From an uncultured Chthonomonas sp. (lineage in GTDB: Bacteria > Armatimonadota > Chthonomonadetes > Chthonomonadales > CAJBBX01): a stretch of DNA of 48,503 nt. The notes beneath the pieces are model-generated. The model had not been told where the DNA came from, searched no databases, and worked only from the letters and a program-made list of their open reading frames with translations. The stretch covers positions 1 to 48,503 of the forward strand of contig CAISJD010000081.1 of NCBI GenBank assembly GCA_903885605.1, read 5' to 3'. The position numbers and the translations under genes are program-made. This document shows positions 1 to 48,503 of the stretch, one piece after another (position 1 is the stretch's first letter; every line of letters begins with the position of its first letter).

Positions 1-34
1 GCGCGGACGAGGTATGGGGCTGCGGCGCGGTCAT
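1..34 (-). CDS. Possible 5' end of a gene leaving the window to the left
   Basis: On the minus strand an ATG at 34-32 opens a frame (MTAPQPHTSSA) that runs off the window edge. A GGAG sits at 44-41, six bases before the ATG, and a TATCAT hexamer (56-51) could serve as a -10 element. This would make the gene divergent from the small membrane-protein gene at 113. Only 11 codons are visible, so no family can be named. The start is inferred from the ribosome-binding site alone. Confidence 0.3.
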   Translation of the reverse strand, partial: MTAPQPHTSSA

Positions 35-112
35 GGTTTGCTCCGGCTAGATGATAGCACCGCCGGGGCGGGGTCGGGACGGCGGCGGGGCGACGTTGGG
101 TAACCTGACTCC

Positions 113-403
113 ATGGAACTCACAGATACGAGCGGCCGCGCCGCCGCGGCGCTCCGGGCCGGAGTGGCGGTCACGGCGATGCTGCTGGCGTGCGGCCTGG
201 CGCTGGGCTCATGGCGCCACGCCACGACGCTGCTGTACGCGGGCCTGCTCAGCGCGATCATCACCCCGGTTGTCCGGCTTGCCGTGGCGGCCCACGCCGA
301 GGGGCGCGCCGGCAACCGGGCTTCCGTGGCCGCGGCGGCGCTCACCGCCGTCGCGCTGGCGGCCGCGGTGGCCACGGCGCTGGCGCCCCGCCTGTGGCGC
401 TGA
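113..403 (+). CDS. Small DUF1634-like integral membrane protein
   Basis: This 96-residue protein has three hydrophobic stretches, at about residues 11-31, 38-58 and 70-92. The middle one carries LLYAGLLSAIITPVVRL, which resembles the GLL-x-LI-x-TPV-x-R core of DUF1634 membrane proteins. That core is followed by a short polar loop and a last helix, as in the family. The function of DUF1634 is unknown; members often sit beside permeases. The ATG at 113 is the first start in the frame and no strong Shine-Dalgarno is seen. The next gene (mfd) begins 87 bases downstream. The family assignment is by motif resemblance only. Confidence 0.6.
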   Translation: MELTDTSGRAAAALRAGVAVTAMLLACGLALGSWRHATTLLYAGLLSAIITPVVRLAVAAHAEGRAGNRASVAAAALTAVALAAAVATALAPRLWR

Positions 404-424
404 GACGGCCGGACCAGGGTGCGG

Positions 425-430
425 TATACT
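425..430 (+). promoter_or_regulatory. Candidate -10 box upstream of mfd
   Basis: TATACT at 425-430 is a good sigma70 -10 hexamer, 60 bases before the chosen mfd start. No convincing -35 hexamer lies 16-18 bases upstream, so this is a weak call. Confidence 0.3.
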
Positions 431-490
431 TCCGCCGCTCCGGGAACGCGGCCGACCGATGAAACGCCGCCCTCCGGTGCGCCACCCCCT

Positions 491-3400
491 ATGACGCTGC
501 CAGAACTGCCCCGGCGCATCGACGCCCTCGCGTGCCTTGACGACATCCTCGGAGCCCTCCGCACGCCCGGATCGCCCTGCCAGGTCGACGGCATCGCAGG
601 CGTCTCCAAGGCGCTCCTCACCGCGCGCGTCCACCAGCGCACCGGCGCGCGCATCCTCGTCCTCACCTCCGGCGACGAGCAGATGCAGCGCATGGCCGAT
701 GACCTGCGCAACTTCGGCGTGCCCGAGGAACAGCTCTTCATCCTGCCTGCCTCCGAGGGGCGCTGGCAATCCCGCGATGCCACCGACTGGCGCCAGGTCG
801 GCGAGCGCGTCGCCGGCCTGGTCGCCCTGGGCCGCCCCGAGCCCTGCATCGTCGTCGCCACCGCCGAGGGCGCCAGCCAGCGCGTGGGCGCGCCGGCCGA
901 CATCCTGAGCCGCGCGCTGGACCTCAAGCAGGGCGACCGCATCGAGATGGACGCCGCCCTGGGCCGCCTGGCCGCGCTGGGCTACGAGATCGAGACCACC
1001 GTCACGCGGCCGGGCCAGTTCGCCCGGCGCGGCGGCATCCTGGACATCTACCCCATCACGGCGTCGGCGCCCATTCGACTGGACTTCTTTGGAGACGAAG
1101 TAGAGCGCATTCGCGTTTTCGACGCGGGCACGCAGCGCTCCCTGCGCGAGGTCGAGCGGGTGACCGTCTACCCGGCGCGGGAGTTCCGCCTCACCAGCGA
1201 GGGCATCAACCGAGCCCTGCCCAGCCTCCAGGCCATGCTGAAAGCCCGCGAAGCCGAGCTCCGTAAGCTCAGCCTGCGCGAGGCCGCCGACCGCGTGGCC
1301 GAGAGCGTGGGCGACGACCTGACGCGGCTGGAGAGCGGGGTCTGGTTCGACGGCATCGAGGAGTACATCGAGTTCCTGACGCCGATCACCTCCGACGCGT
1401 TCGGCTTCGCGGCCGGATCACCCGAGGGCGCGCCGCCGGCGGTCCTGGTGGTCGACGAGCCCGACCAGGTGCAGATTCACTGGGAACACCACAGCCGCGA
1501 GCTCTCGTCGTCCCGCGATCGGCGGCGCGAGCGCGGCGAACTGCTCTTCGGCGCAGATCCCGAGGACCGCTTCGCGCCCGCGCTGGAGCGCGCCGCCCGC
1601 GAGCTGCCGACGCTGGTCCTCAGCGCCATCCCGAGGGTCCACGAGGGCTTCGAGCAATCGGCCCGATGGCCGGTGACCGCGGTGCCCATCGAGGGCTACC
1701 GCTCGCGGCTCGACGTCTTCGCCGCCGAGATCCGAAACTGGATCGCCAACCAGGGCCTCTGCGTCCTGGTGAGCAGCCAGCCGCACCGGGTGCGGGAGAT
1801 TTGCGGCGAGCTGGGCCTGCCCGTTGCGGGAGATGGGGGGACGGGGTCCCCTGCCGCCGTGAGCGCCTCCTCGCCGTCGGCAGACCCAGACACAGAGGCC
1901 CGAGCCACCAGGGGCGTGCCGCCTGCACCCCTTCAGGTGGGGCTGGTAGTCACCGAGGGCAAGCTCCGGCAGGGGCTCAAGTTCGCCGAGATCGGGCTCT
2001 TCCTCGCCACCGATGCCGAGCTCTTCGGCGCTTCGCGGCCCGTGGCGGCCCGGAAGCGATCCACCGGCGGCGTGCCCATCTCCACGCTCCTGGACCTGCG
2101 GCCCGGCGACTACGTGGTGCATGTGAACCACGGCATCGGCGTCTACCGGGGCCTGGTCAAGCGCATCTCCGAGGGCGCCGAGAAGGACTTCCTCCACATC
2201 CAGTACGCGGGTGTGGACCGGCTCTTCGTGCCCGCCGACCAGATCGACCGCGTCCAGCGCTACATCGGCACCGAGGGCGCGGCTCCTACCGTCAACCGCA
2301 TCGGCGGCGTGGAGTGGCAGCGGACCACGCGCAAGGCCCGTGAGCAGGCCAAGCTCATGGCCAAGGAGCTTATCGACCTCTACGCCGCGCGGCAAGCCGC
2401 CGAGAGGCCGCCCTACGGCGAGGACAGCCTCTGGCAGGCGGAGATGGAAGAGGCCTTCCCGTACGACGAGACGCCGAGCCAGCTCCGTGCCATCAATGAT
2501 GTGAAGGCCGACATGGACCTGATGCGCCCCGCCGACCGCCTCATCTGCGGCGACGTGGGCTTCGGCAAGACCGAAGTGGCCATCCGCGCGGCGTTCAAGG
2601 TCGTCGAGTCCGGCCGGCAGGTCGCGGTCCTCTGCCCCACCACGGTGCTGGCGGCGCAGCACCACAGCACCTTCTCCGAGCGGCTGGCGGCCTACCCCAT
2701 CGAGGTGGAGCTGATGAGCCGCTTCCGCACGCGCCAGCAGCAGAAGGAGACCATCGAACGCGTCCGCACCGGGGTCACGGACATCCTCATCGGCACGCAC
2801 CGCCTCCTCTCCAAGGACGTGCACTTCAACAAGCTCGGCATGGTCATCGTCGATGAGGAGCAGCGCTTCGGCGTGGCGCAGAAGGAGCAGCTAAAGCTCC
2901 TGCGCAAGACGGTGGACGTCGTCACGCTGACCGCCACGCCCATCCCGCGGACGCTCTCCATGGCGCTCTCCGGCCTGCGCGACATGAGCGTCATCGAAGA
3001 CCCGCCCATGGGCCGGGTGCCGATCATCACCTACGTCCGCGAATTCGAGGACGACGTGGTGCGCGACGCGGTGCTCCGCGAGATCCAGCGCGGCGGCCAG
3101 GTCTACATCGTCCACAACCGCGTCGAGTCGATCGACCACCTGGCCCAGCGCATCCAGCGCCTGCTGCCGGACGCGCGCATCCGCGTGGGGCACGGCCAGA
3201 TGTCGGAAGACGACCTCGAGCGGATCATGTTCGATTTCTACCACCACGAGTTCGACATCCTGGTCTGCACCACGATCATCGAGAACGGGCTTGACATCTC
3301 AAACGCGAACACGATTATCGTCGACCACGCCGACCACCTGGGCCTGGCGCAGCTCTACCAGCTCCGGGGACGCGTGGGTCGGTCCAACCGCCAGGCCTAC

Positions 3401-4099
3401 GCCTACCTGCTGGTGCGCGCCCACAAGAAGCTGAGCGAGGAGGCCCAGGCCCGCCTGCAGGCCATCCGCGAGTTCACCGCGCTGGGGTCTGGCTTCCAGA
3501 TCGCCATGCGCGACCTGGAGATCCGTGGCGCAGGCAACCTGCTGGGCGCGCAGCAGTCCGGCGCCGTCTGCGCCGTGGGCTTCGACCTCTACTGCGAGTT
3601 GCTGGCCCAGGCCGTCTCCGAAGCGAGGGGCGAAGAGATCGTCGATGAGACGCTGCCGCCGGCCGACCTCCCGGTGACGGCGCACATCCCGCGGACGTAT
3701 ATCCCCGGCGAGGCGGATCGCATCTTCTTCTACAAGCGTATGGCGTCGGTGCGCGGCAACTCCGACGTGGACTTGCTGCTGGAGGAGCTGGAGGACCGGT
3801 TCGGGTCGCCGCCGGAATCGGTCTGGAACGCCCTCAACGTCCTGCGGCTCCGGCTCCGGGCCAAGAAGATCGGCCTCTCCGGCCTGCGCGGCGAGAAGAA
3901 CCAGGTGACGGTGCGCTTCGGCCCCACGGTCCACCTCACCGCCAAGGCCATCCGCTCCCTGACCCATATGTTCCCCACGCACCGGTTCCTGGCCGACTCT
4001 ATGGTGCTGGGGCTCTCCGGAAAGCCCGTCCTGGGCGACATCGAGGAGATGATCGACGTGCTCGAGCACGCCCTGGCGCCGCGGCGGCCGGGCATGTAG
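491..4099 (+). CDS. mfd: Transcription-repair coupling factor Mfd
   Basis: Mfd is a DNA translocase that removes RNA polymerase stalled at lesions and recruits UvrA for nucleotide excision repair. The 1202-residue length is normal for the family. Visible parts, in order: an N-terminal UvrB-like region with PGQFARRGGILDIYP; the RNA-polymerase-interacting CarD-like domain beginning at DLRPGDYVVHVNHGIG (about residue 533); SF2 helicase motifs GFGKTE (690-695), DEEQRFG (788-794), TATPIPRTL and QLRGRVGRS; and the C-terminal TRCF domain. The frame is open further upstream to a GTG at 419, but the ATG at 491 is where homologues usually begin and the upstream residues look non-conserved. A Ser/Pro/Ala-rich linker at about 446-481 precedes the CarD-like domain and is longer than usual. 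Confidence 0.97.
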   Translation: MTLPELPRRIDALACLDDILGALRTPGSPCQVDGIAGVSKALLTARVHQRTGARILVLTSGDEQMQRMADDLRNFGVPEEQLFILPASEGRWQSRDATDWRQVGERVAGLVALGRPEPCIVVATAEGASQRVGAPADILSRALDLKQGDRIEMDAALGRLAALGYEIETTVTRPGQFARRGGILDIYPITASAPIRLDFFGDEVERIRVFDAGTQRSLREVERVTVYPAREFRLTSEGINRALPSLQAMLKAREAELRKLSLREAADRVAESVGDDLTRLESGVWFDGIEEYIEFLTPITSDAFGFAAGSPEGAPPAVLVVDEPDQVQIHWEHHSRELSSSRDRRRERGELLFGADPEDRFAPALERAARELPTLVLSAIPRVHEGFEQSARWPVTAVPIEGYRSRLDVFAAEIRNWIANQGLCVLVSSQPHRVREICGELGLPVAGDGGTGSPAAVSASSPSADPDTEARATRGVPPAPLQVGLVVTEGKLRQGLKFAEIGLFLATDAELFGASRPVAARKRSTGGVPISTLLDLRPGDYVVHVNHGIGVYRGLVKRISEGAEKDFLHIQYAGVDRLFVPADQIDRVQRYIGTEGAAPTVNRIGGVEWQRTTRKAREQAKLMAKELIDLYAARQAAERPPYGEDSLWQAEMEEAFPYDETPSQLRAINDVKADMDLMRPADRLICGDVGFGKTEVAIRAAFKVVESGRQVAVLCPTTVLAAQHHSTFSERLAAYPIEVELMSRFRTRQQQKETIERVRTGVTDILIGTHRLLSKDVHFNKLGMVIVDEEQRFGVAQKEQLKLLRKTVDVVTLTATPIPRTLSMALSGLRDMSVIEDPPMGRVPIITYVREFEDDVVRDAVLREIQRGGQVYIVHNRVESIDHLAQRIQRLLPDARIRVGHGQMSEDDLERIMFDFYHHEFDILVCTTIIENGLDISNANTIIVDHADHLGLAQLYQLRGRVGRSNRQAYAYLLVRAHKKLSEEAQARLQAIREFTALGSGFQIAMRDLEIRGAGNLLGAQQSGAVCAVGFDLYCELLAQAVSEARGEEIVDETLPPADLPVTAHIPRTYIPGEADRIFFYKRMASVRGNSDVDLLLEELEDRFGSPPESVWNALNVLRLRLRAKKIGLSGLRGEKNQVTVRFGPTVHLTAKAIRSLTHMFPTHRFLADSMVLGLSGKPVLGDIEEMIDVLEHALAPRRPGM

Positions 4100-4190
4100 G
4101 AGCGCCTGACCGCTTCATGGTGCAGAATATAGGCGACACGGTCGGCTCGGCCCTTTGGCCGCCGGCCCGCCCGCTGGAGTTACATGATCA

Positions 4191-5207
4191 ATGGCGAAAC
4201 TGACGTTGGACCCACGCGACACGAGCACGGACACGCAGGAACTGCTGGGCATGTACCGCCTCATGGTTCGCGTGCGGCGTTTCGAGGAGTCGCTCTACCG
4301 GCGCTACCGCGAGGGCAAGATCGGCGGATACCTCCATCGGTATGACGGCGAGGAGGCCCTGGTGGCCGGAGTGGTGCCGCTTCTGCGGCGCGACGACTAC
4401 ATCCTCTGCACCTACCGCGACCACGGCCACGCGATCTCCTGCGGCGTGCCCATGCGCGAGGTGATGGCCGAGCTCTACGGCCGCGTGGGCGGATGCGCCG
4501 CGGGCAAGGGCGGATCCATGCACCTCATCGGCCCGGAATACGGCTTCCTGGGCGGCGACGGCATCGTGGGCGGGCCCGTGCCGGTGGCGCTGGGCGTCGG
4601 CTATGCCATCAAGATGCGCGGCGGCGACCAGGTCTGCGCCTGCTACTTCGGCGACGGGGCCATCAACCAGGGCGGCGTGCATGAGTCGATGAACATGGCC
4701 GCGCTCTACGGCGTGCCCGTCCTCTTCATCCTGGAGAACAACGGCTACGCCATGGGCACCGCCGTGGAGCGCTCCACGCGCCAGCCCGACATGGTGGCCA
4801 AGGCCGCGGCCCACGGCATCGCCGGCGAGCAGATCGACGCCATGGATGCGCAGGTCGTGCGCGAGGCGGCGTCGCGCATCATCGGCAGCATGCGCACCAC
4901 CCACGAGCCCTATTTCCTCGAGGCCCGCTGCTACCGCTACGTGGGCCACGGCGTGGCCGACAACGCCCAGCAGCAACGCTTCTACCGCGAAGAAGACGAG
5001 ATCGAGCAGTGGAAGCGGCGAGATCCGCTCCTCTCGACGCGCGCCAGGCTCGTGGAGCTGGGCGCCCTGGGCGAGGCCGACGAGAAGGCCCTGGAGGCGG
5101 AGGTGGAGGCCGAGATCGCCGAGGCCGTGGCCTTCGCCGAGCAGAGCCCCGAGCCGCCGCTGGACAGCCTCTACGAGAACGTCTTCACCGAAAGCATGGG
5201 GGTTTAG
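4191..5207 (+). CDS. pdhA: Pyruvate/2-oxo acid dehydrogenase E1 component, alpha subunit
   Basis: This is the thiamine-diphosphate-binding alpha subunit of the E1 decarboxylase. It decarboxylates pyruvate (or a related 2-oxo acid or acetoin) and passes the acyl unit to the lipoyl arm of E2. The thiamine diphosphate motif is clear: GDGAINQ at 154-160 through ENNGY ending with Asn183-Asn184. The start region MYRLMVRVRRFEESLYRRY is typical of the family, as is the 338-aa length. A GGAG at 4176-4179 lies 11 bases before the ATG. The beta subunit starts four bases after the stop, so the two are co-translated. The close AcoA-like and PdhA-like subfamilies cannot be separated by eye. No E3 (dihydrolipoamide dehydrogenase) gene is in the window. 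Confidence 0.93.
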   Translation: MAKLTLDPRDTSTDTQELLGMYRLMVRVRRFEESLYRRYREGKIGGYLHRYDGEEALVAGVVPLLRRDDYILCTYRDHGHAISCGVPMREVMAELYGRVGGCAAGKGGSMHLIGPEYGFLGGDGIVGGPVPVALGVGYAIKMRGGDQVCACYFGDGAINQGGVHESMNMAALYGVPVLFILENNGYAMGTAVERSTRQPDMVAKAAAHGIAGEQIDAMDAQVVREAASRIIGSMRTTHEPYFLEARCYRYVGHGVADNAQQQRFYREEDEIEQWKRRDPLLSTRARLVELGALGEADEKALEAEVEAEIAEAVAFAEQSPEPPLDSLYENVFTESMGV

Positions 5208-5211
5208 AGCC

Positions 5212-6189
5212 ATGGCGCTCATGAGATACGCCGAGGCCCTGCGCCTCGCCATGGCCGAGGAGATGGAGCGCGATCCATCGGTCTTCATCTGCGGCGAAGA
5301 GGTGGGCCAGTACCAGGGCACGTTCCGCGTCACCGAGGGGCTCATGCAGCGGTTCGGCCGCGACCGGGTCGTCGATACGCCCATCAGCGAGATAGGCATC
5401 GCGGGCATGGCCACCGGCGCCGCCATGGCCGGCCTGAGGCCCATCGCCGAGTTCATGACCTGGTCATTCGCCCTCTCGGCCATGGACCAGATCGTCAACC
5501 ACGCGGCCAAGATCACCTACATGTCCGGCGGGCGCATCCAGTGCCCGGTCGTCTTCCGAGGCCCCGCGGGCACCGGCAACCAGCTCTCGGCGCAGCACTC
5601 GCAGAGCCTGGAGGCCTGGTTCATGCATGTGCCCGGCCTCAAGGTCGCCATGCCGGCCACCGCCGCCGACGCTAAGGGGCTCCTCAAGTACGCCATCCGC
5701 GATCCCAACCCGGTCATCTTCATGGAGCACGCGGGCCTCTACTCCCAGCGCGGCGAAGTGCCCGAGGACCCGGACTTCGTGATCCCCTTCGGCCAGGCCG
5801 CCATCGTCCGAGAGGGCACGGATGTCACGCTGGTGGCTTACTCGCACATGGTGTCGACCTGCCTCAAGGCCGCCGTCTCGCTGCATGACATGGGCATCTC
5901 CGCCGAGGTCATTGACCTTCGGACGCTGACGCCGCTCGACATGGACACCGTGCTCGCCTCCGTGGCCAAGACGCACCGCGCCGTGGTGACGCAGGAGGAG
6001 TGGCTCAACGTGGGAGCCGCCGCCGAGATCGCTGCCCGCATCGGCGAGATGGGCTTCGACGACCTGGACGCTCCCGTGCTGCGCGTGGGCGGCGCCGACG
6101 TGCCGATGCCCTACGCCAAGAAGCTGGAGAGCGCGGCCATACCCAACGAGCAGGACGTCATTGCGGCGGCCCTGCGCGTGACGGACTGA
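5212..6189 (+). CDS. pdhB: Pyruvate/2-oxo acid dehydrogenase E1 component, beta subunit
   Basis: The beta subunit pairs with E1 alpha to complete the thiamine diphosphate site. The 325-residue protein starts MALMRYAEALRLAMAEEM and carries the family blocks DPSVFICGEEVGQYQGTF, VVDTPISEIGIAGMATGAAM, RGPAGTGNQLSAQHSQS and the C-terminal transketolase-like part with VIDLRTLTPLDMDTV. The C-terminal PMPYAKKLE is typical of E1 beta proteins. The frame is open well upstream (to about 4846) but that part overlaps E1 alpha and is antisense-like noise. The ATG at 5212 directly follows the E1 alpha stop and begins where homologues begin. Confidence 0.93.
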   Translation: MALMRYAEALRLAMAEEMERDPSVFICGEEVGQYQGTFRVTEGLMQRFGRDRVVDTPISEIGIAGMATGAAMAGLRPIAEFMTWSFALSAMDQIVNHAAKITYMSGGRIQCPVVFRGPAGTGNQLSAQHSQSLEAWFMHVPGLKVAMPATAADAKGLLKYAIRDPNPVIFMEHAGLYSQRGEVPEDPDFVIPFGQAAIVREGTDVTLVAYSHMVSTCLKAAVSLHDMGISAEVIDLRTLTPLDMDTVLASVAKTHRAVVTQEEWLNVGAAAEIAARIGEMGFDDLDAPVLRVGGADVPMPYAKKLESAAIPNEQDVIAAALRVTD

Positions 6190-6200
6190 CGGAGGGCGCC

Positions 6201-7442
6201 ATGTTCGAGATACGCATGCCCAAGATGGGCGACGGAATGACGGAAGGCACCCTGCGCCGCTGGCTGAAGCAGGTGGGCGACGCGGTCAAGGTCGAGGAGC
6301 CCATCGCCGAGATCCAGACCGACAAGGCCGACGTGGAGATGCCCGCCGAGGATGCCGGCTACATCGTGCAGATCGTGGCCGCCGAGGGCGAGACCGTGGC
6401 CGTGGGCGCGGTGATCGCCTACCTTGGCGCCACCGCCGATGAGAAGCCCGTTGCATCTGCCGCCGCGCAGCCCGCCGCCCGGGCCGCCGCTCCGGCCGGC
6501 ACGGCACGCGCAACCGCCCCCACAGCATCCGCGCCGACTGCGCAGGCCGCGGGCGGGCGCGTCAAGTCCTCCCCGCTGGCGCGCAAGAAGGCCGGCGAGC
6601 TGGGCGTCGACATCAGCGCCGTCACCGGCACCGGCGGCGGCGTGGGTCGCGTGGTCGCCCGTGATGTCGAGGCCGCTGCCGCGGCGCGCACGGCGGCTCC
6701 GGTGGCGGCTCCGTCGGCTCCGGCTCGGCAGCCCTCCCGCGCCGGCGAACTGCCGCCCGGCCGCGACGAGTCGCTCAGCCGCATGCGGAAGGCCATCGCC
6801 AGGCGCACCACCGAGAGCAAGCAGACCATCCCGCACTTCTACCTCGTCATGCCCATCGACATGGACGCGGCGCTGGACCTGCTCGTGAGCCTCAACGCCC
6901 AGTGGCAGGGCGAGAAGATCACGGTGAACGACCTGGTCATCAAGGCCTGCGTCATGGCGCTGGTCCGGCATCCCGGCGTCAACTGCGCCGTGGTGGACGA
7001 CGACACGGTGCGCTTCTTCGATTCGATCAATGTCGGCATCGCCGTGGGCACCGACGACGGCCTGCGCATCCCCATCCTCCTGGACCTCGGGCGCAAGACC
7101 CTGCGTGAGATTTCGCAGGCCGCCCGAGCCATGGCCGGCAAGACCCGCAACGGCGAGCTGACCCCGCAGGATATGTCCTCCGGCACCTTCACCGTCAGCA
7201 ACCTGGGCATGTTCGGCATCGAGGAGTTCTCGGCCATCATCAGCCCGCCGCAGTCGGCCATCCTGGCCGTGGGTGCGGCGGCGCCTGAGGTGACCGTGGG
7301 TGCGGACGGCGCCTTCGTGGCCCGGCGTCGCATGCGGGTGACCCTCTCCTGTGACCACCGAACCGTAGACGGCGTCCTCGGGGCCCGGTTCCTGCAGGAG
7401 ATCAAGGGCATGCTGGAGAGCCCGCTGAACCTGTTGGCGTAG
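6201..7442 (+). CDS. pdhC: Dihydrolipoamide acyltransferase (E2) of the 2-oxo acid dehydrogenase complex
   Basis: E2 accepts the acyl group from E1 on a lipoyl lysine and transfers it to CoA. The 413-residue protein has one lipoyl domain (1-80) with the modification site QTDKA at Lys42. An Ala/Pro-rich flexible linker follows, then a peripheral subunit-binding domain (about 115-155, SSPLARKKAGELGVD...GTGGGVGRVVARDV). The catalytic domain runs from about 190 to the end, with the HRTVDG active-site motif at His386-Asp390. A strong GGAGG at 6191-6195 lies five bases before the ATG and fixes the start. A single lipoyl domain is usual for this size. Substrate (pyruvate or acetoin-like) is not decided by the sequence. 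Confidence 0.94.
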   Translation: MFEIRMPKMGDGMTEGTLRRWLKQVGDAVKVEEPIAEIQTDKADVEMPAEDAGYIVQIVAAEGETVAVGAVIAYLGATADEKPVASAAAQPAARAAAPAGTARATAPTASAPTAQAAGGRVKSSPLARKKAGELGVDISAVTGTGGGVGRVVARDVEAAAAARTAAPVAAPSAPARQPSRAGELPPGRDESLSRMRKAIARRTTESKQTIPHFYLVMPIDMDAALDLLVSLNAQWQGEKITVNDLVIKACVMALVRHPGVNCAVVDDDTVRFFDSINVGIAVGTDDGLRIPILLDLGRKTLREISQAARAMAGKTRNGELTPQDMSSGTFTVSNLGMFGIEEFSAIISPPQSAILAVGAAAPEVTVGADGAFVARRRMRVTLSCDHRTVDGVLGARFLQEIKGMLESPLNLLA

Positions 7443-7443
7443 C

Positions 7444-8214
7444 ATGGAGCCCGTGACCCGCGCCCAGATGGCCTCCGACCTGGCCAGGATGGGCGTTCGC
7501 CGCGGTGGGATGTTGCTCGTGCATAGCTCCCTCAAGGCCACGGGCGCGGCCGACGCCGAGGCGATCATCGCCGCCCTGCTCGACGCATTGGGGCCGGAGG
7601 GGACGCTCCTCCTTCCGGCCCTCACCTACCTGCAGGATCCGCCCTGGGTGCATGACACGCGGAACACGCCGGTCTGCATCGGCTGGGTTCCGGAGTACTT
7701 CCGCCGTCGGCCGGGCACGGTGCGGAGCCTCCACCCCACGCACTCGGTCTGCGCCGCCGGCGCCCGCGCCGAGGAGATCACCGGCGACCACCGCCTCGAC
7801 ACCACGCCCTGCGGACCCAACTCGCCCTTCACCCGGAACCTGCGCGAGGGCGGGCAGATCCTCATGCTCGGCTGCGGACTGGCGCCCAACACCAGCATGC
7901 ACGCCATCGAAGAGATCGCCGGCGCGCCGTACGCGCTGGGCAAGCCCGCCGAGTACACCCTCACGGACGCGTCGGGCCGCACCTTCCGCAAGGTCTACAC
8001 GCCCCACGGCTTCGGCGCGACGCTGCAGCAGTACCCCCGCGTGAGGGGCGTGCTGCGAGAGCCGGACCTCCGTTCGGGCATGGTGGGCCGCGCCGGGGCG
8101 CACCTGATGGACGCCGCCGCGCTGCTGGCCGCCGTGACGCAGGCCATGCGCTCCGACCCATACCACTTCGTGGACCCGCCGCCGCCTGAAACCGACGGAG
8201 CGGCGAACCGGTAG
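7444..8214 (+). CDS. AAC(3)-family aminoglycoside/antibiotic N-acetyltransferase-like protein
   Basis: The protein is related to aminoglycoside 3-N-acetyltransferases (antibiotic_NAT family, including YokD), which move an acetyl group from acetyl-CoA to an amine. Family blocks are LLVHSSLKATG (His27), LHPTHSVCAAG, PFTRNLREGGQILMLGCGLAPNTSMHAIEE and the closing REPDLRSGMVGRAGAHLMDA. Its length of 256 residues is normal. The start codon lies one base after the E2 stop, so it is translated with the dehydrogenase genes. That placement makes a housekeeping acyl transfer at least as likely as antibiotic resistance. The true substrate is unknown, as for most chromosomal members of this family. Confidence 0.85.
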   Translation: MEPVTRAQMASDLARMGVRRGGMLLVHSSLKATGAADAEAIIAALLDALGPEGTLLLPALTYLQDPPWVHDTRNTPVCIGWVPEYFRRRPGTVRSLHPTHSVCAAGARAEEITGDHRLDTTPCGPNSPFTRNLREGGQILMLGCGLAPNTSMHAIEEIAGAPYALGKPAEYTLTDASGRTFRKVYTPHGFGATLQQYPRVRGVLREPDLRSGMVGRAGAHLMDAAALLAAVTQAMRSDPYHFVDPPPPETDGAANR

Positions 8215-8249
8215 TCGGTGCATCCCCGGCCGTCATCTGGAGACAGGAT

Positions 8250-9884
8250 ATGCCTAGCTTGCGGCAACTGAGGAAGTGGCTCGTGCCGGCGTTGCTCATC
8301 GTCGGCGTGGGAACCTGGCAGCTCGTCTCATCGCGCCGCCCGCAGCCCGTGGAGACCTCCACCGCCCGGCAAGGTGAGCTCGTGGCCGAGTGGTCCGCCG
8401 TGGGCTACGTGGAGGCCGTCACCGCCGACATCACCTCGCCGCAGATCGGCCGGGTGGAGCGCGTGAAGGTGCGTGAGGGCGACACGGTGGCCGCCGGCGC
8501 CCTGCTGGCGGAACTCGACCTGCAGGGCGCCCGAGCCATGGTCAGCGGAGCGGACGCCGGGCTGGCCGCCGCCCGCGCCCGCGGCCGCTCCGCCGACGCG
8601 CTGGTGGGCGAGTTCGCCGACGCCCTGCGGGAGCGCGAGAGCCGCGCGCGCACAGAGGTCTACGCCGCCGGGCTTCGCCGCGACCAGGCCGCCGCCGCCT
8701 ACGAGGCCGAGAGACGATCGGCGCCCGCCCGCGTGGCGGCCGCCAGGGCCGACGTCGAAGCCGCGCAGGCCTCGCTCCGGGATCTTGAGCAGGGAGCCCG
8801 CGAGGAGGAGCGCCAGCAAGCCGCGGCCGAGGTCTCCGGCGCCGAGGCCAGCCTGCGCCGGGCCAGGGCCGACCTGGCGCGCGCCGAGGAGCTGAACCAG
8901 CAGGGCGCGACCGCCCAGCGCGACGTGGATGCCGCCCGCGAGGCCGTGACGCTGGCCCAGACCGCGCTGGAGGTTCGCCGGAAGGCGGCGGCGCTGGCAG
9001 CGAAGGGCGCACGCGCCGACCAGGTGGCCGCAGCACGCGCCCGCCTTAGGGCCGCCGAGGCCCAGGTGACCGTGGCCGAGGGCCTGCTGGCCAACGTCGA
9101 CATCCTGGCCGACAAGGTGAGCGAGGCCAAGGCGGCCGTCCGCGCCGCGGCGACGGCATCCGCCGAGACCCGGACCGGGCGCAAGCGCCTGCAGGCCCTG
9201 CGGCAGGACGCCGAAGCCGCGCTGGCCGGGGCGCAGCAGGGCGTGGCGGGGCTGGACCAGGCGCAGGCGGCCATGGGAGAACGGCTGGTACGCAGCCCCT
9301 TCGCCGGAGTGGTGAGCCGCCGTTACGTGGACCCCGGCGACATGGCCTCGCCGCAGGCGCCGCTCTTCACCGTGGTGGACCAGGGCCGCATCTGGGTCTC
9401 CGCCGAGGTGGACGAGCAGGACCTGGCGCCCATCCGCGTGGGCCGCGCCGTCGAGGTCTCCGCGTCGGCCTATCCGGGGCATCCGTTGCCGGGGCACATC
9501 GCCCGCATCGGCGGCGCCGCCGTGCCGCAGACCGAGGTCAGGACCGGAGCCCGACTCGTCCGCGTCCGCGTCGAGCTGGAGGGTTCCGCCGGCCGCTCGC
9601 TGCTGAAGCCGGGCATGGAGGTCCATGTGGCCGGCCGCGCCGTGCTGGCCTCCGACTGCGTGCTGGTGGCCTCCGACGCGGTGACCGACGACGAGAACGG
9701 CTCCTTCGTCTGGGTGGCAGAGCAGGGCGTCGTCCGCAAGCGGAGCGTGAAGGCGGGGCGCATGTCCGGCCGCGAGACCGAGGTCCGCTCGGGCCTGCGC
9801 GCGGGAGAGAAGGTCGTGGTCTCCGGCAAGGAGGCGCTCACCGAAGGCCTCCGCGCCGCCCCCATCCCGGCGGCCCAGAAGTGA
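8250..9884 (+). CDS. HlyD/MacA-type periplasmic adaptor protein
   Basis: This is a membrane-fusion (adaptor) protein that links an inner-membrane ABC exporter to the outer membrane. It has an N-terminal anchor helix (about 11-29), then a first lipoyl half-motif (VGYVEAVTADITSPQIGRVERVKVREGDTV, about 50-80). A very long Ala/Arg/Glu-rich coiled coil (about 95-345) comes next. The second lipoyl half (RSPFAGVVSRRYVDPGDM) and beta-barrel and membrane-proximal domains follow. At 544 residues it is longer than MacA because the hairpin is extended. GGAG at 8239-8242 lies seven bases before the ATG. The ABC ATPase follows in the same direction. Confidence 0.9.
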   Translation: MPSLRQLRKWLVPALLIVGVGTWQLVSSRRPQPVETSTARQGELVAEWSAVGYVEAVTADITSPQIGRVERVKVREGDTVAAGALLAELDLQGARAMVSGADAGLAAARARGRSADALVGEFADALRERESRARTEVYAAGLRRDQAAAAYEAERRSAPARVAAARADVEAAQASLRDLEQGAREEERQQAAAEVSGAEASLRRARADLARAEELNQQGATAQRDVDAAREAVTLAQTALEVRRKAAALAAKGARADQVAAARARLRAAEAQVTVAEGLLANVDILADKVSEAKAAVRAAATASAETRTGRKRLQALRQDAEAALAGAQQGVAGLDQAQAAMGERLVRSPFAGVVSRRYVDPGDMASPQAPLFTVVDQGRIWVSAEVDEQDLAPIRVGRAVEVSASAYPGHPLPGHIARIGGAAVPQTEVRTGARLVRVRVELEGSAGRSLLKPGMEVHVAGRAVLASDCVLVASDAVTDDENGSFVWVAEQGVVRKRSVKAGRMSGRETEVRSGLRAGEKVVVSGKEALTEGLRAAPIPAAQK

Positions 9885-9948
9885 TGCGCCTGTTCCGCCG
9901 TTCGGCTCCTCCCCCTCCTCCGCCCCTCCGGACGCCCTGCTGGCGAGG

Positions 9949-10635
9949 ATGGAGCACATGGAGAAGCTCTACGGCACGGGCGAGGTGGCCGTCCACGCCC
10001 TCATCGATGTCTGCCTGGAGCTGCCGCGAGGCGAGCTCGTGGTCTTCGTCGGGCCCAGCGGATCGGGCAAGACGACGCTGCTCAACATCATCGGCGGGCT
10101 GGACCATCCCACCAACGGCTCCATCACCGTGGCCGGGCAGGACCTGGCCGGGCTACCCGAGGCCGAACTGACCCGCTACCGCCGCCAGAAGGTGGGCTTC
10201 GTCTTCCAGTTCTTCAACCTGGTTCCCACGCTCACCGCCCGCGAGAACGTGGAGCTGGTGGCCGAGCTGGCCGAGAGCCCCGCCGATGTGGGCCAGGTGC
10301 TGGAGTCGGTGGGCCTGGGCCACCGGGCCGACCACTTTCCGGCGGCCCTGAGCGGTGGCGAGCAACAGCGCGTGGCCCTGGCCCGGGCGCTGGTAAAGCG
10401 GCCCGACCTGATCCTGGCCGACGAGCCCACGGGAAGCCTGGACTACGAGACGGGCATCCGCGTCCTCGAAACCATGCGCGCCGTGACCCGCGACTCCGGC
10501 CACACGGTCTTCCTCGTGACGCACAACAGCGAGATCACCCGCATGGCCGACCGCGTCGTCCACCTCCGCAGCGGCCGCGTGGCCGAGATCGAGGTGAACG
10601 CCGAGCCCGTGCCGCCCTCGCAACTGCGCTGGTAG
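9949..10635 (+). CDS. ABC transporter ATP-binding protein, MacB/LolD type
   Basis: This is the ATPase of the exporter begun by the adaptor at 8250. It has Walker [11 protein letters not shown]-loop [10 protein letters not shown], signature [15 protein letters not shown] and Walker [13 protein letters not shown], all typical of the LolD/MacB/DevA group that partners FtsX-type permeases. The length is 228 residues. The start is unusual: the ATG at 9949 gives [13 protein letters not shown], which clips the first strand seen in relatives. The same frame reads ALLAR just upstream, with only CTG codons (9937, 9940) as possible starts and no ATG, GTG or TTG. The expected permease is not next door but 4 kb away at 14679. 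Confidence 0.92.
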
Positions 10636-10642
10636 CGAGGAG

Positions 10643-12910
10643 CTACCGGAGCAGCAGCCCCAGCGGCTCGTCGGGCCTGGGCGGCGCCAGGAGACGCGAG
10701 GCGGGACGGTGCGCCAGGTACCATCGCAGCACGTCGCCGAACCCGGCCAGCCCCTCCGGCGGGCTCGAGCCGACGTCGAGCCTGCCCTCGCGGTAGTCGC
10801 GGGCAGCGTCGCGGTCCGCGGGGCGCCGGTAGAGGGCGGTTATCTCGGCAGCGGTGGTCGCCTTGCCCGTCACCCGCTCCCAGCCAGTGACGCCGCTGAG
10901 GATCGACTTCCGGAGCAACGAGCCGTGGACCCGTTGCCGCAGCACCCGCTCAACGGCATCCAGCCGATCCGGGGCGCTCCCAAGGGCCCTCTCGGCCTGC
11001 ACCAACTGCCACGCGTGCTCCATGGCCTGGCTGAGGATCACGCCGCTGGAGCGTGGGTGCGGGTACCGCCAGCCGCCGCAAGGGTCCTGCGACTGGGCCA
11101 GGAAGCCCGCCACGGCCTCCACGGTGTCGCGGAGCTTCGGCTCACCGGGGCGCAGCCGCATCAGCTCGGGCAGTCCCTCCAGCGCGTACCCGATGATGTA
11201 GGGCTTGGCGAACGGGTGCAGATACCCTTGCGAATCCTCCTCAATAAAGGGCGGGTCCGCCTTGATCGGCCGGCCGCCCTCGGTGAAGAGGTCGCCCGTG
11301 CTGAGGCAGGCACGGAGCTCGCGGAAGAGCCGCAGCGCCTCCTCGAGGTACCGGGTCTCACCCGTGAACCGGTGGAGCCGCAGGAAGTCCTGCACGCAGC
11401 CCACGTTCCGCGTGGTTTCGGCGCCTGCATGGAGGAACTCCACCGCGTAGGCGACCTGGGCCTGGAGGGCCTCCAGCATCCGCGGGTCGCCGGTTGCCTC
11501 GAATGCCTCAAAGAAGGCCGCGAAGCCCTTGGTGCAGAAGGTCACGGAGCTGTTTGAGCGCCACATGAAGGACGGCTCGGACGGTGGGGGCGTCTGCCCC
11601 ATGGCCGCGACGTTGTTGTACCGAGTGCCGCCGCGCTGCTCGGGGCCCCACCAGACCGACAGGTCGTGGAAGTTGCCGCACCAGCGCAAGGCCGTCTCGG
11701 TGAGGCGACGGTCGCCGCTCCGGCGCGCCTCGTCGAGCATGGCCGCCGCGTGGTTCAGGCGGTTCATGCCGAAGGCCGGGCCGTGCGGCCGTCCCTCGTT
11801 CCAGCCTGTGACGTTGCCAGCGTCATCACCCTCGGCGGCCGAGGAGACGAGGGCGTCGCGCTGCATGCGGGCCAGGTCGGCCAGTTTCGGCTGCTTGGCG
11901 AGGTCCGCCGGCGGTCCCGAGCCGTAGAGCGCGTCCCATTCGCGCCAATCGACACGTATGCCGTGCGCGGGAAGCAGCGACGGCTGCAGCGGAGCCACAG
12001 AGGCGGGGCTGATCACCATGTCGGCGCGACGCCACGCCCTCTCCTGCATGGGCACGCGGTCGGAGCCGGTGCAACGCAGGTACCGGTAGCGGAAGCGGCC
12101 CGCATCGAGGCTCGCCTCCAGCTTACCGCGCCGGTTGAGCGGCTGCATAGGGTGCTCAACACGGTAGGCTCCGTCCAGTGTGAGGGCTGCGGCCTTGCCG
12201 TCGGCGCAGCCGCGCTCGACAGGGCCGGTCAGCGGCTCCTCGTTGCCGCCCGAGCGCAGTGCGGCCCGAGATGCGTCGCCCTCCAGCCGCCAACCCAGGT
12301 CGGGCGCCCTGCCGAAGCCGGGCTCGGTGGACTGAAGGTGCGCCACCAGCGTCACCTGTCCCACGGCATCGGACCGCGCCTCGATGACCCGCGGCCAGGT
12401 TTTGTCCTCGATGTGCAGCCGCTGCCAGGCGCAGGCGCCGTTGCGCTCCACCTCCTCCATCCGAACCGCGCAACTCGGGTCGGCGGCAGGCCAGAGCGCG
12501 TCGGCCCGGAAGGAGCGTCCATCGGCATAGGAGATGGATGCGCCCTCCCGGTCGAGGGTCACCAGTACCGGCAACGGCGCCCAGATCGCCTGTGCCACGC
12601 CCTGACGGAAGCTGAAGCGGACCGGCGCGGCGCCGAAGCGGTACGGGAAGGTCACCAGGGCGCGGCGGGCGTACCGGGGCCGGCCGGTGCGGCTCGGATG
12701 CCACGTGAGCTCGCGCTGGGCGCACGGAACGGGCTTGCCCGCGGTCGTGGCCGCCAGATGGGAGCCCCGACGCAGGAGGCCGTCGCGGAGCGGCACGGAG
12801 ACGCGGACGATCTGCAGCCCCGGCGCAGCGGGAGTGACCACCACGTCGACGGCAAGGGCGGGCACGGTGAGCGCCGCCAGGGCCGCCGCTACAGCCAGCG
12901 TTCGAGCCAC
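10643..12910 (-). CDS. Secreted protein with an alpha/alpha-toroid (six-hairpin glycosidase-like) region
   Basis: I do not recognise a named family. The protein has 755 residues and opens with a signal peptide (VARTLAVAAALAALTVPALA). Up to about residue 400 the sequence looks like beta-sandwich domains. The part from about 420 to 730 is rich in paired helices with repeated AAMLDEARRSGDRRLTETALRW / FFEAFEATGDPRM / FLRLHRFTGETRYLEEALRLFREL patterns, as in six-hairpin glycosidases and lyases. The start is a GTG at 12910 with AGGAGG-type sequence ending at 12918, seven bases away. An open frame upstream of it is antisense noise. The start overlaps the upstream hydrolase gene by 22 bases. Polysaccharide processing outside the cytoplasm is an inference. 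Confidence 0.75.
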   Translation of the reverse strand: MARTLAVAAALAALTVPALAVDVVVTPAAPGLQIVRVSVPLRDGLLRRGSHLAATTAGKPVPCAQRELTWHPSRTGRPRYARRALVTFPYRFGAAPVRFSFRQGVAQAIWAPLPVLVTLDREGASISYADGRSFRADALWPAADPSCAVRMEEVERNGACAWQRLHIEDKTWPRVIEARSDAVGQVTLVAHLQSTEPGFGRAPDLGWRLEGDASRAALRSGGNEEPLTGPVERGCADGKAAALTLDGAYRVEHPMQPLNRRGKLEASLDAGRFRYRYLRCTGSDRVPMQERAWRRADMVISPASVAPLQPSLLPAHGIRVDWREWDALYGSGPPADLAKQPKLADLARMQRDALVSSAAEGDDAGNVTGWNEGRPHGPAFGMNRLNHAAAMLDEARRSGDRRLTETALRWCGNFHDLSVWWGPEQRGGTRYNNVAAMGQTPPPSEPSFMWRSNSSVTFCTKGFAAFFEAFEATGDPRMLEALQAQVAYAVEFLHAGAETTRNVGCVQDFLRLHRFTGETRYLEEALRLFRELRACLSTGDLFTEGGRPIKADPPFIEEDSQGYLHPFAKPYIIGYALEGLPELMRLRPGEPKLRDTVEAVAGFLAQSQDPCGGWRYPHPRSSGVILSQAMEHAWQLVQAERALGSAPDRLDAVERVLRQRVHGSLLRKSILSGVTGWERVTGKATTAAEITALYRRPADRDAARDYREGRLDVGSSPPEGLAGFGDVLRWYLAHRPASRLLAPPRPDEPLGLLLR

Positions 12911-14112
12911 TCCCACGCCTCCTCCTGCATCGCTACGTTGAACTCGTGCGGCGTGTCGTAGAGCCGGGTCCGGAGGCGATCCGTTGCGCCGGCCTTGGCC
13001 CAGCAGGCGGCCAGCTTGTCGAACGCCGAGCGGACGCCCTCCGGCGCGAAGAGCGTATCGCGCGAGCCGTTGATCACCAACAGCGCGGTCGGCGCGGCCA
13101 TGGAAGCTATATCCGGGTAGTCCAGGTGCCGGGTGAGACCGGGGATGAGCATCGTCTCGCCGAGGGTCCAGCGGATATGCTTCTTCAGCTGGTGCGGGAA
13201 CGAGGTCATCCACCCCACCACCACGGCGGCCTTGATGCGATCATCCAGCGCCGCCAGGTGGCAGGACCGGAACCCACCCACGGAGAGCCCCACGCAGGCC
13301 AGCCGCTTCGGGTCGACCTCGGGGCGCGACGCGAGGTAGTCCAGCGTGCGGAGGTCGTCCCAGAGCATGACGCCGGGCCAGGTGAAGCCGGCGGCCTGGA
13401 TGGTGTGGTTCACCAGGGGACAGGCGCCGGCGGACCGGGCGTTGAACTCGGGGACGCGCTGCGGAGGCATGGAGGCCGGGCGCGTGCGCCAGTCCTCGGG
13501 GTCGTCGTCGAGCAGCATCCGCCGCTCGCCCCAGTAGAACATGTCGATGACGATGACCACGTAGCCGCGCCGGCATAGCTCCACGGCGGTGCTGCGGCCC
13601 TCGTAGCTCGTCTTGCGAAACTCCGTGAGAGCCGTGTGCTCGCCGGGCAGCGCCACCAGCTTCTCCTTGCCCCAGAGGTAGAAGCCGCCATGGTCGTGCA
13701 GGTTCACTACGCCGGGCGCGGGGAGCCGGACGCCCTTGGGGATGAGGACGAACGCGGGCACGCGCACGTCCGGCGTCGTGTTGAACCGGACACGTTCAAG
13801 GAAGTGGTCGCCGCGGTCGATGCGCTCCAGTATCTCGGCGTTCGGGGCGCAACGCGGCGGCGCGTACTGGAGCAGGTCGAGCAGCTTGCCGCGGGCGCGG
13901 CGCTTCCATGCCGCCAGGTCCCGGGCGCCGGGCCGGAGCCAGGAGAGAGCGGGCTCTCGGGTCGCCTGCGAGGCGACGAAGGGGTAGAGCGAGCCCACAT
14001 CGGGCGCGCCGGGCACGGCAACCGCGCCGACTGATGACTGACCCATACCCATCCCTCCCGCCGCCCCGACGGCAGCCGCGGCGCCCTGCAGGAACTCCCT
14101 GCGCGTGGCCAT
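12889..14112 (-). CDS. Tat-exported alpha/beta hydrolase (acetyl-xylan-esterase/dienelactone-hydrolase-like)
   Basis: A 407-residue alpha/beta hydrolase with a Tat-type leader (TRREFLQGAAAAVGAAGG) that would export it folded. The nucleophile elbow is GLSVGG (about residue 273-278), the acid is likely in NGSRDTLF, and the catalytic His in DTPHEFN close to the C-terminus. Before the core is VVNLHDHGGFYLWGKEK, an oxyanion-side block seen in large secreted esterases. Its neighbours are a DinB-like gene five bases upstream and a secreted toroid protein whose start it overlaps. This suggests one minus-strand operon acting on an extracellular ester or polymer. The exact substrate cannot be read from the sequence. 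Confidence 0.85.
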   Translation of the reverse strand: MATRREFLQGAAAAVGAAGGMGMGQSSVGAVAVPGAPDVGSLYPFVASQATREPALSWLRPGARDLAAWKRRARGKLLDLLQYAPPRCAPNAEILERIDRGDHFLERVRFNTTPDVRVPAFVLIPKGVRLPAPGVVNLHDHGGFYLWGKEKLVALPGEHTALTEFRKTSYEGRSTAVELCRRGYVVIVIDMFYWGERRMLLDDDPEDWRTRPASMPPQRVPEFNARSAGACPLVNHTIQAAGFTWPGVMLWDDLRTLDYLASRPEVDPKRLACVGLSVGGFRSCHLAALDDRIKAAVVVGWMTSFPHQLKKHIRWTLGETMLIPGLTRHLDYPDIASMAAPTALLVINGSRDTLFAPEGVRSAFDKLAACWAKAGATDRLRTRLYDTPHEFNVAMQEEAWEWLERWL

Positions 14113-14117
14113 GCCGC

Positions 14118-14582
14118 CTACTGCTGCTGCTCGACCCAGAGGCCGGCGGCCTGGCGCGCCAGGGCGATCTGGCCGATGTGGTAGGCGCTGTGGACGGCGA
14201 TCTCCATCAGCAGGTGGCTCACGGTCTGGTCGTCCCAGACCACCTGATCGAGGTCGGCCTCCTCAGCGAGGAGCGCTGCCCGCTGTAGCGCCATGTAGAG
14301 ATCGCCGCGCACCTTGTCCCACTCGCCTCGGCCGATCTCGGGCCAGGTGGCGTCGAGGTCCCAGCCCAGGGTCGGGTTCTCGCCGCCGCAGATGCCCTCG
14401 TTCCAGAGGTTGCACCAGAACCAGGTGTGCCACGCGATCGTGGCGATGGAGTAGGGCGCGCCGTCGGGCCGGTCGCAGGCGTCCATGGGGTCCAGGTCGT
14501 CGAGCAGCCGGTCCAACGACCGGTAGTCCTCGCCCTCGATCACCTGGCGCAGCAGGTCGACGATCATCTCGCGGTTCGTCAT
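14118..14582 (-). CDS. DinB/DUF664-like four-helix metal-binding protein
   Basis: This 154-residue protein matches the DinB-like fold. It opens with MTNREMIVDLLRQVIEG, has an early histidine in IATIAWHTWFWC and a late SHLLMEIAVHSAYHIGQIALAR motif; the histidines are those expected to bind a divalent metal. Many such proteins are thiol-dependent transferases or of unknown activity. GGAG six bases before the ATG at 14582 sets the start; the frame is open further upstream but without a better signal. It is the first gene of the minus-strand operon with the hydrolase and toroid genes. Confidence 0.85.
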   Translation of the reverse strand: MTNREMIVDLLRQVIEGEDYRSLDRLLDDLDPMDACDRPDGAPYSIATIAWHTWFWCNLWNEGICGGENPTLGWDLDATWPEIGRGEWDKVRGDLYMALQRAALLAEEADLDQVVWDDQTVSHLLMEIAVHSAYHIGQIALARQAAGLWVEQQQ

Positions 14583-14678
14583 AGTCGGCTCCTCTCGGAT
14601 GGGTAGGTTCCACCCAAAGCATAGCGGTTTCCGCGCCGCGATGCAAGGGCCGCGAACGCGCGCCATGGGAGCCATACT

Positions 14679-17099
14679 ATGGGGCATGAGACGAGCCATT
14701 CCGGCGCCGGCCTCGGCGAGGCGCGGCTGATGCAGCGGTTGGGACTGAAGCTGGTCCGCGACCTGCGGGTTGCTCGGTGGCAGTTCATGGCCATCACGCT
14801 GGTCTCGGCGCTGGGCGTGGGCTGGTACCACGGCTCCATGCTCTCCTACGAGCGGCAGCGCCTCTCCTACGAACTCACCTACGACAAGCTCGCCTTCGCC
14901 GACGTCTGGATACCCCTGCGCCGCGCGCCCGCCGCCACCGTCGCCGGCCTGCGCCGCGTGCCGGGCGTCACGGCGGTGGAAGGGCGCATCTCCGAAATCC
15001 TCGAGGTGGAGCAGACCGGCGGGCGGCGACCGAAGGCGCTGGGGCGGCTCATCTCCATGCCATCGGGCCGCGAACCCGCGATCAACAAGCTCCGCATCCT
15101 CTCCGGCAGGCGCATCAGCGGCGCGGCCAGCCGCGAGGCCCTGCTCGACGCCCAGTTCGCCAAGGCCAACCGCTACCGTTGCGGCGATCGCATCTACCCC
15201 CGCTTCCTGGGCCGGAGGGTGGCGTTCACGGTGGTGGGCATCGTCACCAGCCCGGAGTTCATCGTCTCCGTGCCGGGCGGCGCCATGCCCGTGCCGCTAC
15301 CCGACTCGTTCGGCGTGCTCTTCGTGCCGGAGCAGACCCTGGCGCCCCTGCTGGGCATGGCCGGGCAGGTGAACGAGGTGGTGCTACGCACCGCTCCGGG
15401 CGCAGAGGCCCGGGCCGCCGCGGCCGTCAAGCAGCGGCTCAGCGCCTACGGTCCCGAGACGCCCGTGCTGCGGCCCGAGCAGCCCAGCAACCGCCTGCTG
15501 CAGTCCGACCTGGAGGGGAACAAGCCCTTCCTGGTCGTGATGCCGCTGCTCTTCCTCGGTTCGGCCGCGCTGGCGGTGGGTCTGATGCTCTCGCGCTGGG
15601 TCCAGGCGCAGCGGGGCATCATCGGCTTCCTGAGGGCCAGCGGACTGGAGCCCGCGGCTGTGCTGCGCCACTACCTGCTTGCGGGGCTCGCCATCGGCGT
15701 CATCGGCGGGCTCTGCGGCATGGCCCTGGGAGCGGTGATCGGCGCCTGGTTCGGCAACCTGTACGACCAGATCATGCCCGCACCCTTCACCGCCGACGGC
15801 GCACGGCCCGACATCGCGCTGACGGCCTTCTTCCTCTCCGTGGCCGCCTGCCTGGCGGGCGCCGCCGCCCCGGCGCGCCGGGCGGCCCGCATCGCCCCGG
15901 CCGACGCCATGCGCGGCGAGATGGCCGGCCGGCCCGGGCGCGTCTGGCGCCTCTGGCTCCCGCTGCACCTGCGGCTTCCCATCCGCAACCTGCTTCGGCG
16001 GCCCATGCGCACGGTGGGGACGGCCACAGGCATCGCGTCGGCGGTGGCGCTGATGATCATCGCGGGCACGTTCCGCGACAGCATGGGTTCATCCATCGCC
16101 GAGTCGCTGGCGGACTTTGAGCGGTACAACCTGGCAGTGGCCTTCGTGCCCGAGCAGGGCTCGAACCGCGTCGAGGCGGTGTCGCACTGGCCCGGCGTCC
16201 TGCGCGCGGAGCCGACGCTGGACATCCCGGCCCGGGCGCAGCATGGCTCCCTGCGCAAGGACACCGTCATCATGGGCATCGTGGCCGACTCGCGCCTTCG
16301 CATCCTGCGGAGCGTCTCCGGCCGCCGCGTGCTGCCCGTGCCGGGGACGGCGCTCTTCGGCGACGTGCTTGCCAAGCGCATCGACCTTGAGACGGGCGAT
16401 GCCCTGCGCCTCACCTACCCGCAGAACGTGGTGGGCCGCCGGGCGTCCGCCCTCATGCGCGCCGGAACGCGCATCCGCTCGCAGGTGGGCCTGCCGGTCT
16501 ACATGGATATGGAGGAGCTGCAACGGCGGTTCGCGTCGCGCTTGCAGATGCCCCCCGGCGCCGTGGGCGGCATGGCGATCAGCGCCGACCCGCAACATCT
16601 CCCCGACGTGCGGCGGCGGCTCTACCGCACCGAGGGCATCGGCCTGGTCCTGACGCTGCAGGAGCTGAACAAGCAGATCGCCGACCTGACCGCGTTCGCC
16701 AACACCTTCATCGCCATCATGTTCGGCCTGGGCGCTGCCATGGCCTTCGCGGTGGTCTACACGGTGACGGACATCGTGCTGTGGGAGCGGACCCGCGAGC
16801 TGGCCACCCTCCGCACGCTGGGCTTCGGCATGCGCGACGTGGCACGCCTTGTGACGGTGGAGAACGTGCTGGTGGCGGCCCTGGGCGTCGCCATGGCCAT
16901 CTACCCCGGCATCGTCATGGCCCGCGCCCTCACCGAGGCCAGCAACACCGAAGGCTTCACCATGGCGCTGATCACCTCGCCCATCACGTTCATCCAGAGC
17001 GGCGTCGGGGTGCTGCTGGTGGTGGTGATCGCCCAGTGGCCGGGGCTACGGCGCATCCGCCGCATGGACCTTGCCGAGGCGATCCGGCTGCGGGAATAG
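14679..17099 (+). CDS. FtsX/MacB-type ABC transporter permease
   Basis: An 806-residue two-module permease of the FtsX/MacB_PCD type. An N-terminal helix (about 27-48) is followed by a large extracytoplasmic domain. Three helices come next (about 285-305, 325-360, 372-395), then a second MacB-like module with its own helix (about 445-465) and soluble domain. Three closing helices end in the cytoplasmic ERTRELATLRTLGFGMRDVARL motif and a LAEAIRLRE tail. It is the natural partner for the adaptor and ATPase at 8250-10635. The ATG at 14679 has GGGAG seven bases before it. A second ATG at 14730 also has a GAGG eight bases before it and starts closer to the first helix, so it is an alternative. Confidence 0.88.
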   Translation: MGHETSHSGAGLGEARLMQRLGLKLVRDLRVARWQFMAITLVSALGVGWYHGSMLSYERQRLSYELTYDKLAFADVWIPLRRAPAATVAGLRRVPGVTAVEGRISEILEVEQTGGRRPKALGRLISMPSGREPAINKLRILSGRRISGAASREALLDAQFAKANRYRCGDRIYPRFLGRRVAFTVVGIVTSPEFIVSVPGGAMPVPLPDSFGVLFVPEQTLAPLLGMAGQVNEVVLRTAPGAEARAAAAVKQRLSAYGPETPVLRPEQPSNRLLQSDLEGNKPFLVVMPLLFLGSAALAVGLMLSRWVQAQRGIIGFLRASGLEPAAVLRHYLLAGLAIGVIGGLCGMALGAVIGAWFGNLYDQIMPAPFTADGARPDIALTAFFLSVAACLAGAAAPARRAARIAPADAMRGEMAGRPGRVWRLWLPLHLRLPIRNLLRRPMRTVGTATGIASAVALMIIAGTFRDSMGSSIAESLADFERYNLAVAFVPEQGSNRVEAVSHWPGVLRAEPTLDIPARAQHGSLRKDTVIMGIVADSRLRILRSVSGRRVLPVPGTALFGDVLAKRIDLETGDALRLTYPQNVVGRRASALMRAGTRIRSQVGLPVYMDMEELQRRFASRLQMPPGAVGGMAISADPQHLPDVRRRLYRTEGIGLVLTLQELNKQIADLTAFANTFIAIMFGLGAAMAFAVVYTVTDIVLWERTRELATLRTLGFGMRDVARLVTVENVLVAALGVAMAIYPGIVMARALTEASNTEGFTMALITSPITFIQSGVGVLLVVVIAQWPGLRRIRRMDLAEAIRLRE

Positions 17100-17142
17100 G
17101 GGCGGCGGGCAGTGGCGGCCGCGTGGTCATGAGGCCGGGCCT

Positions 17143-17175
17143 TTGACCTTGTTGACCGTGTTGACGGAGTGTCAA
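17143..17175 (+). repeat. Three tandem TTGACnnnG 9-mers ending in a TTGAC/GTCAA inverted repeat
   Basis: Three head-to-tail 9-base units begin at 17143, 17152 and 17161 (TTGACCTTG, TTGACCGTG, TTGACGGAG). The last TTGAC is mirrored by GTCAA at 17171-17175. The element lies 37 bases before the start of the propeller gene, where a regulator or -35 element would act. No matching -10 hexamer is evident. Operator function is inferred. Confidence 0.4.
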
Positions 17176-17211
17176 TGGGAAACGGCGCTGCCCTTCTAAG
17201 GAGATCCACCG

Positions 17212-20200
17212 ATGATCGCACTGCGCCTTGCCGCGCTGATCGCCCTGTCTGCGCCGACGCTGCCCCAGCCGCCCATCCCCGTACGCTTCACGCTGAAGGA
17301 GCCGGGCTTCGTCACGCTGGTGATCGAGGACGCGGCCGGGCGGCGGGTCCGCAACCTGGTCTCGGAGACGCGCTTCCCCGCAGGGGCCAACACGGTCTGG
17401 TGGGATGGAACCGATGACCTCGCGCGCGACCCCGACGCGGCCCGCCACGGCGTCTACTCCATCCCGGCGCGTCCGGTACGCCCGGGGCGCTACCGTGTGC
17501 GGGGCCTCGTGCGGCAGGCGATCCACCTGCGCTACGAGTTCTCGGTCTACAACGGAGGCAGCCCGGCCTGGGAGACGCCTGACGGCAAGGGCGGCTGGCT
17601 CACCAACCACACGCCGCCGCAGTCGGCCCTCTTCGTGCCGGGCGACCGCGCTCCGGGCGGCAAGCCACTGGTCTTCCTCGGCAGCTTCGTCTCCGAGGGC
17701 GGCAGCGGGCTGGCGTGGGTCGACCTGACGGGACGGAAGGTGGGCGGCCGGGGATGGGTCGGCGGCAACTGGACCGCGGCGCCCTTCCTCTGCGCCGACG
17801 GCGGCGCGCGGCGCGACCCGGCCGTCTACGCCAATGTCGGCTCGCCCTGGCGCAGCTCCGACGAGCCCGATAAGGTGAAGGAGGCCAAGGGCGAGATCCG
17901 CATCACCGGCCTCACCGCGGGCGGCGACAAGGCGATCCTCAAGTGGACCTTCGAGCCGCGCCTGCCGAGCGGCGCCAGGCCGAGCGGCGACGCCGACTGG
18001 GGATCGCAGATGGGCGGCATGGCCTGTCATGACAGCCTCATGGCGGTGAGCCTGACGCAGCTAAACCAGATACTCCTCGTGGATGCCCGCGAAGGCAAGG
18101 TCATCGGCCAGTGCGGCGGAGGGGGCCTCATCGCGCCGCGTGGGCTGGCATTCGACAACCGGGGCCGCTTGCTGGCGGTCTGCGGCGGGCGGCTGCTCCG
18201 GTATGCCAAGATCGGCGCACAGGGCCTGGGGGCCGAGGAGCTCCTCGCCGAGGGCCTCGATGAGCCGTGGGGGATCGCGCTGGACGCCGCCGGCCTGATC
18301 TACATCACCCAGCGCGGCTCCAGCCACCAGGTGGCGGTCCTTTCGGCGGAGGGCAAGCCGCTGCGAACGATCGGCCGCCCGGGCCGCCCTGCGGTGGGCC
18401 CCTACGACCCCCTCCACATGAACAACCCGGCGGGGCTGGCGGTCGACCCCACCGGGTCCGTCTGGGTCACCGAGTGCGACTACTCGCCCAAGCGCGTGAG
18501 CGTCTGGACGCCCGACGGCGAGCTGAGGCGCGCCTTCTACGGTCCGGGGCAGTATGGCGGCGGGGGCACGCTGGACGCCTCCGATCCGACGCGCTTCGTC
18601 TATACGGGCATGGAGTTTCGGCTCGACTGGCGCAAGGGCTCCGACACTCCGCGAACCGTCCTCTACCGGTCCGCGCCCGGTGAGCTGGGCGTGCCGGACG
18701 GCTACGGGTGCGGCGGCTCGCCGGAGACGCCCATCGTCATCCGGGGCCGCCGCTACCTGACCAACTGCTACACATCCAACCCGACCAACGGCGCCGCCAT
18801 CGCCATGGTCTGGCAGGTTCGTGGCGGCGTGGCGCGTCCCGTGGCGGCCCTGGGGCGAGCCAATGACTGGAGCCTGCTCAGGGCAGATCCGTTCAGGGCC
18901 CGATGGCCTGCGGGCGTGGACCCGGCGGGCGATGCCTCGCGTAATGCCTGCCTCTTCGCCTGGTCCGACCTGAACGGCGATGCCCGGATGCAGCCCGCCG
19001 AGGTCGCGCTCCGCAGGGCGGCCACGGGCGGCGTCACCGTGATGCCCGACCTCTCGTTCGTCCTCTCCCGCGTGGATGATCGGGCCATGCGCTTCGCGCC
19101 GCGCCGCTTCACGGCGGCCGGGACGCCGGTCTACGACCTCGGTGTCGGCGAGACGCTGGTGGCCGGCGCCAACGGTCCGGCCTCCTCCGGCGGCGACCAG
19201 GCGCTGGTGGCTCCCAACGGCTGGACCGTGCTCACCAACGCGCCCAAACCGTTCGCGCCCGAAGGGGTCGGGGGCGCGCTGCGCGGCAAGCCGATGTGGA
19301 GCTATCCCAGCCTCTGGCCGGGCCTCCACGCTTCGCACGAGGCGCCCGCGCCGGACCGGCCGGGCCAGCTCGTCGGCACAACGCGGCTCCTGGGCGGCTT
19401 CGTCACGCCCCGCAAGGGCGAGGCGGGCCCGCTCTGGTCCGTGAACGGCAATATGGGCAATATGTACCTCTTCACCGCCGACGGCCTCTTCGTGGCCACG
19501 CTCTTCCGCGACCAGCGGCAAGGGCCCCTCTGGAACATGCCCGTGGCGCGGCGGGGAATGCTGCTGGACGGCCTGACGCTGCATGACGAGAACTTCTGGC
19601 CCAGCATCAGCCAGACGCCGGACGGCCGCGTCATCCTCGTGGACGGCGGGCGCACATCCATCGTGCGGGTCGATGGGCTGGAGACGATCCGCCGCATCGC
19701 ACCCGCGCCGCTGGTGGTCACCGCCGCATCGCTGGAGGCTGCCGCCGCATGGAGGCTCCGCGCCGAGGCGGAGCGGCAGAGGCAACAGGGGTCCGAGACG
19801 CTGCGCGTCGCCGTCGGCGCGGAGCCGCCGGACTGGTCCAAGGCCGAGTGGGCCACCATCGACAAGCGTGGTGTGGCCGCCTACTTCGACAGCAACAGCA
19901 AGCCCTACGACGTGCAGGCAGCGCTGGCCGTCTCGGGCGACACGCTCCATGCCGCGTTCCGAACCGGCGACCGGGAGTTGCTTCGAAACTCCGGCGCCCT
20001 GCCGAACGCGATCTTCCGCACCGGCGGCTGCCTGGACGTGATGATCGGCGTCGATCCCTCCGCCGACCCGCGGCGGGCCAGGCCGGTGGCAGGCGACGCA
20101 CGCCTGCTCGTGACCATCGTGGCCGACAAGACCGTGGCGTGGCTCTACCGCGCGGTCGTGCCCGGCGCCCGGGAGCCGGTCCCCTTCTCGTCGCCCTGGC

Positions 20201-20490
20201 GCACGGTCAGGCTGGATCGCGTCGAGGACGTGAGCGGCCGCGTCACGCTGACTGCCGACGGCAAGGGCGGGTACCTGGTCGCCGCCCCCCTGGACCTGTT
20301 CGGCCTCAAGCCCTCACGCGGCATGCGCATCAAGGGCGACGTCGGCATCCTGCGAGGGAACGGGCGCGAGACCGTGCAGCGCGTCTACTGGCACAACAAG
20401 GCGACCGCCATCACGTCTGATATCCCGAGCGAGGCAGAGCTGACGCCGGCGCTCTGGGGCGTGCTGGAGTTCGGCGGAACAGGGCGATAG
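17212..20490 (+). CDS. Large secreted beta-propeller protein with FlgD-like Ig and carbohydrate-binding-like domains
   Basis: A 1092-residue protein with a short signal-like N-terminus (MIALRLAALIALSAPTLPQ). Residues about 20-110 look like a FlgD-type Ig domain (RFTLKEPGFVTLVIEDAAGRRVRNL...GANTVWWDG). The centre has NHL/SMP-30-like propeller blades, for example PRGLAFDNRGRLLAVCGGRLLRY, EPWGIALDAAGLIYITQRG and NPAGLAVDPTGSVWVTECD. The last 220 residues resemble a CBM9/DOMON-like sandwich (DVQAALAVSGDTLHAAFRTGD). No catalytic motif is obvious. AAGGAG at 17198-17203 sets the start. An extracytoplasmic binding or sugar-related role is inferred. Confidence 0.8.
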   Translation: MIALRLAALIALSAPTLPQPPIPVRFTLKEPGFVTLVIEDAAGRRVRNLVSETRFPAGANTVWWDGTDDLARDPDAARHGVYSIPARPVRPGRYRVRGLVRQAIHLRYEFSVYNGGSPAWETPDGKGGWLTNHTPPQSALFVPGDRAPGGKPLVFLGSFVSEGGSGLAWVDLTGRKVGGRGWVGGNWTAAPFLCADGGARRDPAVYANVGSPWRSSDEPDKVKEAKGEIRITGLTAGGDKAILKWTFEPRLPSGARPSGDADWGSQMGGMACHDSLMAVSLTQLNQILLVDAREGKVIGQCGGGGLIAPRGLAFDNRGRLLAVCGGRLLRYAKIGAQGLGAEELLAEGLDEPWGIALDAAGLIYITQRGSSHQVAVLSAEGKPLRTIGRPGRPAVGPYDPLHMNNPAGLAVDPTGSVWVTECDYSPKRVSVWTPDGELRRAFYGPGQYGGGGTLDASDPTRFVYTGMEFRLDWRKGSDTPRTVLYRSAPGELGVPDGYGCGGSPETPIVIRGRRYLTNCYTSNPTNGAAIAMVWQVRGGVARPVAALGRANDWSLLRADPFRARWPAGVDPAGDASRNACLFAWSDLNGDARMQPAEVALRRAATGGVTVMPDLSFVLSRVDDRAMRFAPRRFTAAGTPVYDLGVGETLVAGANGPASSGGDQALVAPNGWTVLTNAPKPFAPEGVGGALRGKPMWSYPSLWPGLHASHEAPAPDRPGQLVGTTRLLGGFVTPRKGEAGPLWSVNGNMGNMYLFTADGLFVATLFRDQRQGPLWNMPVARRGMLLDGLTLHDENFWPSISQTPDGRVILVDGGRTSIVRVDGLETIRRIAPAPLVVTAASLEAAAAWRLRAEAERQRQQGSETLRVAVGAEPPDWSKAEWATIDKRGVAAYFDSNSKPYDVQAALAVSGDTLHAAFRTGDRELLRNSGALPNAIFRTGGCLDVMIGVDPSADPRRARPVAGDARLLVTIVADKTVAWLYRAVVPGAREPVPFSSPWRTVRLDRVEDVSGRVTLTADGKGGYLVAAPLDLFGLKPSRGMRIKGDVGILRGNGRETVQRVYWHNKATAITSDIPSEAELTPALWGVLEFGGTGR

Positions 20491-20559
20491 GCAGGAAGGA
20501 CTCGCTGGAGCGGCGACGAAACAGAGAGGGCAACCAGCACAGCTGATCGGAGGCGCACC

Positions 20560-21174
20560 ATGATCCCGAGGGTCGCATATGGGCCGTTGTTCCTGATCAT
20601 CCTGTTCTGCCTGGCCATGGCCACGCTGTTCGCGTCGGCTGGGAACCTGCTGGACGGTATCGGCACGGGGGCGGACGTGACGGTCATCGTCATCTGCCTG
20701 GCCGGGACCGCCCTGCTGGGCCTGACGATCTACATGTGCAACCTGCCGGGCCGCTCCTTCCCCATGGCTCTCGGCGACATGCTGGCGCCCTACTGCAGCG
20801 GCTGCGCCAACCTCACCATGCTCTATATCTTCTTCATCGCGGCGTACTGGTTCGTCCGGGCCACGATCCTGTCGCTGGGCGGGCTCAAGCACGGGCGAGG
20901 CTGGTGCCAGGCAGGGTGGCTCCTGATGTACGCCGGGGACGAAGTCGTCGAGCAGCCGTCGCAGCCCGTGCCGCCGAGGTACGTGACGACCGGCTCGACC
21001 TACTGCACCAAGTGCGGCGGGCAACTGGCGCCGGACGGAGTGGCCGCCGGTCCCGACGGCCAGGGGGTCGTTCCGGCGGTGCGCTGCACACGGTGCAACC
21101 AGCGGTTCACCTCCGTCGCGCCTCCTCCCGCCGCGCCTGCTCCGCCGCCGCCCCTGGACTTCGACGACCCGTAG
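20560..21174 (+). CDS. Membrane protein with C-terminal zinc ribbon
   Basis: A 204-residue protein I cannot assign to a named family. Three hydrophobic helices are visible (about 8-28, 43-65 and 85-110). A cytoplasmic tail follows with two CxxC pairs, YCTKCGGQ and VRCTRCNQ, spaced like a zinc ribbon, and a Pro/Ala-rich end. CGGAGG at 20548-20553 lies six bases before the ATG. It follows the propeller gene by about 70 bases and may share its transcript. Function unknown. Confidence 0.75.
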   Translation: MIPRVAYGPLFLIILFCLAMATLFASAGNLLDGIGTGADVTVIVICLAGTALLGLTIYMCNLPGRSFPMALGDMLAPYCSGCANLTMLYIFFIAAYWFVRATILSLGGLKHGRGWCQAGWLLMYAGDEVVEQPSQPVPPRYVTTGSTYCTKCGGQLAPDGVAAGPDGQGVVPAVRCTRCNQRFTSVAPPPAAPAPPPPLDFDDP

Positions 21175-21189
21175 CGGCGCGCCGGAGGA

Positions 21190-21266
21190 GTGAGGGGGTG
21201 AGGGGGTGCACGGGTGAGGGGGTGATGGCGTCCGTGTCCGTCCGTGTCCGTCCGTGTCCGTCCGTG
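21190..21266 (+). repeat. GTGAGGGG cluster followed by a 10-bp tandem repeat
   Basis: Just after the zinc-ribbon gene, several GTGAGGGG-type units (21190 to about 21225) are followed by TCCGTGTCCG repeated three full times plus six bases (21231-21266). The same two sequence types recur together at 27885-27958, and the individual types at 28121-28206 and 32111-32194. This is a family of dispersed intergenic repeats rather than a one-off microsatellite. Confidence 0.75.
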
Positions 21267-21333
21267 CGGCTCAAGGGTGCCACTTTCCTGTGGTAGGAAT
21301 CTGGTACTCTTGCAATGGGAGCCTTCCGACCGT

Positions 21334-21362
21334 TCTGCCGGTGCGGGGTACGGGCGTATACT
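21334..21362 (+). promoter_or_regulatory. Candidate sigma70 promoter for the glycosidase-like gene
   Basis: TTCCGA (21334-21339), a 17-base spacer, then TATACT (21357-21362). The -10 is good and the -35 moderate. Transcription would start about 25 bases before the ATG at 21393. Confidence 0.4.
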
Positions 21363-21392
21363 ACGCCTAACACCTTCCGCCGGGAGCTGCCC

Positions 21393-23708
21393 ATGCGCGT
21401 CCTTCTTGCCGCCTGCCTTCTCTTCGCCTCGATGGCCGCCACGGCCGCCCCGCCGAGGGTGGCGCTGGTCTACAGCGCCTGGGGCGGATACGCCTTCCGC
21501 GAGGAGATGGACGCCCACCTCAACGGCCTCGGCCTGCGCTTCGACAAGTTCGAGAACCGCGACGCGGCCAGGCTGGCGGCGCGGCTGGACGAGTTCGACA
21601 TGGTCGTCTCGTGCGGCGTGGGCAACTACGATAACCCGCAGGACATGGGCGCCTTCCGCGCCGAGTGGCTCCGCTTCCTGGAGCGAGGCGGCGCGCTGGT
21701 GATCACCGACGCCAGCTACGGCTCGGTGCTGGACCAGTGGGTGAACCGCCTTGGGCCGGACTTCGCGCTCTCCTCGGCCGCCTGCGCCCACCCGGCCGAT
21801 GCCGCCGGCCTGCTCGACCTGCGGTGCGACCCCCGCGACGCGCTCCTCCACACGCCGCACGACCTCGCCCGGCTGCTGCCCGGCAAGGCCAACATCTGGG
21901 CGCACATGACGGGCGTCGGCCCCGGCTGGCGGCGGCTGGTGAACTGCCCCGACGGCGGATGCCTCTACGCCGCCCGCGAGGTGGGCAAGGGCCTCCTGGT
22001 AGTCACCAGCTTCTACTCCTTCAAGGGCGTGGGCGACGGCCCTCTCGTCGCCGCGCTGCTGGACAACATTCGCGCCCGGACCGCCGCCCTCCGGCTGGGG
22101 CTGCAGGTCACCCGGTTCGACGTGGGCCCCGCACGTCCGGGGCGGCGCACCGTGGCGCTGGCGATCCGCAACACCGCCGCCAGGCCGCTCGACGCCCGCC
22201 TGCAGCTGCTCGTCACCGAGGGCTCCGAACCCGCCCGCGAGGCCTGCAGCCGGACGGTTCGGCTGCCCGGCGGCGCCGCGGCCGAACTGCGCCTTCCCTG
22301 CACCGTGGCGTCGCGCGGGCGGTGCCGCATCGAGGCGCTGGTGAACGGCGCTCCGCTGATCGACCGCAGCCAGGATATCCCCGCCGCCGTGGCGCTGACG
22401 ATGCCCCTGCGGAGCGTCGGACCCGCCACGCCCAGGCTGCCCTTCTCGGCGGCGTTCGCCCCGGACGGCGGCGTGGACCTGGCCGCCTGCACCGCGGAGC
22501 TTCTGGTCGACGGCCGCCGCGTCTGGCGCAAGGCCGGCCCCGGCGAGGGCGTGTCAGCGACCATCGGCGCCGCCTCGCTGAAGCCCGGCGAGCACCGGGC
22601 GGTCCTGCGGCTCCGGTCGGCATCGGGCGTCCTGGGCGAGGCCGAGGCCCGGTTCACCACCTTCGGCCCCGGCGTGGCCTTCTGCCGGCCCGACGGCACG
22701 CTGCTCGTGGGAGGCAAGCCCTTCTTCCCGTTCGGCTGGTACCACGTCTCGTGGCCCTTCACCACTCGGGAGCGGCTGGACTTCCTGCGCGACGTGGCGG
22801 CCGGCGGCTTCAACGCCGTGCACGCGGGCGTCAAGCAGGCCGACGAGTGGGTGGAGTTCCTCGACGAGGCCCAGCGGCTGGGCGTGAAGGTGGGCACGGA
22901 GTTCGGCGTGGAGCCGCTGGGCGTGATCCAGCGCTTCAAGGGGCACCCGGCGGTCCTCACCTGGAACCCCGGCGACGAGCCCGATGGTCAGGGCGTCACA
23001 CCGGACGAGATGGCGCGCCGCATGGCGGTCTACAAGGCCGCCGACCCGGGGCACCCGGTCTACATGACGCTCTGCGTGCCGTCCACCTACCGCCTCTACG
23101 CGGCCGCAGCCGACGTGCTGGCGCCCGATCCGTACCCGATCCCCTCGGCTCCGCTCGGCTCCGTCACCACCTCGTTACGTGCGGCGAGGCAGGCCGGCGC
23201 GCCCTACGGCCACCCGGTCTGGGGCATCCTGCAGTGCTTCGGCTACGCGGGCGGGCCGTGGCGCGTCCCCACCTTCGAGGAGTGCCGCTGCATGACCTAC
23301 CTGGCCCTGGTCGCCGGCGTGAAGGGCATCCTCTACTACACCTATGCCGACACCAGCTTCAAGGTCACGGAGCATCCCGCGCTCTGGGCGGACATGAAGA
23401 CGCTGCCGGCGGAGCTGAAGGCGATGGAGCCCTTCCTGCTGGAGGGCGCCCTGACGGAGCTGCCCACCGGCTCGCCCGACCTCTACGCGGCGCAGTGGCG
23501 GATGGGCAGGCGGACGATGCTCTGCGTGGTGAACTCCTCGCAGAAGGAGGCGCGCGCCGTGGCTGTGAAGGCCGCGGGCCGCCTCACCGGAGGCGCACGC
23601 AACCTCGTGCCCGGCCGCCCATGGAGCCTCGCCCTCGCCGGCAATTCCGTGCGCGGCACGCTGCAGCCGATGGAGGTGGCCGTCTGCGAGGTGGGCCCGG
23701 CGCCTTAG
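21393..23708 (+). CDS. Secreted TIM-barrel glycosidase-like protein with ThuA/GATase-like N-terminal domain
   Basis: A 771-residue protein with a clear signal peptide (MRVLLAACLLFASMAATAA). Residues about 22-220 resemble a ThuA/class-I-amidotransferase-like domain (VALVYSAWGGYAFREEMDAHL ... FLERGGALVITDA). Ig-like sandwiches follow. From about 435 there is a TIM barrel that opens LLVGGKPFFPFGWYHVSWPF and contains AVLTWNPGDEPD, whose Glu529 occupies the usual acid/base place of clan-A glycosidases. The ATG at 21393 has GGGAG six bases before it; the frame opens upstream without a signal peptide, so the later start is preferred. The stop codon overlaps the convergent kdsB stop. Substrate unknown. 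Confidence 0.8.
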   Translation: MRVLLAACLLFASMAATAAPPRVALVYSAWGGYAFREEMDAHLNGLGLRFDKFENRDAARLAARLDEFDMVVSCGVGNYDNPQDMGAFRAEWLRFLERGGALVITDASYGSVLDQWVNRLGPDFALSSAACAHPADAAGLLDLRCDPRDALLHTPHDLARLLPGKANIWAHMTGVGPGWRRLVNCPDGGCLYAAREVGKGLLVVTSFYSFKGVGDGPLVAALLDNIRARTAALRLGLQVTRFDVGPARPGRRTVALAIRNTAARPLDARLQLLVTEGSEPAREACSRTVRLPGGAAAELRLPCTVASRGRCRIEALVNGAPLIDRSQDIPAAVALTMPLRSVGPATPRLPFSAAFAPDGGVDLAACTAELLVDGRRVWRKAGPGEGVSATIGAASLKPGEHRAVLRLRSASGVLGEAEARFTTFGPGVAFCRPDGTLLVGGKPFFPFGWYHVSWPFTTRERLDFLRDVAAGGFNAVHAGVKQADEWVEFLDEAQRLGVKVGTEFGVEPLGVIQRFKGHPAVLTWNPGDEPDGQGVTPDEMARRMAVYKAADPGHPVYMTLCVPSTYRLYAAAADVLAPDPYPIPSAPLGSVTTSLRAARQAGAPYGHPVWGILQCFGYAGGPWRVPTFEECRCMTYLALVAGVKGILYYTYADTSFKVTEHPALWADMKTLPAELKAMEPFLLEGALTELPTGSPDLYAAQWRMGRRTMLCVVNSSQKEARAVAVKAAGRLTGGARNLVPGRPWSLALAGNSVRGTLQPMEVAVCEVGPAP

Positions 23709-24442
23709 CGGGCAGACAGGATGGCGCGCACGCGCTCCAGGTCGTCCGGCGTGTCGACGGACAGCGGGGCGGCGTCCATGTGCACCATGCGGATGGCGTA
23801 GCCGTTATAGAGCGCCCGGAGCTGCTCCAGGCACTCGGCCTGCTCGATGGGCGCCGGGGGCATGGCCGCGACGGTGATCAGGAAGTCGCGGGTGTAGGCG
23901 TAGAGCCCGATGTGCTGCATGGTGGTCACCGGCGCGGCCGGGCTCCGCATGTACGGGATGCGCCAGCGCGAGAAGTAGAGGGCGTTCTGGTTCGCGCCGC
24001 AGACCACCTTGACCGTGGCCGGGTTGTCCAGCTCGGCCTCGGGGCAGGGGCACATGGCGCTGGACATGCAGGAGGCCGGATCAGCCAGCAGGGGCTGGAC
24101 CACGGCGTCGACCGTCTCCGGCGCCAGCAGCGGCTCGTCGCCCTGGATGTTGACGACGATGTCCGCGTCGATGCGCGCTGCCACCTCGGCCAGGCGCTCG
24201 GTGCCGGACGTGTGCGTGTCCGCGGTCATCTCGGCCCGGCCGCCGAAGGCCCGGACCGCGGCCATGATCGCCGGGTCGCAGGTGGCCACCAGCACCTCGT
24301 CCACGCAGCGCGCGCGGCAGGCGTTCTCCCAGACCCACTGGATCATGGGCTTGCCGGCGATCTCCAGCAGCGGCTTGCCCGGCAGGCGCGTGGCCGCCAT
24401 GCGGGCGGGGATCATGCCGACGACCTTGCGTGCTGCGCTCAT
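23705..24442 (-). CDS. kdsB: 3-deoxy-manno-octulosonate cytidylyltransferase (CMP-Kdo synthetase)
   Basis: KdsB activates Kdo with CTP, giving the CMP-Kdo that WaaA uses. The 245-residue protein has the N-terminal nucleotide-binding PARMAATRLPGKPL motif, HTSGTERLAEVA, the metal-site block VVNIQGDEPLL, and EQLRALYNGYAIRMV near the end, all diagnostic. It is the last gene of the minus-strand lipid A operon, starting six bases after lpxL. It meets the secreted glycosidase-like gene tail to tail with overlapping stop codons. Confidence 0.95.
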   Translation of the reverse strand: MSAARKVVGMIPARMAATRLPGKPLLEIAGKPMIQWVWENACRARCVDEVLVATCDPAIMAAVRAFGGRAEMTADTHTSGTERLAEVAARIDADIVVNIQGDEPLLAPETVDAVVQPLLADPASCMSSAMCPCPEAELDNPATVKVVCGANQNALYFSRWRIPYMRSPAAPVTTMQHIGLYAYTRDFLITVAAMPPAPIEQAECLEQLRALYNGYAIRMVHMDAAPLSVDTPDDLERVRAILSAR

Positions 24443-24448
24443 GGTTGG

Positions 24449-25423
24449 CTACTCCTTTGCGGGCCCGGACGGGCGCTCGGGCGGCGGGGGCGAGGACTTC
24501 CATCGGTTGTGGAACCAGAGCCACTGCTCGGGGTAGGCCCGGATGGCGGCCTCGGAGTCGTCGGCCACGCGGCGCATGATCGTGTCGATATCGGCCGTCG
24601 TGTCGCCCGTCGGCTCGGGCACGAAGCCGCCGCTGTAGAGCATCCGGAAGCGGCCCGGGCCCACGCGGACGCAGTAGCAGAGGATGATGGCCGAGCCGGT
24701 CTTCAGCGCCAGGCGGGCGGCGCCGTCGACGAAGCCGGTCTGGCGGCCGAAGAAGGGCACGAAGACGTCGCCGGCGTTCTGGTCGCTTACCATGGCCACG
24801 CAGGCGCCGCGCCGCAGCCCCTCGAGGATGGTGCGCAGCCCCTTGCCGGTCTCCACCACCTTCAGTCCGGTCCGCTCGCGGAGGCGGGTGATCAGCTCGG
24901 TGGTGCCCTGGTCGCGCGAGGGGCGCACCAGCAGCAGCACCTCGACGCCTCGGGCGGCGGGGATGCGCGCCTGCATCTCGAAGTTGCCCAGGTGCGCGGT
25001 GACGAAGATGACGCCCTTGCCCCGGGCGTGGAGCGCGGCGAAGTCGTTCCAGTCCTCTTCGCGGAACTCGATCACCTCGTCGATCTGCTCCGGGGATCGG
25101 AAGGCGTACCAGATCTGCTCCACCATGAGCATCCCGAACTGCCGGAAGCTCTCCCAGGCGATGCGGCGGCGCTCCCCTTCGGAGTGCGTCGGGCCCAGCG
25201 CCCAGGCCAGGTTGTCCAGCGCGACCTTGCGCCGCTTCTTCGAGACGACGCGCATGAGGTTGCCCAGGCCCCGCCCGAGCCCCAGCGCCACGGGCAGCGG
25301 CAGGCGCGGCAGCAGGGCCACCAGCGCCTTCAGAACCGCCAGGCCCACGGCGCGGGCCAGCCGTTTGGATAGCTTCGTGTTGTTTTGGGGCCGCGTGTTC
25401 CCCAGCGACGGCGCCTGGCTCAT
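24449..25423 (-). CDS. lpxL: Lipid A biosynthesis acyltransferase (LpxL/HtrB family)
   Basis: This family adds secondary acyl chains to Kdo-lipid IVA at the inner membrane. The 324-residue protein has one hydrophobic N-terminal segment (about 27-50), the catalytic HLGNFE block at His144-Glu149, and the DQNAGDVFVPFFGR block downstream. The LYSGGFVPEP and PEQWLWFHNRWK motifs are typical. The start ATG overlaps the lpxK stop in an ATGA arrangement, a sign of coupled translation. Whether it acts like LpxL, LpxM or a broader acyltransferase is not decided by sequence. Confidence 0.92.
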   Translation of the reverse strand: MSQAPSLGNTRPQNNTKLSKRLARAVGLAVLKALVALLPRLPLPVALGLGRGLGNLMRVVSKKRRKVALDNLAWALGPTHSEGERRRIAWESFRQFGMLMVEQIWYAFRSPEQIDEVIEFREEDWNDFAALHARGKGVIFVTAHLGNFEMQARIPAARGVEVLLLVRPSRDQGTTELITRLRERTGLKVVETGKGLRTILEGLRRGACVAMVSDQNAGDVFVPFFGRQTGFVDGAARLALKTGSAIILCYCVRVGPGRFRMLYSGGFVPEPTGDTTADIDTIMRRVADDSEAAIRAYPEQWLWFHNRWKSSPPPPERPSGPAKE

Positions 25424-26544
25424 GCCTTGCTCCCTGCCCGGGCCAGGGCTTGCCGGATCGCCTCGTCCAGCGCCTCATGGCCGATGATGTCCAACTCTGC
25501 CGACAAGACTACCACCGGCAGGGCAAAGTCGCGCACGGGGAGCTTCACGGCATCCTTCTCGGTGACGGCCAGCAGCTCCGCTCCCGCCTCGCGGGCGTGT
25601 CGGGCCTCCTGCTCCATCTCGTCGGGCGTGATGGCGTGGTGGTCCGGGAAGCGCCGCCGCAGCGTCAGGTCTGCGCCCACGCGCTCCAGCAGCCCCTCGA
25701 AGCCCTCGGGGTGCCCCAGGGCCGACACGGCGGCCACCTTGCGACCGGCCAGCGACGCCGCGGGCGAGGTCTCGCCGCCGGCCAGGGGCCGCACTCCCGC
25801 CGCGCTGTAGGCAGCCTCGGCCACGCGTCCCGGGCCGATCAGGGCGGCCACGCGCCGCTTCAGCGCCGCCACCTGGTCGCCGGCGACCTCATCGACGTGC
25901 GTCAGGACCACGAAGCCGGCCCGGGCCAGGTGGCTGGGCGGCTCGCGCAGGAGGCCTCGGGGCAGCAGGCGGCCGTTGCCGAAGGGGCGCACGGCGTTCA
26001 GCAGCACGACCTCCACGTCGCGGTGGAGCTGGTAGAACTGCATGCCGTCGTCCAGCACGATCACGTCGGGCGCGAAGCGCTCCACGGCCAGCCGCCCGGT
26101 GACGCGGCGGTCGCGCCCCGCCAGCACGGGGACGCCGGGCAGCGACGAAGCGAGCAGGAGGGCCTCGTCGCCGGCCTCGCGGGCGCCCAGGAGCACCTCG
26201 TCGGGCGTGGAGACGATCACCGCGCCGCCCTCTCCGGCCCCGCGGTAGCCGCGGCTCAGGATGCATGGCCGCAGCCCCTGCGCCTGCAGGCGGCGGCAGA
26301 GCCAGAGCGTAAAGGGGGTCTTGCCCGCGCCGCCGGTGGTGAGGTTGCCCACGCTGACCACGGGGCATAGAAGACGCGCCTGCTTGCGGAGGCCCATCCG
26401 GTAGGGCGCCAGGTAGAGCTTGAGCCCGCCGGAGTAGATCAGCGCCAGTCCCGAGAGGAGCAGCCGCAGGGCCTCGGCCGCGGGGCCCCGCTCCTCGCCC
26501 TCGATCACCCGCAGCGCCCAGGCCTCGCGTCCGCCGCTCCTCAC
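25420..26544 (-). CDS. lpxK: Tetraacyldisaccharide 4'-kinase
   Basis: LpxK phosphorylates the 4' position of the lipid A disaccharide. The protein (374 residues) has an N-terminal membrane-associated helix, the P-loop region VGNLTTGGAGKTPF, the Walker B-like VIVLDDGMQFYQLHRD block, LLPRGLLREP and the closing VTEKDAVKL, all characteristic. The start is a GTG at 26544 overlapping the waaA stop (GTGA). The frame is open far upstream, but that part overlaps waaA and is noise. It lies between waaA and lpxL with 4-base overlaps at both ends, so the three are translationally coupled. Confidence 0.94.
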   Translation of the reverse strand: MRSGGREAWALRVIEGEERGPAAEALRLLLSGLALIYSGGLKLYLAPYRMGLRKQARLLCPVVSVGNLTTGGAGKTPFTLWLCRRLQAQGLRPCILSRGYRGAGEGGAVIVSTPDEVLLGAREAGDEALLLASSLPGVPVLAGRDRRVTGRLAVERFAPDVIVLDDGMQFYQLHRDVEVVLLNAVRPFGNGRLLPRGLLREPPSHLARAGFVVLTHVDEVAGDQVAALKRRVAALIGPGRVAEAAYSAAGVRPLAGGETSPAASLAGRKVAAVSALGHPEGFEGLLERVGADLTLRRRFPDHHAITPDEMEQEARHAREAGAELLAVTEKDAVKLPVRDFALPVVVLSAELDIIGHEALDEAIRQALARAGSKA

Positions 26545-27830
26545 CGCAGCTCCTCGCAGATGGCCCGCGCATAGCCCTCCGACGCGCCCTGGTTGCCCTC
26601 GATGAGCGCCGGCGCCGCGCGCGCGATCCGGGCCCGGCGATCGGGGTCGGCCAGCAGCTCCAGCAGGGCGTCGGCCAGTTCGCGCTGGGTGCGGACCTCG
26701 AACGCCACGCCGGCCTGCGCCGCCAGCGCCGTGATATCGCGGAAGTTCTGCATGCGCGGCCCGTGCAGCACGGCCTTGCCCTGCGCCAGCGGCTGCAGCA
26801 GGTTCTGGCCGCCTCCGGGCAGGCTGAGGCTGTTGCCGATGAAGGCGACGTCGCCGACGGCGTAGGCCCGGGCCAGCTCGCCGAAGGTGTCGAGGATCAC
26901 CACGCCGTCGATGGCGGTCTCGCGTGCCGACCGGCGTGCGGGCTCCAGCCCCGCCCGGCGCATGAGCGCGGCGAGGTCGTCGGCGCGGTCCGGGTGGCGC
27001 GGCGCGTGGAGCAACTGCAGGCCGGGCAGGGCCGCGCGGGCGGTCACGAAGGCGTCCAGGACGGCCTCCTCCTCCTCGGTGGAGCGGGTGCTGCCCACCA
27101 CCAGCGTGGGCCGGTCGGCCGCCAGCCCCAGCTCCAGCCGGAGCGCGGCGGCCTCGGCGTCGGTAAGGCAGGGCGTCCGCTGGTCGAACTTGGGGTTGCC
27201 GCCCACGGCGACGATGCCCGCCGGAGCGCCCAGCGCACGGAGGCGGTCGGCGTCGGCCTCGGTCTGCGCCAGCACGCGGCGGAAGAGGGTCAGCGCGGCC
27301 TGGGTCAGCGCCCGCGCGCGGAGGTAGCGCGGGAAGCTCCGGTCCGAGATGCGCCCGCTGACCAGCATGGCCGGGACGCCGGCGTTGCGGGCCTGCTGCA
27401 GGAGGTTCGGCCATAGCTCGGTCTCAACCACGACGAGCAGGTCGGGCCGCAGCGCCCGCAGGAAGCGGCGCACCACGAAGGGTACATCGAAGGGCGCGTA
27501 GAGCGCCGCCGATACGGGGTCGGGCGCGAGCTTGGAGGCCGTCTCGTGCCCGCCCGGCGTGATGCAGGTGATGACCACGTCCACGTCGGGACGCATGGCC
27601 TTGAGGGCGCGGAGGATGGGCGTGACGGCCGAGACCTCGCCCACCGACGCGCCGTGGACCCAGATGCGCCTCCCCGGAGCGGGCGCGACCGCAGGCAGCC
27701 GTCCCCACCGCTCGCCCCAACCGGCGCGCGACTTGCCGCGAAGGAGGCGCAAGGCCAGCCCCAGCGCGATGATGGGCGAGAGCAGCAGCAGCCCTATGTT
27801 GTACAGGACGATGATGGCGACGACCCCCAA
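26541..27830 (-). CDS. waaA: 3-deoxy-D-manno-octulosonic acid (Kdo) transferase
   Basis: WaaA transfers Kdo from CMP-Kdo to lipid IVA. The 429-residue protein begins with a membrane helix (VVAIIVLYNIGLLLLSPIIA) and the signature RAGWGERWG. It then has IWVHGASVGEVSA, VVVETELWPNLL, GNPKFDQ and the C-terminal FIGNSLSLPGGGQNLLQPLAQGKAVLHGP, as expected. The TTG at 27830 is the only plausible start codon near where homologues begin. The open frame continues upstream only through low-complexity repeats that are unlikely to be coding. Its promoter must therefore lie within or beyond the repeat-rich 27.8-28.3 kb stretch. First gene of the lipid A operon. Confidence 0.92.
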   Translation of the reverse strand: MGVVAIIVLYNIGLLLLSPIIALGLALRLLRGKSRAGWGERWGRLPAVAPAPGRRIWVHGASVGEVSAVTPILRALKAMRPDVDVVITCITPGGHETASKLAPDPVSAALYAPFDVPFVVRRFLRALRPDLLVVVETELWPNLLQQARNAGVPAMLVSGRISDRSFPRYLRARALTQAALTLFRRVLAQTEADADRLRALGAPAGIVAVGGNPKFDQRTPCLTDAEAAALRLELGLAADRPTLVVGSTRSTEEEEAVLDAFVTARAALPGLQLLHAPRHPDRADDLAALMRRAGLEPARRSARETAIDGVVILDTFGELARAYAVGDVAFIGNSLSLPGGGQNLLQPLAQGKAVLHGPRMQNFRDITALAAQAGVAFEVRTQRELADALLELLADPDRRARIARAAPALIEGNQGASEGYARAICEELR

Positions 27831-27884
27831 AAGGCCCCCGACCGGCGTCGGGCGGCACCCAACGAGAGTACCCGACCCTGGGGT

Positions 27885-27935
27885 GTGAGGGGGTGAGGCG
27901 CTGAGGGGGTGAGGAGGTGAGGAGGTGAGGGGGTG
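27885..27935 (-). repeat. GTGAGG-type repeat cluster upstream of waaA
   Basis: At least five GTGAGG(G/A)GG-like units lie head to tail on the plus strand at 27885-27935, followed by TCCGTGGATGTCCGTGTCCG. The cluster sits within 110 bases of the waaA start and repeats the pattern seen at 21190-21266. Confidence 0.7.
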
Positions 27936-27954
27936 GCGTCCGTGGATGTCCGTG

Positions 27955-28017
27955 TCCGCCCCCGCCTTTGACGTCATGCTGAGCGAAGCGAAGCACCCCC
28001 CGTAGTTAGGCCGCCGC
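27955..28017 (+). repeat. 63-bp direct repeat, copy A
   Basis: This is one of two copies identical except for one base (28009 against 28268). The core contains GTCATGCTGAGCGAAGCG, which I recall as part of dispersed intergenic repeats in several unrelated genomes. The element is not coding in a convincing way. Confidence 0.85.
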
Positions 28018-28118
28018 ACCCAGCCGTGGCGAAATCGCGCCGGTGGTTTCGATACGGCCCGCGCAAAGGCGGCGCGGGCCTACTCAACCAGCGGCTGGGG
28101 CTGCCCGTGCCGGCCGGG

Positions 28119-28199
28119 CGTCCGTGGAGGTCCGTGTCCGTCCGTGCTCGTCCGTGCCGCCGTAAGGCCCACACGGACCCACACGGACCTCCACGGACG
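28119..28199 (+). repeat. 19-bp perfect inverted repeat with 43-nt loop
   Basis: Left arm 28119-28137 is the exact reverse complement of right arm 28181-28199, centred on a TCCGTG-rich spacer. The flanks contain further ACACGGACC / TCCGTGTCCG units. As RNA or cruciform DNA this could form a long stem. It lies between the two 63-bp direct repeats, so the whole unit spans 27955-28276. Confidence 0.8.
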
Positions 28200-28213
28200 G
28201 ACACGGACCCGCC

Positions 28214-28276
28214 TCCGCCCCCGCCTTTGACGTCATGCTGAGCGAAGCGAAGCACCCCCCGTAGTTAAGCCGCCGC
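28214..28276 (+). repeat. 63-bp direct repeat, copy B
   Basis: Second copy of the element at 27955-28017, offset by 259 bases, with one mismatch. The rest of the 27831-28366 gap holds no coding sequence I can support. Confidence 0.85.
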
Positions 28277-28366
28277 GCCCGGGCGCGGGGGCCGGAGCCT
28301 GCCCTCCTTCTCGGCAGGTACACTCCCCACAGGCGGCGGGCCGCGCTTTGCCCGGGAGGGCGCCAC

Positions 28367-30415
28367 ATGACCACCAGACCACCGACGCAGGAACCCGTGG
28401 GACTTGTTCGCCTCGACCCCTGGCTGGAGCCCTACGAGCCGCAGCTCCGCGAGAGGCTGCGGCGCTTCCGCGAGGCCCTGAAGCGGATGGAGGCGGCCGG
28501 CGGGCTCCTCGGCTCCGTGAGCCTGGGCCACCGCTACCTGGGCCTCAACCGAGGCGAGCGCGACGGCGCGGCCGGCCTCTGGTACCGCGAGTGGGCTCCC
28601 GGTGCGACCTACCTGGCGCTCATCGGCGACTTCAACGGCTGGGACCGGGGCGCCCACCCCATGGCCCGCGACGAGTGGGGCGTCTGGTCGATCTTCCTGC
28701 CCGACGGGCCGCACGGCTGCGCCATCGCCCACGACGGCCGCCTGAAGGTCCATGTGGCGCACCACGAGAGCGCCGCGGACCGCCTGCCGGCCTACGCCAC
28801 GCGGGTGGTGCAGGAGCCGGACACGAGCTTCTGCGCCCGCTGGTGGAGCCCCGCCGAGCCCTACGCCTGGCGCCACGAGGCCCCCGCCGCGCCGCCCGGC
28901 CTGCGCATCTACGAGGCGCACGTGGGCATGGCGCTGGAGGAGGGGCGCGTGGGCAGCTTCGGCGAGTTCCGGCGCGACGTCCTGCCGCGCATCGCCGCCC
29001 AGGGCTACAACGCGTTGCAGCTCATGGCCGTCATGGAGCATCCCTTCTACGCCTCGTTCGGCTACCACGTCTCCAGCTTCTTCGCCGTCTCGTCGCGCTT
29101 CGGCACGCCGGATGAGCTGAAGGCGCTGGTCGACGAGGCGCACCGGCTGGGCCTCACGGTCATCATGGACCTGATCCACTCGCACAGCGTGAAGAACGCC
29201 GCCGAGGGGCTCAACCGCTTCGACGGCACGGACCACCAGTACTTCCACGCCCCGCCCCGCGGCGAGCACCCGGCGTGGGACTCGCTCTGCTTCGACTACA
29301 GCAAGGCCGAGCCGGTCCGCTTCCTCCTCTCCAACGTCCGCTTCTGGCTGGAGGAGTACCGCTTTGACGGCTTCCGCTTCGACGGCGTCACCAGCATGCT
29401 CTACCTGGACCACGGCCTCGGGCGCCCGTTCAACCGCTATGACGACTACTTCGGCGACAACATCGACGCCGACGCCGTCACCTACCTCATGCTGGCCAAC
29501 GAGCTGGCCCACGCCGTGCGGCCCGGCGCGGTGACCGTGGCCGAGGATGTCTCCGGGATGCCGGGCCTGGCGCGCCCAACGGCCGAGGGAGGGCTGGGGT
29601 TCGACTACCGCCTCGCCATGGGCGTGCCCGACATGTGGATCCGCCTGCTGAAGGAGCGCAAGGACGAGGAGTGGAACCTGGGCGAGATCGTCGGCACGCT
29701 CCTGAACCGGCGCCATACCGAGAAGCACGTGGGCTACGCGGAGTCGCACGACCAGGCCATGGTGGGCGACAAGACCCTCGCCTTCTGGCTCATGGACCAG
29801 CGGATGTACTGGAACATGGACCGCGCCACGGCCGACCCCGTGGTGGAGCGGGGCATCGCGCTGCACAAGATGATCCGCCTCATCACCTTCGCGCTGGCCG
29901 GCGACGCCTACCTGAACTTCATGGGCAACGAGTTCGGCCACCCCGAGTGGATCGACTTCCCGCGCCAGGGCAACGGCTACTCGTACCACTATGCGCGGAG
30001 GCAGTGGTCGCTGGCCGGGAACGGCTTCCTGCGCTACCAGGGACTGAACGAGTTCGACCGAGCCATGATGGCCCTGGACGAGCGCCGGCGGTTGCTGTCA
30101 GACCCGTTTATCGAGCAGCTATCGCTGGACGAGGAGGCGCGCGTGCTGGTCGTTCGCCGCGGCGCGCTGGTCTTCGCGTTCAACTTCGACGCCGAGCGCT
30201 CCTACAGCGGCCTGCGCATCCCCGTGCCCGACGCCGTCGACTACACGGTGGCGCTGGACACGGACCGGCCCGAGTTCGGCGGGTTCGGACGCACGGAGCC
30301 GGGCGCCGCCTACCTGCTGCAGGCCGCGCCCGCGCAGGGACGCGACCAGAGCGTGCAGGTCTACCTGCCCGCGCGAAGCGCTCAGGTCCTGGAGCCGGCC
30401 GCCGCCTTGAAGTAG
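28367..30415 (+). CDS. glgB: 1,4-alpha-glucan branching enzyme, GBE1-like (GH13_8)
   Basis: The enzyme makes alpha-1,6 branches in glycogen. The 682-residue protein has an N-terminal CBM48-like domain (GLWYREWAPGATYLALIGDFNGWDRG) and a GH13 barrel with YEAHVGMALEEGRVGSF. Its catalytic residues are Asp339 (GFRFDGVTSMLY), Glu393 (VAEDVSGMPG) and Asp462 (ESHDQAMVGDK). These blocks match the GBE1-type branching enzymes of eukaryotes and some bacteria more than the E. coli GlgB type. GGGAGGG before the ATG at 28367 supports the start. The gene overlaps the convergent methyltransferase by 34 bases. Confidence 0.94.
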   Translation: MTTRPPTQEPVGLVRLDPWLEPYEPQLRERLRRFREALKRMEAAGGLLGSVSLGHRYLGLNRGERDGAAGLWYREWAPGATYLALIGDFNGWDRGAHPMARDEWGVWSIFLPDGPHGCAIAHDGRLKVHVAHHESAADRLPAYATRVVQEPDTSFCARWWSPAEPYAWRHEAPAAPPGLRIYEAHVGMALEEGRVGSFGEFRRDVLPRIAAQGYNALQLMAVMEHPFYASFGYHVSSFFAVSSRFGTPDELKALVDEAHRLGLTVIMDLIHSHSVKNAAEGLNRFDGTDHQYFHAPPRGEHPAWDSLCFDYSKAEPVRFLLSNVRFWLEEYRFDGFRFDGVTSMLYLDHGLGRPFNRYDDYFGDNIDADAVTYLMLANELAHAVRPGAVTVAEDVSGMPGLARPTAEGGLGFDYRLAMGVPDMWIRLLKERKDEEWNLGEIVGTLLNRRHTEKHVGYAESHDQAMVGDKTLAFWLMDQRMYWNMDRATADPVVERGIALHKMIRLITFALAGDAYLNFMGNEFGHPEWIDFPRQGNGYSYHYARRQWSLAGNGFLRYQGLNEFDRAMMALDERRRLLSDPFIEQLSLDEEARVLVVRRGALVFAFNFDAERSYSGLRIPVPDAVDYTVALDTDRPEFGGFGRTEPGAAYLLQAAPAQGRDQSVQVYLPARSAQVLEPAAALK

Positions 30416-31038
30416 ACGTGGATGGGATGTGTGGAGTGGTCGTAGACCTTCTTCTCGTCCCAGGGCAGGGCCACCTCCACCGGAGCTTTGGCGAAGGGGT
30501 GGAAGTAGACGATGGTCATGTTCCGGGGCTTGCGCCGGAGCGACTCCCGCATGTTCTCCATCACCTTCTCCATGACCGGCTCGGGGAAGGGGTTGTAGAA
30601 GTAGAGGTACGTGTAGGGGTCCAGGTCGTCGAAGGTGGTGGCGTCGGCGACGTAGAGCGTGGCGTTCTTGAGCCTGCAGATCTCCAGGTTGCTCCGGCCG
30701 ATGCGGATCAGCTTCTCCGAGAGGTCCAGCCCGTCGATGCGGCCGAAGGGGAACTCGGCCATGGTGATGAGCGCCCCGGCCTTGCCGCAGCCCAGGTCGA
30801 TGATGCCGTCCTCCGGCCCGATGGGCAGCTGCTTCAGGACGAACGCCAGGTCCGGGCCGCACGAATCGCTGTACATGAAGCCCGCGCCTCGGGGCAGGCC
30901 GATGGCGCGCGGGCTCTCGAAATGGATGTCCACGCCCATCTTGTTCAGCTTGGCCTTGTAGGCCAGTGTGGCCGGACGGAACTTGCGGAGGAGATGCAGC
31001 ATCGCCGTCGCTCGCTCTAGTGGGCTCTTCGCCGCCAT
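30382..31038 (-). CDS. SAM-dependent methyltransferase-like protein
   Basis: A 218-residue class-I methyltransferase-like protein. Motif I is GIIDLGCGKAGALITMAEF, followed by an acidic motif II (IDGLDLSEKLIRIGRSN) and DATTFDD; the YFYNPFPEPVM block occupies the motif IV region. The N-terminal part, FRPATLAYKAKLNKMGVDIHF, is less typical. The start is placed at the ATG at 31038, nine bases after an AGGAGG; the ATG at 31044 is an alternative. Substrate unknown. The C-terminus is encoded within the 3' end of glgB on the opposite strand. Confidence 0.8.
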   Translation of the reverse strand: MAAKSPLERATAMLHLLRKFRPATLAYKAKLNKMGVDIHFESPRAIGLPRGAGFMYSDSCGPDLAFVLKQLPIGPEDGIIDLGCGKAGALITMAEFPFGRIDGLDLSEKLIRIGRSNLEICRLKNATLYVADATTFDDLDPYTYLYFYNPFPEPVMEKVMENMRESLRRKPRNMTIVYFHPFAKAPVEVALPWDEKKVYDHSTHPIHVYFKAAAGSRT

Positions 31039-31156
31039 GGTCATGCACCTCCTCGAGTCCCCGCCGGCGCACCGGTCGGCTCGCTTCATGCTACCCTGTA
31101 GCCTGCCGGACGCGGCGGATCGTCCCTCCGGCAAACGACGCGAGGAGCCGCCCGCC

Positions 31157-32113
31157 ATGCACATCGACCCCGACGAGATCACCCAGGAGCCCGGAGCCTA
31201 CCGGCTCTGGCTGCGGCTGCCCGAGGCCGTCCGCGTTCCCATCGGCGCCCTGGGCGAGAGCGAACTGCCGGCGGGCCTCTACGCCTATAGCGGCAGCGCC
31301 CGGCGAGGCATCCGCGGCCGGGTGCGACGCTACCTGCGCCCCACAGGCGTGCTGAAGTGGCACGTCGACCATCTGCTGCCCCACGCACAGGTGGTGGAGC
31401 TGGAGGCCCTGCCCGGCGGCGGCCCCGGCGAGTGCGCCCTCCACGCCGAGCTGCTGGCCATCCCCGGCGCCGCCGAGCCCGTGCGCGGCTTCGGCTCCAG
31501 CGACTGCCGCTGCGGCTCTCACCTGGCCCTCCTGCCGCCCGGCTCACCGGCGCCCGCCGTGGCCCACACGCGGCTACGCACCGGCGAGGAGATGACGGTT
31601 CGGCTGTTGCGGCCCGACGACGGCCCGCGTCTCGGCGCCTACTTCGCCGGCCTCTCGGAGCGGACGCGGTCGCTCTACGGCCCGCATCCCTTCACGCAGG
31701 AGGAGGCGGACGCGATCTGCGCCACGCTGGACCCCGCCGACATGCTGCGGGTGGTCGGCGAGCTGCCGGACGGACGGCTCATCTCCTACATGCTGCTCCA
31801 GATCGGGGTGCGGCACATCGACGCGGAGAAGTACCGGGCGCAGGGCATCGAGCTACCCGAGGGCGAGTGCGCCGCGTTCGCGCCGTCGGTGCTGGACGGC
31901 CTGCAGGAGACGGGGGTCGGCACGGCCATGGCGGGGGTCCTCTTCCGCATGGCGCGTTCGCGAGGCATCCGCACCGTGAACCTCTGGGGCGGCGTCCAGG
32001 AGCGCAACACCCGCGCCCGCCGCTTCTACGAGAAGCTGGGCTTCCAGAAGATCGGCGAGTTCATGGCAGGCGACCTGAACAACTACGACATGGTCTGCCC
32101 GCTGCGTGCGTGA
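31157..32113 (+). CDS. DUF123 (GIY-YIG-like) and GNAT acetyltransferase fusion
   Basis: A 318-residue two-domain protein. Residues 1-125 match DUF123: GAYRLWLRLPEAV, SELPAGLYAYSGSARRGIRGRVRRYLRP, KWHVDHLLPHA, and the closing GFGSSDCRCGSHL. This domain is often attached to endonuclease III-like proteins. Residues about 145-318 are a GNAT acetyltransferase (MTVRLLRPDDGPRL, GVGTAMAGVLFRMARSRG, NTRARRFYEKLGFQKIGEF). GAGGAG nine bases before the ATG at 31157 sets the start. The pairing is unusual. The gene diverges from the methyltransferase, with a 118-base gap between the two starts. Confidence 0.85.
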   Translation: MHIDPDEITQEPGAYRLWLRLPEAVRVPIGALGESELPAGLYAYSGSARRGIRGRVRRYLRPTGVLKWHVDHLLPHAQVVELEALPGGGPGECALHAELLAIPGAAEPVRGFGSSDCRCGSHLALLPPGSPAPAVAHTRLRTGEEMTVRLLRPDDGPRLGAYFAGLSERTRSLYGPHPFTQEEADAICATLDPADMLRVVGELPDGRLISYMLLQIGVRHIDAEKYRAQGIELPEGECAAFAPSVLDGLQETGVGTAMAGVLFRMARSRGIRTVNLWGGVQERNTRARRFYEKLGFQKIGEFMAGDLNNYDMVCPLRA

Positions 32114-32133
32114 GGAGATGAGGAGGGGTTGAG

Positions 32134-32194
32134 GTGAGGAGGTGAAACGGCATCGGGAGACGCGTAATCGGCGTTCACCCGTTCACCCCCTCAC
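32134..32194. terminator. Likely bidirectional terminator between convergent genes
   Basis: GTGAGGAGGTGAA (32134-32146) pairs with TTCACCCCCTCAC (32182-32194), 12 of 13 positions, across a 35-base loop. It sits between two convergent stop codons (32113 and 32199). The arms belong to the same GTGAGG repeat family seen elsewhere, so its function may be structural rather than termination. Confidence 0.4.
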
Positions 32195-32198
32195 GCCG

Positions 32199-33626
32199 CT
32201 AGGCGATAGCCAGCGCCTTCTCCTGCTCCGCCACGACTTCGGGCGTCAGGATGTCTTCGACGATCTCTCGGGCTGAGAGCATCTTGTCCGCGTGCGTGCC
32301 GCTTTCGCCCAGCGTGATGATGGGCGGCTCCACGTCGGTGTAGAGGCCGGCGGTGGAGAGCAGGGCGTTGCAGAGGCAGACGCGTCCGGTCAGGTCCGCG
32401 ACATCGCCGCCCAGCGTCCGGTACTGCTTCTCCGGCATGGCAGGGCAGATGTACCGCTCGCGCCGCGTGCCGTCGGGCCGCGTGTCCCAGGTGGAGGTGA
32501 CCAGGTAGGCCCGGTTGCAGATGCGCTTCCGTGCCTCGTAGACCGTCGGATCGGCCAGCGTGCCCTCCAGCGGGACCACCTTGAAGGGGTATCCCGTGGG
32601 CGAGAGGACATTGTCCGTGAGGACGGTGGTCTCCTTGGTGTGGTTGCGGTCGACGACCTGCTGCTTCAGGTCATCCCTCATGCCGGACTCCCGGCACAGG
32701 GCGAACCGCGAGCCGATCTGCACGCCGTAGGCCCCGCGGGCGAGCCAGCGCAGGTAGTCGTTGCGCGAGCCTCCCTCGTCCAGCGCGCCGGCCACGTAAA
32801 CGGGCACGCCCATGGCCAGCACCTTGTCGAAGTAGGCGTCGATCTCGTCGGGATCGCCGAAGGAGACGCGGTTCCGGGGCGGGGCGTTGTGGCCTCCGGC
32901 GCGGTGGTTCTCCAGCACGAAGGCGAAGGGCCGGGCGCCCTCCATGTCGCGGTTCCAGATATCCAGGATGCGTTTGGGGAACGCAAAGTTGGAGAGGATC
33001 GGGATCATGTGCGGGGCGGGATGCCGGGCCAGCAGGGCCGCGCCCTCGTCGCCGGGCGCCTCCAGCAGGACGTGCGTGCCCGTGCCCGTCAGCGCCTCGT
33101 ACTCCACGGCGTTGCCGGCGCGGAGGTTCGTGACGATGTCCGGCAGCTCCATGGGAACGCCGGCGCCGCAGAGCAGCGCGTCGACGCCGCCGAGCATGGC
33201 GCCGTAGATCGTGGGAAGCACCGTGAGGGCGCACTTCCACATGACGTTGACGCCGACCCGGCCCCGGTGGCCGGACTTGGCGCGCAACACCTCGACGTAG
33301 GCGCCGATGACGCTGAGGCGACGGGCGAGCGCGCCGCGGACCGGATCCGGCAGGTCCATGGGGGGCTCAAGATGGAATCGGGACCCGCCGCGCGCGTAGC
33401 TGAGCAGATCCTCGACGTAGCGTTTGATTGGGAACGTCTGGGCCAGGGAGATGGCGATCTCGTCGCCGGCCCGCACCTGCTCCACGACGATGTGGCGCAG
33501 CCCCACACCCGAGACCACGCCCAGCGCCCCGAGGCGCGCCGTTGCGTTAGCCAGGCGGGCGCACGAGACCTGTACTCCCATGCCGGCCTGTATGAGCCTC
33601 GGCATCCCCGCGATAAGGTCAGACAA
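32199..33626 (-). CDS. Nitronate monooxygenase-like flavoprotein (2-nitropropane dioxygenase family)
   Basis: A 475-residue FMN-dependent TIM-barrel protein of the nitronate monooxygenase/PfaD-like group. Family blocks are LIQAGMGVQVSCARLANATARLGALGVVSGVG at the start, NAVEYEALTGTGTHVLLE, HRAGGHNAPP, VPVYVAGALDEGG, and GAYGVQIGSRFALCRES in the phosphate-binding part. It is longer than the classical enzymes because of an extra C-terminal region with several cysteines (AYLVTSTWDTRP... GRVCLCNALLST). The start is a TTG at 33626 with AGGAGG six bases before it; there is no better upstream start. The natural substrate is not known. Confidence 0.85.
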   Translation of the reverse strand: MSDLIAGMPRLIQAGMGVQVSCARLANATARLGALGVVSGVGLRHIVVEQVRAGDEIAISLAQTFPIKRYVEDLLSYARGGSRFHLEPPMDLPDPVRGALARRLSVIGAYVEVLRAKSGHRGRVGVNVMWKCALTVLPTIYGAMLGGVDALLCGAGVPMELPDIVTNLRAGNAVEYEALTGTGTHVLLEAPGDEGAALLARHPAPHMIPILSNFAFPKRILDIWNRDMEGARPFAFVLENHRAGGHNAPPRNRVSFGDPDEIDAYFDKVLAMGVPVYVAGALDEGGSRNDYLRWLARGAYGVQIGSRFALCRESGMRDDLKQQVVDRNHTKETTVLTDNVLSPTGYPFKVVPLEGTLADPTVYEARKRICNRAYLVTSTWDTRPDGTRRERYICPAMPEKQYRTLGGDVADLTGRVCLCNALLSTAGLYTDVEPPIITLGESGTHADKMLSAREIVEDILTPEVVAEQEKALAIA

Positions 33627-33737
33627 GACAGACCTCCTAACTAGCAGGCGCGGGGCCCTCAAGCAGGTGACCCGTTATCGCCATTCTCTATCGTACGGGC
33701 TCCATGGTACCGCCGTTCGCCTGCCAACGACGCCGAT

Positions 33738-33757
33738 GGGGCCTGTATTGCGGCCCC
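33738..33757 (-). terminator. GC-rich hairpin after the receiver gene
   Basis: GGGGCC (33738-33743) and GGCCCC (33752-33757) form a perfect 6-bp stem with an 8-base loop. It lies six bases beyond the stop of the receiver gene (minus strand). No U-tract follows, so it is only a weak terminator candidate. The rest of 33627-33762 shows no gene. Confidence 0.35.
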
Positions 33758-33762
33758 TTAGC

Positions 33763-34176
33763 TTACCAGCCGCCCGCCTCCGCCACGCGCGCCATCTCCT
33801 CGGCGAACGACGTCGGGAGCCAATCGACCTTGTGGAACACCCGCAAGCGCTCCCCCGGAGTGAAGCGCGCCAGCGTCTGCGGGTTCTGCACGTTGGTCAG
33901 CACGGCCACCGGAGTCTCCGGGCAGTGGGCGCGGAGGACCGAGTAGAGGAGGACGCCGGTGATGAGGCCGTTGTCGCTGGCCTTGGGCGTGAAGAGCTTG
34001 CCCGGCGGCATCATGATGTCCAGCACGATGATATCCGGGCAGGTGGCGCCGGCCTCTTCCACCGCCCTGTCCGGGATGACGCACTGGAGGACCTCGAAGC
34101 CCTTCCGCTCCAGCGCCGACACGTGGTACCAGTTCGGCGTAACGTCGTCATCCACAAACAGAAGCCTCTTTGCCAC
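33763..34176 (-). CDS. Stand-alone response-regulator receiver protein
   Basis: A 137-residue receiver with nothing attached. The acidic pocket is VDDD (Asp9-Asp11), the phospho-acceptor is Asp53 in IIVLDIMMPP, and the switch Thr94 and Lys116 (FHKVDW) are present. The loop after the acceptor (GKLFTPKASDNG) is longer than usual. It is co-oriented with the histidine kinase, whose stop is only eight bases upstream of its GTG start (34176), so the kinase is its likely partner. No DNA-binding or enzymatic output domain is present. It may act by protein-protein contact or as a phosphate relay. Confidence 0.88.
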   Translation of the reverse strand: MAKRLLFVDDDVTPNWYHVSALERKGFEVLQCVIPDRAVEEAGATCPDIIVLDIMMPPGKLFTPKASDNGLITGVLLYSVLRAHCPETPVAVLTNVQNPQTLARFTPGERLRVFHKVDWLPTSFAEEMARVAEAGGW

Positions 34177-34184
34177 GATCCTGC

Positions 34185-36701
34185 CTATCCCTTCCGCCCG
34201 GGCGGCTGAAGCGCCAGCTCGCCCGGCAACGTGATGGTAATCTCGGTGGGTTGGGCCGTGTGGGTCACGCGGACCGAGCCGCCGTGGGCCTCCACGATCT
34301 GCCGCACCACGAAGAGCCCCAGGCCCTGCCCCGCCACGTTGCGCTCCAGCGCGTTGCGGCCCCGGGCGCCCTCCTGGAAGATGCGCTCGTCGGCGCCGGA
34401 TGGGATTCCCGTGCCCCGATCGCGGAAGGTTATCACATAATCGCCCCCGCGCCGGTCACCGGCGATCTCGACGTAGAACGCATCGGGATCGCTGAACGCA
34501 TACTTGATGGAGTTCGACAGGAGGTTGAACATCACCTGCTGGAACTGGCTCCGGTCGATCCAGAGGCGCGGCACGGCCTCGAAATCGTCGTACTGGATCC
34601 GGTTCTCGCTGAAGCGCTTGCCGCGCAGCAGCAGGCCCGCCTGCCGCACCGCCGCCGCGATCACCTCCGACTTCAGGAACGTGGGCTGACACTCCAGCGG
34701 CAGCGAGGCCCGCGCCGACCTCAGGACATCGGCGTTGCCCACCAGCCGCCGCATGATGTCGCACCAGGAGAGGATATCACCCAGGTAGTCGTACGGTAGC
34801 ATCTCCCGCACGCCCCTGGTATGCTGGATCAGGTCCACTGCGCCCCGGATGGAGCCCAGCGGGACCTTCAGCTCGTGGGTCAGGCGCCCCAGCGCGGCGA
34901 TGCGCCGCTCGTCGGCCAGCCGGGTCACCAGGTGCGGCACCACGGCCTGCCCGATGGCGTCCAGGATGGCCAGGTCGTCGTCGGAGTACATGGCCCAGCG
35001 GCCGTCGGCGGAGCGCTTGTTCTGGCACCGCACGACGCCCACCACCTCGCCGCCGGAGTCGAGCAGCGGAGCCACGAGGAATGAGCCCAGCTGCCGTCCC
35101 ACGGTCTCCACGCTCTTGGCCACCCGTCCCGGAGCCTCGTGGGCGTCGGCCCCCACGACGGGCTCCTCGTTGGCCCAGACGCCCCCGGTGATGCCCTCGC
35201 CCTTGGCGTAGTGCGTCTCGCCCTCGTCCACGCGCCACTGCAGGCCCGTGGTGCTGGCGGCCTCCAGCCGGTCACCCACGGAGTCGACCACGAAGATGGT
35301 GACGCCGTCGCACACGAGTAGCCGCGCCACGAGGTCGCGGACGCGGTCGAGGAACCGGCACGCATCCTTGCCCCTGCCCGCCGCCACGTTTACCGCGGCG
35401 GCAGCGTAGGCGCAGACCTGATCCATGGCGGCGTCGGCGGCGCGACCCACGAGGCTTCCAAGGGCTCCCAGGTCCCGCGCCGAGACGCCGGGGTCGGACT
35501 GCCGGTAGAAGAGGTTCGCGATGAGACGCACGTGGTCGGCGTTGCTCGGGTCTGCGATGGGAACGGAGATCAGTGAGCGCATCCCCAGAGCGTTCACAAT
35601 CTCCGGAGCGCATAGCTCGGCATCGGGCCGGCCGTAGGGCAGGCCGGGCTGCGGGCTGGTGAGGTCGAACTGGGTGGCGGCCTGCCGGTCTACGGCGATG
35701 CCGCTCAGGGCAGGGCCACACTGGAGGGTCCGGTGCTCCACCGCGCTGCAAGCGGGGCTGACGCCCACAAGTGTGCCCAGGTCGCGGCTGGGGCTGAAGG
35801 CCCAGAGCGACGCCAGGTCGGCCTGAGAGACATCGCGGAGGGCCTCCGTGATGTTTGTGTACGACTGCTCCAGATCCTCGGACGAGGCGACCGCCAGCGT
35901 CCGGGCGAAGTGCGAGACCATCTCGGGCGGGCACGCTTCAGGAGCCACCATGGCCGGGCGCACGCGGTAGGCGCCCCCCCCCGGAGGCGCCGGCCGCGGG
36001 AGCAGCTTCCGATCGGAAAGCCAGCAGGCGCTTCGGTAGGCGCTGGTCAGCGGGTCCGTGCGCGACCGGTCCTGCTCCACAACAGCCCAGACGCCGGGGG
36101 CGCCCTTGCGCCACTCGGCGATGAAGGGCTCCAGCGGCACAACGCCCTCGCCCAGCTCGGTGAAGCCCCGCGAGTATCGGTAAGCCGAACGGCCGTACTC
36201 CGGCGTCCAGTCCTTCAGATGCACCGAGGCAAGCCGCCCGACGCACTGCCGCAGGGCGAGGGCCGGGTCATCCCCGACTATATGGAGGTGCGCGCTGTCC
36301 GGGATGATGAGTAGTTCGGGATGCTCCTCCAGCAGGGCGTGGGCGGCGGACATGCGGTGGAGCGGCCGGAAGGTGATCGGATGCAGCGCCAGGCGGTGGC
36401 CCGCGGCCAGCGCGTCCTCGGCGTGTGCGGGGTTCCAGGCCTCGATATACAGGTAAGGCATCCGCACATCGCGGCAGTAGGCCGTGCGGTCGAATATGCT
36501 GCCGCCGGCCAGGCCGAGCAGGTGCAACCCGCGCTCATCCAGCAGCCTGAGCAACTCCTCGATGGGCGGCAGGGCCTGGGGCGCCTGCGAGAACTCGATG
36601 CCCCGGTAACCCAGGGCGGCGAGCGCATCCAGCACGCCGGGCAGGTCGGCGAACGTCGGGCCGAATGCGATGGTTTGGTAGCCGATCTGCACGCCGTCCA
36701 A
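34185..36701 (-). CDS. Hybrid sensor: xylose-isomerase/IolE-like TIM barrel, two GAF domains and histidine kinase
   Basis: An 838-residue protein. Residues 1-225 read as an IolE/AP-endonuclease-2-like TIM barrel: GYRGIEFSQ (Glu36), LIIPDSAHLHIVGDDP (Asp135, His138), SVHLKDW (His161), FTELGEGVVPLEPF and WAVVEQDRS (Glu209). The metal-ligand pattern of sugar-phosphate isomerases is kept. Two GAF-like domains follow (about 270-430 and 445-595). The kinase core has the phospho-acceptor His609 in LTHELKVPLG, an N-box FNLLSNSIKYAF, and G-boxes DRGTGIP and GQGLGLFVV. No transmembrane helix is evident, so sensing is cytosolic. The start is a TTG at 36701 with GGGAGG five bases before it. The fusion is highly unusual to my knowledge. 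Confidence 0.88.
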   Translation of the reverse strand: MDGVQIGYQTIAFGPTFADLPGVLDALAALGYRGIEFSQAPQALPPIEELLRLLDERGLHLLGLAGGSIFDRTAYCRDVRMPYLYIEAWNPAHAEDALAAGHRLALHPITFRPLHRMSAAHALLEEHPELLIIPDSAHLHIVGDDPALALRQCVGRLASVHLKDWTPEYGRSAYRYSRGFTELGEGVVPLEPFIAEWRKGAPGVWAVVEQDRSRTDPLTSAYRSACWLSDRKLLPRPAPPGGGAYRVRPAMVAPEACPPEMVSHFARTLAVASSEDLEQSYTNITEALRDVSQADLASLWAFSPSRDLGTLVGVSPACSAVEHRTLQCGPALSGIAVDRQAATQFDLTSPQPGLPYGRPDAELCAPEIVNALGMRSLISVPIADPSNADHVRLIANLFYRQSDPGVSARDLGALGSLVGRAADAAMDQVCAYAAAAVNVAAGRGKDACRFLDRVRDLVARLLVCDGVTIFVVDSVGDRLEAASTTGLQWRVDEGETHYAKGEGITGGVWANEEPVVGADAHEAPGRVAKSVETVGRQLGSFLVAPLLDSGGEVVGVVRCQNKRSADGRWAMYSDDDLAILDAIGQAVVPHLVTRLADERRIAALGRLTHELKVPLGSIRGAVDLIQHTRGVREMLPYDYLGDILSWCDIMRRLVGNADVLRSARASLPLECQPTFLKSEVIAAAVRQAGLLLRGKRFSENRIQYDDFEAVPRLWIDRSQFQQVMFNLLSNSIKYAFSDPDAFYVEIAGDRRGGDYVITFRDRGTGIPSGADERIFQEGARGRNALERNVAGQGLGLFVVRQIVEAHGGSVRVTHTAQPTEITITLPGELALQPPGRKG

Positions 36702-36827
36702 TCGTCCCTCCCGGCGGGCCGCCGGAACCGCAGCGAGCCACTCTCATTCTAACAGAAGCGCGCCCTGCCGCCCGCGGGTGCAGTAGAATGGACTTGCCGC
36801 TCATACAGATCCCAGCGAAAGGCCGCC

Positions 36828-38417
36828 ATGGCGAGGATACTCATTGTCGATGACGAGCCGGGCATCCGCAAGACGCTTGCGCTGTTCGTCGGGGCCGACG
36901 GCCACGATGCGCTGACCGCCGCCTCCGCCGCAGAGGCCCTTGAGGACATGGAGGCGGAGCCGGCCGATGTCGTGATCACCGACGTCATGATGCCCGGCGC
37001 CAGCGGCATCGACCTGCTCTTCCGCATACGCGGCCGGTGGCCCCATACGCAGGTCATCGTCATGACCGGCGCGCCGAGCCTGGACACCGCCCGCGAGGCC
37101 ATCCGGGCCGGCGCATTCGACTACCTGGCCAAGCCCGTGGGCAAAGACACGATCCGCCGGGTCACCATGGCGGCGACGGCGCTTCGATCCGCCATCCTCG
37201 ACAAACAGGCGCTGGAGGCCGACAATGAGCGCTACGAGGCGTACCTCGAAGAGCTGATCGATGCGCGCACAGCGCACTTGCAGCGCCGCGTCAGCCAGAT
37301 GCGGGAGCTGATGCAGTTGACGGGCGCCGTCAACGCCGGCGCCGATGAGCAGTCCGTGCTGCGCCGCATCCGGCAGGCAGTCATCAACGCCTATGGGTTT
37401 GACCGTGCCGGCCTCTGGCTGTATGACACCGCCAGCGGGCTGATCCTGGGATCCTACGGCACCGACCGGCATGGCGACATGACCGACGAGAGCCACATTC
37501 GCCTCCACGTTGACGACCCCGGCGCCGCCGGCTTCGCGCCGGTGCTCAAGGGCGAGGCTCCATACCTCTATACCACGGACATGCAGGCCGAGCACCGCCA
37601 CGCGGAGGGGCACCATATGCATGGCGTCCTCCACCACCTGGTTCTGCCCATGCGGGCCGGGTCCGACGCCGTCGGCGCCATAGCGATCGACAATGCCCTC
37701 ACCAACCGGCCCATCGGCGAGGACGAGATCGACGACCTGCTGCCCTTCGCGGCCATCGCAGCCGTGGCCATTCGCAACAGCCGTCTCAATGACGCCCTTC
37801 GGCAGGAGATCGCAGACCGGCAGGAGGCCGTGGCCGCTCTGCAGTCGCGGACGGCCGAGATGACCCTCCTCTGCGATGTTGCCAGCAGCGTGGCGGGCGC
37901 CGAGGACGAGGCGGGGTTCTACGCGGCGCTCACCGACGCGCTGTGCAAGAGCCTCCCCTGCGACAACCTCGTGTTGGCGGCATACAGCGCGGCGGCAGCG
38001 AGGCTTCGCGTGATCTATGCGTGGTCCACCACTGTCGGAGTGGCTGACCCGACGAACTGGCCCATCCTGCCCGTCGCGCCCGACGGCGGCGGCACGGCCA
38101 GTGCTGTACTGCGGAATGGCACGACGACGGTCTACTCCGACTACCTGGCCGCCCGGTCCGGCAGCACAGCCACCTACTACATCGACAAGGCCGGCGGCAT
38201 CCATGATGTAGTGCCGACGGATGCCTCCAACCTTCCCCGCTCCGCGGCCTTCGCGCCCCTGCGCGTACGCGGCGCCGTGGTCGGCCTGCTGGAGGTCTTC
38301 TCGAACCGCCTGGACGCCTATACCCCCGACCACTATCGCCTACTCGACTCGATCGCCGTCTACGCCGCCGCCGGCCTCCGCAGCCTGGGCATCCTGGATC
38401 GCGTGAGCTACGAGTAG
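36828..38417 (+). CDS. Receiver protein with coiled-coil linker and two GAF domains
   Basis: A 529-residue protein divergent from the kinase. Residues 1-120 are a receiver with Asp8-Asp9, phospho-acceptor Asp52 (DVMMPG), Thr80 and Lys102. A helical linker (about 125-165) leads to a first GAF-like domain (about 165-330), a second linker, and a second GAF-like domain (about 345-520). It ends without any kinase, cyclase, DNA-binding or phosphatase output. It may regulate the divergent kinase, or sense a ligand under phosphorylation control. A TAGAAT at 36784-36789 could be its -10. The 126-base divergent gap shows no strong -35. Confidence 0.85.
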   Translation: MARILIVDDEPGIRKTLALFVGADGHDALTAASAAEALEDMEAEPADVVITDVMMPGASGIDLLFRIRGRWPHTQVIVMTGAPSLDTAREAIRAGAFDYLAKPVGKDTIRRVTMAATALRSAILDKQALEADNERYEAYLEELIDARTAHLQRRVSQMRELMQLTGAVNAGADEQSVLRRIRQAVINAYGFDRAGLWLYDTASGLILGSYGTDRHGDMTDESHIRLHVDDPGAAGFAPVLKGEAPYLYTTDMQAEHRHAEGHHMHGVLHHLVLPMRAGSDAVGAIAIDNALTNRPIGEDEIDDLLPFAAIAAVAIRNSRLNDALRQEIADRQEAVAALQSRTAEMTLLCDVASSVAGAEDEAGFYAALTDALCKSLPCDNLVLAAYSAAAARLRVIYAWSTTVGVADPTNWPILPVAPDGGGTASAVLRNGTTTVYSDYLAARSGSTATYYIDKAGGIHDVVPTDASNLPRSAAFAPLRVRGAVVGLLEVFSNRLDAYTPDHYRLLDSIAVYAAAGLRSLGILDRVSYE

Positions 38418-38569
38418 GGGTTGAGGGCGGGGATGATCGCGGACCACACGGTGGCGCGTCATTGATTCGCACCCATCCGGTAAACTTGGCAAATGCCCCC
38501 TGTGCCGCGCCGAATAGACGTCGACATCCTCGAGGGCCTCGCACTGGTCAGTATGGAGGGCAGGGCCAC

Positions 38570-41500
38570 GTGGAGATGCCGGCCGGCGATGCCAATCTGG
38601 TTTGCACCATAGTTGCCGCGACTACCGTTTCCTATGCATCGTATGTAAATCATGTCGCGATAATCAGCAGTATATCGGTGGAGAACCGGGGCCCCGGTTC
38701 ACTGCGCGACTGCGTTGTCTCCCTCACCATGGAACCCGCGTTGGCCGAACCATGGGAGCGCCGCGCCGATGCCCTGGAGCCCGGAACGGTGACCGAGTTC
38801 GGGCCGGTGGATCTCGTGGTATCGCCGGCTGAGTTGTCACGGGCCACCGAGCGCACGCCGGCCCACCTGATCCTCACCGTCACCGTTGGTGGCAAGCCTG
38901 CTCACCAGTCTGCCCATAGGGTCGATGTCCTGGCCTTTGATGAATGGCCCGGCAGCGCCATGGTTCCTGATCTGCTTGCGGCCTTTGTTACGCCCAACCA
39001 GCCATACGTCCAGGAGCTCCTGCTCGCCGCGTCCAAGCGCCTGTCCGCGCAGGCCGGTGATGGATCCCTCAGCGGGTACCAGTCCGGCTCGCGCCGGCGC
39101 GTTGCCGATACCGTCGAGGCTATCTATCGGGCGCTCTGCGAGGCAGCAATCGGGTACTGCGTCCCTCCCGCCAGCCTCGAGGTCCACGGCCAGCGTGTGC
39201 GCCTGCCCGACGGCATCAGGGCCGGGCGTCTGGCAACCTGCCTCGACGTTGCCCTCCTGGCCGCCTCCTGTCTGGAACAGGCCGGGCTGCATGGCCTGGT
39301 CATCATGGTCGAAGGGCATGCATTCTGTGGCGCATGGCTGGATGAACGAACGTTCGGCACGAGCACCGTCGATGACGTGACCTTGCTTACGAACAGGCTT
39401 GAGGACGGCAGCGGCGAGATCGTCGTCTTTGACCCGACCTGCGCTACCCAGTCGTCCGGCACGCAGTTGCCCTTCACCGGGGCCGTGGCTGCGGCCCGGG
39501 GGCGTCTGCAGACGGCGTCCGACTTCCAGTACGCCCTTGATGTGCGGAAGGCCCGCCAGGCCGGCATTAGGCCATTGCCGAGCCAAGGGCAAGGTGCGGC
39601 GGAGCGCGAGGTCGCCGAACCGGGGCCGGAAGTCGGCAGTGGAGTGGACGCGAGTGGGTTCTCCGTCCGGGAGGCCGATCGCGACGCCTCGGGGCGTGAG
39701 GCCACACGGCTTGATGCCTGGCAGCGGCGCTTGCTTGACCTGACCTTACGCAACCGCTTGCTGAACTTCAGGCCCACAAAGAAGGCGCTACGGCTCGCAG
39801 TTGTTTCGCCGGCGAGCCTGGAGGATGCCCTTGCTGACCAGAAGGAGCTCCGATTGGCGCCGGCCCCGTCTGACTGGCAGCGCACGATCCGAAGCAGGCA
39901 GCTGGCTACGCAGCGTAACGGCGTCGATCCTGTGGCAGCCCAGCTCGCCGACGAGCTCAAGAACGGCATCCTGCCGCTTGACCTCGACCAGGCGGCCTTC
40001 GCGTCCGCCGTCACCGCCGTGTACCGCGATGCCCGCACCGGCCTTGAGGAGACCGGATCGGACATCCTGTATGTCGCCATTGGCCTCCTCCGCTGGTTTG
40101 AGGCAGATCAGAGCGAGCAGCATCGTTCAGCGCCACTGCTCCTCGTGCCGGTGCGCCTTACGAGGGCTCCGACCGGCCAGACCTTCACACTCCGGGGCGC
40201 CGACGCCGAGACGGTGGCGAATGTCACCTTGCTTGAGAAGCTCCGGCATGACTTCGGCATCTCTACCGACGGCCTTGACCCCTTACCGGCCGATGAGAGC
40301 GGCGTGCACGTGGCGGAGGTTCTTGCCCGCTTCCGGGAGGCCATCAAGGATAGGCCGCGCTGGGCTGTAGCCGAGGAGGCCTGGCTATCGACGTTCACAT
40401 TTGGTAAATTCCTTATGCTGCAGGATTTGAGGACTCGTCAGGAGGAGTTGAAACAGGCGCCGCTTGTGGCCAGCCTGATCCGAGGCGCCATGGCCTGGAG
40501 GCCTGAGGCGGACCTCCCACAGCCCCACGACCTCGACCGGACTACGGCGCCGGGCCAGATCATCTGCCCGCTGTCGGCCGATTCAAGCCAGACGGCGGCC
40601 GTCCATGCCGCTGCAGGAGGCCACACGTTCGTCCTCCACGGTCCGCCCGGCACAGGGAAGTCCCAGACCATCACCAACATGGTCGCCCACGCACTGGCTC
40701 ACCAGAAGACGGTGCTGTTCGTCGCGGAGAAGGCCGCAGCCCTGAATATGGTGTACGGCAGGCTCCAGAAGCTTGGCCTGCACCCGTTCTGCCTCGAGCT
40801 GCACTCAAGCAAGGCCGGGAAAGCTGCGGTCATTGAGCAGTTCAGGGAAGCCTTGAGCTACGCCGGCGGCGCGATGCCCGAGCAATGGCAGCTGCGAGCG
40901 AACGAACTCGCCACGGCGCGCGATCGCCTGAACGGGCATGTTGAGGCCATGCACCGGCGCCGGGCGTCGGGCCTCACCATTCACCGCGCAATCGCCCAGC
41001 TTTCGCATCTGCCCGAGCTTCGAGCGCCCATTGTTCTTGATCCCACCGCGATCGGCGCGGAGAGCCCGGAAGCGTTCTCCTTGCGGCGTACGGTGGCCGA
41101 GGATCTGGCAGGCGCCGGGGCAGCCTGTGGCGGCCCGTACGGCCACCCGTGGCGCGGATGCAGGATCAGCTCATGCCCTCCCGGTGCGAGCCGCACCGTA
41201 GGCGCTCGCATCGCGGATGTCGTCTCCGCCCTGGAGCAGGCCGTAGAGGCCACCACACCGGTCGCCTCCGCGCTGGGTGTGCAGGGCGACGGCCTCTCAC
41301 GGCAACAGCTAAACGGACTGGCGGAAGCCACAACGGCCATGCTCAATGCCGGCCATCTGCCCAAGGGCTTGCTCACCGCTACGGACTGGACTGCCCTGCA
41401 GGCTGCCGTGAAGCTATGGGTCGAGCACGGCAGAGGTCACGATGAGGTGCGGGACGCCCTGACAGCCGGGCGGTACACAGAAGCTGTGCTGGCGCTGGAC

Positions 41501-44437
41501 GCCGACGGCCTGTTGACGGACCTGGTGGCCGCCGACACGAAGTGGTTCGTGCCGCGCTGGATGGAGCGGCGCAAGGTCGCTGCGACCATGAGGACCACCG
41601 TCCGTAGGGGCGCCAAACTCGTGCCGGCCGAGATGGAGGCCGATCTGCAGGCCGTAGCCCGAGCCAAGCGCGAGAAGGCGGCGGCCGACGCCCAGGCGGC
41701 CACGGTCCAGGCGATCCTCGGCAACGCTTGGAGCGAGGCGTCGCACGACTGGGTCGCGATCGAAAGGGCCTCACGTTCAGGCGCCGACCTTCGGGCGGCA
41801 GCCACCCGCGTCGCCGCCGGTGACAGCGCCGTGGCACGGACCCTCCTGGCGCACTGGGAGGATGTCATCCGTCGCTCCGCGGCGCAGCCGGACGGCGAAC
41901 TGGGGGGCATGCTGCGCGCCCTGCCGAATGCTCTTGTGCATCTAGACCAGGTCCTGGCTGTCCTGGATGCGAGCATTGCCATTGAGCCTCAGTGTCCGCT
42001 GAAGGAGGCGACTGGCCGCGAATGGCCTAAGCGAGCCCGGGAAGCCCTGGACCGCTGGTCCGGCAATCTGGCAAGCTTGTCGCCATGGGCGCGCTATGTG
42101 GCGGCGGCAGGCGAGGCAACCCGGCTGGGGCTCGGCCCGGTTGTGGCGGCCTATGAGGCAGGGGAGCTCAACTCCGATGAGGTCGCCGGCGCGGCCCGGT
42201 CCGCTCAACTCACAAGCTGGCTGGAGGCTGAGGTGGGGAGCGACGAGACATTGAGGGGCCTGAGCGGCGACGGCCTGAGGCTGCAGGTGGCACGGTTCCA
42301 GCAACTGGACGACCAGTATGCGGACCTGAGCACGCGGGAGGTCCTGGCGCGCTTGGCGCAGCGGGCTCCATCCGGGTGGGCCGCAGCGTCGGGGAACTCG
42401 GAGATGGCTGTCCTGAGCCGCGAAATCCAGAAGCAGCGGCGCCACATGCCGCTCCGCAAGCTCCTCGGGCAGGTTCCCTCACTGCTGGCAAGACTCAAGC
42501 CCTGCCTGCTGATGAGCCCGCTCTCCGTGGCGCAGTTCCTCGGCCCCGACGTGCCGAGGTTCGATCTGGTGATCTTCGACGAAGCCTCGCAGGTGCCGAC
42601 ATGCGATGCGGTCGGAGCCCTGGGGCGCGCGAACGCGGCCGTCGTAGTGGGAGACCCAAAGCAACTCCCGCCGACCAGCTTCTTCGCCGGGAACACCGAC
42701 GAGGATGAGGACGTGGTGGAACTCCAGCAGGACTTGGAGAGCATCCTCGACGACGCTATCGGGCTGGCTATCCCCCAGATGCACCTGCAATGGCACTACC
42801 GAAGCCGCCACGAGGGGCTCATTGCCTTTAGCAACGCACACTACTACGAGGGGCGCCTCTACACCTTTCCGTCGCCGGACGACCAGCATCGCTCGGTGCA
42901 CTTCCACAAAGTGGCCGGCACCTACGGCCGCTCCGGGTCCAAGCAGAACCCGGTCGAGGCCCAGGCCGTCGTCGCGGAGTTGCTGCGGCAATTGCGCCGT
43001 GGGGATGTGCGGGAGCCGTCCGTCGGCGTCGTGACCTTCAGCGCGGCCCAGCAACGCATGGTGGAGGACCTGCTGGACGCGGCTATCCAGGACGATCCTG
43101 AGCTACAGCGCTACCGGTACAGCGTGCCGGAACCAGTCTTCGTCAAGAACCTTGAGAATGTGCAGGGCGACGAGCGGGACGTGATCCTCTTCTCGGTAGG
43201 GTACGGGCCTGATGCCCAGGGCCGGATCAGCGTCAACTTTGGGCCGCTGAACAGGGACGGCGGTTGGCGCCGCCTGAACGTGGCGATCTCCAGGGCCCGG
43301 CGCGAGATGCACGTCTTCGCGTCGTTCGAGCCGGAGGACCTGGACATCAGCAGGACCCAGAAGCAGGGCGTCGGCGATCTGCGTGCGTTCATGCAATATG
43401 CGCGTTCCGGCAAGCAGGCCATCGCCGCGCGGGCCTCGCTACCGGGTGACGGTGAGCCGGAGTCGCCGTTTGAGGCGGCGGTGGCGCAGCGCCTCCGGGA
43501 CCAAGGGCTGGTCGTGCATGGCCAGGTAGGTTGCTCGGGGTACCGGATCGACATTGGGGTCGTCCACCCGGACCACCCGGGCCGCTACATCCTCGGTGTG
43601 GAGTGCGACGGGGCGATGTACCACAGCGCGAGGTCGGCCCGCGACCGCGACAAACTGCGCGAGGCCGTCCTTAAGGGGCTCGGTTGGAACCTGCACCGCA
43701 TCTGGTCCACCGAGTGGTGGGAGGATTCCGGTCGCCAGGTCGACAATGTCGTTGCGGCTGTAGAGCGCCTACGGTCGCTGTCCGTGCGGGAGACGCCCGC
43801 CCCGGTCGAGGTCGCACCTGCGGCGCCACCTGCCCAGGCCCCGCCGCCGGCCCCGCAACTGCCCCTGCGTCGATCCAACGCGACGCCGTACCGGACCACC
43901 GATCTCGGCCAGTTCCCTCCGTACGGTGGGATCGGAGGTTACGAGAACCGGGCCCTGCTGGCGAAGCAGATTCGCCAGGTCGTGGAGACCGAGGCGCCGA
44001 TCAGCAGATCGCTGCTGTACCGGCGGGTCCGGGAGGCATGGATGGTTGGCCGCTTGGGAAGCCAGATCGAACTGGTCCTGGACTCGGCTAGCAACGCGGC
44101 AGGGCTGCACTTCACCGGCGACGGCGTCCGCGAGTTCGCATGGGCCGACAGCAAGGCTCCCGACGCGCTCACTACCTACCGCGTGTGCGACAGTGACGCA
44201 GGGCGGCGCTCCTCGGCCGATATCGCCCCGGAGGAGGCAGCCGCTGCGGCCCTCGCCGTGCTTGCGATGCAGGGCGGCATGCCTGAGCAAGAGCTTGCCC
44301 GCTCCGCCGCCCGGGAGCTTGGCTATAAGCGCCTTGGCAAGGATGTGGAGGCCCATATGGCTGCCGGCGTGGCCATTCTGCTGGCCAAGGGCCGCGCGGA
44401 GCGCAGTTCCGACGGCCGTATCGTCCCGAACCGATGA
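38570..44437 (+). CDS. Giant DUF4011-helicase-Vsr-like nuclease with transglutaminase-like N-terminus (Hhe-like)
   Basis: A 1955-residue protein. N-terminal: a beta-rich part (about 10-110), then a transglutaminase-like fold with Cys224 (LATCLDVALL), His250 (EGHAFCGAWL) and Asp288 (VVFDPT). DUF4011 starts near residue 380 (LDAWQRRLLDLTLRNRLLNF). An SF1 helicase follows with GPPGTGKS at 691-698, DEAS at 1337-1340, GDPKQLPPT, HYRSRHE and NVAISRAR. Next is a Vsr/MTES_1575-like nuclease (about 1630-1717, YRIDIGV, VECDGAMYHS, DRDKLREAVLKGLGW), then DUF3320. This architecture resembles the antiphage protein called Hhe, from memory. Start GTG 38570 has GGAGGG nine bases before it; a TTG at 38462 is less likely. 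The first 200 bases are visibly richer in A/T than the neighbours. Confidence 0.88.
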   Translation: MEMPAGDANLVCTIVAATTVSYASYVNHVAIISSISVENRGPGSLRDCVVSLTMEPALAEPWERRADALEPGTVTEFGPVDLVVSPAELSRATERTPAHLILTVTVGGKPAHQSAHRVDVLAFDEWPGSAMVPDLLAAFVTPNQPYVQELLLAASKRLSAQAGDGSLSGYQSGSRRRVADTVEAIYRALCEAAIGYCVPPASLEVHGQRVRLPDGIRAGRLATCLDVALLAASCLEQAGLHGLVIMVEGHAFCGAWLDERTFGTSTVDDVTLLTNRLEDGSGEIVVFDPTCATQSSGTQLPFTGAVAAARGRLQTASDFQYALDVRKARQAGIRPLPSQGQGAAEREVAEPGPEVGSGVDASGFSVREADRDASGREATRLDAWQRRLLDLTLRNRLLNFRPTKKALRLAVVSPASLEDALADQKELRLAPAPSDWQRTIRSRQLATQRNGVDPVAAQLADELKNGILPLDLDQAAFASAVTAVYRDARTGLEETGSDILYVAIGLLRWFEADQSEQHRSAPLLLVPVRLTRAPTGQTFTLRGADAETVANVTLLEKLRHDFGISTDGLDPLPADESGVHVAEVLARFREAIKDRPRWAVAEEAWLSTFTFGKFLMLQDLRTRQEELKQAPLVASLIRGAMAWRPEADLPQPHDLDRTTAPGQIICPLSADSSQTAAVHAAAGGHTFVLHGPPGTGKSQTITNMVAHALAHQKTVLFVAEKAAALNMVYGRLQKLGLHPFCLELHSSKAGKAAVIEQFREALSYAGGAMPEQWQLRANELATARDRLNGHVEAMHRRRASGLTIHRAIAQLSHLPELRAPIVLDPTAIGAESPEAFSLRRTVAEDLAGAGAACGGPYGHPWRGCRISSCPPGASRTVGARIADVVSALEQAVEATTPVASALGVQGDGLSRQQLNGLAEATTAMLNAGHLPKGLLTATDWTALQAAVKLWVEHGRGHDEVRDALTAGRYTEAVLALDADGLLTDLVAADTKWFVPRWMERRKVAATMRTTVRRGAKLVPAEMEADLQAVARAKREKAAADAQAATVQAILGNAWSEASHDWVAIERASRSGADLRAAATRVAAGDSAVARTLLAHWEDVIRRSAAQPDGELGGMLRALPNALVHLDQVLAVLDASIAIEPQCPLKEATGREWPKRAREALDRWSGNLASLSPWARYVAAAGEATRLGLGPVVAAYEAGELNSDEVAGAARSAQLTSWLEAEVGSDETLRGLSGDGLRLQVARFQQLDDQYADLSTREVLARLAQRAPSGWAAASGNSEMAVLSREIQKQRRHMPLRKLLGQVPSLLARLKPCLLMSPLSVAQFLGPDVPRFDLVIFDEASQVPTCDAVGALGRANAAVVVGDPKQLPPTSFFAGNTDEDEDVVELQQDLESILDDAIGLAIPQMHLQWHYRSRHEGLIAFSNAHYYEGRLYTFPSPDDQHRSVHFHKVAGTYGRSGSKQNPVEAQAVVAELLRQLRRGDVREPSVGVVTFSAAQQRMVEDLLDAAIQDDPELQRYRYSVPEPVFVKNLENVQGDERDVILFSVGYGPDAQGRISVNFGPLNRDGGWRRLNVAISRARREMHVFASFEPEDLDISRTQKQGVGDLRAFMQYARSGKQAIAARASLPGDGEPESPFEAAVAQRLRDQGLVVHGQVGCSGYRIDIGVVHPDHPGRYILGVECDGAMYHSARSARDRDKLREAVLKGLGWNLHRIWSTEWWEDSGRQVDNVVAAVERLRSLSVRETPAPVEVAPAAPPAQAPPPAPQLPLRRSNATPYRTTDLGQFPPYGGIGGYENRALLAKQIRQVVETEAPISRSLLYRRVREAWMVGRLGSQIELVLDSASNAAGLHFTGDGVREFAWADSKAPDALTTYRVCDSDAGRRSSADIAPEEAAAAALAVLAMQGGMPEQELARSAARELGYKRLGKDVEAHMAAGVAILLAKGRAERSSDGRIVPNR

Positions 44438-44448
44438 GGTCCAGCCCC

Positions 44449-47400
44449 ATGTCAATGAACAGCCCCCACCGCCTTCTCGCCACCCTCGCCCTGCTCCTCC
44501 TCTCCGCACTGCCCGCCCATGCCTTCCCCTCCGGCCGGCCTGCGCTGAACCTGGATGGAGTCTGGCGGTTCCGCCATGTGGCGGATGACGTGGGGGAGGC
44601 CGAGTGGCGCGGCGGCGCGGCGTTTGGGCGCACGGTCCGCGTGCCGGGGTGCTGGGACGTGCAGGGCGTGGGACGGCCTGCCGAGCGCATGCGGACCCAT
44701 GGCCTGGGCGTGGGCTGGTACCGCCGGACGTTCGATGTGCCCGCGGGCTTCAGCCGGGGCCGGCTCTGGCTCTGCGTGGGCGGCGTCCACCGGTCGGCGC
44801 GCTTCTGGGTCAACGGACGGCCCGCCGGTGAGCATTGGGGCTACCCGGTCGCCTTCCGCGCCGACGTGACGGAGCTGCTGCGGCCCGGCGCGGAGCAGGA
44901 AGTCGTCATCGCCGTCGACAGCCGCCGCCATAAGGAGCGTGACGCGCTGGCCGGCGCCTTCGACCTGATGGACTACATGGACGTAGACTGGGGCGGCATC
45001 TTCGGCCACGTCACGCTGGAGACCACGGCGGCGGGGCGGCTGGAGAGCCTCTTCGTTCGGCCCGATCCGGCCGGGCGGCGGGCGCAGGTCGACGTGGAGA
45101 CGGCGGGAGACGTGCCCCCGGACGCCATGCTGGAGTGCGTGGTACGCGGCCCCGGCGGCGCTGCCTGGCGCACCCGCGCCGCCGCGGGGCCCAGGACCAC
45201 GCTGGACCTGCGGCTGCCCGGCGCGCCGCTCTGGACGCCCTACTCCCCGCAACTCCTCACCGTGGAGGCGACGCTGACATCCGGCGCGGCGACGCTGGAC
45301 CGGCGCACGGTCCGGTTCGGCCTCCGGCGGCTGGAGGTGCGGGGCGGCGAGTTCCTGCTCAACGGCGACAAGCTCTTCCTGCACGGCTACGGCGACGACT
45401 GGACCTTTCCCACCACCGTCACGGGACCCACGACGCTGCCCGAGTGGCGCGCCTACCTGCAGACGCGCAAGGACTACGGCTTCAACGCCGTGCGCCACCA
45501 CTCCACCATGCCCCCGGAGGAGTACCTGGACGCCGCCGACGAGGTGGGCATCCTCGTGCAGCCGGAGCTGCCGGTGGTCTATGAGCCCTTCTTCGCCGCG
45601 GCCACGCCTGCGGGGCACGACCTCTACCGCGCGGTCTGGTCGGGCTATATCCGGCAGATGCGCAACCACGCCTCGGTCCTCGCCTGGTGCATGGGCAACG
45701 AGCAGTACAACGGCACCGTGCTCGCCGATGAGCTCTACGGCACGGCCAGGGCGCTCGATCCGACGCGGCCCGTGGTCGATACCGACGGCGTGCCGCCCGG
45801 CGCCCGGCGCCCCACGCTGGACTACCTGAGCACGCAGTTCGAGGAGTGGGCCATCCCCTGGGGCTCCAAGATCGGCAAATACCGCACGGCCGGCCCATCG
45901 CCCGCGCCGCTGGTGGTCCACGAGATGTCCAACCTGTCCGTGCTGCCCAACCCCGCCGACGCGCCGCACTACGGCGCCGGCATACGCCCCTTCTGGCTGG
46001 AGGCCATGCAGGCCGCCGTGGACCGCCGGGGCCTGGCCCGCGAACTGCCCGCCATGCGCCGGGCCTCGGCGCGCCTGCAGGCATCGCAGCTCAAGCTCAA
46101 CATCGAGGCCGCGCGCCTCAACCCCCACATCAAGGGCCACCACCAGTGGCTCTTCCGCGACTACTGGAGCCAGAGCACCGGCTTCGTCGACCAGTTCGAC
46201 CGTCTCCGGGCCATCACCCCGGAGATGTCGCGCCGCTTCATCGGTCCGGCGGTGCTCCTCTGGGACCGGGATCGGGCCTCGTTCCGCGGGGGCGAGGTCG
46301 TGCCGGTGCGGCTCTACCTCTCCGACTATCGGCCCGCCTCATCCGGTAAGGCGGGCGCCGTCGTCGCCCGACTGGGCGCGCAGGTTGTGGCGCTCAAGCC
46401 TCCGGCCGGGGCTGCCCGGCGCGGCGTCATCGGCCCATGGGTGGGGCAGGTCCGGCTGCCGCGCACTGCGGCTCCCGTCCGGCTCACCCTCACGGCCCGC
46501 TGCGGCGCGCTGGCCAACGAGTGGCCCCTCTGGGTCTATCCGGCGCCAGCCGGGGCGGCGCGCGGTGGCCCCCTGGTGGTGCGCAGCCTCACGCCCGCCG
46601 TGCTGGATCAGCTCGCGGCGGGCCGGGCCGTCCTCGTCACCGATGATTCCGCCACCTTCCCCACGCTGCAGGCGCGCTTCAAGACCGCATGGTGGCACGG
46701 CGACGACGCGGCGGACCACACCTACGGCAACCAGGTGGCCGACCATCCGGCGGTGCGCGGCTTCGCGCCGGAGGGGTACGGCGACCTGCAGGCGGCCAAC
46801 ATGATGGAGGACCGCCCGGTGGTCATGCTGGACGACGTGCCGGGCGGCATCCGGCCCATCATCGCCTGCCTGGACGTCCCCTGGCGCATGGCCACTGAGG
46901 CCTACCTCTTCGAGGCGCGCGTGGGCAAGGGAAAGCTGCTCGTCAGCACGCTGAACCTGAGCCGGGCCACCCGAACCGCCGACCCGGCCGCCGCCTGGCT
47001 CCGCGCCCGCCTGGAGGCCCATGCCGGCAGCGCACGGTTCCAGCCGGCCGCCGAACTGCCCCTGGAGTGGCTCCGCAAGCGCGTCACCGAGACCGGGCTG
47101 CCCGATCCGGCCGACTGGTCCGAGGGGTTCGGCGCGGTCATCGCCTCCACAGCGAAGGCCGAGCCGTGGCACACGCACCGCGACGACATGGCGCCCACCT
47201 ATCCCGTGCGCCAGAGCGACGGCGCCCAGGGCCTGCGCTGGCGCACGCCGCCGGTGCGCCCCAAGCCGGGAGCAGACACCGTGACGCTGATCTGGGCAGG
47301 CGGGATCGGCTGGTCCACCGAGCCCGAGGCGGGCGGCTTCACGCTGACGCTGAACGGAAGGCACGCGGTGGAGTTTCCGTTCACGGTGACCGGCGGGCAG

Positions 47401-47616
47401 TGGGCAAGCGCCGACGGCGCCGTGCGGCTGCGCTACACCGTGCGGCGGACCCTCGCGCCGGACTCGTTCGGCCTCTTCTTCCTGACGGCTCCGAGCAGCC
47501 TATTCGCGCCGGGCAGGCCCGCCGAGATCGAAGTCAAGGCCCCGGGCAGCGGCTCCAAGCGCTGGTTCGCCCTTGCGCCGTACCGCGACGCGGCCCGACA
47601 GGAGGCCGAGCCGTAG
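44449..47616 (+). CDS. Secreted glycoside hydrolase family 2 protein
   Basis: A 1055-residue protein with a signal peptide (MNSPHRLLATLALLLLSALPAHA). The GH2 order is visible: a jelly-roll domain (LNLDGVWRFRHV, WYRRTFDVPAGF), an Ig-like domain, then a TIM barrel with the acid/base Glu418 in WCMGNEQYN and the nucleophile Glu492 in VVHEMS. The 74-residue separation is normal. The C-terminal 400 residues hold extra sandwich domains. Beta-galactosidase, mannosidase and glucuronidase are all possible. The ATG at 44449 has GAGG nine bases before it; an earlier ATG at 44434 overlaps the helicase stop in an ATGA arrangement. The gene may be read from the helicase transcript. Confidence 0.88.
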   Translation: MSMNSPHRLLATLALLLLSALPAHAFPSGRPALNLDGVWRFRHVADDVGEAEWRGGAAFGRTVRVPGCWDVQGVGRPAERMRTHGLGVGWYRRTFDVPAGFSRGRLWLCVGGVHRSARFWVNGRPAGEHWGYPVAFRADVTELLRPGAEQEVVIAVDSRRHKERDALAGAFDLMDYMDVDWGGIFGHVTLETTAAGRLESLFVRPDPAGRRAQVDVETAGDVPPDAMLECVVRGPGGAAWRTRAAAGPRTTLDLRLPGAPLWTPYSPQLLTVEATLTSGAATLDRRTVRFGLRRLEVRGGEFLLNGDKLFLHGYGDDWTFPTTVTGPTTLPEWRAYLQTRKDYGFNAVRHHSTMPPEEYLDAADEVGILVQPELPVVYEPFFAAATPAGHDLYRAVWSGYIRQMRNHASVLAWCMGNEQYNGTVLADELYGTARALDPTRPVVDTDGVPPGARRPTLDYLSTQFEEWAIPWGSKIGKYRTAGPSPAPLVVHEMSNLSVLPNPADAPHYGAGIRPFWLEAMQAAVDRRGLARELPAMRRASARLQASQLKLNIEAARLNPHIKGHHQWLFRDYWSQSTGFVDQFDRLRAITPEMSRRFIGPAVLLWDRDRASFRGGEVVPVRLYLSDYRPASSGKAGAVVARLGAQVVALKPPAGAARRGVIGPWVGQVRLPRTAAPVRLTLTARCGALANEWPLWVYPAPAGAARGGPLVVRSLTPAVLDQLAAGRAVLVTDDSATFPTLQARFKTAWWHGDDAADHTYGNQVADHPAVRGFAPEGYGDLQAANMMEDRPVVMLDDVPGGIRPIIACLDVPWRMATEAYLFEARVGKGKLLVSTLNLSRATRTADPAAAWLRARLEAHAGSARFQPAAELPLEWLRKRVTETGLPDPADWSEGFGAVIASTAKAEPWHTHRDDMAPTYPVRQSDGAQGLRWRTPPVRPKPGADTVTLIWAGGIGWSTEPEAGGFTLTLNGRHAVEFPFTVTGGQWASADGAVRLRYTVRRTLAPDSFGLFFLTAPSSLFAPGRPAEIEVKAPGSGSKRWFALAPYRDAARQEAEP

Positions 47617-47632
47617 GCGCGCCAACTCACGC

Positions 47633-47661
47633 TTGACAAACGTAACGCAACCTTCTATCAT
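47633..47661 (+). promoter_or_regulatory. Near-consensus sigma70 promoter (upstream copy)
   Basis: TTGACA (47633-47638), a 17-base spacer, TATCAT (47656-47661). Spacing is ideal and the -35 is perfect. Its first ten bases (TTGACAAACG) are identical to those of the promoter at 47940. No supported coding sequence follows within 270 bases. Confidence 0.65.
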
Positions 47662-47939
47662 GGTTGCGCGTCAGGTAGATAAGTGGTCCAGCGGGTTTGA
47701 GCCGGGTAGGTTCGTGGTTCTCGTGGGTAGAGCACCGATGCAAACGGCACGGTGTGGTCTATTCCCGGCGATTGCCGGTACGGCACTGGTTAACGGATCC
47801 AGCCATCCGCCCCCCTCCACGCCCGCTCGCGCCGCCCCTCCAGCATAGCCATCCCCGTGCAGGACGCCGACTACGCCCGGGCCGAAGCCGCCTTCCCCGC
47901 GCTGCCTCCGCGCCCGAGTCGAACTGAGTTCGGTTACCC
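47662..47939. other. Gene-free stretch between two promoters
   Basis: No open frame here has a ribosome-binding site, sensible composition or recognisable homology. Three short overlapping frames exist but look random. It may be a degenerated gene or a transcribed leader from the promoter at 47633. I could not fit it to a tRNA or to a riboswitch I know. Confidence 0.4.
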
Positions 47940-47968
47940 TTGACAAACGCTGCACGGTGTCCTACAAT
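47940..47968 (+). promoter_or_regulatory. Near-consensus sigma70 promoter for the RHS-region genes
   Basis: TTGACA (47940-47945), a 17-base spacer, TACAAT (47963-47968). This is the best promoter in the window. Transcription would start near 47975, giving a leader of about 125 bases before the ATG at 48101. Confidence 0.7.
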
Positions 47969-47983
47969 GTTGGTGCGGCTTGC

Positions 47984-48080
47984 GTTGCTTCGGTGCAACA
48001 GGGCTACACCGGTGTCTCTCGCTGTTACAGTTTGTAAACGCTGCTATGTATCTGTTCGGCCGGGCGCTCTGGGCCCGACC
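47984..48080 (+). promoter_or_regulatory. Structured 5' leader upstream of the small signal ORF
   Basis: The leader contains a GTTGC/GCAAC hairpin with a TTCGGT loop (47984-47999), a palindrome ACACCGGTGT (48006-48015), and an 8-bp stem with one mismatch (48058-48065 with 48073-48080). The last stem lies just before the ribosome-binding site. These could be RNA structures that control translation, but no known riboswitch is recognised. Confidence 0.35.
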
Positions 48081-48100
48081 ACCCTGAAGGAGGGAGTTGG

Positions 48101-48205
48101 ATGAGCCGTTCCGTTCGCAGGCTTCGCCGCTTCGCACGCTGGTTGGCCGGGCCGCTCTCGCTCAGCCTGCCGCTCAGTTGCGCGTCGACGGAGGGCGCCC
48201 AGTGA
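48101..48205 (+). CDS. 34-residue signal-peptide-like ORF
   Basis: The ORF has a strong ribosome-binding site (AAGGAGGG ending six bases before the ATG). It encodes a basic N-terminus (MSRSVRRLRRFARW) and a hydrophobic stretch ending LSLSLPLSCAS. That is a secretion or lipoprotein signal in style, although the residue at -3 from Cys27 is Pro and not the usual Leu. It stops at TGA 48203-48205. That TGA overlaps a GTG (48202) that opens the RHS frame, so the two may be translationally coupled. Alternatively, they may be the pieces of one gene broken by a frameshift. Confidence 0.5.
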   Translation: MSRSVRRLRRFARWLAGPLSLSLPLSCASTEGAQ

Positions 48206-48503
48206 GCCCGCCGACCTACAACGCCAACGGCGAGCAGACCGGCCGCACGCTGGGCGGCACGGCCTACTCCCTGAGCTACGACTACGACGGGCAACTCACC
48301 CAGATAACCCAGGGGCAGACCAGCACCGACTTCGCCTACGACGCGCTGGGCCGCCGCTTCAGCCGGACGGCAGGCGGCACGACCACCGAGTTTATCTACG
48401 GCGCGGGCGGCATGGCGCTGGAGAAGCAGGGCGGTACGGTCACCCAGGCCTACAGTGTGGGCAACGGCCTGCTGCGCCGGGGCTCGGAGTACCCGCTGTT
48501 CGA
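48202..48503 (+). CDS. RHS/YD-repeat protein, 5' part (runs off the window)
   Basis: From the GTG at 48202 the frame encodes YD-type repeats: YSLSYDYDGQLTQITQG, TDFAYDALGRRFSRTAGG and TEFIYGAGGMALEKQGG. YSVGNGLLRRG follows and leads toward the RHS core. The frame stays open to the window end. RHS proteins form shells that carry a variable C-terminal toxin or effector. Only about four repeats precede what looks like the approach to the core, so this may be a short or orphan RHS tail rather than a full protein. The start is uncertain because the preceding ORF is in another frame. Confidence 0.75.
   Translation, partial: MSPPTYNANGEQTGRTLGGTAYSLSYDYDGQLTQITQGQTSTDFAYDALGRRFSRTAGGTTTEFIYGAGGMALEKQGGTVTQAYSVGNGLLRRGSEYPLF

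Follow-up and report, generated by a model that had tools for sequence, protein, structure and literature searches.

In the window, a stretch of 48,503 nucleotides from an uncultured Chthonomonas sp., one gene encodes a histidine kinase that looks like a previously undescribed sugar-type sensor, new in its input domain. The reading that we regard as probable is a cytosolic two-component sensor kinase that uses a repurposed sugar-isomerase-type TIM barrel as its input and forms a two-gene module with a receiver-only response regulator. The same architecture was found in seven genomes: the window's species and two sister species (G000, G001 and G002), three further Armatimonadota lineages (G025, G042 and G117) and one Pedosphaera bin (Verrucomicrobiota). 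Such recurrence across species had been named in the initial annotation as a mark of a real architecture. Recurrence in two phyla, the presence of an own response regulator and an apparent movement between phyla make the fusion look real rather than a sequencing accident.

Architecture of the kinase gene and its partner

The kinase gene is one open frame with the extent given in the initial annotation. It runs from a TTG start at 36701, with GGGAGG upstream, to a stop at 34185 (Table 1). In Pfam searches the AP_endonuc_2 match (53.5 bits, cut-off 31.1) as well as GAF2 and HATPase_c (70.9 bits) scored above the cut-offs, and AP_endonuc_2 was present in all five members scanned. HisKA stayed at 20.3 bits, below its cut-off of 26.9, yet the match spans His609. 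The kinase core was described as complete, and so it is: the N box (N726/N730/K733), the G1 box (D761/G763/G765) and the G2 box (G791/G793/G795) are all kept. The phospho-acceptor H609 together with P614, N726, N730, D761, G763, G765, G791, G793 and G795 is invariant in five members. Of the two GAF domains initially proposed the second is clear, whereas GAF1 is marginal, as it misses the cut-off of 22.4 bits with near-complete coverage of the profile (1-130 of 133). No GAF1 was detected by Pfam in the distant members. The kinase has no transmembrane segment, the best 19-residue hydropathy window being a strand of GAF2. A full-length AlphaFold model was poor (pLDDT 48).

Table 1. Coordinates of the fused kinase, its domains and the adjacent regulator in the window
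Feature	Position	Strand	Remarks
Fused protein: barrel - GAF1 - GAF2 - HisKA/DHp - HATPase_c	34185..36701	-	838 aa, TTG start
AP_endonuc_2/xylose-isomerase-like TIM barrel, about residues 1-235	35997..36701	-	Pfam, AlphaFold, Foldseek, profile alignments
Linker and GAF1 (marginal), residues 241-441	35379..35981	-	GAF 21.0 bits
GAF2, residues 450-586	34944..35354	-	Pfam GAF 59.3 bits
HisKA (DHp), residues 605-656, phospho-acceptor His609, Pro614	34734..34889	-	Pfam, conservation
HATPase_c, residues 716-826	34224..34556	-	Pfam, conservation
Receiver-only response regulator, 137 aa, phospho-acceptor Asp53	33763..34176	-	Response_reg 29.3 bits

A frameshift or a mis-assembly could have joined two separate genes, and a run of G near 35980 does lie at the domain border. 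This explanation was rejected and is extremely improbable. The frame stays open across the G run in the independently assembled genomes of the two sister species (barrel identity 94% and 90%), the fusion recurs, and the GC content by codon position stays even along the whole ORF, also at the supposed border near nt 36000. The barrel and the kinase are thus fused in one frame, as had been proposed.

The response regulator begins 8 nt after the kinase. Its Response_reg score lies just below the Pfam cut-off of 30.2 bits. Each of the five lineages has a regulator immediately downstream of the kinase, and D10, D53 and K116 are kept in it. In G025 and G117 the regulator (L090:1342-2379 and L057:7042-8040) carries an extra C-terminal region of about 200 aa. 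These two regions have no Pfam match and are weakly alike (BLASTP E 5e-4); they may represent an output domain that is absent elsewhere. In the receiver of the window, Asp53 is followed by a long loop (MPPGKLF...GLITGVLLY). This receiver matches the N-terminal part of a PADLOC SduA model at 29.5 bits, next to 29.3 bits for Response_reg.

Barrel fold and predicted metal site

Residues 1-246 were modelled with AlphaFold from an alignment of five rows, which yielded a clean (beta-alpha)8 barrel whose eight strands alternate with helices (pLDDT 81, pTM 0.82). When this model was compared with the PDB by Foldseek, the top matches were all xylose-isomerase-like (E about 1e-9) and comprised 5hmq, IolE, UlaE, ketose 3-epimerases, YcjR, AL1, AtOGE and AtHYD, with 3-keto-sugar enzymes among them. 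A profile of the seven fused barrels found IolE (3cny, E 1e-10) as the best solved structure, followed by Art22, AtOGE, AtHYD and UlaE. Together with the Pfam match, these results bear out the initial assignment of the N-terminal domain to an IolE/xylose-isomerase-type TIM barrel.

The active site can be compared with that of AtOGE, where Mn2+ is liganded by His132 (beta5), Asp163 (beta6), His189 (beta7) and, weakly, Glu233 (beta8), and where His134 is the catalytic base (PMC10628242). The four ligands align with H107, D135, H161 and E209 on strands 5 to 8 of the kinase barrel, and His134 aligns with position 109. The predicted metal quartet is invariant in all seven fused barrels. Of the 230 barrel columns without gaps, 33 show no variation across five lineages, and all four metal positions are among these (chance about 4e-4). 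The initial annotation had listed Glu36, Asp135, His138, His161 and Glu209 as metal-ligand-like. Asp135, His161 and Glu209 hold, His107 had been missed, and Glu36 and His138, invariant in seven of seven sequences, yet lie outside the primary quartet. Since Glu36 aligns with AtOGE Glu39, which contacts the metal only in a displaced site of one subunit (PMC10628242), that list was only partly right.

Position 109 differs between the lineages. A histidine is found in G025, G042, G117 and the Verrucomicrobiota member (LHPH/LHQH), and an isoleucine in the window's genus (LHPI), in all three of its species. The barrel had also been called intact-looking. This applies to the predicted metal quartet but not to the catalytic-base position of the window's protein, nor does the barrel reach the IolE equivalog model TIGR04379 (24.9 bits, cut-off 290). 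The barrel is compact and lacks the HNHxWEF glutamate of stand-alone relatives. It contains an invariant K.W and G.S...GF..L..G segment; the conserved stretch after strand 7 (KDW...YGRS...RY..GF..LG.G), in part common to AtHYD, may form a ligand lid.

Among the known relatives, IolE (myo-inosose-2 dehydratase) shares the fold, the beta5 His, the beta6 D..H, the beta7 His-x-K-D and the beta8 E with the kinase barrel, but it is a stand-alone protein and has in 3cny an HHHMGT stretch that the kinase barrel lacks. AtOGE (3-keto-O-glucoside beta-eliminase, 8bvk) has the same His-Asp-His-Glu set on strands 5-8 and a GF..(L/I)G.G segment; unlike the kinase it stands alone, as an enzyme with 259 aa, and its catalytic His134 is replaced by Ile109 in the window's barrel. 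AtHYD (8ro4), UlaE (3cqj), the ketose 3-epimerases and YcjR (6wn6) are members of this fold family as well, with TM-scores of about 0.65-0.71 on the query, and have no kinase fusion; AtHYD shares the GRS segment after strand 7, whereas UlaE has a Glu in place of the beta5 His of the fused barrels. A precedent for a barrel fusion is provided by 5hmq, the top Foldseek match, in which an AP_endonuc_2 barrel is joined to a 4-hydroxyphenylpyruvate dioxygenase. That protein, however, is a fusion of two enzymes and not a sensor. Soluble sensor histidine kinases with the order GAF - HisKA - HATPase_c resemble the kinase described here and are likewise paired with a response regulator, but their sensors are GAF or PAS domains and not a barrel. 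To our knowledge, no such kinase carries an AP_endonuc_2 barrel in front. The initial annotation had likewise not known the arrangement as described, and no account of the fusion was found in the literature searched, which included few subscription papers.

The constraint on the protein is uneven. Identity of the window's protein to the distant members amounts to 30-36% in the barrel, 29-40% in the ATPase domain and 13-29% in the GAF regions, so the barrel and the kinase end are the most constrained parts and the GAF middle drifts. Among the three sister species the dN/dS of the barrel is 0.06-0.11, hence the barrel is under purifying selection. Synonymous divergence in the same comparison is about 0.45 in the barrel and drops to about 0.17 in the ATPase domain. 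A possible cause is that the 3' half of the kinase gene has undergone recombination or gene conversion.

Distribution, origin and apparent mobility of the kinase/regulator pair

In a survey of Armatimonadota, in which carriers were called by length and score, the fusion was present in 6 of 291 genomes. In Verrucomicrobiota it was found in one and the same genome within a phylum sample (1 of 388) and an order sample (1 of 320). The collection-wide scan used two strict peptide patterns and would therefore miss distant members in other phyla. The fusion was found neither in viral contigs nor in plasmid records. The frames comprise 903 aa in G042, 807 aa in G117 and 896 aa in the Pedosphaera bin. 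In the four distant lineages the barrel identity is 28-37%. In G025 the fusion is split, as contig C545 ends within the gene and C218 starts with the remaining GAF2, kinase and regulator. In a tree with 30 stand-alone Armatimonadota barrels, all seven fused barrels group in a single clade (support 100/99), and the simplest reading of this grouping is a single origin of the fusion. As a side observation, the G000 genome contains 33 AP_endonuc_2 matches; several of them lie in frames of over 500 aa, so further AP_endonuc_2 fusions may exist.

The kinase/regulator pair appears to be horizontally mobile. In G042 the pair has a GC content of 33-35% within flanks of about 66-70%, and it separates an ABC ATPase gene from the corresponding permease gene. 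The two ABC genes abut in the congener G066, with about 45 bp between the aligned parts. A search for terminal repeats and target duplications at the G042 insertion gave just short chance matches. The pair in G117 has 44-45% GC compared to 54-56%. Here the synteny shared with a congener ends directly after uvrC, where the module begins; no clean empty site was seen in this comparison. On the Verrucomicrobiota contig the fusion gene (50% GC, genome 63-68%) adjoins a transposase gene. The tetranucleotide profile of this contig correlates at 0.75-0.86 with other contigs of the Pedosphaera bin, which speaks against misbinning, though not fully, as the contig measures just 6.6 kb and no further copy of its transposase occurs in the bin. 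In the window, the GC content of the pair matches its surroundings (70%). The genes that flank the pair vary by host and none points to a ligand.

Several neighbouring genes of the window were also inspected. A divergent gene (36828-38417, plus strand) encodes a response regulator that carries two GAF domains but no output domain; it lies beside the kinase in both sister species and was not seen beside the distant members. It is followed by a gene (38462-44437, plus strand) for a DUF4011/AAA helicase of 1991 aa that includes an MTES_1575 nuclease domain and scores 1294 bits with the PADLOC candidate PDC-S37 and 613 bits with Hhe. In both sister species the regulator gene with the two GAF domains and a glycoside hydrolase gene are neighbours and the helicase gene is missing. 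This gene therefore appears to be a defence candidate inserted in the window's genome alone. On the other side, the frame at 30968-32113 (plus strand) joins DUF123 and GNAT acetyltransferase domains.

Proposed working and alternative readings

Under the preferred reading, the barrel would hold a divalent metal via H107, D135, H161 and E209 and would bind a small intracellular compound, possibly a polyol or of keto-sugar type, beneath the loop after strand 7. Ligand binding would shift the arrangement of the barrel and the tandem GAF domains in the kinase dimer, and this shift may set, in either direction, the autophosphorylation of His609 and the phosphotransfer to Asp53 of the adjacent regulator. 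As the regulator has no DNA-binding domain, it would be expected to act by protein contact or by onward phosphorelay.

Alternatively, the barrel could be a working metallo-isomerase, dehydratase or eliminase, and its turnover, read as occupancy by substrate or product, would drive the kinase. The invariant metal quartet, the 3-keto-sugar enzymes among the closest solved structures and the His at the AtOGE catalytic-base position in four distant lineages are in line with such an activity, which we nevertheless consider unlikely, given the compact barrel without the HNHxWEF glutamate and, in the window's genus, Ile109 in each of the three species. Judged from this residue, catalysis has probably been lost in the window's genus, where the barrel more likely serves as a metal-dependent binding sensor than as an enzyme that is still active; in the His-bearing lineages the barrel may be catalytic. 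With similarly tentative standing, the pair may be a mobile cassette in which catalysis by the barrel is the input signal in some lineages and has decayed to pure sensing in the window's genus.

A ligand-free barrel retained for dimerisation or stability, with sensing left to the GAF domains, is less probable still. The dimer of AtOGE does form via helix alpha1 (PMC10628242). On the other hand, all predicted active-site positions are conserved across about 65-70% divergence, and the barrel is more conserved than the GAF regions. GAF domains are known ligand binders, and this fits the idea of a scaffold. That the pair does the sensing for a mobile conflict or defence system is a reading that we rate as very improbable. 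Its patchy distribution, the foreign GC in three hosts, the insertion into an operon, the SduA resemblance of the receiver and the defence-candidate gene nearby in the window would suit such a system; however, no effector accompanies the pair, the nearby candidate is missing at this place in both sister species, and the PADLOC matches concern generic receiver and ATPase parts.

If the sensor reading is true, a carbohydrate-enzyme fold would join the soluble input domains of two-component systems, and it would suggest that a sugar metabolite inside the bacterial cell is sensed by reusing the enzyme that once handled it. Some lineages have the putative catalytic His and others lack it, which offers a direct comparison for the change from enzyme to receptor and, should the cassette reading hold, this transition would be visible within one family. 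The kinase/regulator pair appears to move without a transcription factor, which raises the question of the regulator's partner in each new host.
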